Of a DNA stretch of 64,000 nucleotides, positions 1 through 64,000 are shown piece by piece. The stretch comes from an uncultured Pelagibacteraceae bacterium (lineage in GTDB: Bacteria; Pseudomonadota; Alphaproteobacteria; Pelagibacterales; Pelagibacteraceae). Each line of letters starts with the position of its first letter. Within the stretch, counting starts at the first letter, position 1. The translations under genes and the position numbers were made by a program. Location of the stretch: assembly GCA_902628275.1 (NCBI GenBank), contig CACOMI010000005.1, positions 62,001 to 126,000 on the forward strand, given 5' to 3'. The notes under the pieces are model-generated. The model did no database searches and was not told the DNA's origin. It saw nothing but the letters and a program-made list of their open reading frames with translations.

Positions 1-278
1 CTTAATATTGCTGGGGCTGTATTTCTTTTTGCTGGTTCTACAACAATTTTATATCTATTGATTTTATTTCTTTTTAGATGGAGTTTTACTTGTTTTAAAT
101 ATTTCTTATTTGTACTTATGATTGGAGCATCATAAATTGAGGCTTTTGTTCTCTCAAGTGTCTTTCCAAGCAAAGTCCAATTACCAAAATCAATAAACTG
201 TTTTGCTTGATGATTTTTAGAATTTGGCCAAAGTCGAGTTCCAGCACCTCCGCATAAAATAACTGGACGAATTTTCAT
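1..278 (-). CDS. manC: Mannose-1-phosphate guanylyltransferase, N-terminal part (cut by window edge)
   Basis: This is the first 92 residues of a sugar-nucleotide transferase; the rest lies before base 1. The protein starts [20 protein letters not shown], the nucleotide-binding signature of the mannose-1-phosphate guanylyltransferase/isomerase family, and near the cut it shows EPAKRNTAPAI, the second conserved block of that family. The expected reaction makes GDP-mannose from GTP and mannose-1-phosphate for surface polysaccharide. The ATG (276-278) shares a base with the ilvD stop, so it is probably translated with ilvD. Whether the C-terminal phosphomannose-isomerase half is present cannot be seen. 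Confidence 0.85.
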   Translation of the reverse strand, partial: MKIRPVILCGGAGTRLWPNSKNHQAKQFIDFGNWTLLGKTLERTKASIYDAPIISTNKKYLKQVKLHLKRNKINRYKIVVEPAKRNTAPAIL

Positions 279-1996
279 TAAATCTCTGAATAATCCTTAA
301 CTTCTTTTTTCTTACCTGGATGTGTTGGTGCTCCTAAATATGCTGGTCCAACAGTTTGTGCGTACTTCCATAAAGTACCTGAACCAAAATCTGATTTTCT
401 AGCTTTCCATTTTCTTTTTCTTACAGCTAATTCTTTTTTAGAAAGTCTGACGTTTATAATTCCTTTTTTGGCATCAATATCAATGATATCTCCAGTGCGT
501 AAAAGGCCTATAGGACCCCCTAAGGCGGCCTCAGGGCCTACGTGACCCACACAAAAGCCTCTTGTAGCACCAGAGAACCTGCCATCTGTAATAAGAGCTA
601 CTTTCTCCCCTTTTCCTTGTCCATATATTGCGCCTGTTGTTGATAACATTTCTCTCATACCTGGACCTCCAACTGGTCCTTCGTATCTAATTATAATTAC
701 ATCACCATCACTATACTTTCTGCTTTGAACAGCTTTCATTGCACTTTCCTCGTTATCAAAGCATCTTGCTTTTCCTGTAAATTGTAATTTTTTAAGTCCA
801 GCAACTTTAACAATAGCGCCTTCTGGAGCTAAGTTTCCTTTTAATCCAACAACACCACCAGTTGGTGATAATGGATCTTTATAAGATCTCATTACTTTTT
901 GTTTTGGATTAAATTTAATACCTTTTAAATTTTCCTTCATAGTTTTTCCAGTAACAGTCATACAATCACCATGAATATATCCACCTTCATATAAAGTTTT
1001 TAATAACATTGGAACACCACCTGCTAACCACATATCTTTAGCAACATATTTTCCACCTGGTTTTAAATCTGCAAGATAAGGTGTTCTTTTAAAAATTTTA
1101 GCAACATCCATTAAATCAAATTTAATTCCTGCTTCATTTGCAATAGCTGGTAAATGTAATCCTGCATTTGTAGATCCACCTGTAGCAGCAACCACTGTTG
1201 CAGCATTCTCTAAAGCTTTTTTAGTCACGATATCTCTTGGTTTAATTCCTTTTTTCAAAAGGTTCATAACCATTTTACCACTAGCTTTTGCATATTTATC
1301 TCTTTCTTCATATGGAGCTGGTGTACCAGCAGAATAAGGTAAGGCTAATCCTATAGCTTCAGATACACATGCCATTGTGTTTGCAGTAAATTGTCCACCA
1401 CAAGCACCTGCACTTGGACAAGCAATTAATTCTAATTTTCTTAATTCTGCAGCAGACATTTGGCCAGATGAATGTTTTCCAACCGCTTCAAATACATCTA
1501 CAACAGTTACATCTTTACCTTTGTATCTGCCTGGTAAAATTGATCCACCATATATAAATACACTTGGTACATTTAATCTAACCATCGACATCATTAAACC
1601 TGGCAAAGATTTATCACATCCAGCTATACCTACTAATGCATCATAACAATGACCTCTAACGGTAAGTTCAGCTGAGTCTGCAATTACTTCTCTAGATATC
1701 AATGAAGATTTCATTCCTTCATGTCCCATTGCAATACCATCTGTAACCGTAATTGTACAAAATTCTCTTGGAGTTCCACCATTTGCTCTAACACCCTTTT
1801 TAACTGATTGAGCTTGTCTCATTAGAGCAATGTTACATGGAGCTGCCTCATTCCATGTTGAAACTACTCCAACAAAGGGTTTAGCTACATCTTTTTCAGT
1901 TTCCCCCATAGCATAATAAAACGACCGATGTGGAGCTCTATCCGGACCTAATGATGTGTGTCTACTTGGAAGTTTTTTCTTATTAAATTTAGACAT
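278..1996 (-). CDS. ilvD: Dihydroxy-acid dehydratase
   Basis: IlvD/Edd-family enzyme that dehydrates 2,3-dihydroxyisovalerate and 2,3-dihydroxy-3-methylvalerate to the 2-keto acid precursors of valine and isoleucine. It has 572 residues, against 616 in E. coli. Cys54 (AAPCN), Cys127 (GCDKS) and Cys199 (GACGG) sit where Fe-S ligands are expected; the short length fits the [2Fe-2S] type of this family (inference). The C-terminal block [20 protein letters not shown] is the conserved active-site region. The ATG overlaps the valS stop by one base and the TAA overlaps the next ATG, giving a tightly coupled valS-ilvD-manC operon. Confidence 0.95.
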
Positions 1997-4623
1997 TATA
2001 TACCCTTTATTGTTACTAATATTTTCTCAATATCATTCTTTAAATTATTATAATTATTTTTTTCTTGTTCAACAATCTCTTTTGGAGCACGGTCTATAAA
2101 ACTTTTATTTTCTAATCTTTGAGAAATTTTATTCATCTCTTGTTCTAATCTACTCTGTTTATTTGTTAAATTTTCTTTTATTAATTTTAAATCAACATCT
2201 TTATCAAAATAAATCTTAAACAAATCACCAGAAACAACCATAGTGGCAGCTGGCTTATCTAAGTCTTTATCTAGTATAGTATTAATTCTACCCAGTTTCT
2301 TAAGAATAATTTCGTTTGTATTAATAAATTCTTTCTGATTTTTGTTAATATTGCTTATTGATACATCAATAAATGAGCCCGGGCTTACATTAAGCTCATT
2401 TTTAAATGATCTAATCTCTGAAATAATATTAATGATATTTTCAACTTGCTCGGTACTACTATCCTTATTTATTTCACCTGATAACCAATTTTTCAGCATT
2501 AAATAATCACTGCCATCATTGTCAAATTCATTCTTAAGCCAAATTTCTTCAGTAACAAAAGGAATAAAAGGATGTAACAAAATCAAAATTTGCTTAAAAA
2601 CAAAAGATGATACTTTTTTTACCTCTGCTTTAGCTTTTTCATCATTTGAAAAAAGTATTGTTTTTGACAATTCTAAATACCAATCACAATAAGAGTGCCA
2701 TGCAAATTGATATGCATTTTTAGCAGCCTCGTCAAATCTATAATCTTCAAGGTTTTTTTCTATTTTATTCTTAGTTTCAATTAGTTCTGAATAAATCCAC
2801 TTATTAATATTTATATTTAAGCTTGGAACCTTATCTATATTTTTAAAATCACATTTATTGGTAATTAAAAAATTATTTGCATTCCACAATTTATTTAAAA
2901 AATTTCTATAACCTTTAACTCTATCTTCAGAAAGTTTAACATCTGTACCTGGTGATGCCATCGATAATAAAGTAAATCTGAGAGCATCTGCGCTATATTT
3001 TTCAATTAAATCTAAAGGATCAATTACATTGCCTTTTGATTTAGACATCTTTTGTCCCTTTTCATCTCTAACTAATGCATGAACATAAATGTCTTTAAAT
3101 GGTTCTTTGTTTAAAAATTCAGTACCAAACATAATCATTCTTGCAACCCAGAAAAATATAATATCAAAACCTGTAACCAATACTGATGTTGGATAAAATT
3201 TATCAACGTATTTATTGTCATCAGGCCATCCAAGTGTTGCAAAAGGCCATAATCCAGATGAGAACCAAGTATCTAAAACATCTGGATCACGATTTAAGAT
3301 AACATCTTTACCATAATGTTTTTTAGCTTGTTGTTTTGCATCTTCTTCATTTTCTGCAACAAAAATTTTTTCATCAGGACCATACCAAGCAGGTATTTGA
3401 TGTCCCCACCAAAGCTGTCTTGAAATACACCACGGTTCAATGTTATTCATCCATTGGAAATAAGTTTTTGACCAATTTTCTGGAAAGAAATTTGTTTTCT
3501 TTAAATTTACAACTTCTTTCGCTTTAACAGATAACTTGCTAGCATCGGCAAACCATTGCTCTGTTAAAAAAGGTTCAATTATTGAATTTGACCTATCTCC
3601 GTAAGGAACTTTATTTTTAATATTTTCCTCTTTTACAAAAAAATCTTTATCTTTGAGTTTTTTTAAAATTTTTTTTCTAGCTTCAAACCTATCCAGGCCA
3701 ACATACTCTTTTGGAGCATTGTTATTTACTTTACCTGTTTCAGTAAAAATATTTATTATTTCAAGATTATTCCTTTGACCAATTTCATAATCATTAAAGT
3801 CATGCGCTGGAGTTATTTTTAATGCTCCTGTTCCCTGTTCAGGATCTGCATAATTGTCTTCTATAATTTTTATTTTTCTTTCAACAATTGGAATAGTAAC
3901 TGTTTTTCCAACTAAAGATTTAAATCTTTCATCTTTTGGATTTACAGCTATCGCCGTATCTCCAAGCATTGTTTCAGGCCTAGTAGTTGCTATTGTTATA
4001 AACTCCTCTGTTCCGTCTATAGGATATTTTATGTAATAAATTTTAGAATTCACTTCTCTTTGATCTACTTCAAGATCTGAAATAGCAGTTTTTAAAACTG
4101 TATCCCAGTTGACTAATTTTTTATCTTTGTAAATTAATCCTTTGTTATAAAGATCAACAAATACCTTAATTACTGATTTTGATAAATTTTCATCCATTGT
4201 GAAGGCATTTCTTGACCAATCACATGAACATCCAAGTTTTTTCAATTGATTTATTATTATGTCACCATACTGCTCTTTCCACTCCCATACTTTTTCAATA
4301 AATTTTTCTCTACCAATTTCATTTTTATCAATTTTTTCGGAGTTTAATTTTTTCTCTACTAAAGCTTGTGTCGCTATTCCAGCATGATCTGTTCCTGGTT
4401 GCCATAAAGTTTCAAAGTTATTCATTCTATGATAACGAACTAGTAAATCTTGAATAGAATTATTAAGCGCATGACCCATATGTAAACTGCCTGTTACATT
4501 TGGTGGTGGAATTACAATTGAGAATTTTTTCGAGTTTTCTTTAGGCTTAAAAAGACTATTTTTTTCCCAATAAGAATAAATTCTATTTTCTACATCAGAA
4601 TGTATATATTTATCAGTACTCAT
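1996..4623 (-). CDS. valS: Valyl-tRNA synthetase
   Basis: Class I synthetase that charges tRNA-Val. It has 875 residues. The HIGH motif appears as HMGH at residues 48-51 after PPPNVTGSL, and the KMSKS loop is at residues 525-529 followed by KGNVIDP. The central part carries the editing-domain block [12 protein letters not shown]. The last ~80 residues are rich in Lys/Glu/Asn and look like the coiled-coil tRNA-binding arm typical of ValRS. It is first in the operon, reading into ilvD with a one-base stop/start overlap. About 125 bases separate its ATG from the tRNA-Cys gene on the other strand. Confidence 0.97.
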
Positions 4624-4747
4624 TGATGTTAAAGTTTATAATTTAATAATCTAAATTAACAATAATCAATTTGAATCGTTATTTAATAGACTAATAGAAA
4701 AAATTTAATATAAAAAGGCATCAGTAGCTATTAGCTAAAAATAAGAT

Positions 4748-4821
4748 GGCAACGTGGCGGAATGGTTACGCAGAGGATTGCAAATCCTTGTATCCCGGTT
4801 CGATTCCGGGCGTTGCCTCCA
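4748..4821 (+). tRNA. tRNA-Cys (anticodon GCA)
   Basis: Full cloverleaf. Acceptor arm GGCAACG (4748-4754) pairs with CGTTGCC (4811-4817). The anticodon stem GAGGA/TCCTT encloses loop TTGCAAA with anticodon GCA. The T-arm holds GGTTCGATTCC. The discriminator is U (4818), the identity base for tRNA-Cys, and the CCA end is encoded (4819-4821). It lies 49 bases before tRNA-Asn on the same strand, so the two are probably co-transcribed. Confidence 0.97.
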
Positions 4822-4870
4822 AAAAAAATCTTGTTTTAATTTCAAAAAAAAGTAAGTTGATTTTTTACAT

Positions 4871-4946
4871 TCCTCGGTAGCTCAGTTGGTAGAGCAGTTG
4901 ACTGTTAATCAATTGGTCGCAGGTTCGAGTCCTGCCCGAGGAGCCA
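4871..4946 (+). tRNA. tRNA-Asn (anticodon GTT)
   Basis: Acceptor arm TCCTCGG (4871-4877) pairs with CCGAGGA (4936-4942). The D-arm is GCTCAGTTGGTAGAGC. The anticodon stem GTTGA/TCAAT encloses loop CTGTTAA, anticodon GTT. Discriminator G is at 4943 and the CCA is encoded (4944-4946). No clear terminator follows before the convergent XRE gene ends at 4995. Confidence 0.97.
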
Positions 4947-4994
4947 AAAAATTAATAAATAGTTTAGATTAATTTGGGGTCAGATAAATTAACC

Positions 4995-5366
4995 TTAAAC
5001 TGCTTTTGATATTCCTGCTCCTGACATTTGTAAAGATTTATTAAATTTTAGTTTCTGATCAGGATTAAGCTCTGAATACAACTTTACTAAAAAATTATAA
5101 TTAACATTCATATGTCCTTCTTGAGATTTTTCTAAATTTATCAAATATTCTGAAAAATCTTCAAAAAAATAATTAATTGGTACTTTCAAATAATTTGAAA
5201 GCTGAAGCAATCTAATCGAACTTACTCCATTAGTACCTTTTTCATATTTTTGGATTTGTTGAAATGTTACATTAATAGCTTTTGCTACTTTAGTTTGTGT
5301 TAAACCTAAAGCTAATCTTCTTAGCTTAAGTTTATTACCTAAGTGTTTGTTGAAATTATCTTCCAT
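4995..5366 (-). CDS. XRE-family helix-turn-helix transcriptional regulator
   Basis: A 123-residue protein with a Cro/CI-type helix-turn-helix in the N-terminal half: roughly residues 10-65, including ALGLTQTKVAKAINVTFQQI and QKYEKGTNGVSS, the usual recognition-helix pattern, followed by LxxLSNYLKVPINYFFEDF. The C-terminal half is short and of unknown function. Size and layout resemble small alphaproteobacterial XRE regulators; the target is unknown. A good Shine-Dalgarno (AGAGGGG) precedes the ATG. It follows the aapP gene on the same strand after 188 bases that contain inverted repeats, so it probably has its own, possibly self-controlled, promoter. Confidence 0.85.
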   Translation of the reverse strand: MEDNFNKHLGNKLKLRRLALGLTQTKVAKAINVTFQQIQKYEKGTNGVSSIRLLQLSNYLKVPINYFFEDFSEYLINLEKSQEGHMNVNYNFLVKLYSELNPDQKLKFNKSLQMSGAGISKAV

Positions 5367-5507
5367 TAAGACCCCTCTTAATTAATTTTAAAACACTATT
5401 GAACTCATTTATTAATGTTACTGCAATAGAAAAATTTATTTTTTTTTGTAAGAAATTTGAGATAATCAAAATACTGTCAAGCATTAGTTGAATGCAAAAT
5501 TCACATA

Positions 5508-5528
5508 TTTAGTTTGTATTAAACTAAA
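5508..5528. promoter_or_regulatory. Inverted repeat upstream of the XRE regulator (candidate operator)
   Basis: A perfect 8-base inverted repeat, TTTAGTTT and AAACTAAA, flanks a 5-base spacer. It lies in the 188-base gap between the aapP stop and the XRE start, about 140 bases before the XRE ATG. No T-run follows it on either strand, so a terminator is less likely than a protein-binding site. A TTGACA-like -35 (minus strand, 5475-5480) lies between it and the gene. The operator role is inference. Confidence 0.35.
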
Positions 5529-5554
5529 ATTATGCCTTAAAAATTATATATTTT

Positions 5555-6289
5555 TTATAATATTTGACTTAAAAATAGCTTAGTTCTATCGCTCTTTGGA
5601 TTAGCAAAAAACTCTTTAGTTTCAGCTCTTTCAACAATCATACCTTCATCCATAAAAATAACCTCATCAGCTACCTCTTTAGCAAATCCCATCTCGTGGG
5701 TAACAACTATCATTGTCATACCTTGGTTTGCTAAATCAACCATTACATCTAAAACTTCTTTAATCATTTCTGGATCTAGAGCTGATGTAGGCTCATCAAA
5801 TAACATTATTTTAGGTTCCATACAAAGGGCTCTAGCTATAGCAACTCTTTGTTGTTGACCGCCAGATAATTGACCCGGAAATTTTTCTGCTTGATCAAGA
5901 ATCTGAACTCTTTCTAAATGTTTTAATGCTAATTCTTCGGCATCTTTCTTTGGCATTTTTTTAACCCAAATCGGTGCAAGGGTACAATTGTCAACAATTG
6001 ATAAATGTGGAAATAGGTTAAATTGTTGAAAAACCATTCCAACTTCAGCTCTTATTTGCTCAATATTTTTTGTATCTTCAGTTAAAGTATTTCCATCAAC
6101 GATAATATCTCCTTGCTGATGTTCCTCTAGTCTATTTATGCATCTTATTAATGTGGATTTACCTGATCCTGATGGACCACAAACAACAATTTTTTCTTTT
6201 GGTTTAACCTCTAGATTAATATCTTTTAAAACTTGAAAATCACCAAACCATTTGTTCATATTTTTAATTTGAATAATACTGTCAGACAT
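5555..6289 (-). CDS. aapP: General L-amino-acid ABC transporter, ATP-binding protein
   Basis: A 244-residue ABC ATPase of the polar amino-acid uptake family (AapP/YhdZ/GlnQ). Walker [10 protein letters not shown] is at residues 38-46; the signature is [15 protein letters not shown]; Walker B with D-loop is [13 protein letters not shown]; the switch histidine is in VVTHEMGFA. It powers import of amino acids through the AapQ/AapM permeases. It is the last gene of the transporter operon, 3 bases after aapM. Confidence 0.95.
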
Positions 6290-6292
6290 AAT

Positions 6293-7735
6293 TTATCGCT
6301 CTGTTTTATATTTCTGTTCTAGATTATAGCTATACTTACTCATTGCATAACAAATAATCCAGAAAATTATTGCAGCAAAGACATAGCCTTCCATTGCAAA
6401 TCCTAACCATTTAGGATTAGTTTTTGCTAAATTTAACATTCCTACTATTTCTAATAAACCGACCACAAATATTAGAGGTGTATCTTTTACTAAAGCCAAA
6501 AAAGTATTGGCTATACCGGGAATAACAAGTTTTAAGGCTTGAGGTAAAATTACAAATATATGCATTCGCCAATAACCCATTCCAAGTGATTTTGCAGCCT
6601 CGTATTGACCACGTGGTAAAGCTTGTAAACCGCCTCTAATAACTTCTGCAACATAAGCAGCTTCAAATAATGAAATAGCTATTATGCATCTAACTAATTT
6701 ATCTATAAAGAAATCTGCTGGTAAAAACATTGGAAACATCACAGCCGACATAAATAAGACCGTAATTAATGGAACACCTCTCCAAAATTCAATAAACCCT
6801 ATTGATATGTATCTTATTAGCGGAAAATCAGATCTTCTACCAAGAGCAAATGCCATTCCAATTGGAAAACAGAAAATTAAACAGAAAAAGGAAATTATAA
6901 ATGTAAGAGATAGTCCTCCCCATGCTCCTGTTTCAACCCAATTTAGTCCATCTAACTTACCTAGTTCAATTAATTCTTCATAAAAAACAAAATATTTTAA
7001 AAGTATATAAATCGTGATTGGAACAAATATAAAATAATAAAATTTAAATTTACTTGGAATAAAGAAACCAACAATAATTGAGATAACGGCTGCAATTATT
7101 CCATAAGAAAAATCAAAGAATACTGGACCGCCAGAAATAAAAAAGAAAATAAATAAGAAAGCTATAAATGGATAAATTACAACGTAGTATAGTGTTAAAT
7201 ATTTTTTAAACTTTTCAGTAGCAAAATATCCAACTGAACCCAATAGTGTTAATGCTACAAATGAAAGATTTATCCTCCATTGCTCAGCATTTGGGTACAT
7301 TCCATACATAAATCTTCTAAACCAAACTTTAATGTAAGTCCAACAAGCTCCGCCACCTGAGCACACATCTTTACTATCTCCAGCAAAACTTGCGTCAATT
7401 ACAAACCAGCTTAAAATTGGGGGTGTTGCCTTAATGATTATAAAAATAATTAATAAGGACAAGATTGCATTAAAATTATTTGTATTAATATTTTTATTTA
7501 CTCTATCTAAAAACTTATAACCACTGTGTTCAATTCTTATAAAATGTAAACCTATAAATCCTAATATAATTGGGATTATAAAGCTTAATGACGACGGTAA
7601 AAATCCAGTGATGTTTAAACTAAAGAATGAATTAAAAAAAACATCAATCACACTAATAACAAATAAAAATAAACCCATATATAAAAAGGTAGTCAAATTA
7701 TCTTTATCTGGTTTTAAAAAGTTAATTTTTGACAT
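6293..7735 (-). CDS. aapM: General L-amino-acid ABC transporter, permease (AapM/YhdY type)
   Basis: A 480-residue inner-membrane permease. The N-terminal half has several hydrophobic segments and a loop rich in Cys/Gly (DVCSGGGACWTYIKV). The C-terminal ~230 residues carry the BPD_transp_1 domain with the EAA loop EVIRGGLQALPRGQYEAAKS LGMGYW, broken here only for length, which docks on the ATPase. The long N-terminal extension is typical of AapM/BztC, not of the short His/Gln permeases. The ATG directly abuts the aapQ stop. Confidence 0.93.
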   Translation of the reverse strand: MSKINFLKPDKDNLTTFLYMGLFLFVISVIDVFFNSFFSLNITGFLPSSLSFIIPIILGFIGLHFIRIEHSGYKFLDRVNKNINTNNFNAILSLLIIFIIIKATPPILSWFVIDASFAGDSKDVCSGGGACWTYIKVWFRRFMYGMYPNAEQWRINLSFVALTLLGSVGYFATEKFKKYLTLYYVVIYPFIAFLFIFFFISGGPVFFDFSYGIIAAVISIIVGFFIPSKFKFYYFIFVPITIYILLKYFVFYEELIELGKLDGLNWVETGAWGGLSLTFIISFFCLIFCFPIGMAFALGRRSDFPLIRYISIGFIEFWRGVPLITVLFMSAVMFPMFLPADFFIDKLVRCIIAISLFEAAYVAEVIRGGLQALPRGQYEAAKSLGMGYWRMHIFVILPQALKLVIPGIANTFLALVKDTPLIFVVGLLEIVGMLNLAKTNPKWLGFAMEGYVFAAIIFWIICYAMSKYSYNLEQKYKTER

Positions 7736-8887
7736 TTATTTTTCCTTAATAGCAATTTTTTTGTTGTACCAATTCATAAGAATTGAAATTGAAATACTTA
7801 AGCTCAAGTAAGTAAGCATTGTTATTGAAACTATTTCAATCGCTTTACCAGTTTGCATTAATGCTGTTCCAGCAAAAACTAGTACTAGATCAGGATAAGC
7901 AATAGCAGCAGCTAACGAAGAATTCTTAGTTAAATTTAAATATTGGTTAGTTGTTGGTGGAATAATAATTCTTAATGCTTGCGGCATTACAACTAATTTT
8001 AAAACTTGATTAGGATTTAACCCAATTGATGCAGCAGCTTCTTTTTGTCCTTTCCCCACTCCCTGAATACCAGCTCTTACGCATTCGGCAATGAAAGTAG
8101 CTGTATATAAAGCTAATGATAAAGTTAAAGCTATTAATTCAGGAGGTAAACTTAAGCCCCCCTCATAAATAAATGATGTTGTTGCTAATTGTTTTAGTTT
8201 TGGTATTTCAAAAGATAAACTTACCCCTCCTATTAAAAAACTTAATAAAGGCAAAATAAAAATTAAACCTACTGATATCCAAAAAACTGGTAACTGTTTA
8301 CCTTGTGTTTCTTGAACTTTTCTTGCATGAATTCTGATTACTACTATTGCGATTATTGCTGCAATTATTGAGTATAAGAAAACATTAAGATTTTCCCAGA
8401 TGAACGCTGGAACATATAAACCTTTTATTGTTAAGAAAAAAACACCTAACATTGCATCTGCATCTTGTGGCAAAGGTAAGGCTCTTAAAGCAGCAAAATA
8501 CCAAAAAAATATTTGTAAAAGCAATGGGATGTTTCTAAAAAATTCTACATAGAAAGCAGCAAACTGATTTATTAAATAATTAGGTGAGAGTCTTGCTACA
8601 CCAACTATAACACCTAAAATTGTTGCAAAAATAATTCCTATTACTGAAACTAAAATAGTGTTAAGCAAACCAACCAGGTAAGCTCTAAAGTATGAATGGG
8701 AACCGTCATATTCAATAAGAGAAAACTGGACATCAAATGATGACTCTTGAGAAAGAAACCCATATCCAAAATCAATACCTCTGTTCTCCATATTGATTTG
8801 AGCATTGTATGTAAAAAATCCAAAAACTAACACTACAACTAAAACGGTAATTAATTGGGGAATGATTTTTTGTAATTTTAGGTCCAT
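7736..8887 (-). CDS. aapQ: General L-amino-acid ABC transporter, permease (AapQ/YhdX type)
   Basis: A 383-residue inner-membrane permease. The first transmembrane segment starts at about residue 12; the His/Glu/Gln/Arg permease domain is split by an insertion of extra hydrophobic segments, as in AapQ/BztB. The EAA loop is visible in the C-terminal part as ECVRAGIQGVGKGQKEAAAS. It pairs with AapM to form the channel. The gene starts 63 bases after aapJ, behind a strong terminator-like hairpin, so it is probably expressed at a lower level than the binding protein. Confidence 0.93.
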   Translation of the reverse strand: MDLKLQKIIPQLITVLVVVLVFGFFTYNAQINMENRGIDFGYGFLSQESSFDVQFSLIEYDGSHSYFRAYLVGLLNTILVSVIGIIFATILGVIVGVARLSPNYLINQFAAFYVEFFRNIPLLLQIFFWYFAALRALPLPQDADAMLGVFFLTIKGLYVPAFIWENLNVFLYSIIAAIIAIVVIRIHARKVQETQGKQLPVFWISVGLIFILPLLSFLIGGVSLSFEIPKLKQLATTSFIYEGGLSLPPELIALTLSLALYTATFIAECVRAGIQGVGKGQKEAAASIGLNPNQVLKLVVMPQALRIIIPPTTNQYLNLTKNSSLAAAIAYPDLVLVFAGTALMQTGKAIEIVSITMLTYLSLSISISILMNWYNKKIAIKEK

Positions 8888-8900
8888 TTGAACGCTTATA

Positions 8901-8932
8901 AAAAAAAGGGCTAGAAAAATCTAGCCCTTTTT
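8901..8932 (-). terminator. Terminator-like hairpin between aapJ and aapQ (partial terminator)
   Basis: GGGCTAGA (8908-8915) and TCTAGCCC (8920-8927) form a perfect 8-bp stem with a 4-base loop. It is extended by A/T pairs on both sides. Read on the minus strand it ends in a run of about eight T (8900-8907). It follows the aapJ stop and precedes aapQ, so it likely stops most transcripts after aapJ and lets a minority continue. It may also stabilise the aapJ mRNA 3' end. Confidence 0.85.
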
Positions 8933-8950
8933 AATTAGTTAAAAATGCAA

Positions 8951-9991
8951 TTATCTTGCAGGTGGTACATAAAGAATTCCACCTTTAGTCCATAATTCAT
9001 TTGGACCTCTGTCAGGTAAAATTCCAGTGTCAGCTATATTTCTTTTGTAGCTTTCACCATAGTTACCAACTTGCTTAATAATTCTTAAGCTCCACTCATT
9101 GTCTAGACCAAAAGCAGCACCTAATTCACCTTCAGCGCCAACTAATCTTTTTACAGCTGGGTTATCTGAAGTTTTCATTGAGTCTGCGTTTGCAGAAGTA
9201 ATTCCATATTCTTCTGCTTCGATCATAGCATTTAAAGACCATCTAACGATATCTTCCCATACAGAGTCACCTTGTCTTACTACTGGTCCTAAAGGCTCTT
9301 TAGAAACAGTTTCAGGTAATACAATGTGATCATCTGGGTTAGACATTTTAGTTCTTTGTGCAGCAAGACCTGATTTATCAGTAGTGTATGTATCACATCT
9401 ACCAGCATCATAAGCAGCTACGACTTCGTCAGCTTTTTCAAAAGCAACTGGTTCATAAGAAATTCCTTTTGAGTTAAAGAAGTCTCTCATGTTTAACTCA
9501 GTTGTTGTACCAATGTTTGTACAAGCTGAGATACCATCTTTGAATTGGCTTGTTGAAGTAATACCAGAACTTTTTCTAACCATGAAACCTTGACCATCGT
9601 AGAAGTTTACTCCAACGAAAGTAAGTCCGATATCAGCATCTCTAGAAAGAGTCCAAGTTGTGTTTCTTGATAAGATGTCAATCTCACCAGAAGTTAAAGC
9701 TGTAAACCTTTCTTTAGCACTTAGTGGTGTAAACTTAACTTTGTTTGCATCACCTAGTACCGCAGCAGCTACTGCTCTACATACATCAACATCAATACCA
9801 GTCCAATTTCCTGCTGCATCAGCATTAGAAAATCCTGGTAGACCCTGAGATACTCCACATCTTACAAAACCCTTTTTTTGAGTGTTTTTAAGTGTTTTAG
9901 ATTTTTTAGCAGCCATAGTTTCTGTTGTAAAAGTAAACAACACTGCAACCATAGCGACTAAAGAAGTTAATTGTTTTAAGTATTTAAACAT
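8951..9991 (-). CDS. aapJ: General L-amino-acid ABC transporter, periplasmic binding protein
   Basis: A 346-residue solute-binding protein (AapJ/BztA/YhdW). An N-terminal signal peptide runs to about residue 28 (hydrophobic core SLVAMVAVLFTF, cut near TMAA). The mature part has the family blocks KGFVRCGVSQGLPGFS, WTGIDVDVCRAVAAAV, NTTWTLSRD and the C-terminal RGPNELWTKGG. It binds amino acids in the periplasm and delivers them to AapQM. Shine-Dalgarno AAAGGAAG lies 6 bases before the ATG. It is first in the operon; the upstream region holds two adjacent inverted repeats. Confidence 0.96.
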   Translation of the reverse strand: MFKYLKQLTSLVAMVAVLFTFTTETMAAKKSKTLKNTQKKGFVRCGVSQGLPGFSNADAAGNWTGIDVDVCRAVAAAVLGDANKVKFTPLSAKERFTALTSGEIDILSRNTTWTLSRDADIGLTFVGVNFYDGQGFMVRKSSGITSTSQFKDGISACTNIGTTTELNMRDFFNSKGISYEPVAFEKADEVVAAYDAGRCDTYTTDKSGLAAQRTKMSNPDDHIVLPETVSKEPLGPVVRQGDSVWEDIVRWSLNAMIEAEEYGITSANADSMKTSDNPAVKRLVGAEGELGAAFGLDNEWSLRIIKQVGNYGESYKRNIADTGILPDRGPNELWTKGGILYVPPAR

Positions 9992-10011
9992 TATTCTTCC
10001 TTTACGTTATT

Positions 10012-10047
10012 TTATTTGTTAACAAATAATTCAAAATTGCTTTTGAA
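10012..10047. promoter_or_regulatory. Two adjacent inverted repeats upstream of aapJ (candidate operator or 5' UTR hairpins)
   Basis: TTATTTGTTAACAAATAA (10012-10029) is a perfect 18-base palindrome beginning 20 bases before the aapJ ATG. Directly next to it, TTCAAAA and TTTTGAA flank TTGC (10030-10047). Together they fill 36 bases of the aapJ leader. They may bind a dimeric regulator or fold in the mRNA; the sequence cannot tell which. Confidence 0.5.
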
Positions 10048-10166
10048 TATTCTTAATTTAAGCATGTAAGAAAAAACTGTTCAAGCAAAATATAAATCAG
10101 AATTATAAATTAAAGAAATTCTAGTCAAGTACAATTATTTTAGTAAATACTGAAAAAATCATGTTA

Positions 10167-10243
10167 TGGCGCGCCCTGAAGGATTCGAACCTACGACCCT
10201 CGGTTTAGAAAACCGATGCTCTATCCAGCTGAGCTAAGGGCGC
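10167..10243 (-). tRNA. tRNA-Arg (anticodon TCT)
   Basis: Read on the minus strand, the acceptor arm GCGCCCT pairs with AGGGCGC. The D-arm is AGCTCAGCTGGATAGAGC. The anticodon stem TCGGT/ACCGA encloses loop TTTCTAA, anticodon TCT. The T-arm contains GGTTCGAATCC. The discriminator is G and CCA is encoded. The gene lies 28 bases after trkH on the same strand; an AT-rich TATTATATATAT stretch before it may serve as its own -10 region. Confidence 0.96.
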
Positions 10244-10271
10244 AAAATTTAATGATATATATAATACTAAA

Positions 10272-11678
10272 TTAATTTTTAAAAAGGAATTTTTTAGCTA
10301 TTAATAATAATGATAATAGTTCAACTCTTCCGATTATCATAAAAAATATAAGAAAATATTTAGTTAAAAAGTGTAAATTTTGAAAATCAAAGTCTGACAC
10401 ACCATAAGCAGATGAATTAACAGTGTTCATTAAGGTTAATATTGCTAGTTTAAATGAATATTCAAATTGAATATTAGATAATGATAACAAAATAGTTAAT
10501 ATAAAAAGAGAAATAACAAAAATTAATATAGTTAAAAAATATTTATTTATATCCTTCGTATCAAAATTAATTTTAGAGAAAACCAATTTATTCATAAATA
10601 CATTTTTTGGTCTACTAAAAGAAAGGATTTGATTAATAGAATATTTGGTCAAAGAATATATTTTTAGAAATCTTAAACCTGAACTTGTAGAAAAAAAGGA
10701 TCCACCAATAATTACAAGCAATATATATATAAAATTTAAATTAGTTTGATTAACATCAAGAGAAATTCCTATGTTTGAAATACTACTAACTAAAGATAAA
10801 AAACTTAGTGTGAAACTAGTATCATAACTAAAGAAAACAAAAAAAATACTAACTACTAAAATAAAGTATAAAAATAAATGGATGTCTTCATAAAAAAAAT
10901 TTAAATTTTTATTTCTAAGGAAAATTAAATTATATGTAAAAAAAATACTAAAAAAGGAAATTAACATCAAAAAAGAAAATATAATTATTTGAAAATCATT
11001 AATTAGAATTGATGAAAGTTCATTAACAGGTAAAAATCCACCTGATGAGATTATTGTCATTGCTAAATTTAGAGAATTGAATGACCTTATACCAAAAATA
11101 TTTAAAATGATAAAAATTGATATTGTTAATCCTGAGTATAATACAAAAATTTTAATTGATTGCCTTAATACCTCAGTAGAATTAAAAGATAAAAAATTAG
11201 TTAAAGATTTTTTTAAACTTTCATCATAGATATCAATTAAAAAAATTATAGAATATAAAAAATATAATCCGCCTATCCACTGAATAGATGACCTCCATAA
11301 AATTAAGCCTTGATCTATATGTTTTATATTTGCAAAAATAGTAAAACCTGTTGAAGTAAATCCAGATACAGCTTCAAATAAAGCATTTAAAAAAGTTAAA
11401 TTATAAATACTTAAATAAAAAGGTATAGATAAGACCAAGGGCATTAAAACATATCCCAATAATACGGTTAATATTTTTTCAAATATTGAAGGTTTTCTTG
11501 AATCTGTTTTAAATTTGTAAAAAAATATTCCAATTCCTGCAGAAATAATTAAGCTAAAATAATATGTATTTAGATTTAGATACAAATTAAAATAATATGA
11601 ATAAATAATATTAAAAAAAGAAAAGATAGATATTAATATAAAAAAAAAGCTTAAGTACTTTACTCTAAAAGATGACAT
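10272..11678 (-). CDS. trkH: TrkH-family potassium uptake membrane protein
   Basis: A 468-residue, strongly hydrophobic protein with about ten membrane segments. Filter-like P-loops of the Trk/Ktr/HKT family can be seen: SGFTSTGFT, IISSGGFLP, FFSTSSGLR and NSSAYGVSD. The conserved glycines are kept, but the fourth loop departs from the more usual NxGPG pattern. It forms the K+ channel of the Trk system, gated by TrkA, whose gene ends 4 bases upstream. The pair follows ntrYX, an arrangement known in alphaproteobacteria for ntrYX and trkA. Confidence 0.88.
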   Translation of the reverse strand: MSSFRVKYLSFFFILISIFSFFNIIYSYYFNLYLNLNTYYFSLIISAGIGIFFYKFKTDSRKPSIFEKILTVLLGYVLMPLVLSIPFYLSIYNLTFLNALFEAVSGFTSTGFTIFANIKHIDQGLILWRSSIQWIGGLYFLYSIIFLIDIYDESLKKSLTNFLSFNSTEVLRQSIKIFVLYSGLTISIFIILNIFGIRSFNSLNLAMTIISSGGFLPVNELSSILINDFQIIIFSFLMLISFFSIFFTYNLIFLRNKNLNFFYEDIHLFLYFILVVSIFFVFFSYDTSFTLSFLSLVSSISNIGISLDVNQTNLNFIYILLVIIGGSFFSTSSGLRFLKIYSLTKYSINQILSFSRPKNVFMNKLVFSKINFDTKDINKYFLTILIFVISLFILTILLSLSNIQFEYSFKLAILTLMNTVNSSAYGVSDFDFQNLHFLTKYFLIFFMIIGRVELLSLLLIAKKFLFKN

Positions 11679-11682
11679 TTAA

Positions 11683-13074
11683 TTAAATAGAGCTAATTCT
11701 AAATATATTTTCTACTACTGAAATTGAGTCTTTTTTAGCCAAAAAAACAACTTTATCATCTTTTTGAAAAACAAAATTGGAACGAGGTATAATAACTTTG
11801 TTTTCTCTTAAGACTGCACCAACTCTTATCTCATCTGGTAAATTTGAATTTTTCAATTCCTTATTTATAAGTTCTGAAGTTTCAATAATTTCTGCCTCGA
11901 TCACTTCATATTCTCCATTAAGAATTGTGTATGCAGTTTCAATGGTTCCTTTGTGGATATGTTTTAAAATACTTGAGACAGTATTCATTCTTGGATCAAT
12001 TAAATCGTCAATTTTTAATGAATTTTGTAATAAAGAATAGTTAGGTTTATTAATTAAAGCCATAGTTCTTTTATCATCTATATTTTTTTCATCTTTAGCA
12101 AATTTTTCAACTAGAACACTTACCATTAAATTATCTTCATCATCATTTGTTAATGCAAGAACTGTTTCTGCTTCCTGTAAATTTGCTTCAGCTAAAACTT
12201 CCTCATCCAATGCATCTCCATTAATCACAATAGTATTATTTAATTCATTAGCAAGAAATTCTGCTCTTTCTTTATTTTTCTCAATAATTTTAACCCTTGC
12301 AGCATCTAAAGTTTCTTCAATATTTTTAGCTAAATTAAAACCTATATTTCCTCCTCCAACAATCAGAATATTTTTAGATATTTTTTCGTCATGACCAAAG
12401 ACTTCTAAGGTTTCGGACATTTGAGAAGAATTTATAATTACATAAATTTTATCATTTTTTCTCACATCATCATTTTTCTTTGGTATTAAAAATTTTTCAT
12501 CTCTAATTATTCCAATGATGTTTGCATCTAAATTAGGATGTTTTTTTGTTAAATCGTTAAGTTTGATGTTAATTAATTTACAGTTTTCATTAATTAAAAT
12601 CTCTAATAATCTTATTTTATTATCAGCAAAAGGAACACTATCCAATGCTCCAGGTGCCTCGAGTTTTCTCTGAATTGATTTAGCAATTTCAATCTCGGGT
12701 GAAATAATAACATCTATTGGTAAATTTTCTTTGTTATAAACTCTTGTAAATTTTGGATTCAAATAATCTTGAGATCTTATTCTCGCTATTTTTTTTGGAA
12801 TATTAAAAATAGAAAAAGCGATTTGACAAATAAGCATATTAATTTCATCATTTCTTGTAACTGCAATAATCATATCAGTGTCATTAGCGTTTGCTTTTTC
12901 AAGTATAGAAGGATAAGTGCCTTTTCCTACTATTGCCTTAACATCTAATGCTTCATCTATTTTTTGAATATCCTCACTTGAAGGATCTATCACAGTTATC
13001 GAGTGTCCCTGATCACTAAGCTGTTTAGCTATAGTGAAACCAACTCGACCAGCACCACAAATGATTATATTCAT
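11683..13074 (-). CDS. trkA: Trk system potassium uptake protein TrkA
   Basis: A 463-residue cytoplasmic regulator with two RCK units. The first Rossmann fold begins at residue 1 (MNIIICGAGRVGFTIA), its TrkA_C part follows at about residues 140-220. The second NAD-binding motif, NILIVGGGNIGFNLA, is near residue 235, followed by a second TrkA_C ending with KDDKVVFLAKK. It binds nucleotide and controls the TrkH channel. Its ATG abuts the ntrX stop, so it sits in one unit ntrY-ntrX-trkA-trkH. Confidence 0.95.
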   Translation of the reverse strand: MNIIICGAGRVGFTIAKQLSDQGHSITVIDPSSEDIQKIDEALDVKAIVGKGTYPSILEKANANDTDMIIAVTRNDEINMLICQIAFSIFNIPKKIARIRSQDYLNPKFTRVYNKENLPIDVIISPEIEIAKSIQRKLEAPGALDSVPFADNKIRLLEILINENCKLINIKLNDLTKKHPNLDANIIGIIRDEKFLIPKKNDDVRKNDKIYVIINSSQMSETLEVFGHDEKISKNILIVGGGNIGFNLAKNIEETLDAARVKIIEKNKERAEFLANELNNTIVINGDALDEEVLAEANLQEAETVLALTNDDEDNLMVSVLVEKFAKDEKNIDDKRTMALINKPNYSLLQNSLKIDDLIDPRMNTVSSILKHIHKGTIETAYTILNGEYEVIEAEIIETSELINKELKNSNLPDEIRVGAVLRENKVIIPRSNFVFQKDDKVVFLAKKDSISVVENIFRISSI

Positions 13075-14430
13075 CTAATTAAATTCTTTAATACCAAGAC
13101 CTTTTAGTTTTCTGTGCAATGCACTTCTTTCCATGCCAACAAAATTTGCTGTTTTTGAAATATTTCCATTAAATTTTTTTAATTGGATAGTTAAATACTC
13201 CTTTTCAAATTTTTCTCTAGCCTCTTTTAATGGCACAGATAGGCTATTTTCTTCAAGCTTATTATCAAAATTTATATTTTTTAACGATTCTTTAATAATA
13301 TTAGAAACTTTATCTTTTGTATCTGGTTGTAATATTGCAATTCTTTCTATTAAATTTCTCAACTCTCTAACATTTCCATGCCAATTATGATTCAAAATAT
13401 AGCTATTGTTTTCATCAATATCTAATTCTTTAATTTTGTAATTTTCTGATATTATTTTAGAAAAATATTTTATTAAAAGCGGTAAATCACCAAGTCTTTG
13501 ATTTAATGGATCAATGTTGATTTCAAAAACATTTATTCGATGAAATAAATCCTCTCTAAAATTACCAATTTCAATCTCCTTTTTTAAATCTTTACTAGAT
13601 GAACATATTAATCTTACATCTACACTTACATCACTACTTCCATTGACTCTTTTAAACTTTTGATCAATTAACACTCTTAAAATCTTAGATTGTATATCTA
13701 GAGGAATTTCAGACACTTGTTCAATTAGGAGAGTTCCTTTATTTGCTTTTTCAAGAGCACCGTAAGAAATAGAACCATTTTCCTTTTCTTCTCCAAATAA
13801 TTCTAGTTCATACTTTTTAAAATCAAGTAAAGCTCCATTGAGTACAATAAATGGACTTTTGTTTCTTTTTGATGATTTATGGATCTTTCTTGCAACCAAT
13901 TCTTTTCCTGAACCTGAAGGTCCACTTATAAATACTCTGCTTTCAGTAATTGAAATTTTTTTGATTTGGTCAATTATATTTAATATATTTTTACTATTGC
14001 CTATTAATTCGTATGAAGAAAATAATTTACTTTCGTATTCTTTATTTTGTTTTTTTAAATTAAAGTTTTCAACAGCTCTTTTTACAAAATTTAATAATCT
14101 TTCTTGATCAAAAGGTTTTTCAATGAATTCGAATGCACCATGTTGTAGTGATTTTACAGCCATTTCTATATTTGCATGACCGGAAATAATTATTACTGGA
14201 ATATCTTTATTTTTGGATTTTATATGTGTAAGTAGCTCAATACCATCATTATCACCTTTATCTAATTTAACGTCTAAAATTGCAACATCAGGTAATTTTT
14301 TATCTATTTCTGTTAGTGCTTGATTATAATTAGCTGCAACACGTGTTTTATAACCTGAGTCGGTTATAAGCTCATTAATTATATTTCTAATATCAGCATT
14401 ATCATCAACAATTAATATTTCTTCACTCAT
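13075..14430 (-). CDS. ntrX: NtrX-type response regulator
   Basis: A 451-residue regulator with three parts. The receiver domain (1-120) has D9, D10, phosphoacceptor D53 and K105. The AAA+ domain (about 140-360) has Walker A GPSGSGKE at 170-177. A Fis-type helix-turn-helix closes the protein (ISKTANFVGMERSALHRKLK). The GAFTGA loop that contacts sigma-54 is missing: ENGSISYGALEKA stands there. Walker B reads LLIEQ (235-238 region), where the family has LFLDE, so the catalytic Glu is Gln. It likely acts as a DNA-binding regulator without sigma-54 activation. It overlaps ntrY by 4 bases. Confidence 0.92.
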   Translation of the reverse strand: MSEEILIVDDNADIRNIINELITDSGYKTRVAANYNQALTEIDKKLPDVAILDVKLDKGDNDGIELLTHIKSKNKDIPVIIISGHANIEMAVKSLQHGAFEFIEKPFDQERLLNFVKRAVENFNLKKQNKEYESKLFSSYELIGNSKNILNIIDQIKKISITESRVFISGPSGSGKELVARKIHKSSKRNKSPFIVLNGALLDFKKYELELFGEEKENGSISYGALEKANKGTLLIEQVSEIPLDIQSKILRVLIDQKFKRVNGSSDVSVDVRLICSSSKDLKKEIEIGNFREDLFHRINVFEINIDPLNQRLGDLPLLIKYFSKIISENYKIKELDIDENNSYILNHNWHGNVRELRNLIERIAILQPDTKDKVSNIIKESLKNINFDNKLEENSLSVPLKEAREKFEKEYLTIQLKKFNGNISKTANFVGMERSALHRKLKGLGIKEFN

Positions 14431-16208
14431 TTTATAAAAGTAATTTTTATTTTAGCTCCATCAATAATTGGAACAAATTCAATTTTTCCATTATGATCAT
14501 TTACGATCTTGTTAACAATTGATAAACCTAAACCTGTTCCATTTTTTTTAGTAGTAATATATGGATTTAGTAAATCCTTAATATTATTATTAAAGCTACC
14601 AAATCCAATACCATTATCTGTTATTATCATACATATTTGGCTATCATTATCATTTAGTTCAATAGTAATATTTTTATCAAAATTGCTTAAATTTTGGCCT
14701 TTTTGTTGAATACTTTCAATTGAATTTTTAATTAAATTTAGAAACACTCTGCTTAATTGCTCATTATCACATTCTAAAAAAATTTTTTCATTACTATGTA
14801 TAAAGTTTATACTTATATCCTTATCCAGTTCATTTAATAAATTTATATTTTCTTCAATTAATGTCACCAAATTATTATTTAATAATATTGGTTTAGGCAT
14901 TCTAGCAAAATCAGAAAATTCATTTACTAATTTTTCAATTTGCTTAATTTGATTATTAATTATTTTTAAATTTTCTCTAAAATTTTCTGAGTTTTGTTTG
15001 TCTAACTCAGAGGAATACTTATTTTTTAATCTATCAATTGTTAATTGTATAGGTGTTAATGGATTTTTAATTTCATGTGCTAATTTTCTTGCTAAACTTC
15101 CCCAAGCTTCATGTCTTTCATTTATAATTAATTTTTCTTGTTGATTTTTTAATTTATCGATCATCAAATTAAAATTTTTATTTAATTTTTCTAAATCTTT
15201 GTCAGTTTTTACTTCAGGGACCTTAGTATCTAAATTTCCTTCCCCAATTGATGTGGATGCTAATATTAAATTATTTATTGATCTAAAAAATCTTGATGAA
15301 AATCTTATTGCTATAGAAATTGACACGAAAAGCAAAACACTTACAACAATAATATAAATTATTGCAAAAGAAATCTTAATTCCTGTGCTTTTTTCCTCTA
15401 CAGTATAATAAAAATTAATTGCCTCTTCTGACTCAGTTAAATATTTTGAAATATCTTTATCCAAATATTTTACTACATATAAAAACCTATCTTCAAAATT
15501 TTGTAATCTCATTATTGCAGCAGAAATATTTTCTGGGGCATTTATTATTTTTAAGGGTCTATCATCATCTAGAACTAAATTAAGAGCCTTATCTACTGGA
15601 GGTATATATGGTTGATCATCTCGCAATGTAGTGAATAGTAATTTTTTATTTAAATCAATAATATGAATTTCATCAACGTTCCTAATTAATTTTTGGGTAT
15701 TGAGAAATCTTCTGTATTCATTTGTGTCATCATTTAAAAACTTTTTACTCTTATTTGTGTCGAAAGCTATAAGAACAATATCAGATTGTATTTTGTTTCT
15801 TATCTCATCAACGTAATTTTTGGCAAGCTCATAAGAGTTATTAACAACAGTTGTTACTTTCTTATCAAAATACTTTTCTAAAGCAAAAGAAAATAAAAAT
15901 AATGAAAATATAGAAATAAGAACTGAAGGTATTAAAGTAAATAAACCAAAATATGTTATATATTTTTTATTAGATGTTAAACCATCTTTATCTATATCAT
16001 TTTTTATTGCAGTTTTAATTTCTATAAATATGAAAACAAACAGTGCCGCTAAAAGAATAATGTTGAGAACTAATAAAATCTGCAAATTTTTATCTGTTAA
16101 CTCAATAAAGCCTTTATCAATGAAAGTTAAAAATGTTAAAAAACCTATCGATAATGTGATAATAAATAATATTATTAAATATATGTTTTTTTTAATAAAT
16201 TCGAACAT
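14427..16208 (-). CDS. ntrY: NtrY-type sensor histidine kinase
   Basis: A 593-residue membrane kinase. About three hydrophobic segments lie in the first 115 residues, followed by an extracytoplasmic region and another membrane segment near 285. A HAMP region comes next (about 305-355). The HisKA block LARKLAHEIKNPLTPIQL has the phosphorylated His at residue 378. The ATPase domain shows NLIKNSIESI, DNGIGFG and GTGLGLSIV. Many NtrY proteins are longer (over 700 residues) with a PAS domain between HAMP and HisKA; there is no room for one here. It phosphorylates NtrX, encoded next. Its start lies only 25 bases from the divergent ispDF. Confidence 0.92.
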   Translation of the reverse strand: MFEFIKKNIYLIILFIITLSIGFLTFLTFIDKGFIELTDKNLQILLVLNIILLAALFVFIFIEIKTAIKNDIDKDGLTSNKKYITYFGLFTLIPSVLISIFSLFLFSFALEKYFDKKVTTVVNNSYELAKNYVDEIRNKIQSDIVLIAFDTNKSKKFLNDDTNEYRRFLNTQKLIRNVDEIHIIDLNKKLLFTTLRDDQPYIPPVDKALNLVLDDDRPLKIINAPENISAAIMRLQNFEDRFLYVVKYLDKDISKYLTESEEAINFYYTVEEKSTGIKISFAIIYIIVVSVLLFVSISIAIRFSSRFFRSINNLILASTSIGEGNLDTKVPEVKTDKDLEKLNKNFNLMIDKLKNQQEKLIINERHEAWGSLARKLAHEIKNPLTPIQLTIDRLKNKYSSELDKQNSENFRENLKIINNQIKQIEKLVNEFSDFARMPKPILLNNNLVTLIEENINLLNELDKDISINFIHSNEKIFLECDNEQLSRVFLNLIKNSIESIQQKGQNLSNFDKNITIELNDNDSQICMIITDNGIGFGSFNNNIKDLLNPYITTKKNGTGLGLSIVNKIVNDHNGKIEFVPIIDGAKIKITFIK

Positions 16209-16233
16209 TTGAATATAAAAATTACCAGTATAA

Positions 16234-17334
16234 ATGAATAATTATTTTATAATACTAGCATCTGGACAAAGCAAAAGATTTAATTCTAATAAACCAAAAC
16301 AATTTCATTTTTATAAAAACAAGCTTCTTTTTAAACATTCTTTAGAAAAAGCCATTAAATCAAAACTTTTTAAGAGAATTATATTGGTTGTTAACAATAC
16401 AAAACAAATTAAAGAAAAATTTCCCAATAATGTTTTTGTCATTAAAGGAGGAAAAGAACGATCTGACTCATCTTTAATAGCACTTAAATACATTAAACGT
16501 TTTAGGCCTAATAATGTTTTTATTCACGATGCAGCAAGACCAGATTTCACTGTTAAACTTTTAAATAATTTAATTATAGCACTTAAAAAAAATAAAGCAG
16601 TAATACCTGTTATTAATTCAAACGATTCAATTAAATACAAAATTAAAAATCAACTTTTTAATTTAAATCGAGATAATTCTTTTTTAACTCAAACTCCACA
16701 AGCTTTTAAGTTTAAAGATTTGTATAATTTATCTATTAAACAAAAAAATAAAATTACTGATGAAGCAACATTATTTATTGAAAATAATTTTAAAATAAAA
16801 TTTATTAAAGGAGAAAATTTAAATAACAAAATTACATATAAAGAAGATATCAAAAAAAATAACACTTATTTTGGTATAGGCTTTGATATTCATAGATTAG
16901 TAAAAAATAAACAGCTTTATTTAGGTGGGATAAAAATTCCTTTTCACTCAGGGCTTAAAGGACATTCTGATGGCGATGTTATTATTCACTCAATAATAGA
17001 TTCTATCTTAGGGGCAATGAAAAAAAAAGATATAGGAACTTTATTTCCTGATAATAAAAATAAATTCAAAAATATAAGATCACCAAAAATGCTAAAACCT
17101 ATTGTTGAATTATTAAATAAAAATAACTTTTATATTAATAATTTGGATATCAATTTGATTTGTGAACAACCTAAAGTTTCGAAATATAGAGATAAAATAA
17201 TTAAATCTTTATCAAATTTATTAGATATAGATAAAAATTTGATAAATTTAAAAGGAAAAACCGTAGAGAAACTTGGATTAATCGGGAAGGAGAAAGCGAT
17301 AGCATGTGAAGTCATTTGCTCAATATCAGAATGA
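16234..17334 (+). CDS. ispDF: Bifunctional IspD/IspF enzyme of the MEP isoprenoid pathway
   Basis: A 366-residue fusion. Residues 1 to about 205 are IspD, the CTP-dependent 2-C-methylerythritol 4-phosphate cytidylyltransferase: the loop ILASGQSKRFNSNKPKQF, then HDAARPDF. Residues from about 210 are IspF, the 2,4-cyclodiphosphate synthase: GIGFDIHRL gives the metal-binding Asp and His, then KGHSDGDVIIHSI and DIGTLFPD. The two act at steps 3 and 5 of the pathway; such fusions are known in alphaproteobacteria. The gene starts 26 bases from ntrY on the other strand and ends in an ATGA overlap with pgpA. Confidence 0.96.
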   Translation: MNNYFIILASGQSKRFNSNKPKQFHFYKNKLLFKHSLEKAIKSKLFKRIILVVNNTKQIKEKFPNNVFVIKGGKERSDSSLIALKYIKRFRPNNVFIHDAARPDFTVKLLNNLIIALKKNKAVIPVINSNDSIKYKIKNQLFNLNRDNSFLTQTPQAFKFKDLYNLSIKQKNKITDEATLFIENNFKIKFIKGENLNNKITYKEDIKKNNTYFGIGFDIHRLVKNKQLYLGGIKIPFHSGLKGHSDGDVIIHSIIDSILGAMKKKDIGTLFPDNKNKFKNIRSPKMLKPIVELLNKNNFYINNLDINLICEQPKVSKYRDKIIKSLSNLLDIDKNLINLKGKTVEKLGLIGKEKAIACEVICSISE

Positions 17335-17822
17335 AAAAAATAAATGTATTGGTATCTACTTTCTTTGGTTTTGGATATTTAACCAAAATTCCTGGAACAG
17401 TTTCTTCAGCAGTGACAACTATTTTTATTTATTTAGCTTATGAAATACTTGGATATACTGATCTTAAATTTTCAATTATTTTTTTTATTCTTTTGTTTTT
17501 TTATTCATTATATGCAGTTAAAAATTCGGAGTCTGAATTTGAAAATAAAGATCCAAGACAAATTGTAATCGATGAGGTTTTAGGGCAATCAATGCCTTTA
17601 ATATTATTATTATATTTAAATCAAACTAATCAAATAAATATACCAATTGAAATTTATTATATTTTATCTTTTTTATTTTTTAGATTCTTTGACATATTAA
17701 AACCTTTTCCAGTAAGTTATTTTGATAAAAAATTTAAAAACTATTTTGGAATAATTATGGATGATATAATGGCTGGATTGTATTCGATAATAATAATTTA
17801 CTTAATAAGTTTAAAATTCTAA
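17331..17822 (+). CDS. pgpA: Phosphatidylglycerophosphatase A
   Basis: A 163-residue inner-membrane phosphatase that turns phosphatidylglycerophosphate into phosphatidylglycerol. Family motifs: GYLTKIPGTVSSAVTT near the N terminus, DPRQIVIDEVLGQ in the middle, and RFFDILKPFPVSYFDKK followed by GIIMDDIMAGLYS. I chose ATG at 17331, which overlaps the ispDF stop as ATGA; an in-frame TTG at 17316 would add five residues but is less likely. Its stop shares a base with the cinA start. Confidence 0.93.
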   Translation: MKKINVLVSTFFGFGYLTKIPGTVSSAVTTIFIYLAYEILGYTDLKFSIIFFILLFFYSLYAVKNSESEFENKDPRQIVIDEVLGQSMPLILLLYLNQTNQINIPIEIYYILSFLFFRFFDILKPFPVSYFDKKFKNYFGIIMDDIMAGLYSIIIIYLISLKF

Positions 17823-18286
17823 TGAGTATTAAATTACTTCACAAAAAATTAATTAAAAAAAAATTAACTATATCTGTTGCTGAATCTTGTACGGGTGGAT
17901 TATTGGCACACAATTTTACTAAATTAGCTAATTCATCTAAATATTTTCAAATGGGTCTAATTACTTACTCTAATCAAGCAAAAATAAAGATATTAAATGT
18001 AAATAAAAACATTATTAAAAAATATGGCGCAGTAAGTGAAGAATGTTGCAAAGCGATGGTCTCAAATTTATCTAAAATTTCAAAGAGTAAAATCAATGTT
18101 TCAATAACAGGAATTGCTGGACCCGGTGGAGGATCAAAAACTAAGCCAGTTGGTTTGGTTTATATAGGGATAAAAAAAGGAAGTTATTTAAAAACCTATG
18201 AGAATAAATTTAAATCAAAAGCTCGTAATAAAATACAATTTTTAACTGTTAAAAAAGTGATAAAAAATTTATTAAATCTTATTTAA
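17822..18286 (+). CDS. CinA C-terminal-domain protein (nicotinamide-nucleotide amidohydrolase, PncC type)
   Basis: A 154-residue protein corresponding to the stand-alone CinA C-terminal domain. Conserved blocks: LTISVAESCTGGLLAHNFT at the N terminus, the central VSITGIAGPGGGSKTKPVGL, and the C-terminal KARNKIQFLTVKKV. The family deamidates nicotinamide mononucleotide to nicotinate mononucleotide in NAD recycling. The N-terminal ADP-ribose-type domain of full CinA is absent. It is the last gene of ispDF-pgpA-cinA, with start and stop overlapping its neighbours; the last 4 bases overlap the 3' end of the DUF2061 gene. Confidence 0.92.
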   Translation: MSIKLLHKKLIKKKLTISVAESCTGGLLAHNFTKLANSSKYFQMGLITYSNQAKIKILNVNKNIIKKYGAVSEECCKAMVSNLSKISKSKINVSITGIAGPGGGSKTKPVGLVYIGIKKGSYLKTYENKFKSKARNKIQFLTVKKVIKNLLNLI

Positions 18287-18498
18287 TTATTACCTACTCC
18301 AAATTTACTAAATTTATACCATGCCCTTTCGTGAAAATAATATAAAAACATTTTTGTTATCACTTCAATGCCGGCAATAGTCCCTGCCCAATCAAACTTA
18401 CCTGTAATTATCCATGCTATTAAAAATGTGTCTGCACTAGCAATTATTCTCCAAGTTATGGTTTTTGCTAAATGTCTTTTTTTATCTACTTTTTTCAT
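18283..18498 (-). CDS. DUF2061 small membrane protein
   Basis: A 71-residue protein matching the DUF2061 pattern: KRHLAKTITWRIIASADTFL, then a second hydrophobic stretch TGKFDWAGTIAGIEVITKMF and the conserved YYFHERAWYKF tail. Two membrane segments are expected. Its function is not known. It follows the COQ10-like gene by 13 bases and ends against cinA, with the two stop codons overlapping in a 4-base convergent overlap. Confidence 0.85.
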   Translation of the reverse strand: MKKVDKKRHLAKTITWRIIASADTFLIAWIITGKFDWAGTIAGIEVITKMFLYYFHERAWYKFSKFGVGNN

Positions 18499-18511
18499 TA
18501 ATCTCCTTTAT

Positions 18512-18967
18512 TTAATTTTCGATTGTTCGATACAAATCGTGTGCTCTTTTTTGAAATGCATCTGCTATTTTATTTAATCCATACTGAAATGATTTTGTCA
18601 TTACTATATTTAGAAATTTATTCTCAATTTCAAAATCAATATCAAATAAAATTTCAGTACCGTTGTCAGATTCTGTAAATTTCCAATTATTTTCAAGATA
18701 TCTTAAAGGTCCACCAATATTTGTTACTTTAATTGTGCTGGTTTTTTTATTAAATTGCACATCGCTTTTATAAGTATCTTTAAATGGTCCTTTACCAATT
18801 GTTAGATCAGCAATAATTAAGGTTTGATTTGCTTCTGTGTTTCTTTCATAAACTCGTGATCCGAGACAAAATGGAACAAACTCAGGATATTTTTCAATAT
18901 TGAGAACTAAATCAATCAGTTGCTCTTTTTTACATTCAATTAATCTCGTAACTGATGCTTTTGGCAT
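18512..18967 (-). CDS. COQ10/RatA-like START-domain protein (ubiquinone-binding)
   Basis: A 151-residue protein of the polyketide-cyclase/START fold. Conserved parts: LVLNIEKYPEFVPFCLGSRV near the N terminus, GPFKDTYKSDV in the middle, and the amphipathic C-terminal helix region TKSFQYGLNKIADAFQKRA. In alphaproteobacteria this family sits next to lipA and resembles yeast Coq10, which helps ubiquinone work in respiration. The name RatA (a toxin in E. coli) is also used for relatives, but no antitoxin lies here. Its ATG shares a base with the lipA stop. Confidence 0.88.
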   Translation of the reverse strand: MPKASVTRLIECKKEQLIDLVLNIEKYPEFVPFCLGSRVYERNTEANQTLIIADLTIGKGPFKDTYKSDVQFNKKTSTIKVTNIGGPLRYLENNWKFTESDNGTEILFDIDFEIENKFLNIVMTKSFQYGLNKIADAFQKRAHDLYRTIEN

Positions 18968-19893
18968 TAATTATTTTGTATTCTGTTTTTTTTAAGTTTC
19001 GCAAAATCCTCATCTGCATGATAAGAAGATCTCGTTAAAGGCGATGAAGAAACAAGTAAGAAACCTTTTGTTTTTGCAATATTTTCTAAATCTTTGAATT
19101 CATCTGGGTGATAATATCTACTTAGTGGATGATGTTTAGGTGATGGTTGTAAATATTGACCAATAGTTAAAAAATCAACTTCTGCTGATCTTAAATCATC
19201 CATTACTTGAATTAGCTCATCTTTTTCTTCACCAAGACCAACCATTAAACCAGATTTTGTAAAAACTTTTTTGTTAAATATTTTAACATTTTTTAAAAGT
19301 TCTAAAGATCCAAAATATCTAGCACCAGGTCTTACCTTAAGATAAAGACGGGGAACTGTCTCTATGTTATGATTGAAAACATCTAAGTCAGCTTCTAAAA
19401 GTTTTTTATATGCTTCACCTTTTCTGAGAAAATCTGGTGTTAATACTTCAATAGAAGTATCTGGATTTTTTTTACGTGTAGCTTCAATTACTTCATAAAA
19501 ATGATTGGATCCCCCATCAGCAAGATCATCTCTATCTACTGAGGTAATAACAACGTGTTTTAAGTTTAATTTTTTTACAGCATTAGAAATTTTATAAGGT
19601 TCAAATGGATCAAGTTTTTCAGGTTTACCAGTCTTAACGTCACAAAAAGCACAAGCTCTTGTACATGTGTCTCCCATAATCATAAACGTTGCATGTCTCT
19701 TACTCCAACATTCAGTTATGTTTGGACAATTAGCCTCCTGGCACACTGTGACTAAATTATTTTGATTGACTACAGTTTTAGTTAAAAAAAACTCTCTACT
19801 ATTTGATAATTTTGATCTTATCCAATCAGGTTTTTTTTTAATTGGATTTATAGGTTTATTAACTTTTTCTGGATGTCTAACTTTGATTTTCAT
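18967..19893 (-). CDS. lipA: Lipoyl synthase
   Basis: A 308-residue radical-SAM enzyme that inserts two sulfurs into protein-bound octanoyl groups to make lipoyl cofactor. The auxiliary cluster uses C51, C56 and C62 ([13 protein letters not shown]). The radical-SAM cluster uses C77, C81 and C84 (CTRACAFC). The C-terminal serine ligand lies in [10 protein letters not shown]. It overlaps ftsB upstream by 4 bases. In many relatives pyruvate dehydrogenase genes lie between ftsB and lipA; none are here. Confidence 0.97.
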
Positions 19894-20183
19894 TCTTTAA
19901 TTATATAAATTGTTTCACTGTCTTTTCCAAATAAGAATCTTTCTCTAATTAAAGTTTCTACAAAATCTAGATCTAAATTGTCGCTTAATAATGAATTTTT
20001 ATGATCCATATCTTCGATACTCTTAATTAAAGATAATTCTTCATTTTTCAATTCGGACAAAATTTCTTTTTTATCAATATATGAAAAAAGACCTCTTTCG
20101 CCAGAAACTAAATTAAAACCAAAATAAAAGATAAGAAAAACTGATATTAATAAAAAATATTTTTTTTTTATTAATCGAAGCAT
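19890..20183 (-). CDS. ftsB: FtsB/DivIC-family cell-division protein
   Basis: A 97-residue bitopic membrane protein. A short basic start (MLRLIKKK) precedes one membrane segment (about residues 9-25). A Glu/Lys/Leu-rich region with heptad-like spacing follows, then a conserved tail with [20 protein letters not shown]. The family works with FtsL and FtsQ in the divisome. Its position right after eno is the classical one. Assignment rests on layout and context, as the sequence itself is poorly conserved. Confidence 0.85.
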
Positions 20184-21439
20184 TAATTGATTTTATTCAT
20201 CCTTGCTTTTTTTCCAAGTTCTTCTTCAATACGTATCAATTGATTATATTTTGCTACCCTTTCAGATCTTGCTAATGAACCAGTTTTAATTTGATTAGAA
20301 TTGGTCCCAACCGCTAAATCAGCAATAAACGTATCTTCGCTATCACCTGATCTGTGAGAAATAATTGTTCTATACCCAATTGTTTGTGCAAATTTTATTA
20401 CATCAAGGGTTTCTGAAACTGTACCAATTTGATTTAGCTTAATCAAAATTGAATTTGAAGAAATATTTAAGAAACCTTTCTTTAATCTTTCAAGATTTGT
20501 AACATACAAATCATCACCTACTATCTGAAGATTTTTAACTGATTTCATTAATTTGCTCCACGCTATCCAATCATTTTCTGCAAATGGGTCTTCAATAGAT
20601 TTAATTTTATATTTTTTAATAATCTTTTGATATTCTTTAATGGATTTGTCTACTGAGATATAATTTTTTGAATGAATTGAGTATTTATTTTTTTTAAACA
20701 ATTCATTAGCAGCCACATCTAGACAAATAGAAACATCTTTACCGTTAATAAATCCTGATTTTCTTATTGCGGTTACAATTAGATCAAGTGCTTGATTATT
20801 ACTACTAATCATGGGTGCAAAACCACCCTCATCTCCCACAGATGTTGATAAACCCTTATCTTTTATCAATTTACTTAGATTTTTAATTACAACATAACAA
20901 ATCCTCATAGCTTCAGAAAAGCTTTTTGCTCGGTCAGGTCTGATCATAAATTCTTGAATTCTAAGACCATTATTTGCATGAGCTCCACCATTAATAATAT
21001 TCATTAATGGATATGGTAACTGAAAATTATTTTTTTGAGAAAAAGTTTTATATAAAGGTACTTTTTTTGCTTTTGCAGAAAGTTTTTTAACTGCCATAGA
21101 GACTGCCAACATTGCATTGGCTCCTAAATTAGTTTTTTGTCTAGTACCATCTAGGTTTATTAACAATGCATCAATTCTTTGTTGGTTATGAATACTTTGC
21201 CCTTTTAATTTTTTAGAAATTTTTGTGTTAACTAAATAAACAGCATTCAAGACACTTTTTCCTAAATACCTCTTATTTTTTTTGTCTCTTTTTTCAAATG
21301 CCTCAAAAGTACCTGTGGATGCACCAGAGGGACAAATAGCAGATGCAGAATTGTTATTAATATAAACTTCTGCTTCAATAGTTGGATTTCCTCTACTGTC
21401 AAATACTTGACGAGCTTTTACTTTTAAAATTTTACTCAC
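20183..21439 (-). CDS. eno: Enolase
   Basis: A 418-residue glycolytic enzyme converting 2-phosphoglycerate to phosphoenolpyruvate. Motifs: ARQVFDSRGNPTIEAEV at the N terminus, GGAHANNGLRIQEFMI, SVGDEGGFAP with an active-site Glu, KSIEDPFAENDW for magnesium, LIKLNQIGT with the catalytic Lys, and SHRSGDSEDTFIADLAVG. Its ATG shares a base with the kdsA stop, and its stop shares a base with the ftsB start. Confidence 0.98.
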   Translation of the reverse strand: MSKILKVKARQVFDSRGNPTIEAEVYINNNSASAICPSGASTGTFEAFEKRDKKNKRYLGKSVLNAVYLVNTKISKKLKGQSIHNQQRIDALLINLDGTRQKTNLGANAMLAVSMAVKKLSAKAKKVPLYKTFSQKNNFQLPYPLMNIINGGAHANNGLRIQEFMIRPDRAKSFSEAMRICYVVIKNLSKLIKDKGLSTSVGDEGGFAPMISSNNQALDLIVTAIRKSGFINGKDVSICLDVAANELFKKNKYSIHSKNYISVDKSIKEYQKIIKKYKIKSIEDPFAENDWIAWSKLMKSVKNLQIVGDDLYVTNLERLKKGFLNISSNSILIKLNQIGTVSETLDVIKFAQTIGYRTIISHRSGDSEDTFIADLAVGTNSNQIKTGSLARSERVAKYNQLIRIEEELGKKARMNKIN

Positions 21440-22263
21440 TATTTTTTAATTAGGTTATCTATATCGTTTAATTGTTTCAATAAATTCTCTAATTTGTTCA
21501 AAGGCATCATGTTAGGTCCGTCTGAAGGCGCATTGTCAGGATCTTGATGTGTTTCAATAAATACTCCAGCAACACCTACAGCTACTGCTGCTCTGGATAA
21601 ATATTCTACAAATTCCCTTTGACCACCAGAAGACTCGCCTTGTCCACCTGGTTGTTGAACTGAATGAGTTGCATCAAAAATAACCGGGTATCCGTTCTTA
21701 GCCATTATTGGTAATGATCTCATATCTGAAACCAAAGTATTATAACCAAAACTAGCGCCTCTTTCTGTAACTAAAATTTTTTTATTTCCAGAATCTGAAA
21801 TTTTTTTAGTAACATTAATCATATCCCAAGGTGCTAGAAACTGTCCCTTTTTAACATTGATAATTTTATTTGTTTTCGCCGCAGCTATTAATAAATCCGT
21901 TTGTCTACATAAGAATGCAGGTATTTGAATAATGTCAACGTGATTAGCTACTAAAGAACACTGTTCAACATTATGAATATCAGTCAAAATTGGTATATTT
22001 AATTCCTTTTTAATTTTGTCAAAAATTGGTAATGATGCTTCTAGGCCCGCACCTCTTTTTCCTTTTAAGCTTGTTCTATTCGCCTTATCAAATGAGGTTT
22101 TATAAATAAATCCAAGTCCAAATTTTTTTGTAATTTCTTGAATTTGACTGGCCATATCTATTGCGTGTTGCTCTGTTTCTAGTTGGCAAGGTCCAGCGAT
22201 AATACAAATTCTATTATCATTTGAGATTTCTATATTTCCACAATTTACTTGTATGCTATTCAT
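21439..22263 (-). CDS. kdsA: 3-deoxy-D-manno-octulosonate 8-phosphate synthase
   Basis: A 274-residue enzyme joining phosphoenolpyruvate and arabinose 5-phosphate to make KDO-8-phosphate for lipopolysaccharide. The N-terminal [10 protein letters not shown] carries Cys26, and the C-terminal block is [11 protein letters not shown]. Both features mark the metal-dependent class; E. coli-type enzymes have Asn instead of this Cys. Other blocks: [11 protein letters not shown] and [12 protein letters not shown]. It overlaps pyrG by 4 bases and eno by 1. With the lpx genes elsewhere in the window it shows that this organism makes a KDO-lipid A core. Confidence 0.96.
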
Positions 22264-23876
22264 TTATGATTTTTTGCTGCTCTGATAAAGGATGAGAATA
22301 AAGGATGAGGTGCCAAAGGTCTAGATTTAAATTCTGGATGAAATTGAACGCCAATAAACCAAGGGTGATTTTTTAATTCAACAATTTCTGGAAGCTTATT
22401 ATCAGGTGATAAACCTGAAAAAATCATCCCTTTCTTCTCAAATTTATCTTTAAATTCAATGTTAACTTCGTATCTATGTCGATGTCTTTCCTTTATTAAT
22501 TTAGATTTATATATTTTTCTTACCTTTGAATTTTCTATTAATTTAGCATCATAAGAACCTAGTCTCATAGTGCCACCTAGATCTTTATCAGTACCTTTTA
22601 TTTTTTTACCGTCTTTTGTCCACTCATCGATAAGACCTATGATAGGTAAACCTTTCTTATCAAATTCACTTGACGTTGCTTTTTTTAAATTTAATTGGTT
22701 TCTAGCAAATTCAATTATTGCCATTTGCATTCCGTAACAAATTCCTAAAAAAGGAATTTTATTCTCTCTAGCATGTTTTATTGACATTATTTTTCCATTA
22801 GTTCCTCTTTTTCCGAATCCTCCTGGAATTAAAATTCCTGAAATATTATTAAGTTTTTTCTTAATTTCAGATGTTTTTAATTTTTCTGAGTCAATTCTTA
22901 CTAAGTTAACTTTAATTTTATTATCAATACCTCCATGAGTAAGCGCTTCATCCAAAGACTTGTATGCATCCTTAAGCTCAACATATTTACCAATTATTGC
23001 AATATTAACTTGTTTTTTATTTTGTAATATAATTTTTGTAATTTTTTTCCAAGGTTTCAAGTTTGCAGGTTTTTTTGATTTTAATTTAAAATAATTTAAA
23101 ACTTGAATATCTAATTTTTGATTAAAAAAACTAATTGGTGCTTCATAAATAGTTTTAACATCTATTGTTTCAATCACATTTTTAATATCTACATTACAAA
23201 ACAACGAAATTTTCTTTCTATGGTCTAAAGGTATAGGTCTTTCAGATCTACAAATTATTATATCTGGTTGTATTCCAATACTTCTTAATTCTTTAACAGA
23301 GTGTTGAGTTGGTTTTGTTTTTATTTCATCAGATGCTTTTAAGTATGGTACTAATGTTAAGTGAATAAATAATGAATTCTTTTTACCAACATCGTTTGCA
23401 AATTGTCTGATTGCCTCTACAAATGGTAAGCTCTCAATATCCCCTACTATGCCCCCAATTTCACAAATTACAAAATCTTCTTTAGATGAATCATTTTTTA
23501 TAAACTGTTTTATCCTGTCAGTGATATGAGGGATAACTTGTACTGTTTTACCTAGATACTCCCCTTTACGTTCTTTTTTAAGAACATCATTATAAATTTT
23601 ACCTGTAGTAATATTGTCTGAATTTTTAGCTGATACCCCTGAAAATCTCTCATAATGACCAAGATCTAAATCTGTTTCAGCTCCATCATCAGTTACATAT
23701 ACTTCTCCATGCTGGAATGGACTCATTGTTCCTGGATCAACATTTAAATATGGGTCTAATTTTCTTAAACGTACTTTGTAACCTCTTGACTGTAATAAAT
23801 ATGCAAGGGATGCTGAGGAGAGACCTTTGCCTAAAGAAGAAACCACGCCGCCAGTAACGAATATATATCGCGCCAT
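22260..23876 (-). CDS. pyrG: CTP synthase
   Basis: A 538-residue enzyme aminating UTP to CTP with glutamine. The N-terminal synthase domain starts [20 protein letters not shown] and includes [19 protein letters not shown]. The C-terminal class-I glutaminase has [11 protein letters not shown], the catalytic Cys in LGICYGMQ, and the His/Glu pair in VQFHPEF. It lies between secG and kdsA, the order usual in alphaproteobacteria, with 44 bases before it after secG. Confidence 0.98.
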
Positions 23877-23920
23877 GGAAGTATCTTATAGCGAATAAAA
23901 AAAGAAATGAAAAGGATTAA

Positions 23921-24220
23921 TTAATTATTTTCTGGTATTGAGGGCGTATCTTCAGTTTTTTCCTCAACAGTATCTAGTACTGAGCCTGTAGGGGTAAGTT
24001 CTGCTCTAGAAATAATTGTTAAAGCTAAACTACAAATAATAAAAAGTGTAGCTACAATTGCAGTGGCTTTTGTCATAAAGCTGCCTGCTGATCTAGATAA
24101 CATAAAATTTTCTTGAGAAACACCAATGCCAAGTGCTCCACCTTCTGATTTTTGGAACAAAACTAACAAAACCAAAACAACTGCAAGTATAATGTTAATA
24201 ACAAGTAATAATGTTTCCAT
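23921..24220 (-). CDS. secG: SecG preprotein translocase subunit
   Basis: A 99-residue inner-membrane protein. Two hydrophobic segments (about residues 3-22 and 53-70) flank the family loop LVLFQKSEGGALGIGVSQEN. This loop is the hallmark of SecG, a helper of the SecYEG channel. A short acidic, Thr/Glu-rich tail follows (EEKTEDTPSIPE). It starts 6 bases after tpiA and precedes pyrG. Confidence 0.93.
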   Translation of the reverse strand: METLLLVINIILAVVLVLLVLFQKSEGGALGIGVSQENFMLSRSAGSFMTKATAIVATLFIICSLALTIISRAELTPTGSVLDTVEEKTEDTPSIPENN

Positions 24221-24226
24221 GGGGGT

Positions 24227-24967
24227 CTAATTAATGGTTTTTTTAATTATATCAATAAATTTCTTTGAATCTTGTGAGGCACCACCTACTAAAAATCCGT
24301 CTATCCCAGTTATAATTTTTAATTTATCAACATTGTTACTATTTACTGATCCACCATATAAAATTTTTGGGGATTTTTTACCAAATTTGCTTTTTATGAA
24401 GGCAATTGTTTTTTTTAAGTCTTCAGATTTTGGAATTAAACCAGATCCTATTGACCATACAGGTTCATAAGCTACAATTATATTTGATTTATTATTTATT
24501 GAAGTTAGTCCATTTTTTATTTGTTTTGCTAAAACTTTATAAGTTTTATTATTTCTTTTTTCTCTTAAAGTCTCACCAATACAAAAAATAATTTTTAAAC
24601 CAGTTTTTAATGCACTTTTAATTTTTAAATTTATTAATTTATCATCTTCTCCTAATTGTCTATTTTCTGAGTGACCAATTATAACAAATTTTGCTCCTAC
24701 ACTTTTAAGCATTCTAGAATTTACTTGACCTGTGTTAGCTCCAAAGTCATAGCTATGGTGACAATTCTGAGCACCTACACCTATTTGAGTTGTTTTTAGG
24801 ATTTTTGAAAAAGGTCGAATTAGCGTGCTGGGTGGACAATAAATTATTTTAAACTTATTTTTTCTATTAGTTTTTGAAAACTTAATAACTTTATCAAGAG
24901 AATTAAGAGATCTTAAATCACCAAACATTTTCCAATTAGCAACAAAATACATATATTTATTTGTCAT
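24227..24967 (-). CDS. tpiA: Triosephosphate isomerase
   Basis: A 246-residue TIM-barrel glycolytic enzyme that interconverts dihydroxyacetone phosphate and glyceraldehyde 3-phosphate. Active-site Asn and Lys are in FVANWKMFGD, the His in VIIGHSENRQ, and the Glu in VAYEPVWSIGSG. The phosphate-binding loops LYGGSVNSNN and GFLVGGAS are present. It heads the minus-strand cluster tpiA-secG-pyrG-kdsA-eno and diverges from the ppiD-like gene across 56 bases. Confidence 0.97.
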   Translation of the reverse strand: MTNKYMYFVANWKMFGDLRSLNSLDKVIKFSKTNRKNKFKIIYCPPSTLIRPFSKILKTTQIGVGAQNCHHSYDFGANTGQVNSRMLKSVGAKFVIIGHSENRQLGEDDKLINLKIKSALKTGLKIIFCIGETLREKRNNKTYKVLAKQIKNGLTSINNKSNIIVAYEPVWSIGSGLIPKSEDLKKTIAFIKSKFGKKSPKILYGGSVNSNNVDKLKIITGIDGFLVGGASQDSKKFIDIIKKTIN

Positions 24968-24981
24968 ATTTGACTTTTTAA

Positions 24982-25020
24982 TCTATAGATTTGTTTTTTA
25001 CAGTTCAATAAATTTATAAT
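24982..25020. promoter_or_regulatory. Overlapping divergent promoters for tpiA and the ppiD-like gene (candidates)
   Basis: On the plus strand, TTGTTT (24991-24996), an 18-base spacer and TATAAT (25015-25020) resemble a sigma-70 promoter facing the ppiD-like gene. On the minus strand, TTGAAC (25003-25008), a 15-base spacer and TATAGA (24982-24987) face tpiA. The two interleave in a 56-base gap. The plus-strand -10 ends 3 bases before the ATG, so that mRNA would be leaderless or nearly so. Confidence 0.45.
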
Positions 25021-25023
25021 GCT

Positions 25024-26445
25024 ATGATTGAAAAACTTAAAAACTTAGGCTGGAAACAATTAGGGGGTTTAGTTTTAATTGTAATAATTATTGTTGCGTT
25101 TGGCTTTGGAGGTTTTGGAGGAGGATTTAGCACCAACAATCAAAATAATATAGCAAAAATAAATAAGACTAATGTAACAACACAAGATTTTATGGATTAT
25201 GTAAATCAAAGTGGGATTTCAGCAGATGCAATTAGAAATAACCTGGACAATAATATTATAGAAGAACTTTTATCAGGTTTAATATCAACAACACTAATTG
25301 ATTTAGAAGTTAAAGATTTTAATATTTCAATTAATGAAAAAACAATTTTAAAAACAATTAAAGAAAATAAAAACTTTCAAGATGAAAGTGGTGTTTTCCA
25401 GAGAATTAAATACGAAAAGTTTTTGCTTTCAAACAATATATCTGCTCAGATGTTTGAAATAAAATTAAAGAATAGAGAATTACAGAAACATTTATTTGAT
25501 TTTATTGGAGCTGGAACAATAACGCCGAACTTTTTAATAGATAAAAAATTTGAGGAAAATAATAAAACTTTAGAGGTTGAATATTTTGATATGGAAAATC
25601 TATATAAATTTAAAGAGGATTATACTCAAGATGATATACAAAAATTTATAGAAGAAAATAAAAATCAATTAAAAAGAGAATATATTGACTTTAAATATGT
25701 AATCTTAAATCCAAAAAATTTAATAGGTGTGGAGGAATTTAATCAAGATTTCTTTAATGAAATAGATAAAATTGAAAATAACATCTCTCAGGGTAATAGT
25801 TTTAATTCTCTAGTAGAAAATTTAGAGATCGATATTATTGAAGTAAGTGAATTTAGTCCTGATGGTAATGAACAGGAAAATGAGAATTTAATTTTTTCAA
25901 AAAGATCGTCAAAGATGGATTTAATTGAGAGTGGAGATAATTTTTTACTTTATAATATTGAAAAAGAATACGATAGAGCTCCCGATTTGAGTGATAAAAA
26001 AATAGAGTCTGAAGTTAGGGAATTAGTTTACCAAAAAGGAAAGTTTGATTTTAATAGAAAAATTATTGAAGAAATACAGAACAAAAAATTTGATAATGCT
26101 AAATTTAATGAACTAGTTGGTTCCGATAAAGAATATGGTTCTATAAATTCAGTTAATGACAATAAACTTTTTGAAGTAAACTCTGTAAAAATGCTTTTTG
26201 CTTTGCCAATAAACTCATTTGCTTTGGTTAATAACAGTGAAAATAAAATCTTTTTAGTTAAAATAACAAGTTCTAATAAAAATATATTTAACAAAGAAGA
26301 TGAGGATTATAAAAATTTTGCAAATAACGAATTTACCAATACAAGAAAAAGTATTTTAGCTGCTTATGATCAATTGCTTACTAGTAAATATCAAGTACAG
26401 TTAAATCAGAAAACTATTGATAGAGTTAAAAATTATTTCAAATGA
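25024..26445 (+). CDS. PpiD/SurA-N-like periplasmic chaperone without a visible parvulin domain
   Basis: A 473-residue protein anchored by one N-terminal membrane segment (about residues 14-30, LGGLVLIVIIIVAFGFGGFG). A SurA-N/PpiD-type region follows (INKTNVTTQDFMDYV, then a helical stretch to about 190). The expected parvulin isomerase domain (about 220-340) shows no recognisable parvulin motif, and the protein is shorter than the ~620 residues of PpiD. It probably holds newly exported proteins at the inner membrane. It heads a plus-strand run leading into trpE, as in other alphaproteobacteria, and overlaps trpE by 4 bases. Confidence 0.8.
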   Translation: MIEKLKNLGWKQLGGLVLIVIIIVAFGFGGFGGGFSTNNQNNIAKINKTNVTTQDFMDYVNQSGISADAIRNNLDNNIIEELLSGLISTTLIDLEVKDFNISINEKTILKTIKENKNFQDESGVFQRIKYEKFLLSNNISAQMFEIKLKNRELQKHLFDFIGAGTITPNFLIDKKFEENNKTLEVEYFDMENLYKFKEDYTQDDIQKFIEENKNQLKREYIDFKYVILNPKNLIGVEEFNQDFFNEIDKIENNISQGNSFNSLVENLEIDIIEVSEFSPDGNEQENENLIFSKRSSKMDLIESGDNFLLYNIEKEYDRAPDLSDKKIESEVRELVYQKGKFDFNRKIIEEIQNKKFDNAKFNELVGSDKEYGSINSVNDNKLFEVNSVKMLFALPINSFALVNNSENKIFLVKITSSNKNIFNKEDEDYKNFANNEFTNTRKSILAAYDQLLTSKYQVQLNQKTIDRVKNYFK

Positions 26446-27902
26446 TAATTAATCGAAACTTCAAAGATTTTAAGTTTCGACATAGAAGCAAAAAAAATCA
26501 AATTATATACACTTCAAAAAAAGTGAAAAATGATGAAGAAGTGTTGAATTTAATAGATAATTTCCTAGACGAAAAAAATAGTTTTATATTTGAGTCTGTA
26601 GAAAAAGGTAAAATCAAAGGTAGATATACAATTTTTGGTAAAAATCCTGATAAGATTTGGGAATTTAATAACAATAACTCTTATTTAATTCAAAAAAATA
26701 AAAAAATTAAGTTAAAGGATAAGCCTGAAAATTTAATTGAAAAAATTATAGAAGATTTCAAATTTGATACACCAAAAAATTTACCTAAAATTTGTTCATT
26801 AATTTCTGGTTATTTTTCATACGACTCTATTAGGTATATAGAAAAAATTCCAAACAATTGTAAAGATGATCTTAATCTACCTGACGTTAGACTTTTACGT
26901 CCAAGAATACTGGTAATTCACGACAATTTAAAAAAAGAAATATTTTTTATTTCAAATGTTTTTAAAGATGAAAAAATTATAAATTATAAAAATAAGTTTG
27001 ATAAAATACGATCAGAGTTATTTAAATTACAAATTCAATCATCAATTAAAAACATTGAAAAAAAAACAACTCAAAAATTAAATAATATAAAAGTTAAATC
27101 AAACACTTCAAAAAATAGATTTCTTAAAATGGTTAATAAGGCCAAGAAATACATTAAATTAGGTGATATTTTTCAAGTTGTTTTAAGCCAGAGATTTGAA
27201 GCTAAGTTAACAAAAAATCCTTTAGATATTTATAAAAAACTTCGAGTGACTAACCCCTCTCCTTTTATGTTTTTCTTTAATTTTAATGATTTTCAAATAA
27301 TTGGTGCAAGCCCTGAAATTTTAGTGAGGCTTAGGGGTAATAAAATTACTGTAAGGCCCATTGCTGGAACAAGACCACGTGGCAAAACTAAAAAAGAAGA
27401 TCTGTTTTATGAAAAAGATCTTCTTAAAGATAAAAAAGAACTTTCAGAGCATTTGATGCTTCTTGATTTAGGCAGAAATGATGCTGGTAAAGTATCGAAG
27501 ATTAATTCTGTAAAAGTGACAGAGAGCTTTATAATTGAAAGATATTCTCATGTCATGCATATAGTTTCAAATGTAATAGGAGATTATAATAAGAAATTCT
27601 CAAAATTTAAATCTTTATTGGCGGGCTTTCCTGCTGGAACTGTTTCTGGAGCTCCAAAAATTAGAGCTATGGAAATTATAGATGAATTAGAAAATTCTAA
27701 AAGAAAAGTTTACGCTGGTGGAATTGGATATTTTTCTGCAAATGGTGAATTTGATACTTGTATAGCTTTAAGGACTGCTGTTGTAAAAAATAAAAAATTT
27801 TATGTTCAAGCAGGTGCAGGTATTGTTGCAGACAGCAAACCAAAAAATGAATATGAGGAAACAGTTAATAAAGCTAAAGCTTTAATTAATGCTTTAAGAT
27901 AA
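26442..27902 (+). CDS. trpE: Anthranilate synthase component I
   Basis: A 486-residue chorismate-using enzyme that forms anthranilate, the first step of tryptophan synthesis. The C-terminal catalytic domain shows GDIFQVVLSQRFEA, NPSPFMFFFNF, GASPEILVR, RPIAGTRPRG, LGRNDAGKVS, FPAGTVSGAPKIRAMEII and AGAGIVADS. The N-terminal half is the regulatory component I domain. It overlaps the ppiD-like gene by 4 bases and trpG by 1, so subunits are made together. No leader peptide or trp attenuator was seen before it. Confidence 0.97.
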   Translation: MIINRNFKDFKFRHRSKKNQIIYTSKKVKNDEEVLNLIDNFLDEKNSFIFESVEKGKIKGRYTIFGKNPDKIWEFNNNNSYLIQKNKKIKLKDKPENLIEKIIEDFKFDTPKNLPKICSLISGYFSYDSIRYIEKIPNNCKDDLNLPDVRLLRPRILVIHDNLKKEIFFISNVFKDEKIINYKNKFDKIRSELFKLQIQSSIKNIEKKTTQKLNNIKVKSNTSKNRFLKMVNKAKKYIKLGDIFQVVLSQRFEAKLTKNPLDIYKKLRVTNPSPFMFFFNFNDFQIIGASPEILVRLRGNKITVRPIAGTRPRGKTKKEDLFYEKDLLKDKKELSEHLMLLDLGRNDAGKVSKINSVKVTESFIIERYSHVMHIVSNVIGDYNKKFSKFKSLLAGFPAGTVSGAPKIRAMEIIDELENSKRKVYAGGIGYFSANGEFDTCIALRTAVVKNKKFYVQAGAGIVADSKPKNEYEETVNKAKALINALR

Positions 27903-28468
27903 TGAAAATATTATTAATAGATAATTATGATAGTTTTACTTTTAATTTGTATCACTATATCTCCTCATTAAATGCAAAAGTTGATGTAGTTAGAAACGAC
28001 AAAATCAATTCAAAAGAAATTAAAAAAAAGAAATATGATAAAATAGTAATTTCACCTGGCCCAGGTAATCCAAATCAATCTGGAAACTGTATTAATATTT
28101 TAAAATCTTTACACAAGGAATTACCTTTTTTAGGAGTTTGTCTCGGCCATCAAATCATTGGACAAGTTTTTGGTTCAAAGATTATCCAAGCTAGGAAATT
28201 AATGCATGGAAAAACAAGCAAAATAAAATCTAAAAAAAATGGTATCCTTCAAAATCTTCCGAGCACTTTTGAAGCTACCAGATATCATAGTTTGATAATT
28301 GATAAAAAAACATTATCTAAAGAGTTAGAGATTACAGCAGAGACAGAGGATGGTGTAATAATGGGTGTTCAACATAAAAAATTTAATATTCATGGTGTAC
28401 AATTCCATCCAGAAAGTATTAAAACTAAATTTGGTATAAAAATTCTTAAAAACTTTATTAACAATTAA
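27902..28468 (+). CDS. trpG: Anthranilate synthase component II (glutamine amidotransferase)
   Basis: A 188-residue class-I glutaminase that supplies ammonia to TrpE. It starts MKILLIDNYDSFTFNLYHYI. The oxyanion block is ISPGPGNP. The catalytic Cys80 is in LGVCLGHQIIG, and the His/Glu pair is in GVQFHPESI. The ATG shares one base with the trpE stop. Some such subunits also serve folate synthesis as PabA; placement between trpE and trpD supports TrpG. Confidence 0.95.
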   Translation: MKILLIDNYDSFTFNLYHYISSLNAKVDVVRNDKINSKEIKKKKYDKIVISPGPGNPNQSGNCINILKSLHKELPFLGVCLGHQIIGQVFGSKIIQARKLMHGKTSKIKSKKNGILQNLPSTFEATRYHSLIIDKKTLSKELEITAETEDGVIMGVQHKKFNIHGVQFHPESIKTKFGIKILKNFINN

Positions 28469-28472
28469 ATTT

Positions 28473-29465
28473 ATGGATCAAATTTTAGAAAAACTTAAAA
28501 ATAAACAAAATTTAACTTTTGAAGAAAGTAAAACAGCTTTTGATATATTGATGACAGGAAAAGCCAGTGATGATCAAATTTTTAGTTTTTTAACTTTGCT
28601 ATCTGAAAAAGGTGAAGTTTCTGATGAAATAGCTGGTGGAGTTTTTGTACTAAGAGAAAAGTCAAAACGAGTGAATGTAAGTGATTGTATTGATACTTGT
28701 GGTACTGGCGGTGATGGTATGAATACTCTTAATATTTCAACTGCCTCTGCCCTACTGTTAGCCAGTATGGGTACAAAAGTTGCTAAACATGGCAATAAAG
28801 CTGTTTCTTCAAAATGTGGATCAGGTGATGTTTTAGAGGCTTTAAAAATTAAAATTGATCTAGAGCCTAAAGATATTGAGAAAGAAATTAATACCAATAA
28901 TTTTGGTTTTATGTTTGCACCAAATTATCATAGTGCAATGAGATTTGTTGGACCTGTGAGAAAGAAAATTGGAAAAAGAACAATTTTTAATATGATCGGT
29001 CCATTAAGTAATCCAGCTCTTGTAAAAAGACAAGTTGTTGGTGTTTTTGACAAAAAATTATTAAAAATATTTGCAGAAGGACTTAAAAATTTAGATTTAA
29101 AATTTGCTTGGATAGTTAATAGTGAAGATGGATTAGATGAAATATCTCCATATGCAAACACTAATGTTATTCAGTTAAAAGATGGTCAAATATCTGAAAT
29201 TATAATAGATCCAAATGCTATAGGTGTTAATGCAGATAGTTTTAAAAATTTAATAGGCGATGATGCAAAATTCAATTCTGATAAAATGATTGATATATTT
29301 AAAGGTGAAGATAATGATTTTTCAAAAGCAGTTTGTTTAAATGCTGCAGCAGGTTTAATTGTTGAAGAAAAATTTTCTGAATTTTCTGAGGCTTATAATT
29401 ACACACGCGAATTTATCCTTTCTGGAAAAACTTTTTCACATATAGAAAAAATTCAAAATGTCTGA
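28473..29465 (+). CDS. trpD: Anthranilate phosphoribosyltransferase
   Basis: A 330-residue enzyme joining anthranilate to phosphoribosyl pyrophosphate. The PRPP-binding site is seen in DTCGTGGDGMNTLNIST and the anthranilate side in KHGNKAVSSKCGSGDVLEAL. FNMIGPLSNPA is a further family block. The magnesium-binding Asp/Glu pair lies in SEDGLDEISPY. It starts 4 bases after trpG and overlaps trpC by 8 bases. Confidence 0.97.
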   Translation: MDQILEKLKNKQNLTFEESKTAFDILMTGKASDDQIFSFLTLLSEKGEVSDEIAGGVFVLREKSKRVNVSDCIDTCGTGGDGMNTLNISTASALLLASMGTKVAKHGNKAVSSKCGSGDVLEALKIKIDLEPKDIEKEINTNNFGFMFAPNYHSAMRFVGPVRKKIGKRTIFNMIGPLSNPALVKRQVVGVFDKKLLKIFAEGLKNLDLKFAWIVNSEDGLDEISPYANTNVIQLKDGQISEIIIDPNAIGVNADSFKNLIGDDAKFNSDKMIDIFKGEDNDFSKAVCLNAAAGLIVEEKFSEFSEAYNYTREFILSGKTFSHIEKIQNV

Positions 29466-30249
29466 AAATATACTTCAAAATATTATTAAAAAAAAAATTA
29501 AAAAAGTTGATAAATTAAAAAAAACTTTAGACGTTAAAGCTTTGAATGAACTAATTGATAAAAACAATAACTTTATTAATTTTAAAGAAAAAATAGAAAA
29601 AAATTTAAATAATAATAAAACTTCAATTATTGCTGAAATTAAAAAAGCAAGCCCTTCAGCAGGTATAATAATTGAAGATTATAACCCAGTAGATATTGCT
29701 CAAATTTATTTAAATAATAAAGCAACTTGTCTTTCAGTTTTAACTGAAGAGGATTATTTTTTAGGAAATTTAATTCATATCAGTAAAATAAAAGATAAAA
29801 TAAATTTACCTATATTGTGTAAAGATTTTTTTATCGATAAATTTCAAATACCTTTAGCAAAAAGTTATGGTGCAGATGCTATTTTAATTATTCTTGCTGG
29901 AGTTTCGGATGATCTTGCTTTTGAATTATATGATGAATCTATGAAATATAATATGTCGGTTATTGTTGAGGTTCATACAATAGAAGAAGCAAAAAAAGCT
30001 TTAAATTTTAAAAATGCATTAATTGGAATAAACAATAGAAATTTGAAAACACTTAAAACTGATATAAATACAACCTATGATATTTATGATATTGTAAAAA
30101 GTCACAAAGGTCCTTTAATATCTGAAAGTGGAATTAGGACCAAAGAAGAATTGTTAGAGTTAAATAATAAAACTTCAATCAATACTTTTTTAATTGGTGA
30201 ATCACTTTTGAAAAATTTAGATAAAAGTTCTATTTTTTCTGTTTTATAG
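29458..30249 (+). CDS. trpC: Indole-3-glycerol phosphate synthase
   Basis: A 263-residue TIM-barrel enzyme that closes the indole ring. Family blocks: IIAEIKKASPSAGII, with the catalytic Lys, LSVLTEEDYFLG, LPILCKDFFID, VEVHTIEEAKKA, GINNRNLKT, and ISESGIRTKEEL. The fused TrpF domain of E. coli is absent, as in other alphaproteobacteria. It is the last trp gene here; trpF, trpB and trpA are not in the window. The ATG lies 8 bases inside the trpD gene. Confidence 0.96.
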   Translation: MSENILQNIIKKKIKKVDKLKKTLDVKALNELIDKNNNFINFKEKIEKNLNNNKTSIIAEIKKASPSAGIIIEDYNPVDIAQIYLNNKATCLSVLTEEDYFLGNLIHISKIKDKINLPILCKDFFIDKFQIPLAKSYGADAILIILAGVSDDLAFELYDESMKYNMSVIVEVHTIEEAKKALNFKNALIGINNRNLKTLKTDINTTYDIYDIVKSHKGPLISESGIRTKEELLELNNKTSINTFLIGESLLKNLDKSSIFSVL

Positions 30250-30299
30250 TCAAATAAAGCCCTATTTTACTTGTTTTTTTTACTATTGTTAATTTAAAA

Positions 30300-30314
30300 G
30301 AACTTTTATAGAAC
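30300..30314 (+). promoter_or_regulatory. SOS box (GAAC-N7-GAAC) upstream of lexA
   Basis: GAAC (30300-30303), seven bases, GAAC (30311-30314). This is the reverse complement of GTTC-N7-GTTC, the direct-repeat LexA site known in alphaproteobacteria. It ends 24 bases before the lexA ATG and overlaps a TATAGA -10 candidate (30307-30312), so LexA binding would block its own transcription. Confidence 0.8.
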
Positions 30315-30321
30315 ATTGTTT

Positions 30322-30336
30322 GTACGATATTTGTTC
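30322..30336 (+). promoter_or_regulatory. Second, near-consensus SOS box (GTAC-N7-GTTC) upstream of lexA
   Basis: GTAC (30322-30325), seven bases, GTTC (30333-30336): one mismatch from GTTC-N7-GTTC, in the orientation opposite to the first box and starting 7 bases after it. It ends 2 bases before the lexA ATG, over the ribosome-binding region. Its role as a second LexA site is inference. Confidence 0.5.
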
Positions 30337-30338
30337 TT

Positions 30339-31016
30339 ATGCTTACAAAAAAACAAAAAAACCTGCTTTTATTTATCAATAAAAAGTTGAGAAGTTCAGG
30401 TGTTTCTCCTTCATACGAAGAGATGAAGCAATCTCTTAATTTAAAATCTAAATCAGGAATACACAGATTAATTAGCGCTTTAGAAGAAAGAGGCTTTATA
30501 AAAAGATTAGCTCACAAAGCAAGAGCTTTAGAGGTTGTTAAATTACCAGAGACAGCTTCAGCAAACGATATTTACAATAGTTTTTCACCAAGTGTAATTA
30601 AAGGTGGATTAGATGAAGAACAAACTAACCCTGATGAAATTGAAGTGCCTGTTCTTGGAAAGATTGCTGCAGGAACACCAGTTGAAGCAATACAAAATGA
30701 AGTTTCTAGAATTCCCTTACCAAATAATTTAGAAAAAAATGGAGATTACTTTGGATTAAAAGTTCAAGGTGACTCTATGATAGAGGCAGGTATTCATGAA
30801 GGCGATACAGTTATCATAAAAAGAACTGACACTGCTGATAATGGTAAAATTGTTGTTGCTTTAATTGATGAGCATGAAGCAATGTTAAAGAGAATTCGAA
30901 AAAAAGGTAAAGTTGTAGCCCTTGAAAGTGCTAATAGAAACTATGAAACTAAGATTTTTGGACCTGATAGAGTAAAAGTTCAGGGGGTTTTGGTATCTTT
31001 ATATAGAAACTTCTAA
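30339..31016 (+). CDS. lexA: LexA repressor
   Basis: A 225-residue SOS repressor. The N-terminal winged helix-turn-helix (1-65) has SGVSPSYEEMKQSLNLKSKS and GIHRLISALEERGFIKRL. The self-cleavage site is Ala111-Gly112 (KIAAGTPVEA). The catalytic dyad is Ser146 (GDSMIEAG) and Lys184 (EAMLKRIR). RecA filaments trigger cleavage after DNA damage. Two SOS-type boxes lie in its 89-base upstream gap, so it is very likely self-regulated. It lies between trpC and gltX, as in other alphaproteobacteria. Confidence 0.97.
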   Translation: MLTKKQKNLLLFINKKLRSSGVSPSYEEMKQSLNLKSKSGIHRLISALEERGFIKRLAHKARALEVVKLPETASANDIYNSFSPSVIKGGLDEEQTNPDEIEVPVLGKIAAGTPVEAIQNEVSRIPLPNNLEKNGDYFGLKVQGDSMIEAGIHEGDTVIIKRTDTADNGKIVVALIDEHEAMLKRIRKKGKVVALESANRNYETKIFGPDRVKVQGVLVSLYRNF

Positions 31017-31038
31017 AGAAATAGTCTAAAAAACATTG

Positions 31039-32436
31039 ATGTCAAAAGTAGCAACACGTTTTGCTCCATCCCCAACTGGAGCTCTTCATATTGGGGGAAT
31101 TAGAACTGCATTATTTAATTGGTTGTTCTCTAAAAATCAAAAAGGAACTTTTCATCTAAGAATTGAAGATACTGATAAAGAGAGATCCAAAGAGGAACAC
31201 AAAATACAAATTATTAAATCATTAAAGTGGATAGGGATTGAGCATGACGGTGAAGAATATATTCAGTCACAAAAAGTAGAAGATCACATTAAAATTGCTA
31301 ATGAATTATTAAAAAAAGGTAGCGCATATAAATGCTACTGCTCTGCTGAAGAGATAGAGGAACAAAAAAAAAGAGCTAGGCAAAAAAAGTTGCCATATAT
31401 TTATAATAGAAAATGGAGAGATGCTGATGAAAAAGATGCTCCTAAAGGTATTAAACCCGTAATTAGATTTAAAAGTAAAATAGAAGGAAATTCTAAACTT
31501 AAAGATTTAGTTCAAGGAGATGTAGAAATTGAAAATAATACAATAGAAGACTTTGTAATTTTAAGAAATGATGGAACACCAACTTACAACTTGTCTGCAA
31601 CTGTTGACGATCATAAAATGGGAATGACTCACATAATTAGAGGAGATGATCATAAGATAAATACTTTTAAACAAATACAAATATACCAAGCAATGGAATG
31701 GGATGTTCCTGAATTTGCACATATTCCATTAATTCATACCATTGAAGGTAAAAAACTTTCAAAAAGAGATAATGCCTCAACATTGGATGATTACTCAAAA
31801 ATAGGTATAATGCCTGATGCATTAAGAAATTATTTACTTAGACTGGGATGGTCATATCAAGATAAAGAAATATTTACTCTAGACGAGAGCATTAAACACT
31901 TTAATTTAAAAGGTATTGGTAAATCGCCATCAAAACTAGATATTAGCAGAATATTATCGATGAATGAGCACTATATAAAAACAATCGATGAGAGCAAACT
32001 TTATCAATGTCTAGATGAATATTGCAAAATCTATAAAGAAAAAATTCAAGATGAAAGAAAGCCAAAAGTTAAATCATCGTTATCATTTTTAAAAAATAAG
32101 GCAAAAACCTTAGAGGACATTTATAATAATGCAAAATTTATCATAAATGATGAAGTTAAATACAATGAGAATGATTTTAAATTGATTGATGATAAAGCTA
32201 AAAAAATTATTTCAGAATTTATTAAAGAATTATCATCTATATCAAATATAAATAAGGAGAATTTAGAGCCTTTAGTAAATAATTTAATAAAAACAAATGA
32301 TACAAATTTTAAAGGAGTCGGTCAGCCTATACGGATTGGTTTAACAGGATCAAAATTTGGTCCTGGATTATATGATATAGTTATGGCGCTTGGTAAAGAA
32401 GAAGTTTTAAATAGACTAGCTAAGATAATTTCTTAA
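31039..32436 (+). CDS. gltX: Glutamyl-tRNA synthetase
   Basis: A 465-residue class I synthetase that charges tRNA-Glu. The HIGH motif is HIGG (residues 17-20) in FAPSPTGALHIGGIRTALF; the KMSKS equivalent is KLSKR at 239-243. I chose ATG at 31039; a TTG just before it could add one residue. The protein may also charge tRNA-Gln, as is common in alphaproteobacteria, but this cannot be judged here. The last 21 bases overlap the convergent lpxB gene. Confidence 0.96.
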   Translation: MSKVATRFAPSPTGALHIGGIRTALFNWLFSKNQKGTFHLRIEDTDKERSKEEHKIQIIKSLKWIGIEHDGEEYIQSQKVEDHIKIANELLKKGSAYKCYCSAEEIEEQKKRARQKKLPYIYNRKWRDADEKDAPKGIKPVIRFKSKIEGNSKLKDLVQGDVEIENNTIEDFVILRNDGTPTYNLSATVDDHKMGMTHIIRGDDHKINTFKQIQIYQAMEWDVPEFAHIPLIHTIEGKKLSKRDNASTLDDYSKIGIMPDALRNYLLRLGWSYQDKEIFTLDESIKHFNLKGIGKSPSKLDISRILSMNEHYIKTIDESKLYQCLDEYCKIYKEKIQDERKPKVKSSLSFLKNKAKTLEDIYNNAKFIINDEVKYNENDFKLIDDKAKKIISEFIKELSSISNINKENLEPLVNNLIKTNDTNFKGVGQPIRIGLTGSKFGPGLYDIVMALGKEEVLNRLAKIIS

Positions 32437-33549
32437 AACCAAACAAGCTTCTTCAGAAGAAGAAGTTTTAGATCTAATTCCTTCTAATGTTTTTGAACAA
32501 TCTAGTAATTGTTTTTTTAAAAGGTCAGGTTTTTTTAAAAGATAAATCACAGATCTATAGATTTCTTCAGCATTACATTCTTTTTGTAACAATTCTGGAA
32601 TAACTTCTCGATTATTGATTATATTAATTATGTTTGCAAATTTAACATTAACTAACATTTTAAATATCATAAAATTGATAAAACTTAATTTATAAATAAT
32701 TATTGATGGTATATTTGAGCTAGAAATTTGTAATGAAACTGTCCCAGATTTAGACACAGCAAAAACCGAATTAGATAAAATTTTAGATTTAATACTTTCT
32801 TCTGATACAACATCCACATTTTCAATATTAAATTTTTTAATTTCTGAAAATATTATATTTTTATTTTCATCAGTTGCATGAAAGTAAAAATAAAAATCAT
32901 TATGCCTTTTATTCATTAGCTTTATAAAATCAATTAAAATATTTAATAATGAGTCGGTTTCAGATTTTCTACTTCCAGGAAAAATTGATATAATTTTTTT
33001 ATCTTTAGGAATCATGTTTTCAATAATTTTTTTATTATCTTCATTACTCTCTATTAAAGGATGTCCAACAAAAGTATTTTTTATATTTTCTCTATCAAAA
33101 TATTTTTTTTCAAAGTCAAATAATAAAAGAATATGGTCAATATATTTTTTAATTTTTTTAACCCTATTTTTTCTCCATATCCAAACTTGAGGGGCTACAT
33201 AGTGAATAGTTTTAATATTGTTATTTATTTTTTTTACTCTTTCTGCAACTCTCATAGTAAAATCAGGACTATCAACAGAAAATAATATATCAGGATTAAA
33301 TTTTATTATTTCATTAACTGTTTGGTTAATTTTATTTCTGATTTGAAATATATTTAATAAAATACTTGTAAAACCTAGATAAGTAATTTCATTTAAATTA
33401 AAAATAGAATTAATTCCTAATTTTCTCAGATGATTTCCTCCAACTGATAAGTATTCAATATCAGGATTTTGGGATTTTAATTTTGAAATGACTGTTGAAG
33501 CCAATTTATCTCCAGAAGGCTCACCTGTAAGTATGAATATTTTCTTCAT
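32416..33549 (-). CDS. lpxB: Lipid-A-disaccharide synthase
   Basis: A 377-residue glycosyltransferase (GT19) that joins UDP-diacylglucosamine and lipid X into the lipid A disaccharide. It starts KKIFILTGEPSGDKLAS. Other blocks: LFSVDSPDFTMRVAE, HYVAPQVWIWRKNRV, FVGHPLIE, ISIFPGSRKSE and AVSKSGTVSLQ. It is the last gene of the rpsB-to-lpxB cluster, overlapping lpxI by 4 bases. Its 3' end overlaps gltX by 21 bases. Confidence 0.96.
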   Translation of the reverse strand: MKKIFILTGEPSGDKLASTVISKLKSQNPDIEYLSVGGNHLRKLGINSIFNLNEITYLGFTSILLNIFQIRNKINQTVNEIIKFNPDILFSVDSPDFTMRVAERVKKINNNIKTIHYVAPQVWIWRKNRVKKIKKYIDHILLLFDFEKKYFDRENIKNTFVGHPLIESNEDNKKIIENMIPKDKKIISIFPGSRKSETDSLLNILIDFIKLMNKRHNDFYFYFHATDENKNIIFSEIKKFNIENVDVVSEESIKSKILSNSVFAVSKSGTVSLQISSSNIPSIIIYKLSFINFMIFKMLVNVKFANIINIINNREVIPELLQKECNAEEIYRSVIYLLKKPDLLKKQLLDCSKTLEGIRSKTSSSEEACLVLRNYLS

Positions 33550-34331
33550 ATAATATTAATAAAAATCTTATTTTTATTTGCAAATTTAATACATTCAATT
33601 TTATCTAGAAAAATATTTTTTTTAGATTCCAAAACCACTCCTCGTAATCCATATTTTTTAATGTCTACAAATGTCTGCAAACCAATTGTTGGTAAGTCCA
33701 TTCTTAAATCTTGTTTCTTTTTTGGTAATTTAATTAAAATACCATCTGAATTTTTCTTTAATTTTGATAACATTTTTCTTGTTCCCTCTTTTCCTTCTTT
33801 AGCTAAAATTTTATCTCCTTTAACTACTAATGCTTGAATATGGTCTAAACTTTTAGTTTTATTAAAAAAAACTTTCCCTTTTTTTATTGAATTAATATCT
33901 TGTTTATTTGGTTTTAATTTGCTGTAATTTCCTTTTTTTAAAGATAGTTCTGGATTAAAAAATATAGAGCTAATAACTTTAATTCCCTCGTTATTTAAAA
34001 TTTTTATAATTGATTTAATTATGGCAGCATCACCAATTTTAGCTGCTCTTATTACACTTGGCATATAATAAATTCCTTTAAAATCTAACCTTATAGAAGA
34101 AAAATTTGGTTTTGAAATTTTGCCTGCAAACAAAACTTTTTTACATTTTTTTTGTTTAATTAGGTTTATTATTGCTCCAAATTTTCCAATACTTATTCTA
34201 AAAGAATTATTATCTCCTTTGAATTTATTTTTTTTTGAAAAATCTATAATGAAATATCTAATTTTTTGTTTTTTTATTTTTTTTAAAACTATTTCTGAAA
34301 AATTAGTATCACCTAAAAACAAACCTATCAT
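33546..34331 (-). CDS. lpxI: UDP-2,3-diacylglucosamine pyrophosphatase LpxI
   Basis: A 261-residue enzyme of the LpxI family (former DUF1009). It hydrolyses UDP-2,3-diacylglucosamine to lipid X and replaces LpxH in many alphaproteobacteria. Family blocks: IGLFLGDTNFSEIV at the N terminus; the catalytic domain has GDAAIIKSIIKIL, SLDHIQALVVKGDKILAKEG, and the end MDLPTIGLQTF with GVVLESKKNIFLDK. It lies between lpxA and lpxB, the usual place. Confidence 0.93.
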   Translation of the reverse strand: MIGLFLGDTNFSEIVLKKIKKQKIRYFIIDFSKKNKFKGDNNSFRISIGKFGAIINLIKQKKCKKVLFAGKISKPNFSSIRLDFKGIYYMPSVIRAAKIGDAAIIKSIIKILNNEGIKVISSIFFNPELSLKKGNYSKLKPNKQDINSIKKGKVFFNKTKSLDHIQALVVKGDKILAKEGKEGTRKMLSKLKKNSDGILIKLPKKKQDLRMDLPTIGLQTFVDIKKYGLRGVVLESKKNIFLDKIECIKFANKNKIFINII

Positions 34332-34332
34332 T

Positions 34333-35115
34333 TTATTTTGAAAATGGAGTACAAATTGGCCTTTTTTTATCTTTTTCTATAAATTCAACAACATCTGCAA
34401 CCAATTTATTGTTCCTAAATTCATTTGATAAATTTTCTAAATTTTCTGTTAAGTTTTCGTTTTTAAAAATTTCTTTATAAGCATCACTTAAATTTATTAT
34501 TTCTTTATTTGATATGTTTTTTCTTCTCAAACCAATTAAATTTAATCCTTGTAAAATACTTCTGTTTCCATGTGCTATACCATAAGGAATTACATCTCTT
34601 ACTACTCCACACATTCCACCAATCATTGCTGATTTACCTACTCTAGTAAACTGTTGTACAGCTGAATTTCCTCCAATAATTGCATTATCATCAACATGGG
34701 CATGTCCTCCTAAAGGAACATTGTTCGCTAATATTACATTATTTCCTACCAAGCAATCATGCGCTATATGAGCTGAAACCATAAATAAACAATTATTACC
34801 CACTTTTGTTAATCCACCGCCACCTTCTGTGCCTGGATTAATTGTAACGTACTCTCTAATTTTGTTATCATCACCTATTTCTAACTTTGTTTCTTCACCT
34901 TTAAATTTTAAATCCTGAGGATCATTACCAATAGATGCGAATGGATAAATGTTATTATTAGATCCAATTTTTGTAATTCCAGCTATATTTACATGCGCAT
35001 GAACGATAGTACCTTCGCCAATTTCAACATTAGGACCAATGACAGTATAGGGACCAATTTTAACATTGTTTGATATTTTAGCATTTGAATCAATTATAGC
35101 AGTTTTGTGTATCAT
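34333..35115 (-). CDS. lpxA: UDP-N-acetylglucosamine acyltransferase
   Basis: A 260-residue left-handed beta-helix acyltransferase doing the first step of lipid A synthesis. Hexapeptide repeats run over about residues 1-180 (VKIGPYTVIGPNVEIGEG, VGNNVILANNVPLGGHAH). The catalytic His is in VSAHIAHDCLVG. PYGIAHGNRSILQGLNLIGL marks LpxA. The C-terminal region is helical. It overlaps lpxD by 4 bases and precedes lpxI by one base. Confidence 0.97.
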   Translation of the reverse strand: MIHKTAIIDSNAKISNNVKIGPYTVIGPNVEIGEGTIVHAHVNIAGITKIGSNNNIYPFASIGNDPQDLKFKGEETKLEIGDDNKIREYVTINPGTEGGGGLTKVGNNCLFMVSAHIAHDCLVGNNVILANNVPLGGHAHVDDNAIIGGNSAVQQFTRVGKSAMIGGMCGVVRDVIPYGIAHGNRSILQGLNLIGLRRKNISNKEIINLSDAYKEIFKNENLTENLENLSNEFRNNKLVADVVEFIEKDKKRPICTPFSK

Positions 35116-36092
35116 TTATTTTCTCTCAAAAAATCTCTTATTTTTTTTGCGGGGTATCCCATAACTTTTGTGTTATCTGGGATATCTTTAATTACTCCTG
35201 AGCCTCCTCCAATTTCTACATTATTTCCTATTTTGAGATGACCTGAAATACCTGCCTGCCCTCCAATTTTTACATTCTTACCAATTGTTGAACTTCCAGC
35301 GATACCTACTTGACCTGCTATTATTGAATTTTCACCTATTTTAACATTATGAGCAATATGAATTTGATTATCCAAATAAGTATTTCTTCCAATTAATGTG
35401 TTTGACATAGATCCTCTATCTATAGTTGAGCCACAACCTATCTCACAATTTTCTTCTATTAGAACAATGCCAATGTGAGGGTATCTTAAATTTTGATTAT
35501 TTTTTGGAAAAAAACCAAAACCATGCTTACCAATCACACAATTATCTAAAATATTTACATTATTTTTAATTATTGTGTTTCGTATAACTGTATTTGAACC
35601 AATTGAGCAATTATTTCCTATGAAAACATTTTTTTCAATAATTGTATTATGACCAATCGAACAATTTAATCCAATTGTTATGTTTTCACCTACTAAAACA
35701 TTCTTACCATGTTTTACTTTTCCTTCATGTGTAGTTTTCTCTATATTTGATGCAGACTCATCAAATTTGTCATTTATTGCATCTGGGTAAAATTCAGCAG
35801 TTAATTTTGATACAGCGATTAAAACATTTTCAACAACTAAAGGAATGCAATTATTTGGTAGTTCAGTTTTAAGAGATTGATTGGTAATACAAAAAGAAGC
35901 TTTTGTATTTTTTGCAATATCTTTATATTTTTTTGAATGAAAAAAAGTAATATCTGTCTCTGTTGATGTATTTAGATCTTTAATATCTTTAATTTCTTTA
36001 TCACTGTTGAGATTGCTATCTTTAATATTGAGAATATTTAAAACATCTGAAAGTTTAAATGGACCATTGTTTTTATAAAAAGGATTTGACAT
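35112..36092 (-). CDS. lpxD: UDP-3-O-acylglucosamine N-acyltransferase
   Basis: A hexapeptide-repeat acyltransferase of lipid A synthesis, third step. The N-terminal domain (1-100) binds uridine and the rest is a left-handed beta-helix with many ENxxIGxNxxIG repeats. LPD-type active-site context: GKHGFGFFPKN, then IHIAHNVKIGENS with catalytic His, and IAGSSTIGKNVKIGGQAGIS. I start it at the ATG at 36092 (326 residues); a TTG 15 bases upstream is also in frame. Here it follows fabZ; in E. coli lpxD precedes fabZ. Confidence 0.93.
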   Translation of the reverse strand: MSNPFYKNNGPFKLSDVLNILNIKDSNLNSDKEIKDIKDLNTSTETDITFFHSKKYKDIAKNTKASFCITNQSLKTELPNNCIPLVVENVLIAVSKLTAEFYPDAINDKFDESASNIEKTTHEGKVKHGKNVLVGENITIGLNCSIGHNTIIEKNVFIGNNCSIGSNTVIRNTIIKNNVNILDNCVIGKHGFGFFPKNNQNLRYPHIGIVLIEENCEIGCGSTIDRGSMSNTLIGRNTYLDNQIHIAHNVKIGENSIIAGQVGIAGSSTIGKNVKIGGQAGISGHLKIGNNVEIGGGSGVIKDIPDNTKVMGYPAKKIRDFLRENK

Positions 36093-36143
36093 TCTTGCTT
36101 TTACCAAAGCAATTAAATTTAAGTTATCAATAATTATTGCTGT

Positions 36144-36590
36144 TTATTTCTTATCAACTATCGTAGCTGACCATATAGCATCTGCCATTTTTTTATCATC
36201 AACAAAGGCCTCACCTTTATATTTCCATACTCTTCCATGAGATCTAATAGCTTCAATTTTTAAAATTAGCTCACAATCTGGTATTACTGGATTTCTAAAC
36301 CTTGCTTTTTCGACACCCATAAGAAAGACTAGTTTATCTTCATAAGTACTCTTATCTAAACCATGAGCTGTTAATGCTGCAGCAGCTTGACCAAATGATT
36401 CTACAATAAGTACACCAGGCATTACTGGATTTTGTGGAAAATGACCTTGTACAAAAAAACTATCTTTTTTTACATTTACGAGTGCTGTTGCAGAAAACAA
36501 CTTCTTAATATCATATAACTCATCGATCAAAAGCATGGGTTCTCTATGAGGTAGTAATTCAATTATTTGATTTTTATTCAATCTTTCCAT
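36144..36590 (-). CDS. fabZ: 3-hydroxyacyl-ACP dehydratase FabZ
   Basis: A 148-residue hot-dog-fold dehydratase of fatty-acid elongation. The catalytic His is in GHFPQNPVMPGVLIVE and the Glu lies at its end (VESFGQAAA). LLPHREPMLLIDEL and KARFRNPVIPDCEL are further blocks. It starts 2 bases after ompH and precedes lpxD by 51 bases. It links fatty-acid synthesis to the lipid A genes around it. Confidence 0.96.
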   Translation of the reverse strand: MERLNKNQIIELLPHREPMLLIDELYDIKKLFSATALVNVKKDSFFVQGHFPQNPVMPGVLIVESFGQAAAALTAHGLDKSTYEDKLVFLMGVEKARFRNPVIPDCELILKIEAIRSHGRVWKYKGEAFVDDKKMADAIWSATIVDKK

Positions 36591-36592
36591 TA

Positions 36593-37105
36593 TTATTTAA
36601 TTTTAATGTTTATTTCATTAATTAAAACTTCTGTTAAATCAGATTTTTTACTCCCAATAAAGATATTTTTTGTATTCAGAAGAATTTCAATAGAATTTTC
36701 ATTCATATAGCTTTGAATTATAGGATTAATCTTATCAAATAATATTTTTAATTCTTTTTTTTTTATATCTGAGAATTCTTTTACCATTAAATTTTTTTTT
36801 TTATTAAAATCAACTATTTTTTTTTTCAACTCGTTTACTTCTTTATTAAATTCTTTTTCAGAAATAATATTTTTTTTTAATTCGAGCTGTTTTTCTTGAT
36901 TTTTAAGTTCTTTTTCATAGCTATTTAGTTTTTTTATATTTGATTGATCTATTTCATTAATTTTATTTAACGTTTTCTTTCCAATTTCAGTTTTTTGCAA
37001 AATTTCATCAATATTTGCGAATTTTAATAATTGATCGGCGTGAACGTAATTAAAAATTATAAAAAAATTAATTATTAAAAAAAAAAATATTTTGATAAAA
37101 TTCAT
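36593..37105 (-). CDS. skp: OmpH/Skp-family periplasmic chaperone
   Basis: A 170-residue exported protein. The signal peptide is a long hydrophobic N terminus (about residues 1-22, ending NYVHA before DQ). The mature part is nearly all Lys/Glu/Asn/Leu with heptad-like spacing, fitting the coiled-coil arms of Skp. The family holds unfolded outer-membrane proteins on the way to BamA, encoded directly upstream. It overlaps the bamA stop by one base. Sequence motifs are weak; the call relies on layout and position. Confidence 0.85.
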   Translation of the reverse strand: MNFIKIFFFLIINFFIIFNYVHADQLLKFANIDEILQKTEIGKKTLNKINEIDQSNIKKLNSYEKELKNQEKQLELKKNIISEKEFNKEVNELKKKIVDFNKKKNLMVKEFSDIKKKELKILFDKINPIIQSYMNENSIEILLNTKNIFIGSKKSDLTEVLINEINIKIK

Positions 37106-39369
37106 TAAAAGGTGGTGCCAATATTAAATCTAAATGACTCTGAAATGTCGGTATCTGCTTTTGTTATACTTTCTGAAAAAGAAAAATTTACTGGTCCAAC
37201 TATTGTAAACCAATCTATTCCAATACCAATAGAACTTCTAATTTTATCACTATCATCAATAGAGGAATCGTAATCTACTCCCCATATATTTGCAGCATCC
37301 ATAAAAATTCTTGCATCTAAATTTTGCACATTTTGAAATAATATAGGTAGTGTGGAGCTTACGTTAACTGCAGTAGCAAAATTACCGCCTATAAAATCAT
37401 TTCCATCTTTTGGGCCAACTTTACCTCTTTCAAAGCCTCTCAATTTACTTGAAGGAATGAAAAGTCGCTCGGTCAACTTTACGTCATCACCACTAATTGA
37501 ATTAGCACTCTCGAAAAAGAATGAAAATGTAGAAATATTATTTTCGTAAAGCGATGAATATTTTTTAAAACTATACGAATTTGTCAAAGTATACGTATCA
37601 CTTATAATTGGTAAATCTAGACTATAAATAGATCTAAAACCATCACTTGTTTTAAATCTTTGATTTCGTTTATCAAAATCAAAAGTTCCTTTGATGAAAG
37701 TATCCCAATAATTACCTTCTTGTTTTTGTTGTCTTGCCGATGCCGTACTATCTGTTTCTATTTTCTCATAAAAAGATCTTGTGGAAAATCCTAAATTAAA
37801 ATCTTCATAATATTCAAATTTTGTTCCTATATCAAAACCAGTTTTATTAGTCTTATATCCATTAGTGGTCATTCTATCAATTTCAATCGCTTCGATACTT
37901 GTAAATAAGGATTTATCTGAATTGTTAAAATTTGGATTAGTAACACCTATTGAGCCTTTAAACGTTTCTGAGGTAATAGTGGCATTTGCATCAACTGACA
38001 AACCTTTTCCTAAATAGTTATTCTCTTTTAATCCAATTAAAAAAGTCCCACCTGAAGTCCCCACACCAGCACCTGCCATTATTTCACCTGTAGGTTTTTC
38101 TTCAACTTTTATATTTATGATTTTTGTATTCTCACTACTTCCGTCTACTACTTCAGAATTAACATTTTTAAAAAAATTTAGACTTTTAATATTATTTTCA
38201 GATTTCTTTTGCAAAATTTCGTTATAAGGATCTCCCTCATCAATTTCTAAATTATTTCTAATTACACTTTCTCTTGTAATATCATTCCCAAATATATTTA
38301 TTCTTTCAACATAAAGTTTTTCGCTTTCTTCAATTCTGAAAATAATATCAAGTTTATCATTGTTGATGGATTCTTCTACTGTTGCCTTTATAGATTTATA
38401 CTCTTCATTTAATGTAACGAAATCAATTTGATTAAGAATTTTATTTACAGTATTAATTGAATAAGGCTCGCCTTTAATTTCATTAAATAATTTATTTAAA
38501 TTTGTAAAATTATCTAAATCAAAATCATCAGGAGCATTTATAACTAAATTATTAAAAAATATTTTATTTTTTGGATCTATATTAAAAATTAACTCAAATT
38601 CTTCTACATTAATTAATTTAGCAAAAGATGTATTTACTTCGGTATTATAAAAACCCTTGTTAAGATAAAAATTTTTGAGGAGTCGTTCATCAAGTTTTAT
38701 GGTTTGTTCATTAAGATATTTTCTACCAGAAATAAATTTCCAAAATTTATATTCCTCACTAACTATTATACTTCTAAGTTTACTATCTTTATAAATTTTA
38801 TCTCCTAAAAAAGATATTTTTTTGATTTTTGCTTTATTACCTAAATTAATTTCATATTTTACATTGACTAAATTATTTTCAAGATTCTCGACAGAAGTAT
38901 CAATTTCAGCAAAATAATAACCTATATTCTTTAGATAATCTTTTATTAAATTTCTATCATTTGATATTAGGAAATCGTTATAGGAAGATCTTGATTTTAA
39001 TTTAATAATTTTATTCAAATCGTCTTTCATTCGGTCTGATTTAATTCCTTCGAATTGAATTTTGTCAATTATTGGTGACTCTTCGACATCAATAATTAAG
39101 TTATTACCATTTAAATTAACTGAAACATTTCTAAAAAAATTTGTCTCATATAAATTTTTTAAGATAGAATTTAAACTATCATTGTTGATATTTTGATCAA
39201 TTTTTGCTTCAGAAAAAAGTAAAATAGTTTCTACAGAAATTCTATCATTACCTGTAACAGTTATTTTTTTAATAATTTCTGCTTTAATATTGGATAATAA
39301 AGCAAGCAAAAATAAAATTAAATAAAAAGATAATTTTAAGGCTGTAAAATTAAATTTTGTATACATCAT
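37105..39369 (-). CDS. bamA: Outer-membrane protein assembly factor BamA
   Basis: A 754-residue outer-membrane insertase. A signal peptide spans about residues 1-30. Five POTRA domains cover about 31-420 (IIKKITVTGNDRISVETILL, IDKIQFEGIKSDRM, KIKKISFLGDKIYKDS, and later YVERINIFGNDITRESVIR). The C-terminal barrel includes the conserved KLRGFERGKVGP loop and ends in FNIGTTF, with the terminal Phe expected of such proteins. Two successive ATGs are possible (39369 or 39366). The start overlaps the end of dxr by 20 bases, so no rseP lies between. Confidence 0.95.
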   Translation of the reverse strand: MMYTKFNFTALKLSFYLILFLLALLSNIKAEIIKKITVTGNDRISVETILLFSEAKIDQNINNDSLNSILKNLYETNFFRNVSVNLNGNNLIIDVEESPIIDKIQFEGIKSDRMKDDLNKIIKLKSRSSYNDFLISNDRNLIKDYLKNIGYYFAEIDTSVENLENNLVNVKYEINLGNKAKIKKISFLGDKIYKDSKLRSIIVSEEYKFWKFISGRKYLNEQTIKLDERLLKNFYLNKGFYNTEVNTSFAKLINVEEFELIFNIDPKNKIFFNNLVINAPDDFDLDNFTNLNKLFNEIKGEPYSINTVNKILNQIDFVTLNEEYKSIKATVEESINNDKLDIIFRIEESEKLYVERINIFGNDITRESVIRNNLEIDEGDPYNEILQKKSENNIKSLNFFKNVNSEVVDGSSENTKIINIKVEEKPTGEIMAGAGVGTSGGTFLIGLKENNYLGKGLSVDANATITSETFKGSIGVTNPNFNNSDKSLFTSIEAIEIDRMTTNGYKTNKTGFDIGTKFEYYEDFNLGFSTRSFYEKIETDSTASARQQKQEGNYWDTFIKGTFDFDKRNQRFKTSDGFRSIYSLDLPIISDTYTLTNSYSFKKYSSLYENNISTFSFFFESANSISGDDVKLTERLFIPSSKLRGFERGKVGPKDGNDFIGGNFATAVNVSSTLPILFQNVQNLDARIFMDAANIWGVDYDSSIDDSDKIRSSIGIGIDWFTIVGPVNFSFSESITKADTDISESFRFNIGTTF

Positions 39370-40519
39370 GAATTATTTTATTACGAACATATTCACTTAA
39401 CTTTATAACCTCTAAGATATTTCTTGGAAGAATTTTTTTTAGTTTTTTAAATTCAGGTCTATTAATAAATTTCATCAATTTTACTGATATATCAACATAA
39501 TTTATTTTTTTTTTTAAAAAAAGTCCAACGAGAGTATCATTTGCTGATACTATTAGAGTTTCATATAATGAATTTTTAATTGGAAGTTTTTTTAGTATTT
39601 TAACAAGTTTAAATTTTTTTTCATTAACATTTTTAAAATTTAAATTATTAAGTTTTTTAAAATTTACTCTATTTGTATTTATATTGCTTAAATTTGTATC
39701 ATAAATAGAGTTAAAAATAGGTATTTCCATAGTTGTGTCATGTGCAATTATATTAATCATACCATTATTATATTTTATAATTGCATGCACATATGAGCTT
39801 GGATGAATAATTATTTCTATTTGATTATATTTTAAGTTAAAAATATTTTTAGCCTCTATTACCTCAAATACTTTGTTCATAAGTGTTGAAGAGTCTAAAG
39901 TTATTTTTTTTCCCATTTTCCAATTTGGATGTTTTAGAATTTTTTTTAAGCTTAAATTGGCAAATTTTTTTTTAGACACATTAAGCAACGATCCCCCTGA
40001 AGCTGTAATGTAAATCTTATCTACATTATTTGAATTTATATTTTTTAGACCATACCATATAGAAAAATGTTCAGAATCAACGGGTACAAATTGAGTTTTG
40101 TTTTTTTTTAATTCTTTATAGATTAGATTCCATGCACAAATAATTGACTCTTTATTAGCAATAGCTATTTTTTTTGTGTATTTAATAATGTTCATTGTTG
40201 GTTTTAAACCATCAAGACCAACAATTGAACTCATAGTATATTCAATTTTATTTTTAAAAATTTTATCAAAACAATCAAAATTATTGAAAATTTTTAAATT
40301 CCTATTTTTAATTTTTCTCTTTGCAATTTTGTAATATTTATTATCAGTTATTATAATATTTTTAACATTAAAGTAATCGGCTTGTTTTAATATTTGTTTA
40401 TAGTTTTTTTTTGCTGAAAGTAGAGTTATTGTAAAGTTATTTTTATCTCTTGAAATAATTTTAAGTAAGGATTTTCCAATAGAACCAGTCGATCCCAATA
40501 TAGCAATTTTTTTTTTCAT
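39350..40519 (-). CDS. dxr: 1-deoxy-D-xylulose 5-phosphate reductoisomerase
   Basis: A 389-residue NADPH enzyme making methylerythritol phosphate, second step of the MEP pathway whose ispDF is also in this window. The NADPH site is KKIAILGSTGSIGKSLLKII. The metal and active-site blocks are VPVDSEHFSIW, ITASGGSLLN and MGKKITLDSSTLMNK. It follows cdsA by 5 bases. Confidence 0.96.
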   Translation of the reverse strand: MKKKIAILGSTGSIGKSLLKIISRDKNNFTITLLSAKKNYKQILKQADYFNVKNIIITDNKYYKIAKRKIKNRNLKIFNNFDCFDKIFKNKIEYTMSSIVGLDGLKPTMNIIKYTKKIAIANKESIICAWNLIYKELKKNKTQFVPVDSEHFSIWYGLKNINSNNVDKIYITASGGSLLNVSKKKFANLSLKKILKHPNWKMGKKITLDSSTLMNKVFEVIEAKNIFNLKYNQIEIIIHPSSYVHAIIKYNNGMINIIAHDTTMEIPIFNSIYDTNLSNINTNRVNFKKLNNLNFKNVNEKKFKLVKILKKLPIKNSLYETLIVSANDTLVGLFLKKKINYVDISVKLMKFINRPEFKKLKKILPRNILEVIKLSEYVRNKIIHDVYKI

Positions 40520-40524
40520 AATTA

Positions 40525-41181
40525 TTAGAATAATTTTTCAAAAATAAATGCTATCGGTAAAACAAAGATTATACCATCAATTCTATCTAATAAACCACCA
40601 TGACCAGGCAATAAAGAACCTGTATCTTTTACTTTTGCTTGTCTTTTGAAAAAAGAAATAAATAAATCACCAGCTTGGCATATTAACGACAAAAACAAAC
40701 ATGTAAAAACAAGCAAAGATATATCTCTTGACTCATAATAATTATTATAAAAAAACCAAAAAATAATTATTGGTATTAATGAAAATATAAATGATCCAAT
40801 ACTACCAGATATTGTTTTTTTAGGACTCAATTTAGTCAATTTTTTACCACCTAGAAATTTACCCACAATATATCCACCTGTGTCTGAAAATATACAAATC
40901 AATAAAACAAAAATAAAATTGAGTAGATCTGAAATAAATAAATTATAACTTAATAATACGAAAAAAGTTAAATATATAAAACAAATCATATTAGTTAAAT
41001 AAATTTTTTTGATTTCTTTTTTAAAAATTTTTTTAGTTAAGTTATTAAATTCTTTTAATGAAATTATTGCAGTTATAAATAGCAAACAAATTAAAAAAAA
41101 TTGGTTTAAAACTAAAGCAAGGTATAAAATAATAAATAATATTATCGATGTAAAAATTCTATTTATTAAATTCACATTCAT
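40525..41181 (-). CDS. cdsA: Phosphatidate cytidylyltransferase
   Basis: A 218-residue inner-membrane enzyme making CDP-diacylglycerol. Several membrane segments are visible. The signature is near the C terminus: CIFSDTGGYIVGKFLGG, KLSPKKTISGSIGSF, and LLPGHGGLLDRIDG. It is shorter than the ~285-residue E. coli protein, with a shortened N-terminal half. It overlaps uppS by one base. Confidence 0.93.
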   Translation of the reverse strand: MNVNLINRIFTSIILFIILYLALVLNQFFLICLLFITAIISLKEFNNLTKKIFKKEIKKIYLTNMICFIYLTFFVLLSYNLFISDLLNFIFVLLICIFSDTGGYIVGKFLGGKKLTKLSPKKTISGSIGSFIFSLIPIIIFWFFYNNYYESRDISLLVFTCLFLSLICQAGDLFISFFKRQAKVKDTGSLLPGHGGLLDRIDGIIFVLPIAFIFEKLF

Positions 41182-41855
41182 TAAATATTTCCATAATTTC
41201 TTTTAATTTTTTTGTATTTATTAATAATTTTATTATAGTCAGCTTTAGAAAAAGAAGGCCATAATTTTTTTTCAAAAAAAATTTCTGTGTATGCAACCTG
41301 CCATAATAAAAAATTGCTTAATCTTTTTGTATTTCCGGTTCTTATTAAAATATCTGGATCTGGAATATTTTTAGTTTGTAAATGACTAGATATAGTTTTT
41401 TCGCTTATTTTTTCATTCTTTTTATAGATTGATTTAAATGCACTTATTATTTCAGATTTTGATCCATAATTTAAAGCAAGATTAACCTGTAACCCATTGT
41501 TTCTAAATGTTTTTTTTTCAGAATAATTTAGAAGTCTATTAATTTTTTTTGAAAAATTTTTTATTCCAATTATTTTTAATTTTATATTCTGATTATGTAA
41601 ATCATCTATTTTATTTTGCAAAAAATTTTCTAATAGTTTAAATAAAAAAGATACTTCACTCTTTGGTCTTTTCCAATTTTCGGTTGAAAATGCATATAAG
41701 GTTAAGAACTTTATATTGCTTTTTATTGATTGTTTTATTATTTTCTCTACTGTATTTAATCCAGCTCTATGACCTTCATTTCTTGATTTTTTATATTTTA
41801 ATCCCCATCTACCATTGCCATCCATTATAATGGCGACATGTTTTAATGGGTTCAT
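41181..41855 (-). CDS. uppS: Undecaprenyl diphosphate synthase (isoprenyl transferase)
   Basis: A 224-residue cis-prenyltransferase that makes the lipid carrier for peptidoglycan and LPS. The N-terminal VAIIMDGNGRWG has the catalytic Asp; LTLYAFSTENWKRP and LNYGSKSEII follow. The C-terminal DPDILIRTGNTKRLSNFLLWQ and AYTEIFFEKKLWP complete the family pattern. It overlaps frr by 4 bases. Confidence 0.96.
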   Translation of the reverse strand: MNPLKHVAIIMDGNGRWGLKYKKSRNEGHRAGLNTVEKIIKQSIKSNIKFLTLYAFSTENWKRPKSEVSFLFKLLENFLQNKIDDLHNQNIKLKIIGIKNFSKKINRLLNYSEKKTFRNNGLQVNLALNYGSKSEIISAFKSIYKKNEKISEKTISSHLQTKNIPDPDILIRTGNTKRLSNFLLWQVAYTEIFFEKKLWPSFSKADYNKIINKYKKIKRNYGNI

Positions 41856-42403
41856 ATTGTCATTATTTCTTTTTCTTTTAAAGAAACTTTACCATCTACT
41901 GATTTAATATGATCATCTGTAATAGTTTGAATTTTTTTTTCATTGGATTTTTCCTCATCTTCGCTAATTTCTTTAGACTTTAAAAGTTTTTTTAATTCTT
42001 CATTTGCTTCTCTTCTTATATTTCTTATTGATACCTTACATTTTTCACCGATTGACTTAATTAACTTTTTCAGCTCAGTTCTTCTTTCCTCATTAAGCTC
42101 AGGCACCGGTAACCTAATTAATTGTCCATCTATTTGTGGGTTTAAACCTAAGTCTGATTTTTGTATAGCAGCATCAACTAATGTAACATTACTAGCATCC
42201 CAAACCTGAATATTTATCATTCTTGGTTCAGGGGTAGTAATACTTCCAATCTGATTTATTGGCATTTGTTGACCATAAACATCGACTTTAATTAAGTCTA
42301 ACATTGATGCATTTGCTCTACCCGTTCTTAATGACGAGAGCTCTTTTGAGAATACCTCAATGGCTTTATCCATTTTAAGGTTGTATGATTTTTCATCAAA
42401 CAT
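41852..42403 (-). CDS. frr: Ribosome recycling factor
   Basis: A 183-residue factor that with EF-G splits post-termination ribosomes. Blocks: LSSLRTGRANASMLDLIKVD, PINQIGSITTPEPRMINIQV, DGQLIRLPVPELNEERRTEL, and the long C-terminal helix. It abuts the tsf stop directly. In E. coli and many alphaproteobacteria pyrH lies between tsf and frr; it is absent here. Confidence 0.97.
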   Translation of the reverse strand: MFDEKSYNLKMDKAIEVFSKELSSLRTGRANASMLDLIKVDVYGQQMPINQIGSITTPEPRMINIQVWDASNVTLVDAAIQKSDLGLNPQIDGQLIRLPVPELNEERRTELKKLIKSIGEKCKVSIRNIRREANEELKKLLKSKEISEDEEKSNEKKIQTITDDHIKSVDGKVSLKEKEIMTI

Positions 42404-43255
42404 TTATTCTCCGATCTTAATTCTATAAAACTCTTTAATCTTTAGATCTGCTATGGAAAGTTCTTTTAATATATCCTGAACTTTTTTCTTAGGTTCCATT
42501 ACCCAAGCCTGAGTTAAAAGAGCATTTTCTTCTTTAAATTTGTTCATTTTACCTAAGCTAATTTTTTTTGCAATGTCATCAGGCTTACCAGAATTTTTTA
42601 ACTCTTCAGTAACTAATTGTTGCTCTTTTTCAATTATTGCTTGATCTATCGAACTAGATTCTAAAGCCAAAGGGTTTGATGCTGCAATATGCATAGACAG
42701 TTGTTTACTAAATATTTTTACAGTATCTGAATTATCCTTAGTATCTAATGAAACCATCACTGCTAATTTTGCTACGTTGTCCTTTACAACCGTGTGTAAA
42801 TAATGATTGTTTATTCCTTGTGCATTTTCAATTGTTTTTGCTTTTCCTATAGTAATTTTTTCTCCAATTTTTGCGATTAATGCAACCAAGTTTTCATCTA
42901 CACTTTGCCCATTTTTCATTTTTACAGATTTTAATTCTTCAATATTTGAATTATTCTGATTATTAAGCTCACTTAACTCTTTTACAAAGTTTATAAAATT
43001 ATCATTTTTAGCAACAAAGTCTGTTTCACAGTTTACTTCAATAACTGATTTTTTATTATCATCTCCACTGACGACCACAACACCTTCTTTTGCATCTCTA
43101 GACATTTTTTTAGAAGCTTTTGAAATGCCTTTTACTCTTAGTATTTCAATAGCCTTATCTAAGTCACCATCAGATTCTTTTATAGCTAAATTGCAATCTT
43201 TAAAACCAGCTCCTGTAGCTTCTCTAAGTTTTTTTATCTTTCCAATATCGCTCAT
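42404..43255 (-). CDS. tsf: Elongation factor Ts
   Basis: A 283-residue nucleotide-exchange factor for EF-Tu. The N-terminal UBA-like region is [34 protein letters not shown] is the EF-Tu contact block; [11 protein letters not shown] lies in the second subdomain. ALLTQAWV is in the C-terminal part. The start overlaps the rpsB stop by one base. Confidence 0.97.
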
Positions 43256-44070
43256 TAATTTAATTTCTCCTTTTCTACTTTAGAAAATTTTTTATCTAAT
43301 TTTTCTCTGTCGATTTCCTGAATAGTCTTTGTATTATTATCTTTAATATTTTGAACTTTATCTTTTTTTGGTTCTGATAAAGGAACAGAACTTTTTGCAC
43401 TATTAATTGTCTCTTTTATTAAATTGCAATAAAGATCAATTGCTCTTCTTGCATCATCATTACCAGGAATTGGGAAATCGATATTATCTGGATTTGAATT
43501 ACTATCTAAGATTGCAATGATCGGTATTCCTAGTTTTGAAGACTCTGCAATTGCTAGAGACTCATAATTTGTATCTATAACAAATACTAAATCAGGAACT
43601 TTTTTCATTTCAGCTATCCCACCTAATGATCTTTGTAGTTTATCTTTTTTAACACTCATTTTAAGAAGCTCTTTCTTTGTAAATCCTCTGTTCTCTGCTA
43701 TTAGATCAGCTTCTAGTTTTTTTAATTTTTTAATAGAATTTGAAATTGTTCCCCAATTAGTTAGCATACCACCCAACCATCTATAATTTACAAAATATTG
43801 ATCAGTTTCCTTTGCAACTTCAGCTATAGCCTCTGAAGCTTGTTTTTTAGTTGATACAAATAATATTTTTCCATTATTTGCTATTGTTTCATAAACTTTC
43901 TCTAGAGCTAATTTTGTTAATTCAAGAGTTTGGGTAAGATCAATTATATGAATTGAATCTCTTTTCCCAAAAATATATTTCTTCATTTTTGGGTTCCATC
44001 TCAAAGTCTTATGTCCAAGATGGACGCCAGCTTCTAATAATTGTTGTATTGTTAAGTTAGGTATTTTCAT
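43255..44070 (-). CDS. rpsB: 30S ribosomal protein S2
   Basis: A 271-residue ribosomal protein. It starts with [24 protein letters not shown], the S2 signature, then [32 protein letters not shown] and [17 protein letters not shown] Lys/Glu-rich C-terminal tail of ~50 residues extends beyond E. coli S2. It heads a long envelope and translation cluster. Its leader can fold into a pseudoknot-like structure that covers the ribosome-binding site. Confidence 0.97.
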
Positions 44071-44139
44071 ATTTATTCCCGGTTAAGCCACCACAGTAAT
44101 TTCCAATTAAGGACCGGAGGTTTAAAACCAATAACTGTG
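44071..44139 (-). ncRNA. Candidate structured rpsB leader (pseudoknot, translational autoregulation)
   Basis: On the minus strand CACAGT (44134-44139) can pair with ACTGTG (44092-44097). The enclosed loop holds GGTTTTAAACC (44119-44129), a short hairpin, and CCGGT (44113-44117). The latter can pair with ACCGG (44079-44083) outside the stem, which touches the GGGA ribosome-binding site. This gives an H-type pseudoknot that could hide the start region. Such leaders fit known control of rpsB by S2; the structure here is drawn by eye. Confidence 0.6.
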
Positions 44140-44178
44140 TGCGTGTTAATTTAATTTAGGGATTATTTACAAATTTTT

Positions 44179-44208
44179 ACTATAATTAACAAGCAATTAT
44201 TTAGTTAA
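44179..44208 (-). promoter_or_regulatory. Candidate rpsB promoter
   Basis: On the minus strand TTAACT (44203-44208), an 18-base spacer and TATAGT (44179-44184) resemble a sigma-70 promoter. The -35 would overlap the dnaE stop. A start near 44172 would give a leader of about 100 bases containing the pseudoknot-like fold. Confidence 0.4.
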
Positions 44209-47200
44209 TTATTGCATGAATTTCTTGATTTCTTAAGAGATTTAGAGTTTTTCTGTCTAATTTACGAGTATTTTTTAATCTAAATTTAAGAATATTATCT
44301 CCAGAATTAAGATTAATATTTACAATTGTTTTACCATCGTCTTTTAAAATTGTGGATATTTTTTGCATTTGCACTTCAGAATTTAGCTTGAATGAAACCT
44401 CACTTATAGGACTGTTAAATAAATCTTTTAGTGAGGCTATTTTTTGAACATTTATTCTGGTTAATCGATTATCATCATTAGAAGTATTTTTAAATAAAGT
44501 TAAAATAAGAGAACTACCCTCTTTTAAAATTTCTCTATTTAATTCTAAAACATCAGAAAAAATAAATAGTTCAAATACACTTGATAAGTCAGTTAATTTT
44601 AAAACAGCGTAAGAATTTCCTTTTACAGTTTTTCTTTCTTGAACTTTTAATAATGTTGCGGCTATATTTGAGTCTTTTAAATCATCTTTTGAAATAAAAT
44701 TTGAATAATTTGTTATTTTATAATCATTAAAAATTTCCGTAAATTGATTTAATGGATGGTCTGAAATAAAGAATCCTACTGACTCAAATTCTTTTGATAA
44801 TCTTTCTTCAAATTTCCAATCTTCGATCTTGATTAAAATATCATCCTGTGCACTTTCATCCTCTGAGAATAAATCAATCTGATTAGCAGATTTATTATCA
44901 AATATATTTTTACTTTTAGCTATAATTGCGGGGATAGAATTATACAAAGCTTGTCTATTTGGGTTTAAATTATCAAATACGCCTGCTTTGACTAAACCTT
45001 CTAATTGAAGCTTGTTTATATCTTTGGGATTTACTCTGTTTATAAAATCATGAATTGACTCAAATTTTCCATTTAAAATTCTTTCCTCAACTATATTTGA
45101 TATTGCCTCGTAACCTACAGCTTTAATTCCTCCTAATGCATAATAAAATTTATCATCAATTGTTCTAAAATCAGCAAAACAATTGTTTATATCTGGACGT
45201 ACAACTTCAATATTTAATCTTTTTAATTCTTCGTAAAACTCACTTAACTTATTTTGATTAGATATATCCATAGTCATTGATGCTGCAATGAACTCTTTTG
45301 GATAATATGTTTTTAAAAATGCAGTTTGGTAAGAAATAATTGCATACGCAGCAGCATGACTTTTATTAAAGCCATATTCCGCAAATGGTTCAATTTTTAA
45401 AAAAATTCCTGCAGCAATATCTTTTGCTATTCCATTTTTAACAGCTCCAGCAATAAAACCTTGTTTCTGTTTTTCAAGTTCTGCTCTTTTCTTTTTACCC
45501 ATTGCTCTTCTCAAAAGATCAGCTTGTCCTGCAGTAAATCCTGATAATTTTTGTGCAATCTCCATTACCTGTTCTTGGTAAATAATTACACCATAAGTTG
45601 GTTTTAAAATATCTTCTAGAAGTGGGTGTAAATAATCTGGTTTTTGTTTTCCATGTTTACAATCATTATATATTGGAATATTGCTCATTGGTCCTGGTCT
45701 GTACAAAGCAACTAAGGCAATAATATCTTCAATATGATTAGGCTTCATTTGAATTAAGGCTTCTCTCATACCAGCGCTTTCAATTTGGAATAAACCAACT
45801 GTTTTACCAGTTGACATTAGATCAAAGACTTTTTGATCTTCGTAACTAATTTTTTCTATATCAAAATCTTTAATTTTTTTTCTTACAAGTTTTTGCGTAT
45901 TATTAATTACTGTAAGTGTTTTTAAGCCCAAAAAATCAAATTTTATTAAACCTGCATTTTCTGCTGAGTACATGTCGAACTGAGTAGATGGTAACAACAA
46001 ATCTGCAGTAACATCTTTGTATAATGGAACAACTTCAATGAGTTTTTTATCTGCTATTACTACTCCAGCCGCATGTGTTGCAACATTTCTATTTAGACCT
46101 TCTAATTTTAATGAGAGATCAGTAAGTTTCTTTACCCTTGGATCATCATTTATGAGTTTTTGTAATCGTGGTTCCCCAGCAATGCACTGAGTTAAATTTT
46201 GTGGTCTAGATGGATCAAAAGGTATCATCTTAGATATGCTATCAACAAATCCATATGCTAATCCCAATACTCTTCCAACGTCTCTAATTACCATTCGTGC
46301 TTTTAATTTACCAAATGTTATAATGTGAGCTACACTGTCTTTATATTTTGTAGTTAGATACTCAAAAACTTGATCTCTTTTATCCTCGCAAAAATCTATA
46401 TCAAAGTCTGGCATTGAAATTCTATCTGGATTTAAAAATCTTTCAAAAATAAGATTAAATTTTATTGGATCGACGTCTGTAATTGATAAACACCAAGCTA
46501 CTAATGAGCCAGCGCCTGAGCCTCTTCCGGGACCTACAGGGATATCATTATTTTTAGCCCATTTAATATAGTCGGCAACTATAAGAAAATAACTAGAATA
46601 TTTCATTTCTACAATAATAGAAAGTTCATGATTAAGTCTGTTTTTATATTCTTTATAAGAATTGTTATTTTCTAAATCTTCATCGCTTAAATTAAAGATC
46701 TTATTAAATTTGACTTTTAATCCATCTATGGAATCTTTTTTTAAAATTTCATCTGCATTTCCCTCTTTATCACTGCTAATATTAGGCAATATAGGGTTAG
46801 AAAATAAAGGTCTATAACTACATCTTAATGGAAAATTATAATTATTTTTTAAAGCTTCAGGTAAATCAGCAAATAACTCCGACATCTCTGAGTTGGTTTT
46901 TAAATAATGTTGGTCAGTAAATCTTAATCTGTTTTTTTCGTTTACATATGTCTTGTTACCGATACAAATTAAAGCATCATGAGCTTCATGCATTTCTTTA
47001 TCTAAATAAAAAACTTCATTAGTTGCAATAATAGGTATTTCTAAATCTAAAGATTTTTTTAAATTAAATTTTTCAAATCCAATTTCATTTTGATCATTAT
47101 GTCTTTGAATCTCTAAGTAAAATCTGTCATCAAAAGTATTTTTAATTTTATTATAAAGCTCATCAATTTCACTAAACTTTCCTTTATCAAATAATTTACC

Positions 47201-47617
47201 AAATAAACCAAAAACAGTTCCTGAAAATACGGCAACACCTTTGGAACTCCTTAATAATAATTCAAAATCTACATGTGGATCTGAAAATTCGTCGTTTTCC
47301 AAATACGATAATGATGAAAGTTCTATTATATTTTTATATCCTGATTCATTAAGAGCAAACAAAGGCAGTAAACCTATTGTTTCTCCCATTTTAAAATTTA
47401 TTTGAGTTCCGATTATTGGTTGAGTACCAGATTTTGAGATCTTATCAGCAAATTCTAGTGCACCGCATAAATTTGAGGTATCACATAAACCTAAGGATTT
47501 AATTTTATTTTTCTTAGAATATTCTTGCAAATCATCAATTCTAGCAGCTCCTTCGCAAATTGAATATTGAGTATGGATTTTTAAATGATTAAAATTTTGT
47601 GAAACAGATTCAGACAT
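44201..47617 (-). CDS. dnaE: DNA polymerase III alpha subunit
   Basis: The 1138-residue catalytic subunit of the replicative polymerase. The PHP domain is N-terminal (HLKIHTQYSICEGAARIDDL). Polymerase active-site residues Asp406 and Asp408 lie in PDFDIDFCEDKRDQVFEYL; the block VGPGRGSGAGSLVAWCLSI lies just before. ALYRPGPMSNIP and YGVIIYQEQVMEIAQ follow. A helix-hairpin-helix region and an OB-fold (about 970-1060) make up the C terminus. It starts 8 bases inside lolD. Confidence 0.97.
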   Translation of the reverse strand: MSESVSQNFNHLKIHTQYSICEGAARIDDLQEYSKKNKIKSLGLCDTSNLCGALEFADKISKSGTQPIIGTQINFKMGETIGLLPLFALNESGYKNIIELSSLSYLENDEFSDPHVDFELLLRSSKGVAVFSGTVFGLFGKLFDKGKFSEIDELYNKIKNTFDDRFYLEIQRHNDQNEIGFEKFNLKKSLDLEIPIIATNEVFYLDKEMHEAHDALICIGNKTYVNEKNRLRFTDQHYLKTNSEMSELFADLPEALKNNYNFPLRCSYRPLFSNPILPNISSDKEGNADEILKKDSIDGLKVKFNKIFNLSDEDLENNNSYKEYKNRLNHELSIIVEMKYSSYFLIVADYIKWAKNNDIPVGPGRGSGAGSLVAWCLSITDVDPIKFNLIFERFLNPDRISMPDFDIDFCEDKRDQVFEYLTTKYKDSVAHIITFGKLKARMVIRDVGRVLGLAYGFVDSISKMIPFDPSRPQNLTQCIAGEPRLQKLINDDPRVKKLTDLSLKLEGLNRNVATHAAGVVIADKKLIEVVPLYKDVTADLLLPSTQFDMYSAENAGLIKFDFLGLKTLTVINNTQKLVRKKIKDFDIEKISYEDQKVFDLMSTGKTVGLFQIESAGMREALIQMKPNHIEDIIALVALYRPGPMSNIPIYNDCKHGKQKPDYLHPLLEDILKPTYGVIIYQEQVMEIAQKLSGFTAGQADLLRRAMGKKKRAELEKQKQGFIAGAVKNGIAKDIAAGIFLKIEPFAEYGFNKSHAAAYAIISYQTAFLKTYYPKEFIAASMTMDISNQNKLSEFYEELKRLNIEVVRPDINNCFADFRTIDDKFYYALGGIKAVGYEAISNIVEERILNGKFESIHDFINRVNPKDINKLQLEGLVKAGVFDNLNPNRQALYNSIPAIIAKSKNIFDNKSANQIDLFSEDESAQDDILIKIEDWKFEERLSKEFESVGFFISDHPLNQFTEIFNDYKITNYSNFISKDDLKDSNIAATLLKVQERKTVKGNSYAVLKLTDLSSVFELFIFSDVLELNREILKEGSSLILTLFKNTSNDDNRLTRINVQKIASLKDLFNSPISEVSFKLNSEVQMQKISTILKDDGKTIVNINLNSGDNILKFRLKNTRKLDRKTLNLLRNQEIHAIIN

Positions 47618-48287
47618 TAGATGATTTTATACTACCATCTCTCATCTCCAATAGATAATCTGCTTTTTTTGCAAAAAATCTATTATGAGTTGCAAAAATA
47701 ATTATTCTGTCTGATCTTTTTTGATTGTTTAAAAGTTTAAAAATATCTTTAGCCGTATTCATATCTAAACTTCCAGTTGGTTCATCAGCTAAAATAATTT
47801 GAGGATCATTAATAATTGCTCTTGCTATTGCAACTCTTTGAGCTTCACCTCCAGAAAGTTGCGAGGGAAAATGATTTAATCTGTTTGAAAGTCCAATTTT
47901 TTTTAATAATTTTTCAGCTTTAGATAATGCTAATTTTTTGTCATTACTAAGAGATAAAGAAGCAAAATAAACGTTTTCTAATGCTGTAAAATCAGATAGG
48001 AGATTATTTTCTTGGTAAACAATACCTATTCTTTTAGATCTAAATAAATCATTTTTTTCATTTTGACTGAAATTTATCTCATGATTATCAAACTTAATAG
48101 TACCAGATGTTGGTTTATCAATTAATGAAATTAAATTAAGTAAAGTTGATTTTCCAGATCCAGAGGGTCCCATTATTGAGTAAGTTTTACCTAACCTAAA
48201 TTTTCTAGATAGACCTCTTAATACATTAATTTTTTTTTCTGTAGTAAAACTTTTTTGTATATTAATTAATTCTAAAAAATTATTCAT
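47610..48287 (-). CDS. lolD: Lipoprotein-releasing system ATP-binding protein LolD
   Basis: A 225-residue ABC ATPase that drives release of lipoproteins from the inner membrane for transfer to LolA. Walker A is GPSGSGKST, the signature [15 protein letters not shown], and Walker B IILADEPTGSLD. It overlaps lolC upstream and dnaE downstream by 8 bases each. Confidence 0.95.
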   Translation of the reverse strand: MNNFLELINIQKSFTTEKKINVLRGLSRKFRLGKTYSIMGPSGSGKSTLLNLISLIDKPTSGTIKFDNHEINFSQNEKNDLFRSKRIGIVYQENNLLSDFTALENVYFASLSLSNDKKLALSKAEKLLKKIGLSNRLNHFPSQLSGGEAQRVAIARAIINDPQIILADEPTGSLDMNTAKDIFKLLNNQKRSDRIIIFATHNRFFAKKADYLLEMRDGSIKSSNV

Positions 48288-49491
48288 ACTTCAGTGATTT
48301 AATAGGATCCATATTTGCAGCTTTAAGCGCTGGAAATATAGAAACTACTATTGTTATTAATATTGAACATATTGTTATAATTATTATAGAATTAATATTT
48401 ATTTCTGAGGGCATCTTGCTTAAAAAATATATTTCCTCAGGAAATAAACTAATATTAAAAGTAGAGCTTAAAAATTGTCTAATGTTTTCTATATAAATTG
48501 AGAATGTTACACCTAAAAAAATTCCAAAAATTGTTGCTGAAGTTCCAATTGAAACACCAACTAGGAAAAATATTTTAACAATTGATTTATTTAAAACTCC
48601 AATAGATTTTAAAATTGCAATATCTCGAGTTTTATTTTTAACTAAAATTGTTAATCCTGAAATAATATTAAAGGCAGCAACAATAATTATTAAAGATAAA
48701 ATAATAAACATTACATTTCTCTCAACTTTAAGTGCTGAAAATAACGAGCTATTCATGTCAGCCCATGTATATACGAATGCATCAGGATATAATTTCGTCA
48801 AATTTTCTTTATGATATTCAATATTTTTTGGATCTTTAAAATAATACTCGGTAAATCTATCATCTATATTTTTATCAAAAAAATCTTCTAAAGTATTTAA
48901 ATTTATATACGCAATATTTTCATCATATTCAGATAATCCACTATCAAATATTGAGCTTATGAGAAATAATTTTTGTTTTGGTAAAGATCCAACTAACGTT
49001 TGAACGCCTGAGGGTGAGGTAATCGAAACCTCATCTCCAATATCTAGTCCTAAAATATTACTTAAATCTCGACCAATAGAAATTGTATTTTCATTTAAAT
49101 TTTTAGAACCAAAAAAACTGTCATTATTAGAAATTTCTAGATCTTTAAAATCATTTTCTAAATAACCTTTCAGTAGAATTCCTTTGGTACCATTTTTATG
49201 AAAAATAACTGCTTCTCCGTCATTTGATAATATAACTTTAGCAAAATCTTTTTCTGTCATAAAAACAAGTGGTTTATCGTAAGGTTTGACAACCGCATGA
49301 GCATTAAAGCCAACTATCTTATCAATTAATTCTGTTCTAAATCCATTCATGACAGACATCACAATAATAAGAACTGCAACACCAAGGCTTATGCCAATAA
49401 AAGAAAAAATTGATATAACATTCAAAAAACCATCTTTTTTTCTGGCTTTTAAAAATCTAAAAGTAATTTCTTTTTCTAAAGTAGAAATCAA
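48280..49491 (-). CDS. lolC: Lipoprotein-releasing system permease LolC/LolE
   Basis: A 403-residue inner-membrane permease of the lipoprotein exporter. The N-terminal family block is NVISIFSFIGISLGVAVLII followed by VMSVMNGFRTELIDKIVGFN. A large periplasmic domain follows (about 45-265), then three membrane segments with LKSIGVLNKSIVKIF, ending KAANMDPIKSLKYE. A single permease gene probably serves both the LolC and LolE roles, as in other alphaproteobacteria (LolF-like). It overlaps proS by 4 bases. Confidence 0.93.
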   Translation of the reverse strand: MISTLEKEITFRFLKARKKDGFLNVISIFSFIGISLGVAVLIIVMSVMNGFRTELIDKIVGFNAHAVVKPYDKPLVFMTEKDFAKVILSNDGEAVIFHKNGTKGILLKGYLENDFKDLEISNNDSFFGSKNLNENTISIGRDLSNILGLDIGDEVSITSPSGVQTLVGSLPKQKLFLISSIFDSGLSEYDENIAYINLNTLEDFFDKNIDDRFTEYYFKDPKNIEYHKENLTKLYPDAFVYTWADMNSSLFSALKVERNVMFIILSLIIIVAAFNIISGLTILVKNKTRDIAILKSIGVLNKSIVKIFFLVGVSIGTSATIFGIFLGVTFSIYIENIRQFLSSTFNISLFPEEIYFLSKMPSEININSIIIITICSILITIVVSIFPALKAANMDPIKSLKYE

Positions 49492-50822
49492 ATTGAATTT
49501 TTTTGTTTAGTTATAATTTCTATAATTTTATTTAATGGTAAATTTTGAGTTTCACCACCAGTTTCCTTGAACTCTAATAAATCACCCTCACTTTTCTTAC
49601 CAATAATAATTTGATACGGAGCACCAATTAAATTCATTTTTTTAATTTTTGATGAGAAATTCTCGTCTGTATCATCAATGATTGCATCAATATTATTTTT
49701 GAGAAATTCTATATTAATATTATTTGCTTTATCTAAAGCAGAGGTGTCATTTTTATTTATCATAGGCATCAAAGCAATATCATAAGGAGCAACAGACAAT
49801 GGCCATTTCATGATTTCATTTTTGTCATCATATTTAGCCTCAATTATAGCCCCTACTAGCCTTGATACGCCAATTCCATAAGAACCCATTTTAACAAAAT
49901 CTTTTTTTCCTCCCGGTAAATCAACAGATGCTCCCATTGGTTTTGAATACTTGTCACCGAAATAAAATATATGGCCAACTTCTATACCTTTTGTAATCAA
50001 TTGATTTTCCTTAGAAACAATTTTTTCAAACTCATCTTTATTGAACTTTTCATCAGTTACAGCATAAAACTGTTCATATTTTTTTCTCATATTCTCTAAT
50101 GATTTTTTTTCTAGTTTAGTATCAGCGCTATCAAGATCAAAAATTCTTTTATCAGTGAAAATTTTACTTTCTCCTGTATCAGCAAGAATAATAAATTCAT
50201 GAGATAAATTTCCACCAATAGGTCCTGTATCAGCAGCCATTGGTATTGCTGTTAAAGATAATCTTTTAAATGTTCTTAAATATGAAAGAAAAAATTTATT
50301 ATATGAATAAAACGCTTCTTCATCTGAAATATCAAATGAATAAGCATCTTTCATATAGAATTCTCGACCACGCATAATTCCAAATCTTGGTCTTATTTCA
50401 TCTCTAAACTTCCATTGTATATGATACATCAGCTGAGGTAATGATTTGTAAGATTTTATTGATGACCTAAAAATTTCTGTAACTTGCTCCTCATTAGTTG
50501 GGCCATATAACATTTCTCTATTTTGACGATCAGTTATTCTAAGCATTTCCTCACCATAATCTTCATAACGCCCACTTTCTTTCCAAATTTCACTGGATTG
50601 AATTGTTGGCATTAATATTTCTTGAGCTCCAATTTTATTTTGTTCTTGTCTAACAATATCTTCTATTTTTTTCATCACCTTAAAACCTAAGGGTAACCAT
50701 GAGTAAATACCTGCAGAAGCTTGTTTTATCATTCCTACTCTCAACATTAATTGATGAGATTTAATTTTTGCTTCTGAAGGATTATTTTTTAATATTGGTA
50801 TAAATGAATTTGATAAAAGCAT
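49488..50822 (-). CDS. proS: Prolyl-tRNA synthetase (short form)
   Basis: A 444-residue class II synthetase that charges tRNA-Pro. Motif 1 surrounds GIYSWLPLGFKVMKKIEDIV; motif 2 has FRDEIRPRFGIMRGREFYMK; motif 3 has GSYGIGVSRLVGAIIE. An anticodon-binding domain forms the C terminus. The ~180-residue editing insertion found in E. coli ProS is missing, as in other alphaproteobacterial enzymes. It starts one base after the DUF1467 gene. Confidence 0.96.
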   Translation of the reverse strand: MLLSNSFIPILKNNPSEAKIKSHQLMLRVGMIKQASAGIYSWLPLGFKVMKKIEDIVRQEQNKIGAQEILMPTIQSSEIWKESGRYEDYGEEMLRITDRQNREMLYGPTNEEQVTEIFRSSIKSYKSLPQLMYHIQWKFRDEIRPRFGIMRGREFYMKDAYSFDISDEEAFYSYNKFFLSYLRTFKRLSLTAIPMAADTGPIGGNLSHEFIILADTGESKIFTDKRIFDLDSADTKLEKKSLENMRKKYEQFYAVTDEKFNKDEFEKIVSKENQLITKGIEVGHIFYFGDKYSKPMGASVDLPGGKKDFVKMGSYGIGVSRLVGAIIEAKYDDKNEIMKWPLSVAPYDIALMPMINKNDTSALDKANNINIEFLKNNIDAIIDDTDENFSSKIKKMNLIGAPYQIIIGKKSEGDLLEFKETGGETQNLPLNKIIEIITKQKNSI

Positions 50823-50823
50823 C

Positions 50824-51069
50824 TTAATTGATCATATTTCTTAAATTTAAATATTCAAATTTAATTAATAGGTAAATTATAATAAAAATGACAGTAGTAA
50901 TTCCAGTACAATATAAGAATTTTTTCAACATTTTTGGATTTTCAGGTGATCCGGGATCCTCACCATCAATTTTTACAATCTTTGTCCGATTTACGTCAAT
51001 TGGTAAAATAGCAAAGAACACTATCCACCATATAATTATATAGATGATAGCTAACCCTGTTACACTCAT
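50824..51069 (-). CDS. DUF1467 small membrane protein
   Basis: An 81-residue protein with two membrane segments (about residues 5-23 and 53-70) joined by a loop with FFAILPIDVNRTK and DGEDPGSPENPKMLKK. This is the DUF1467 pattern, a family largely confined to alphaproteobacteria and usually next to rnj and proS. Its function is unknown. Its ATG shares a base with the rnj stop. Confidence 0.85.
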   Translation of the reverse strand: MSVTGLAIIYIIIWWIVFFAILPIDVNRTKIVKIDGEDPGSPENPKMLKKFLYCTGITTVIFIIIYLLIKFEYLNLRNMIN

Positions 51070-52727
51070 TAAATTCTTACTAAATTTATATTGGTAAAAG
51101 GTTTTTTTCCTGTTCTCTCTTTAGAAAATTTTCTACAAGCAATTTTTAATGCATCAATTAAATTGTGTTCTTGTTGCTTACTTCCAACTTTAAAAGTTCT
51201 TGATATTATTTCGATCTCCTCTACCAAACCATAAGTGAACTCCTCTTGATCTTCAATTGGTAGACCTCTAAATGAAAGTATTGGCTCATTGTGGATATTG
51301 CCTTTAGGAGTGATCATAATCGTAACTTCCAAATAACCGTTGGCGCTTAAGTTTTTTCTATCTTTAATTGATTGTGAGTCGGGATCGACACTTACATTTC
51401 CATCTAAATAAAGCCTTCCACATGGAGCTTTATCGTATACTTCAGGTTTATCTCCTGGAAAAAGTTTAACTATATCACCATTTTCAACTTGAACTGGGTG
51501 GGGAACTTGCATTTCTCTAGCAAAGCTTATGTGCTCAATCATATGTCTGTGTTCACCATGAACTGGTATTACACATTTTGGTTTAACCCATTGATACATC
51601 TCTTTTAAGTCTTCTCTGTTAGGATGACCAGACACATGGACAAATTCATTCTCTTCGGAAATTACTTCTATACCGTCTTTAACTAGTTGATTATGAAGTT
51701 TGTAAAGTTTTTTCTCATTACCTGGAATAATTTTAGATGAGAATATTACAGCATCACCTTGTTCAATAAAAACATCAGGATGTATATAGCTAGAAATTCT
51801 CATCATTGCACCCATTGGTTCACCCTGACTACCTGTACACAAATATACAATCTTCTCTCTAGAGAAATTTTTTGCTTCACGAGCATCAATCGGTTCAATG
51901 GTATTTTTTAAATACCCACATTGTCTTGCAGCCTTATAAATTCGATGCATTGATCTTCCAACTAATGAAATTTGTCTACCGGTTTGCTCTGCACAATAAA
52001 ATGCTGTTTCCATTCTTGCTACATTTGATGCAAAAGAAGTTATGATTATTCTTTTTTTTAATCTAGACATTATGTTTAACATACTTTTCCTAACATCTAG
52101 TTCAGATCCTGCTTTACCTGCGCTCATTACGTTTGTAGAGTCACAGATCATTGCTAAAACACCTTCATCACCTATCTCTTTTAATCTTTTTTCATTTGTT
52201 TTATCACCAACCAATGGGTCTGGATCAACTTTCCAATCACCTGTATGCAAGATAGAACCAACTGGAGTTTGAATTCTTAAACCATTAGGCTCAAGTATAG
52301 AATGAGTTAAAGTTATATATTCAATTTCAAATGGATCTAATGAAACTTTACCATTTAGCTCTACAATTTTTAAATCATTAGTGATATCAATTTGTTTCTC
52401 TTTAAACTTTTCTCTAATTAATAGTGCTGTAAATGGTGTTGCAAATATTTTACATTTAAGCTTTGGCCATAAATGTGTAATTGCACCAATATGATCTTCG
52501 TGCGCATGAGTTACAACAATCCCCAATAAATTATCTTTTCTTTCTACAATAAATCCTGGATCTGGATATATCAAATCAACTCCGGGAATAGTATCATCTG
52601 CAAATGTTACACCTATATCAACCATAATCCATTTATGATCACTAGGTTGTCCATAACCAAACAAATTCATGTTCATGCCTATTTCACCTGATCCTCCTAA
52701 GGGACAAAATAATAGTTCGTCTTTCAT
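51069..52727 (-). CDS. rnj: Ribonuclease J
   Basis: A 552-residue metallo-beta-lactamase/beta-CASP nuclease of RNA processing and decay. The metal site HAHEDH is at residues 74-79, with further ligands in LTHSILEPNG and HTGDWKVD. The beta-CASP part contains SFASNVARMETAFYCAEQ, YLCTGSQGEPMGAM and VHVSGHPNREDLKEM. It acts as 5'-exonuclease and endonuclease in this family. It starts one base after coaX. Confidence 0.95.
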   Translation of the reverse strand: MKDELLFCPLGGSGEIGMNMNLFGYGQPSDHKWIMVDIGVTFADDTIPGVDLIYPDPGFIVERKDNLLGIVVTHAHEDHIGAITHLWPKLKCKIFATPFTALLIREKFKEKQIDITNDLKIVELNGKVSLDPFEIEYITLTHSILEPNGLRIQTPVGSILHTGDWKVDPDPLVGDKTNEKRLKEIGDEGVLAMICDSTNVMSAGKAGSELDVRKSMLNIMSRLKKRIIITSFASNVARMETAFYCAEQTGRQISLVGRSMHRIYKAARQCGYLKNTIEPIDAREAKNFSREKIVYLCTGSQGEPMGAMMRISSYIHPDVFIEQGDAVIFSSKIIPGNEKKLYKLHNQLVKDGIEVISEENEFVHVSGHPNREDLKEMYQWVKPKCVIPVHGEHRHMIEHISFAREMQVPHPVQVENGDIVKLFPGDKPEVYDKAPCGRLYLDGNVSVDPDSQSIKDRKNLSANGYLEVTIMITPKGNIHNEPILSFRGLPIEDQEEFTYGLVEEIEIISRTFKVGSKQQEHNLIDALKIACRKFSKERTGKKPFTNINLVRI

Positions 52728-52728
52728 G

Positions 52729-53475
52729 TTATTTTATTAATTTTGAAATCTTTATTAGACCTTTAATTGTAATATCTTGATTTTGACTTGCTTTCGTTTT
52801 AATTGAATTTTTAAATAAATTTGAAAATCCACCAGTAATAATTACCTTAAAAGATCTTCTAGTTTCTTTCTTAATTAAATTAATAATATTGTCAATTAAA
52901 CCTGCATAACCCCAAAAAAAGCCTGATCTTACAGCACTTATTGTATTTTTGCCGATGACTTTATTTACTTTTTTTAAATCTATTTTTGGAATTAAAGATG
53001 CTTTATAGGATAATGTATTGAGAGATAACCTCACACCAGGGGCAATTATACCTCCATAATAAGTATCTTTAATAAGAACATCAAAAGTTGTTGCCGTTCC
53101 AAAATCTAAAATAATAAAATTATTTTTATTATTCATAAGACCGATGGCATTGGTAATTCTATCTGAGCCTACTTGTTTATAGTCTACTTTAATTTTTATA
53201 AGTGATTTTAAATTTAGGTTTTTTACTTCTAAACATTTTGATGTAACTTTTTTTGATAAAAATTTTTTAATTAAGTTAAATGTATCGGGTACAACACTAC
53301 AAAATAAAACTTTTTTTATTTTATTTAATCTAATTTTTTTTTTTTTAAAGAGATTATTAAGTTTTTTATTATTTATAGATTTTGACAAAAAGGTAAATTT
53401 TTTTAAAATTTTGTTTCTTTTAGAAACAATATAAACTTTTGTTTCGGTATTACCAATATCACCTAGAATATACAT
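52729..53475 (-). CDS. coaX: Type III pantothenate kinase
   Basis: A 248-residue CoaX kinase for the first step of coenzyme A synthesis. The phosphate-binding loop is LGDIGNTETKVYIV near the N terminus; VGSDRITNAIGL and ILDFGTATTFDVL follow, then GGIIAPGVRLSLNTLSYKAS. ITGGFSNLF lies near the end. It overlaps birA upstream by one base. Placement between birA and rnj is standard for alphaproteobacteria. Confidence 0.95.
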   Translation of the reverse strand: MYILGDIGNTETKVYIVSKRNKILKKFTFLSKSINNKKLNNLFKKKKIRLNKIKKVLFCSVVPDTFNLIKKFLSKKVTSKCLEVKNLNLKSLIKIKVDYKQVGSDRITNAIGLMNNKNNFIILDFGTATTFDVLIKDTYYGGIIAPGVRLSLNTLSYKASLIPKIDLKKVNKVIGKNTISAVRSGFFWGYAGLIDNIINLIKKETRRSFKVIITGGFSNLFKNSIKTKASQNQDITIKGLIKISKLIK

Positions 53476-54011
53476 TATATAATTTTATATAATTTAGATA
53501 AACTTTTTTCAAAAAGATCTTTAAGTTTATTTTCAACACTTAATTTACTAATACTTATTTTAGTTACTTCTTGCAAGTTTGTAGCAGGATAATTTTTGAT
53601 ATACGGATTTTTTATTATATTTATACCAATACCAGTGATTAAAAACTTTTTTTTATTAAAAAAAATAATTTCTTGTAAAATTCCACTTATTTTTTTTTTA
53701 CCAACTAAAAGATCATTTGGTTTTTTAAATATTATTTTTTTTTTTGTAAATGTAGAGAGTAATTTTTTTACTAAAAGGCAATTAATTTTAGTTATATTAT
53801 TTATTGATAAATTTGTTTTATCTAATTCATTAAAAAAAGAGACAAATAAATTTCCTTTTGATGAAACCCATTTTCTTCCATACTGTCCTCTACCATTTGA
53901 CTGTGTTTCAGCAATAATCATACCCATATTGTATTTGTTTTTTTTAATAATTCTTATAGCAGTATTATTGGTGCTTTTTACTCTTTTAAATTTAAACTTT
54001 TTGAGTCCCAT
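53475..54011 (-). CDS. birA: Biotin--[acetyl-CoA-carboxylase] ligase, short form
   Basis: A 178-residue biotin-protein ligase. The biotinyl-AMP loop is QSNGRGQYGRKWVSSKGNLF (residues 38 on); KPNDLLVGKKKISGILQE and GIGINI mark the rest of the catalytic domain. The chain ends shortly after, so the small C-terminal domain of other BirA proteins appears shortened or absent. There is no N-terminal DNA-binding domain. It adds biotin to acetyl-CoA carboxylase. It overlaps nuoN by one base. Confidence 0.9.
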   Translation of the reverse strand: MGLKKFKFKRVKSTNNTAIRIIKKNKYNMGMIIAETQSNGRGQYGRKWVSSKGNLFVSFFNELDKTNLSINNITKINCLLVKKLLSTFTKKKIIFKKPNDLLVGKKKISGILQEIIFFNKKKFLITGIGINIIKNPYIKNYPATNLQEVTKISISKLSVENKLKDLFEKSLSKLYKII

Positions 54012-55429
54012 TAAATTATATTAATTCTTGAAACAACTTCTACTAACTGGCTTGGAAATATAAAATAAAAAAGAATTAAAATTGTCGAAAACGTAAGTGA
54101 AAATTTTAACCATAGGCTATGATCAGTATCATATTTATCTTTTTCTTTATCAAAATAAATTATTTTTATAATTCTTAAATAATAAAAAGCTGCAACTACG
54201 GTTGATAATAATCCCACTATAGCTAAAAAATACATTGATTGTTCTAATACAGCTTTAAAAACATAAAATTTTGCAAAGAAGCCGGCGAGGGGCGGTATTC
54301 CTGCTAAAGAGAATAAAATTAATAACAAACATAGAGACAATAAAGGGTGATTTTTTGATAGCCCAGAAAGATCGTCAATATCCTCATAATATTGATCTTT
54401 TCTTCTTAACATTAATAAGCAAGAGAAAAGAGCTAAATTCATAACTACATATATAGATATGTATGTTATTGAACTTTGAATTCCTTCATTTGATGCCGTA
54501 GCTAATCCTGCCAATGTATAACCAATGTGTCCAATTGAACTATAGGCTACTAATCTTTTAAGATTAGTTTGACCAATTGCTGCAACTGCTCCAAAAACCA
54601 TAGAGGCTATTGATAAGAACACTACTATCATTTGCCATTGATCTATTAAATTTAAAAAAGGTACGTATAAAAATCTTATAAACACAGTCAAAGCAGCTAC
54701 TTTTGGCACTATAGTAAAAAATAAAGTCACAGTTGTTGGAGATCCTTCATAAACATCAGGTGCCCACATATGAAATGGAACTGCAGAAATTTTAAAAGCT
54801 AAACCAACTAAAATAAATACAATACCAAATGTTAGGACATACTCATTTGAACTTAGTTGATTTGATATTATATCAAAATTTGTCGAACCAGAAAAACCAT
54901 AAACCAAAGAACATCCATATAACAATAACCCAGATGATAATGCACTTAAAACAAAATATTTCAAACCAGCCTCAGATGATTTTAATTGATCTCTGTTATA
55001 AGTAGCTAACACGTATAGAGCTAATGACTGTAATTCTAAGCCCATATAAAAAACAATTAAATCATTTGAGCTAATCATAATCATCATACCAAGAATAGAG
55101 CTCAAGATAAGAATTGGGTATTCTATATTATATATCTTAAATATTTTTAAATATGATGATGAAATAACTAATACTAGAAAGCCTCCTATTAAAGTAATGA
55201 TTTTCATTAAAGAAGACATATGATCAATTATAATACTCTCATTAAATAAAGTTTCTCTAGTTACAGAGAAAGTTTCGTTAATTGTTATTATTCCTGTAAT
55301 TAGAATTACAAATAAGGATAAGTTAAAAGTTATTTTTGAGCTATCTTTTTTAAATACACCCAAAGTAAGAAGAAACATAATTGAAAGCGAAATAAAAATT
55401 TCTGGTAATATTAAATTTAAATTTTCCAT
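54011..55429 (-). CDS. nuoN: NADH-quinone oxidoreductase subunit N
   Basis: A 472-residue proton-pumping membrane subunit of complex I, antiporter-like. Key parts: YMGLELQSLALYVLATYNR with the conserved Glu, ALSSGLLLYGCSLVYG, and FKISAVPFHMWAPDVYEGSP with the central Lys and the HMWAPD motif. TNLKRLVAYSSIGHIGY follows. It is the last nuo gene; one base separates it from nuoM. Confidence 0.97.
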   Translation of the reverse strand: MENLNLILPEIFISLSIMFLLTLGVFKKDSSKITFNLSLFVILITGIITINETFSVTRETLFNESIIIDHMSSLMKIITLIGGFLVLVISSSYLKIFKIYNIEYPILILSSILGMMIMISSNDLIVFYMGLELQSLALYVLATYNRDQLKSSEAGLKYFVLSALSSGLLLYGCSLVYGFSGSTNFDIISNQLSSNEYVLTFGIVFILVGLAFKISAVPFHMWAPDVYEGSPTTVTLFFTIVPKVAALTVFIRFLYVPFLNLIDQWQMIVVFLSIASMVFGAVAAIGQTNLKRLVAYSSIGHIGYTLAGLATASNEGIQSSITYISIYVVMNLALFSCLLMLRRKDQYYEDIDDLSGLSKNHPLLSLCLLLILFSLAGIPPLAGFFAKFYVFKAVLEQSMYFLAIVGLLSTVVAAFYYLRIIKIIYFDKEKDKYDTDHSLWLKFSLTFSTILILFYFIFPSQLVEVVSRINII

Positions 55430-55430
55430 A

Positions 55431-56912
55431 TTATTTACTAGCTAAACTTGTTTCATACATATTAATTAAATCTGTCACTGAAACTTCTATAGTGTTAATT
55501 AATGGGTCAGGATAAAAACCATAAAACAAGATTGGACCTGCTAAACAGCTTAAAATAAAATATTCAGATCTATTTAAATCAACAATTTTTTTAAGATCTT
55601 CATTTATAAGTTTTCCAAAAACTACTCTTTTATAAAGCCATAACATGTATGCAGCGCCTAAAATCACCCCTAGACTGGCAACAACTGCTACTAAAAAATT
55701 ATCTTTAAAAGCACCCATTAATATTAAAAACTCTCCAATAAAGCCACTTGTTCCTGGTAAACCTAGTGATGCTAAAGCAAAAACCATGAATAGAATTGAA
55801 TATTTTGGAATTACTGAGACTAATCCACCATAGGTACTTATTAATCTAGAATGCATTCTATCGTAAACTACTCCTACTGTTAAAAATAAAGCTGCTGAAA
55901 CCAACCCATGACTAATCATTTGAATTATACTGCCTTCGATTCCCTGTTGTTTTAAAGTGAAAATACCTAATGTTACAAACCCCATATGAGCAACAGATGA
56001 ATAAGCAATTAGTTTTTTCATATCTTCTTGCATTAGTGCTATGAGTGAAGTGAATATAATTGCTATTACACTCAAAACATAAATCAAAGGAGTAAAGATC
56101 TCTGATGCTTCTGGGAAAAGACCTAATGAAAATCTTATAAATCCATAACCAGCCATCTTCAACAATATTGCGGCTAATAATACAGAACCTGCTGTGGGCG
56201 CCTCAACGTGAGCATCAGGTAACCAGGTATGTACTGGCCACATAGGTGTTTTAACAGCAAATGAACTAAAAAATGCTAACCATAAAAGATTTTGATATTT
56301 AACATCAATACCAACTTCATAGAGTTTAACAACATCGGTTGTTCCTGTAATCCAATAAATCGATATTATTGCTACTAGCATTAATACGGAGCCTAGGAGT
56401 GTATATAAAAAAAATTTGAATGCAGAATAAACTCTTCTGGCACCTCCCCAAATTCCAATAATTAAAAACATTGGAATTAATCCTGCCTCAAAAAATAAAT
56501 AAAATACAACTAAATCTAGTGCAGAGAAAACACCAATCATAAAACTTTCCATTATCAATATTGCAATTAAAAAATCTCGTAATCTGTTTTTGACAGAATT
56601 ATTTACAGATATAATACATAAGGGCGTGATAAAAGTTGTTAATATTATAAATAGAATTGAAATTCCATCTATACCAACTTTATAATTAATGAAACCTTTT
56701 ATCCATATTCTATCCTCTATAAATTGAAAATTAGAGGTAGATTGATCAAAAACTACCCATAAATAAATAGAAATTAAAAAGTTAACTACTGTAGTGAATA
56801 AAGCTACATACTTAATTGTTGCATTATTTCCCTCTTTTTCTTTAATAAAAAATAAAAATAATGCCCCAACCGTTGGCAATAATATTAAAGATGAAAGAAT
56901 AGGAAAGTTCAT
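55431..56912 (-). CDS. nuoM: NADH-quinone oxidoreductase subunit M
   Basis: A 493-residue antiporter-like subunit of complex I. The conserved Glu is in FYLFFEAGLIPMFLIIGIWG; the central Lys is in FAVKTPMWPVHTWLPDAHVE; DMKKLIAYSSVAHMGFV and SHGLVSAALFLTVGVVYDR follow. Shares a base with nuoL's stop at its start. Confidence 0.97.
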   Translation of the reverse strand: MNFPILSSLILLPTVGALFLFFIKEKEGNNATIKYVALFTTVVNFLISIYLWVVFDQSTSNFQFIEDRIWIKGFINYKVGIDGISILFIILTTFITPLCIISVNNSVKNRLRDFLIAILIMESFMIGVFSALDLVVFYLFFEAGLIPMFLIIGIWGGARRVYSAFKFFLYTLLGSVLMLVAIISIYWITGTTDVVKLYEVGIDVKYQNLLWLAFFSSFAVKTPMWPVHTWLPDAHVEAPTAGSVLLAAILLKMAGYGFIRFSLGLFPEASEIFTPLIYVLSVIAIIFTSLIALMQEDMKKLIAYSSVAHMGFVTLGIFTLKQQGIEGSIIQMISHGLVSAALFLTVGVVYDRMHSRLISTYGGLVSVIPKYSILFMVFALASLGLPGTSGFIGEFLILMGAFKDNFLVAVVASLGVILGAAYMLWLYKRVVFGKLINEDLKKIVDLNRSEYFILSCLAGPILFYGFYPDPLINTIEVSVTDLINMYETSLASK

Positions 56913-58822
56913 TATTTAACGATTAAAAATGTTAGAAATGCAGAGAAACCTAACAACATTACAAATGCATATTGATAGATGAAACCGCTCTGAAATTTAG
57001 TTGCTTTAATTGAGCATTTTTTAATTAAAGAAGAAATTCCATCAGGGCCAAAACCATCAATTATAGTTCCATCGCAAAATTTCCATAAAAATAAACCAAT
57101 TTTCTTTGAAGATTTAATGAATAATACTTCATACAACTCGTCAAAATACCACTTATTTACTAAAAAGTTATATAATGGCTTATTTAATATTACGATTGCA
57201 TTAGGTAAATCTTTATTTTTAACAAATAAATAATATGCAATAGGAATTGATAATAAAACTAAACAAGGTGTAAGAAGTAAAAACCATGTTGGTGGGTGAT
57301 CTGTACTTAAAGGTTCTAAAAACTTGATAGACTCTGCCCAAAACAAATTATCACCATGTCCAATAAAAAGATCTTTAAATAAAAATCCAGCAAATACCGC
57401 TCCTATTGAAAGAACAAATAGAGGAAGAAGCATAATCATTGGGGACTCATGAGTTTCTTCAATCTTGATCTCTTTATTATTATAATCTCCATGGAATGTT
57501 TTAAAAATTAACCTCCATGAATAAATCGAAGTTAAAAATGCTGTAATTATACCAATTCCAGCAGCATAATAACCCGTGGTGTTTCCTTTTAAATATGCAA
57601 ATTCTATAATTGCATCCTTAGAATAAAACCCTGAAAGAAAAGGAAAACCTGTTAAAGCTAGCGTTCCTGTGATCATTAAGGCATAGGTAAATGGTAATTT
57701 TTTCCATACACCACCCATTTTATTTATATTTTGCTCATCTTTAAATGCATGAATTACCGAGCCAGATCCTAAAAATAATAATGCTTTAAAAAATGCATGT
57801 GTAAATAAGTGAAACATGGCTACATTATAAGCTCCTACTCCCGCAGCAAAAAACATGTAACCAAGTTGACTACATGTAGAATAAGCAATTATTTTTTTTA
57901 TATCTGTTTGAACTAATGCTACTGTTGCAGCAAAGAATGCTGTGGTCATTCCTATAATAGTTATTAAGTTTAATATTAATGGTGAATATTCATAAATAGG
58001 CGAACATCTCACTACTAAAAAAACACCTGCTGTAACCATTGTTGCTGCATGAATTAATGCAGATACTGGCGTAGGACCTTCCATAGCATCAGGTAACCAA
58101 GTATGAAGTAAAATCTGTGCTGATTTACCCATGGCACCAATAAATAAAAGCAAACAAATTAAATCTATTGCTTTAACTTGTAATCCTAAAAATGATAAAT
58201 CTTTATCAACAATTGTTGGTATTTGTTGAAACACTTCTGAATAATTTACAGTTCCAAATAAATAAAAAACTAAAAAAATTCCTAATGCAAAACCAAAATC
58301 ACCTACTCTATTTACTACAAAAGCTTTAATAGCTGCAGCATTTGCAGTTTCTTTTTTAAACCAAAAGCCAATTAAAAAATATGAACATAGGCCAACACCT
58401 TCCCATCCAAAAAATAGTTGAATAAAATTATCTGAGGTAACAAGCATTAACATCGCAAAAGTGAACAAAGATAAATAAGCCATAAATCTTGGTTTATGCG
58501 GATCATGAGACATGTAACCTATAGAATATATATGAACCAAAGAAGACACAGATGTGACTACAACCAACATAACAGCAGACAGTGGATCAATTAACATAGA
58601 CCAATTAACGTCTAAAGATCCAGAGTTTATCCAGGTTGCTATTACAATATTTTCTTCGTACTGAGTTACTATTACTTTATAAAGAACGTATATTGATAAA
58701 AACGCAGAAATTGAGACAAGAGCACTGGTAACTATTTCACAATTTCTATCCCCGATATATCTTCCAAAAAAACCTGAAATAATTGATGCAATAAGAGGAA
58801 GAAATAAGATTGAAATTTCCAT
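56912..58822 (-). CDS. nuoL: NADH-quinone oxidoreductase subunit L
   Basis: The largest antiporter-like complex I subunit, 636 residues. FFGWEGVGLCSYFLIGFWF has the conserved Glu; MGKSAQILLHTWLPDAMEGP the central Lys; DIKKIIAYSTCSQLGYMFFA follows. The C-terminal part (after about residue 500) corresponds to the lateral helix and its anchor, with NKWYFDELYEVLF as a family marker. It starts 2 bases after nuoK. Confidence 0.97.
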   Translation of the reverse strand: MEISILFLPLIASIISGFFGRYIGDRNCEIVTSALVSISAFLSIYVLYKVIVTQYEENIVIATWINSGSLDVNWSMLIDPLSAVMLVVVTSVSSLVHIYSIGYMSHDPHKPRFMAYLSLFTFAMLMLVTSDNFIQLFFGWEGVGLCSYFLIGFWFKKETANAAAIKAFVVNRVGDFGFALGIFLVFYLFGTVNYSEVFQQIPTIVDKDLSFLGLQVKAIDLICLLLFIGAMGKSAQILLHTWLPDAMEGPTPVSALIHAATMVTAGVFLVVRCSPIYEYSPLILNLITIIGMTTAFFAATVALVQTDIKKIIAYSTCSQLGYMFFAAGVGAYNVAMFHLFTHAFFKALLFLGSGSVIHAFKDEQNINKMGGVWKKLPFTYALMITGTLALTGFPFLSGFYSKDAIIEFAYLKGNTTGYYAAGIGIITAFLTSIYSWRLIFKTFHGDYNNKEIKIEETHESPMIMLLPLFVLSIGAVFAGFLFKDLFIGHGDNLFWAESIKFLEPLSTDHPPTWFLLLTPCLVLLSIPIAYYLFVKNKDLPNAIVILNKPLYNFLVNKWYFDELYEVLFIKSSKKIGLFLWKFCDGTIIDGFGPDGISSLIKKCSIKATKFQSGFIYQYAFVMLLGFSAFLTFLIVK

Positions 58823-58824
58823 TA

Positions 58825-59136
58825 TTAACCTTTCAATCTATCTATTTCTTCAACCCGAATTGTTCCAGAATTTCTAAAATATACTACTATAATAGCTAAT
58901 CCTATTGCTGCTTCTGCAGCAGCAACAGTTAGAATGAATAAAGTAAAAACCTGTCCAGCTAAATCACCTAAAAATATTGAAAAAGAAACTAAGTTAATAT
59001 TCACAGCTAATAAGATCAATTCAATACTCATTAATATAACAATAATATTTTTTCTATTAAGAAAAATACCAATTACACCAATTGAAAAAATAATTGCACC
59101 AAGGGTTAAATAGTGCCCTAGACCAATTTCAGTCAT
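58825..59136 (-). CDS. nuoK: NADH-quinone oxidoreductase subunit K
   Basis: A 103-residue subunit with three membrane helices, homologous to Mrp subunit C. Conserved carboxylates are in [20 protein letters not shown] and [19 protein letters not shown]. It overlaps nuoJ by 8 bases. Confidence 0.96.
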
Positions 59137-59761
59137 CTATTCTAACTCCTTTGTTAGTCTCAACTTCTAATACCTCAACACCCTCTACTCTCTCACGGGA
59201 TATTTGCTTGATATAGCTTTGTCTTTTAACACCAGCTCTTTGCCTAAAAGTTAATACAATAGCCCCTATCATAGCAACAAGCAGTATCATACCGCTTATT
59301 TGAAATACGTGAATATAATCAGTGTACAAAATCTTACCTAAAGAATGAGTGTTACTTACACTGAATTGAGTAAGTGAATTGTTTATATCAAAAATTTCTG
59401 GTTTGTATTTCCATCCACCAATAACAATAATAATTTCAACAAAAATAAGAGTACTTATAATTAAACCAATTGGGATATGTTTAGAGCTATCTTTTGCAGC
59501 AAACCATTGATTTTTTTGCTGAGCAACATTCAACATCATTACTACAAATAAAAATAAAACTGCTACTGCTCCAACATAAACAATCAACATTATCATTCCT
59601 AAAAATTCTGCTCCTATCATTATGAACAAGCAAGAGATACTAATAAAATCAAGAATTAAAAAAAATACCGAGTGCACCGTATTTTTTGAAGCTGTTACCA
59701 TTATAGCTGAGATAATCGCGATTAAAGAAAATGCATAAAAAAAAATTGAATGTGCAATCAT
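59129..59761 (-). CDS. nuoJ: NADH-quinone oxidoreductase subunit J
   Basis: A 210-residue membrane subunit of complex I with five predicted helices. The family block is [20 protein letters not shown], containing the pi-bulge region, followed by FVVMMLNV. The tail is charged. It follows nuoI by 3 bases. Confidence 0.96.
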
Positions 59762-59764
59762 GAA

Positions 59765-60250
59765 TTATCTATGGATATTATCTGCTTTAATATTTGCGTC
59801 TAATATATTCTCCCAACGATCTCCATTATCTAATAATTTTTCTTTTGTATAATAAAGTTCTTCTCTAGTCTCTGTTGAGAATTCAAAATTAGGTCCTTGA
59901 ACTATAGCATCTACTGGGCAAGACTCTTCACATAAACCACAATAAATACACTTCATCATATCTATGTCGTAACGGGTAGTTTTTCTACTACCGTCCTCTC
60001 TCTGGGCAGATTCTATTGTTATTGCTTGTGCAGGACAAACAGCTTCACATAATTTACAAGCTATACACCTTTCTTCACCATTAGGATATCTTCTCAAAGC
60101 ATGTTCTCCTCTAAATCTTGGACTAATTTTTCCTTTTTCAAATGGATAATTTATTGTTTTTTTAGGTTTAAAAAATTCTTTAATAGCCATGAATAAGCCA
60201 CCAAGGAAATCTGTCATTAATATAGTTTTAAAAAATCTTGAAATATTCAT
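59765..60250 (-). CDS. nuoI: NADH-quinone oxidoreductase subunit I
   Basis: A 161-residue ferredoxin-like subunit carrying clusters N6a and N6b. The two 4Fe-4S motifs are [16 protein letters not shown] and [16 protein letters not shown]. It passes electrons from NuoG to Nuo[18 protein letters not shown] is the family block before the first motif. It follows nuoH by 2 bases. Confidence 0.97.
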
Positions 60251-60252
60251 GA

Positions 60253-61251
60253 TTAGTTCACAGGTAAAAGATTAAAATAAAATAGGAAACTTGCTGTAAG
60301 TACTACCCATACTAAAGAAAAAGGAAGAAATATCTTCCAGCCTAGTCTCATAAGTTGGTCATATCTATATCTAGGCACAATAGCTTTAACTAAAGCAAAT
60401 AAGAAAAATAAAAATAATATTTTTAAAATTAGCCATATTGCTCCAGGGATTAATGTGAATGGATAAATTTCTAAAGGTGATAACCAGCCACCTAAAAATA
60501 GAACTGCTCCCATAGCACACATTAATAAAATATTTGCATACTCACCTAACCAAAACATTGCATACATCATGCCAGAATATTCAGTTTGATAGCCAGCAAC
60601 TAATTCTGCCTCTGCTTCCGGTAAATCGAAAGGAGGTCTATTAGTTTCAGCTAAAGCTGAAATAAAAAATATTACAAACATTGGAAATAATGGAATTACA
60701 AACCATAAATTTTTTTGAGCTATAACAATGTCATTTAAATTTAAGGAGCCAACACAAAGCAATACATTTATAATAATAACACCTATGGATACTTCATAGG
60801 ATACCATCTGTGCTGCAGACCTAATTGCTCCCAAAAAGGGATATTTGGAATTTGAAGCCCAACCACCCATAATAATTCCATATACACCTAAAGATGAAAC
60901 TGCAAATAAGTAAAGAATTCCAACATTTATATCTGCTAATACTTGAGTAGCCCCAAAAGGAATAACCGCCCAAGCAATTAAAGCTAATGTCATTGTTACT
61001 ATTGGAGCCAATATAAATATTACTTTATTTGAACTTGAAGGGATAATCATTTCCTTAAATATATATTTTAAAGCGTCAGCTAAAGATTGTAGTAACCCAA
61101 AAGGTCCGACAACATTTGGTCCTTGTCGTTTTTGAACAAAAGCCCAAACTCTCCTATCGAGCCAAACAATCATCGCTACAGAAACTAAAACTGGAACCAA
61201 TAAAAATAAAATTTTATATGTTTGTTCAAAAATAATACTTAAATAATCCAT
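60253..61251 (-). CDS. nuoH: NADH-quinone oxidoreductase subunit H
   Basis: A 332-residue membrane subunit that forms much of the quinone channel. Markers: [60 protein letters not shown] and the C-terminal [15 protein letters not shown]. It starts one base after nuoG and precedes nuoI by 2 bases. Confidence 0.97.
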
Positions 61252-61252
61252 A

Positions 61253-63283
61253 TTAACCCTCTGTACCTGTAGATTTTAAATTTAATTTTGAATTATTGCA
61301 CTCAATCATAGTCTTTGAGCATCTTGCTATAATATTTGAAAAATAATATGGTTTTAGATCTATTATTAATTTTTCATTTACAAAATCTTCTGCTTTCACT
61401 TTTTTTGTCTCTTTTATTTGTTTTTCTGTTTGAAGATTTAAATAATTAAACATGCTGCTTTCTAGTTCGTCTTTGTCTTTAAATAATTTTCTATTATTGA
61501 TAAATTCGGCAATCTCGTTAATTATTTGCCAATCCTCTTTAGCTTCTCCTGGTGGATAAGATGCTTTGAATGCTTTCTGAACTTTTCCCTCTAAATTAGT
61601 ATAGTATCCATCTTGTTCAGTATAAGCTGATCCTGGCAATATAATATCAGCAATCTCAGCGCCTTTATCACCATGACTACCTTGATAAATAACGAATTCA
61701 TCTTGTTTTACGAAATCTAAATTGTCCTGACCTGCCAAATAAATAATTTCAAATTTGTGAGATTTTAAATCATTTATTAAATTATTTTCATTATTAATTA
61801 AACCAAGATCAAAATTTCCAACTGACGAAGCATCGCAAGAAAGAATATTTAACGGATTCCAATCTTCAGAAAATTTTTTATTAAGTTTTAAATAATCTAT
61901 TATTTTATTATACAAAAATTCTGCTGAGTTTAATCTTAAAAATGACTCTCCAAGAATAATCATTGGTTTTTTCGAATCTACAATATTTTTAGATAAATCA
62001 TGTGTACCTTCAAAAATATTTTTTAAAGTTTGAGTTTGTCCATCTAAACTCTGATAAGGATAAGTTAGATCACCATTTTCGTTTAAAGATAAAATTTTAG
62101 TATTATTATTTATGTAAGATTTTCTAATTCTTGCGTTTAATATAGTTGCTTCATATCTTGGATTAGTACCAATTAAAAATATTAAATCAGCCTCTTCAAT
62201 TCCATTTATAGATGAGTTAAAAATATAATTTTCTCTTTTAGAAATGTTAATAAATCTATCATCTGTTCTTGACTCATAATTGTTATTATTAAGGGTTCTT
62301 TCAAAAAATTCTTTAAAAATATAACTGGTTTCCATATTGGTTAAATCTCCAACAAATCCACAAATTTTTTCCTTCTTTGTGTTTTCAAATTTAGATTTTA
62401 TTATTTTATATACTTCCCCCCAGGATGCTCTCTCAAATTTTTTGTTATATTTAATAAATGGAGTATCTAAGCGTTGATGGAGAAGACCATCACATGCATA
62501 TCTTGTTTTATCAGAAATCCATTCTTCATTAATATCCTCATTAATGATTGGCAACACTCTCTTTACTTCCCAATCATAAGTATCAACTCTTATATTTGAC
62601 CCAATCGCGTCCATTACGTCAATTGTTTCTGTTTTTTTTAATTCCCAAGGTCTTGCCTCAAATACATAAGGTTTTGAAGTTAAAGCTCCAACAGGGCAAA
62701 GGTCTACTACGTTAGCTGATAGTTCTGATTGCATAGATTGTTCTAGATAAGTAGTAATTTGCATATCCTCACCTCTACCAATAGCTCCTAGTTCTGGTAC
62801 ACCTGCAACTTCAGTTGCAAATCTAACACATCTTGTACAATGTATGCATCTTGTCATTTGTGTCTTTATTAATGGTCCCATATTTTTTTCAGGAACTAAT
62901 CTTTTATTTTCTTTGAATCTTGATTTATCTACTCCATAATACATAGATTGATCTTGTAAATCACATTCACCACCTTGATCACATACAGGGCAGTCTAAAG
63001 GGTGGTTAGCTAAGAGGAATTCCATAACACCTTTACGAGCCTTTTCAACAAATTCTGTATTTGTTTTTATATTCATTCCTTCAGCAGCTGGCATAGCGCA
63101 CGAAGCAATAGGTTTAGGAGATTTTTCCATTTCAACTAAACACATTCTACAATTTCCAGCTATTGATAATTTTTCATGATAACAAAATCTTGGAATTTCT
63201 ACTCCAGCTTTTTCACATGCCTGAAGAACGGTTAATCCCTCTTCTACTTCAATATCAATATCATTTACTTTTAGTTTAAGCAT
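61253..63283 (-). CDS. nuoG: NADH-quinone oxidoreductase subunit G
   Basis: A 676-residue subunit holding several Fe-S clusters. The 2Fe-2S site uses C34, C45, C48 and C62. Cluster N5 uses H94, C98, C101 and C107 in [14 protein letters not shown]. Another 4Fe-4S site uses C146, C149, C152 and C196. A degenerate molybdopterin-oxidoreductase-like part follows. I chose the ATG at 63283, where MLKLKVND starts the usual ferredoxin fold; an upstream in-frame start at 63310 would add nine unlikely residues. It overlaps nuoF by 8 bases. Confidence 0.96.
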
Positions 63284-64000
63284 TTTTTTTATCCAATAAG
63301 TGTTGATCAACTAAGTAAGGAATATTATTTTTTTTCTGAACAATAGGATCTAAATTATTTCTCATTATAATTTCTTTTTTAAAGTGTCTTAAAAGACCCT
63401 GAACTGGCCATGAAGATCCTTCTCCAAATGCACAAATTGTATGACCTGCTATTTGATTAGTTACATCACCTAACATGTCTACTTCATCTTTTGTTGCGTC
63501 ACCTTTTGCCATTCTCTCCAGCATTCTCCACATCCAACCAGAACCTTCTCTACAAGGTGTACATTGCCCACAACTTTCATGTTTATAAAATCTTGCTATT
63601 CTTGCCATGCATTTAATTATGTCCTGGTCTTTATTAATGACTACAATTCCTGCAGTTCCTAACCCGCTTTTTTCAGCCATAAGTGAGTCAAAATCCATAG
63701 TTAATGTTTCACATTTTTCTTTTGGTATTAGTGGCATTGATGAGCCACCTGGAATTACTGCTTGAAGATTATCCCAACCTCCGATAACACCACCTGCATG
63801 AACTTCGATTAATTCTTTTAAAGGAATGTTCATTTCTTCCTCTACGTTACACGGGGTATTTACATTTCCAGATATACAAAATATTTTTGTCCCTGTATTT
63901 TTTTCTCTTCCAAGAGAAGCAAACCATTTTCCACCTCTTCTAAGAATTGTTGGGACTACAGCTATAGTTTCTACATTGTTGATAATTGTTGGACATCCGT
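63276..64000 (-). CDS. nuoF: NADH-quinone oxidoreductase subunit F, C-terminal part (cut by window edge)
   Basis: The last ~240 residues of the flavoprotein that takes electrons from NADH. The open frame runs to the window edge, past an internal ATG at 63833; the upstream part reads [20 protein letters not shown], a normal NuoF block, so the ATG is not the start. Cluster N3 ligands are in [15 protein letters not shown] and, further on, [14 protein letters not shown]. The FMN/NADH-binding N-terminal half lies beyond base 64000. Confidence 0.95.

Follow-up and report, generated by a model that had tools for sequence, protein, structure and literature searches.

The rpsB gene of the window, the 64,000-nucleotide stretch of Pelagibacteraceae DNA analyzed here, is preceded by a leader (44078-44143, minus strand) that folds into a genuine, conserved RNA pseudoknot, both helices of which show compensatory changes. 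This leader is the form that the rpsB motif (Rfam RF01815) takes in SAR11, and by homology it probably serves autorepression by ribosomal protein S2. The element is already known, having been published in 2009 from the same bacterial group.

Genomic Context of the rpsB Leader

The rpsB gene (43255-44070, minus strand), which begins with an ATG at 44070 and encodes ribosomal protein S2, is taken as the target of the regulation and as the presumed origin of the repressor, and its product matched the TIGR01011 profile (rpsB_bact) with 315 bits against a cut-off of 76. The upstream gene dnaE (44201-47617) is separated from rpsB by 130 bases. A weak promoter-like site, TTAACT-18-TATAGT (44179-44208, minus strand), was located upstream of the motif; the promoter scan of the window near rpsB gave two sites versus 2.2 expected from shuffles, which is not above chance, and a search of literature titles on SAR11 transcription start data found none matching the topic. 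On the downstream side, the start of tsf (elongation factor Ts; 42404-43255, minus strand) shares one base with the rpsB stop, an overlap that makes translational coupling of the two genes plausible. The open reading frame coordinates place tsf and frr end to end and make frr and uppS overlap, and the order then continues with a cdsA-like gene, a dxr-like gene, bamA, a 170-amino acid reading frame without assignment, fabZ, lpxD, lpxA, an lpxI-like gene and lpxB, the three "like" genes scoring under the cut-offs of their own models.

The UMP kinase gene pyrH, commonly found between tsf and frr, is missing at the tsf-frr junction of the window (42403-42404). None of the 46 genomes of the SAR11 family, including single-contig genomes 99-100% complete, gave a TIGR02075 match above the cut-off, and the weak matches in this family were mostly frames of about 350-425 amino acids that look like other amino-acid kinases. 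In f2, the second family of Pelagibacterales, 10 of 12 genomes matched TIGR02075 above the cut-off; in G061 and G062 pyrH lies some 1.7 kb beyond the rpsB motif. Genes resembling cmk and adenylate kinase are present, and no paper in the literature searched mentions both Pelagibacter and UMP kinase.

Structure of the Leader

An initial annotation had proposed a CACAGT/ACTGTG stem whose loop carries CCGGT able to pair with ACCGG, and both its letters and its range (44071-44139) were correct, the element being read on the minus strand. In the RNA, CACAGU (44139-44134) pairs with ACUGUG (44097-44092) to form the core of stem P1, whose full region (44089-44143, minus strand) was delimited from the sequence, the RF01815 alignment and the double changes found in SAR11. 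Beyond a bulged A at 44140 (A14), which is invariant across 80 SAR11 leaders, the stem continues with C-G-C (44143-44141) facing G-U-G (44091-44089); the 44142-44090 pair is a G-U in the window and is non-standard in 7 of the 65 distinct SAR11 leaders. The loop of P1 holds two short hairpins on the same strand, namely P2 (44119-44129), with three base pairs (GGU/ACC) that are paired in 78-80 of the 80 SAR11 leaders, and P3 (44103-44112), with two pairs (CC/GG) that are kept in 79 of the 80 and lengthened by one more C-G pair in 15 of the 80. Comparison within SAR11 and across the class assigned the J2/3 segment UCCGGU (44113-44118, minus strand) as the 5' arm of the pseudoknot, and the 3' arm, ACCGGG (44078-44083, minus strand), lies in the ribosome landing zone, its ACCGG core ending 8 nt before the rpsB ATG. 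The element is therefore a pseudoknot, as had been annotated, but not the bare H-type form that had been suggested, since P1 is longer and its loop contains P2 and P3.

The junction at 44114-44121 reads ACCUCCGG in 73 of the 80 SAR11 leaders, a sequence that contains CCUCC, the core of the 16S anti-Shine-Dalgarno. The same letters were found in none of the other 110 leaders of the 190-leader set described below, and they have no obvious partner within the leader.

Conservation and Compensatory Changes within SAR11

By itself, the window leader is weak evidence for a pseudoknot. Any 6-bp stem combined with a 5-bp knot close to the start occurred in 2283 of 10,000 dinucleotide shuffles of the 90-nt leader (23%), an equally GC-rich stem and knot in 54 of 10,000 (0.5%), and the nested fold of the leader showed no excess of stability over shuffles (z -0.06). 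It is the conservation and the compensatory changes among relatives that place the structure far beyond chance.

The SAR11 leaders were picked by the S2 protein only. Named genome contigs gave 581 S2 relatives, of which the best 80 were kept, on contigs whose titles read Pelagibacteraceae, Pelagibacterales or Pelagibacter; one locus (L109) lacked the S2 start and was dropped, which left 79 usable loci, the nearest ones among the 581 relatives. In all 79, as in the window, the two knot arms match and the core of the stem is paired, and in all 79 the leader is located directly before rpsB. When the window and the 79 loci were aligned (80 rows, 65 of them distinct, with L135 off by one column), 98.6% of the 1300 cells were paired versus 96.2% in shuffles, and five pairs were changed on both sides in a total of 33 cells, four of these pairs belonging to P1 and one to the knot. 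The paired fraction, the number of doubly changed pairs and the number of doubly changed cells were each reached by 0 of 500 shuffles, values to be read with the caveat that kinship alone can lift sequences above such shuffles without any structure. The number of further pair types was not exceptional in this alignment (98 of 500 shuffles as high), and shifting the partners by one to three columns lowered the pairing to 31-53%.

The helices contribute unequally to this signal within SAR11. Four of the nine P1 pairs showed changes on both sides; P2 is almost invariant and thus provides little covariation evidence, and most knot pairs hardly vary, a single type of double change being seen there, in the leaders L085 and L106.

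The Pseudoknot across the Class

The set was extended to 190 leaders. Besides the window and the 79 SAR11 loci it comprises 18 additional f1 leaders, 17 of which belong to other genera, together with 22 leaders of f2 and 70 from families of the class outside the order, the class being taken as Alphaproteobacteria. The 70 were drawn from 176 genomes of the class with an RF01815 match, and 40 were fetched from 99 genomes of the order that matched R1, a model built from the 80 leaders; genomes that have lost the motif are accordingly not counted among the 190, since leaders beyond the S2-selected set were chosen by model match. The printed RF01815 alignment does not include the knot pairs, so selection with RF01815 should not favor compensation in the knot.

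The five core knot pairs were formed in 949 of the 950 cells of this set, a value reached by 0 of 10,000 shuffles. The knot was CCGGU/ACCGG in 182 leaders, CUGGU/ACCAG in five leaders from three families (f21, f86 and f101) and CCUGU/ACAGG in the two SAR11 leaders mentioned above; the sole broken leader (L246) carries a U-U mismatch. Seven leaders, which by family membership come from four families and may have changed independently, were doubly changed, and 0 of 10,000 shuffles reached seven doubly changed cells. These counts refer to a parser that tolerates up to two departures per arm and would miss strongly divergent arms, and three leaders were read as exceptions, L187 with its own limit for the loop search, L246 by placing it by hand and L189 under a looser rule. 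The covariation check that the initial annotation had called for thus came out in its favor, with both helices conserved and compensated in SAR11 and the knot also across the class.

Identity with the Known rpsB Motif

The rpsB motif was found in the dnaE-rpsB gap of "Candidatus Pelagibacter ubique" and is described as a P1 stem, short or absent P2 and P3 hairpins and a pseudoknot in which J2-3 pairs with the 3' extension of P1; in P. ubique P2 has 3 bp, and P3 has two pairs or none (Meyer et al. 2009, PMC2704228). The window leader is the same element, agreeing with this description (PMC2704228) in its lineage, its position in the dnaE-rpsB gap, its P1, P2 and P3 elements and its five-pair J2-3 knot. 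It lies directly before rpsB, its P1 closes the junction, and its five-pair knot shows compensatory changes. It differs from the motif and from RF01815 in its score below the gathering cut-off and in its short spacing to the AUG, usually without a separate Shine-Dalgarno sequence.

The comparison with known families, also proposed in the initial annotation, gave an RF01815 match at 44062-44143 on the minus strand with 31.1 bits (E 1.4e-4), under the gathering cut-off of 40 bits. For that reason a default Rfam scan misses the leader: at the gathering level only three tRNAs were reported in the window, and a lower threshold was needed to detect the motif. RF00127 (t44) was absent from the four matches obtained up to E 10 for 43950-44260. 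Among 101 relatives, the own genome included, RF01815 matched 39 at E ≤ 0.001 and none at the gathering cut-off. Across the class it matched 176 of 288 genomes, 74 of them above that cut-off, and on four named loci it matched three below the cut-off and gave nothing at E 0.01 for L085, which has the knot double change. R1 found the motif in 70 of the 101 relatives and in 99 of 118 genomes of the order, leaving without a match 31 relatives and 19 order genomes (4 of the same genus and 15 of f2). The RF01815 gathering cut-off shuts out the SAR11 forms found here, though the motif was described from SAR11.

Spacing to the Start Codon

The first ATG follows the end of the knot arm at a median distance of 8 nt in the window and the 79 SAR11 loci (from the best 80 of 581), 8 nt in the 18 further f1 leaders and 9 nt in the 22 f2 leaders, versus 17 nt in the 69 parsed leaders outside the order (all but one of the 70). 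In these measurements the start was set at the first ATG downstream of the arm, a rule that misparsed L084 and probably further leaders, given that the distances outside the order span 3-71 nt. A Shine-Dalgarno match of at least 4 bases was present downstream of the arm in 65 of the 69 leaders outside the order; within the order, 110 of 120 leaders had not even 3 bases and 4 of 120 had 5, and in f2 leaders a GGAG overlaps the knot arm itself. Shine-Dalgarno motifs are sparsely used by the genome overall: 9 of 53 long reading frames of the window, whose starts were not curated, had a match of at least 4 bases, versus about 12% in shuffles. The own genome contains a site like the 16S end whose anti-Shine-Dalgarno letters are the usual ones, with a single mismatch at another place.

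With its 3' arm 8-9 nt from the AUG and mostly without a separate Shine-Dalgarno, the knot has an arm that sits at the ribosome landing place. This position suits the earlier wording of a knot over the ribosome-binding site, and does so better in this order than in the class as a whole. The short spacing without a separate Shine-Dalgarno in SAR11 and f2 may be a new lineage detail, no mention of either feature having been found in the rpsB section or the Discussion of Meyer et al. (PMC2704228).

Proposed Mechanism and Alternative Explanations

According to the most likely model, which transfers S2 autorepression from Escherichia coli by homology, the 5' untranslated region folds into P1 with its bulged A, the short P2 and P3 hairpins and a 5-6-bp pseudoknot between UCCGGU and ACCGGG. 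Free S2, when in excess over 30S subunits, would bind and stabilize this knotted leader; the 30S subunit could then not load, and rpsB and the coupled tsf would be translated less. Direct occlusion would be the likeliest step, the knot arm occupying the ribosome landing zone. A more tentative extension, possible but held with rather less than even confidence, is that in Pelagibacterales the S2 knot has slid onto the start site and the separate Shine-Dalgarno has been lost, so that the 3' arm is itself the landing site and the leader acts by direct occlusion, as a minimal switch that genome streamlining has shaped.

Self-control by the ribosomal protein had been anticipated in the initial annotation, and here the agreement with the published S2 leader motif, whose E. 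coli counterpart reportedly mediates autorepression by S2 (PMC10931766), stands, the role of S2 in this organism being predicted by homology. A 2024 review reports that E. coli S2 represses translation of rpsB-tsf with the help of S1, that the mechanism is called unclear because the ribosome-binding site lies outside the S2 operator, and that control may be lost upon a small deletion affecting a conserved bulge (PMC10931766); the bulged A of SAR11 would correspond to that bulge. The E. coli rpsB leader (RF00127 t44, L252) likewise stands before rpsB and has CACAC and GUGGAGG at the base of P1, and by eye GGGGU/ACCCC at the places of the knot arms would be a further compensated form. It differs in having 24 nt, including AGAGGU, between the knot arm and the AUG, and RF01815 gave no match in it up to E 1. 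Given the position of the E. coli ribosome-binding site outside the operator (PMC10931766), occlusion cannot simply be transferred between E. coli and this lineage. The operators of S15 (rpsO) and S4 (alpha operon) are also ribosomal protein leaders whose ribosome-binding site is controlled by a pseudoknot (PMC10931766), but they involve other proteins and other folds, and the comparison is one of manner of working only.

Conservation of a fold does not reveal what binds it, and the structure might instead serve ribosome standby, mRNA stability or S1-dependent loading, without feedback by a protein in SAR11. SAR11 bacteria have lost much regulation, which would fit such a role, as would the requirement for S1 besides S2 in E. 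coli (PMC10931766). We consider it unlikely, given that the leader precedes rpsB in every usable locus of the S2-selected set (79, from the best 80 of 581) and that the homologous E. coli leader reportedly mediates S2 repression (PMC10931766). Somewhat less likely still is a two-state switch in which UCCGGU pairs with a local AUUGGA, leaving the start open, or with ACCGGG, closing it. The minimum-energy nested fold of the window does use the local UCCGGU-AUUGGA hairpin, all six pairs of which are kept in 36 of the 80 SAR11 leaders and five in 23; however, 18 leaders keep two or three of these pairs and 3 keep four, whereas the knot retains all six of its pairs in 75 of the 80, and P3, which is incompatible with the local hairpin, is kept in all but one.

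The stem arms also double as an inverted repeat in the DNA, so the repeats could serve a promoter, the end of dnaE or a binding site, with RNA pairing being incidental. This explanation appears very improbable, because the compensatory changes suit RNA pairing, a terminator scan found no terminator-like site in 44000-44400, and a CTTG..TA-type promoter-like box upstream of P1 in class leaders makes it likely that P1 is transcribed. Such a box was present in 19 of 39 leaders outside the order versus 0.8% when shuffled, at 11-14 nt in 11 of the 19, and a GTA-containing A/T element was present upstream of P1 in 67 of 78 SAR11 leaders versus 34% when shuffled, both patterns having been picked after viewing the leaders. 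These boxes suggest that transcripts start just before the structure.

The idea that S2 might through this leader also control the envelope genes downstream is speculation drawn from the tight packing of the genes. Polar effects past tsf are possible, given the rpsB-tsf overlap, the tsf-frr abutment and the frr-uppS overlap; the review describes, in its section 2.2, S2 repression of the rpsB-tsf mRNA only (PMC10931766).

Implications

A motif first seen in SAR11 is now confirmed there with many more genomes, and compensatory evidence has been added for its pseudoknot. In the SAR11 genomes searched, the Rfam cut-off hides the rpsB motif. The shortened SAR11 leader offers a small, clean system for studying how S2 blocks translation, a step whose mechanistic detail is described as unclear (PMC10931766). 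If direct occlusion by the knot arm is true in SAR11, it would contrast with the situation in enterobacteria, whose operator is said not to include the ribosome-binding site.
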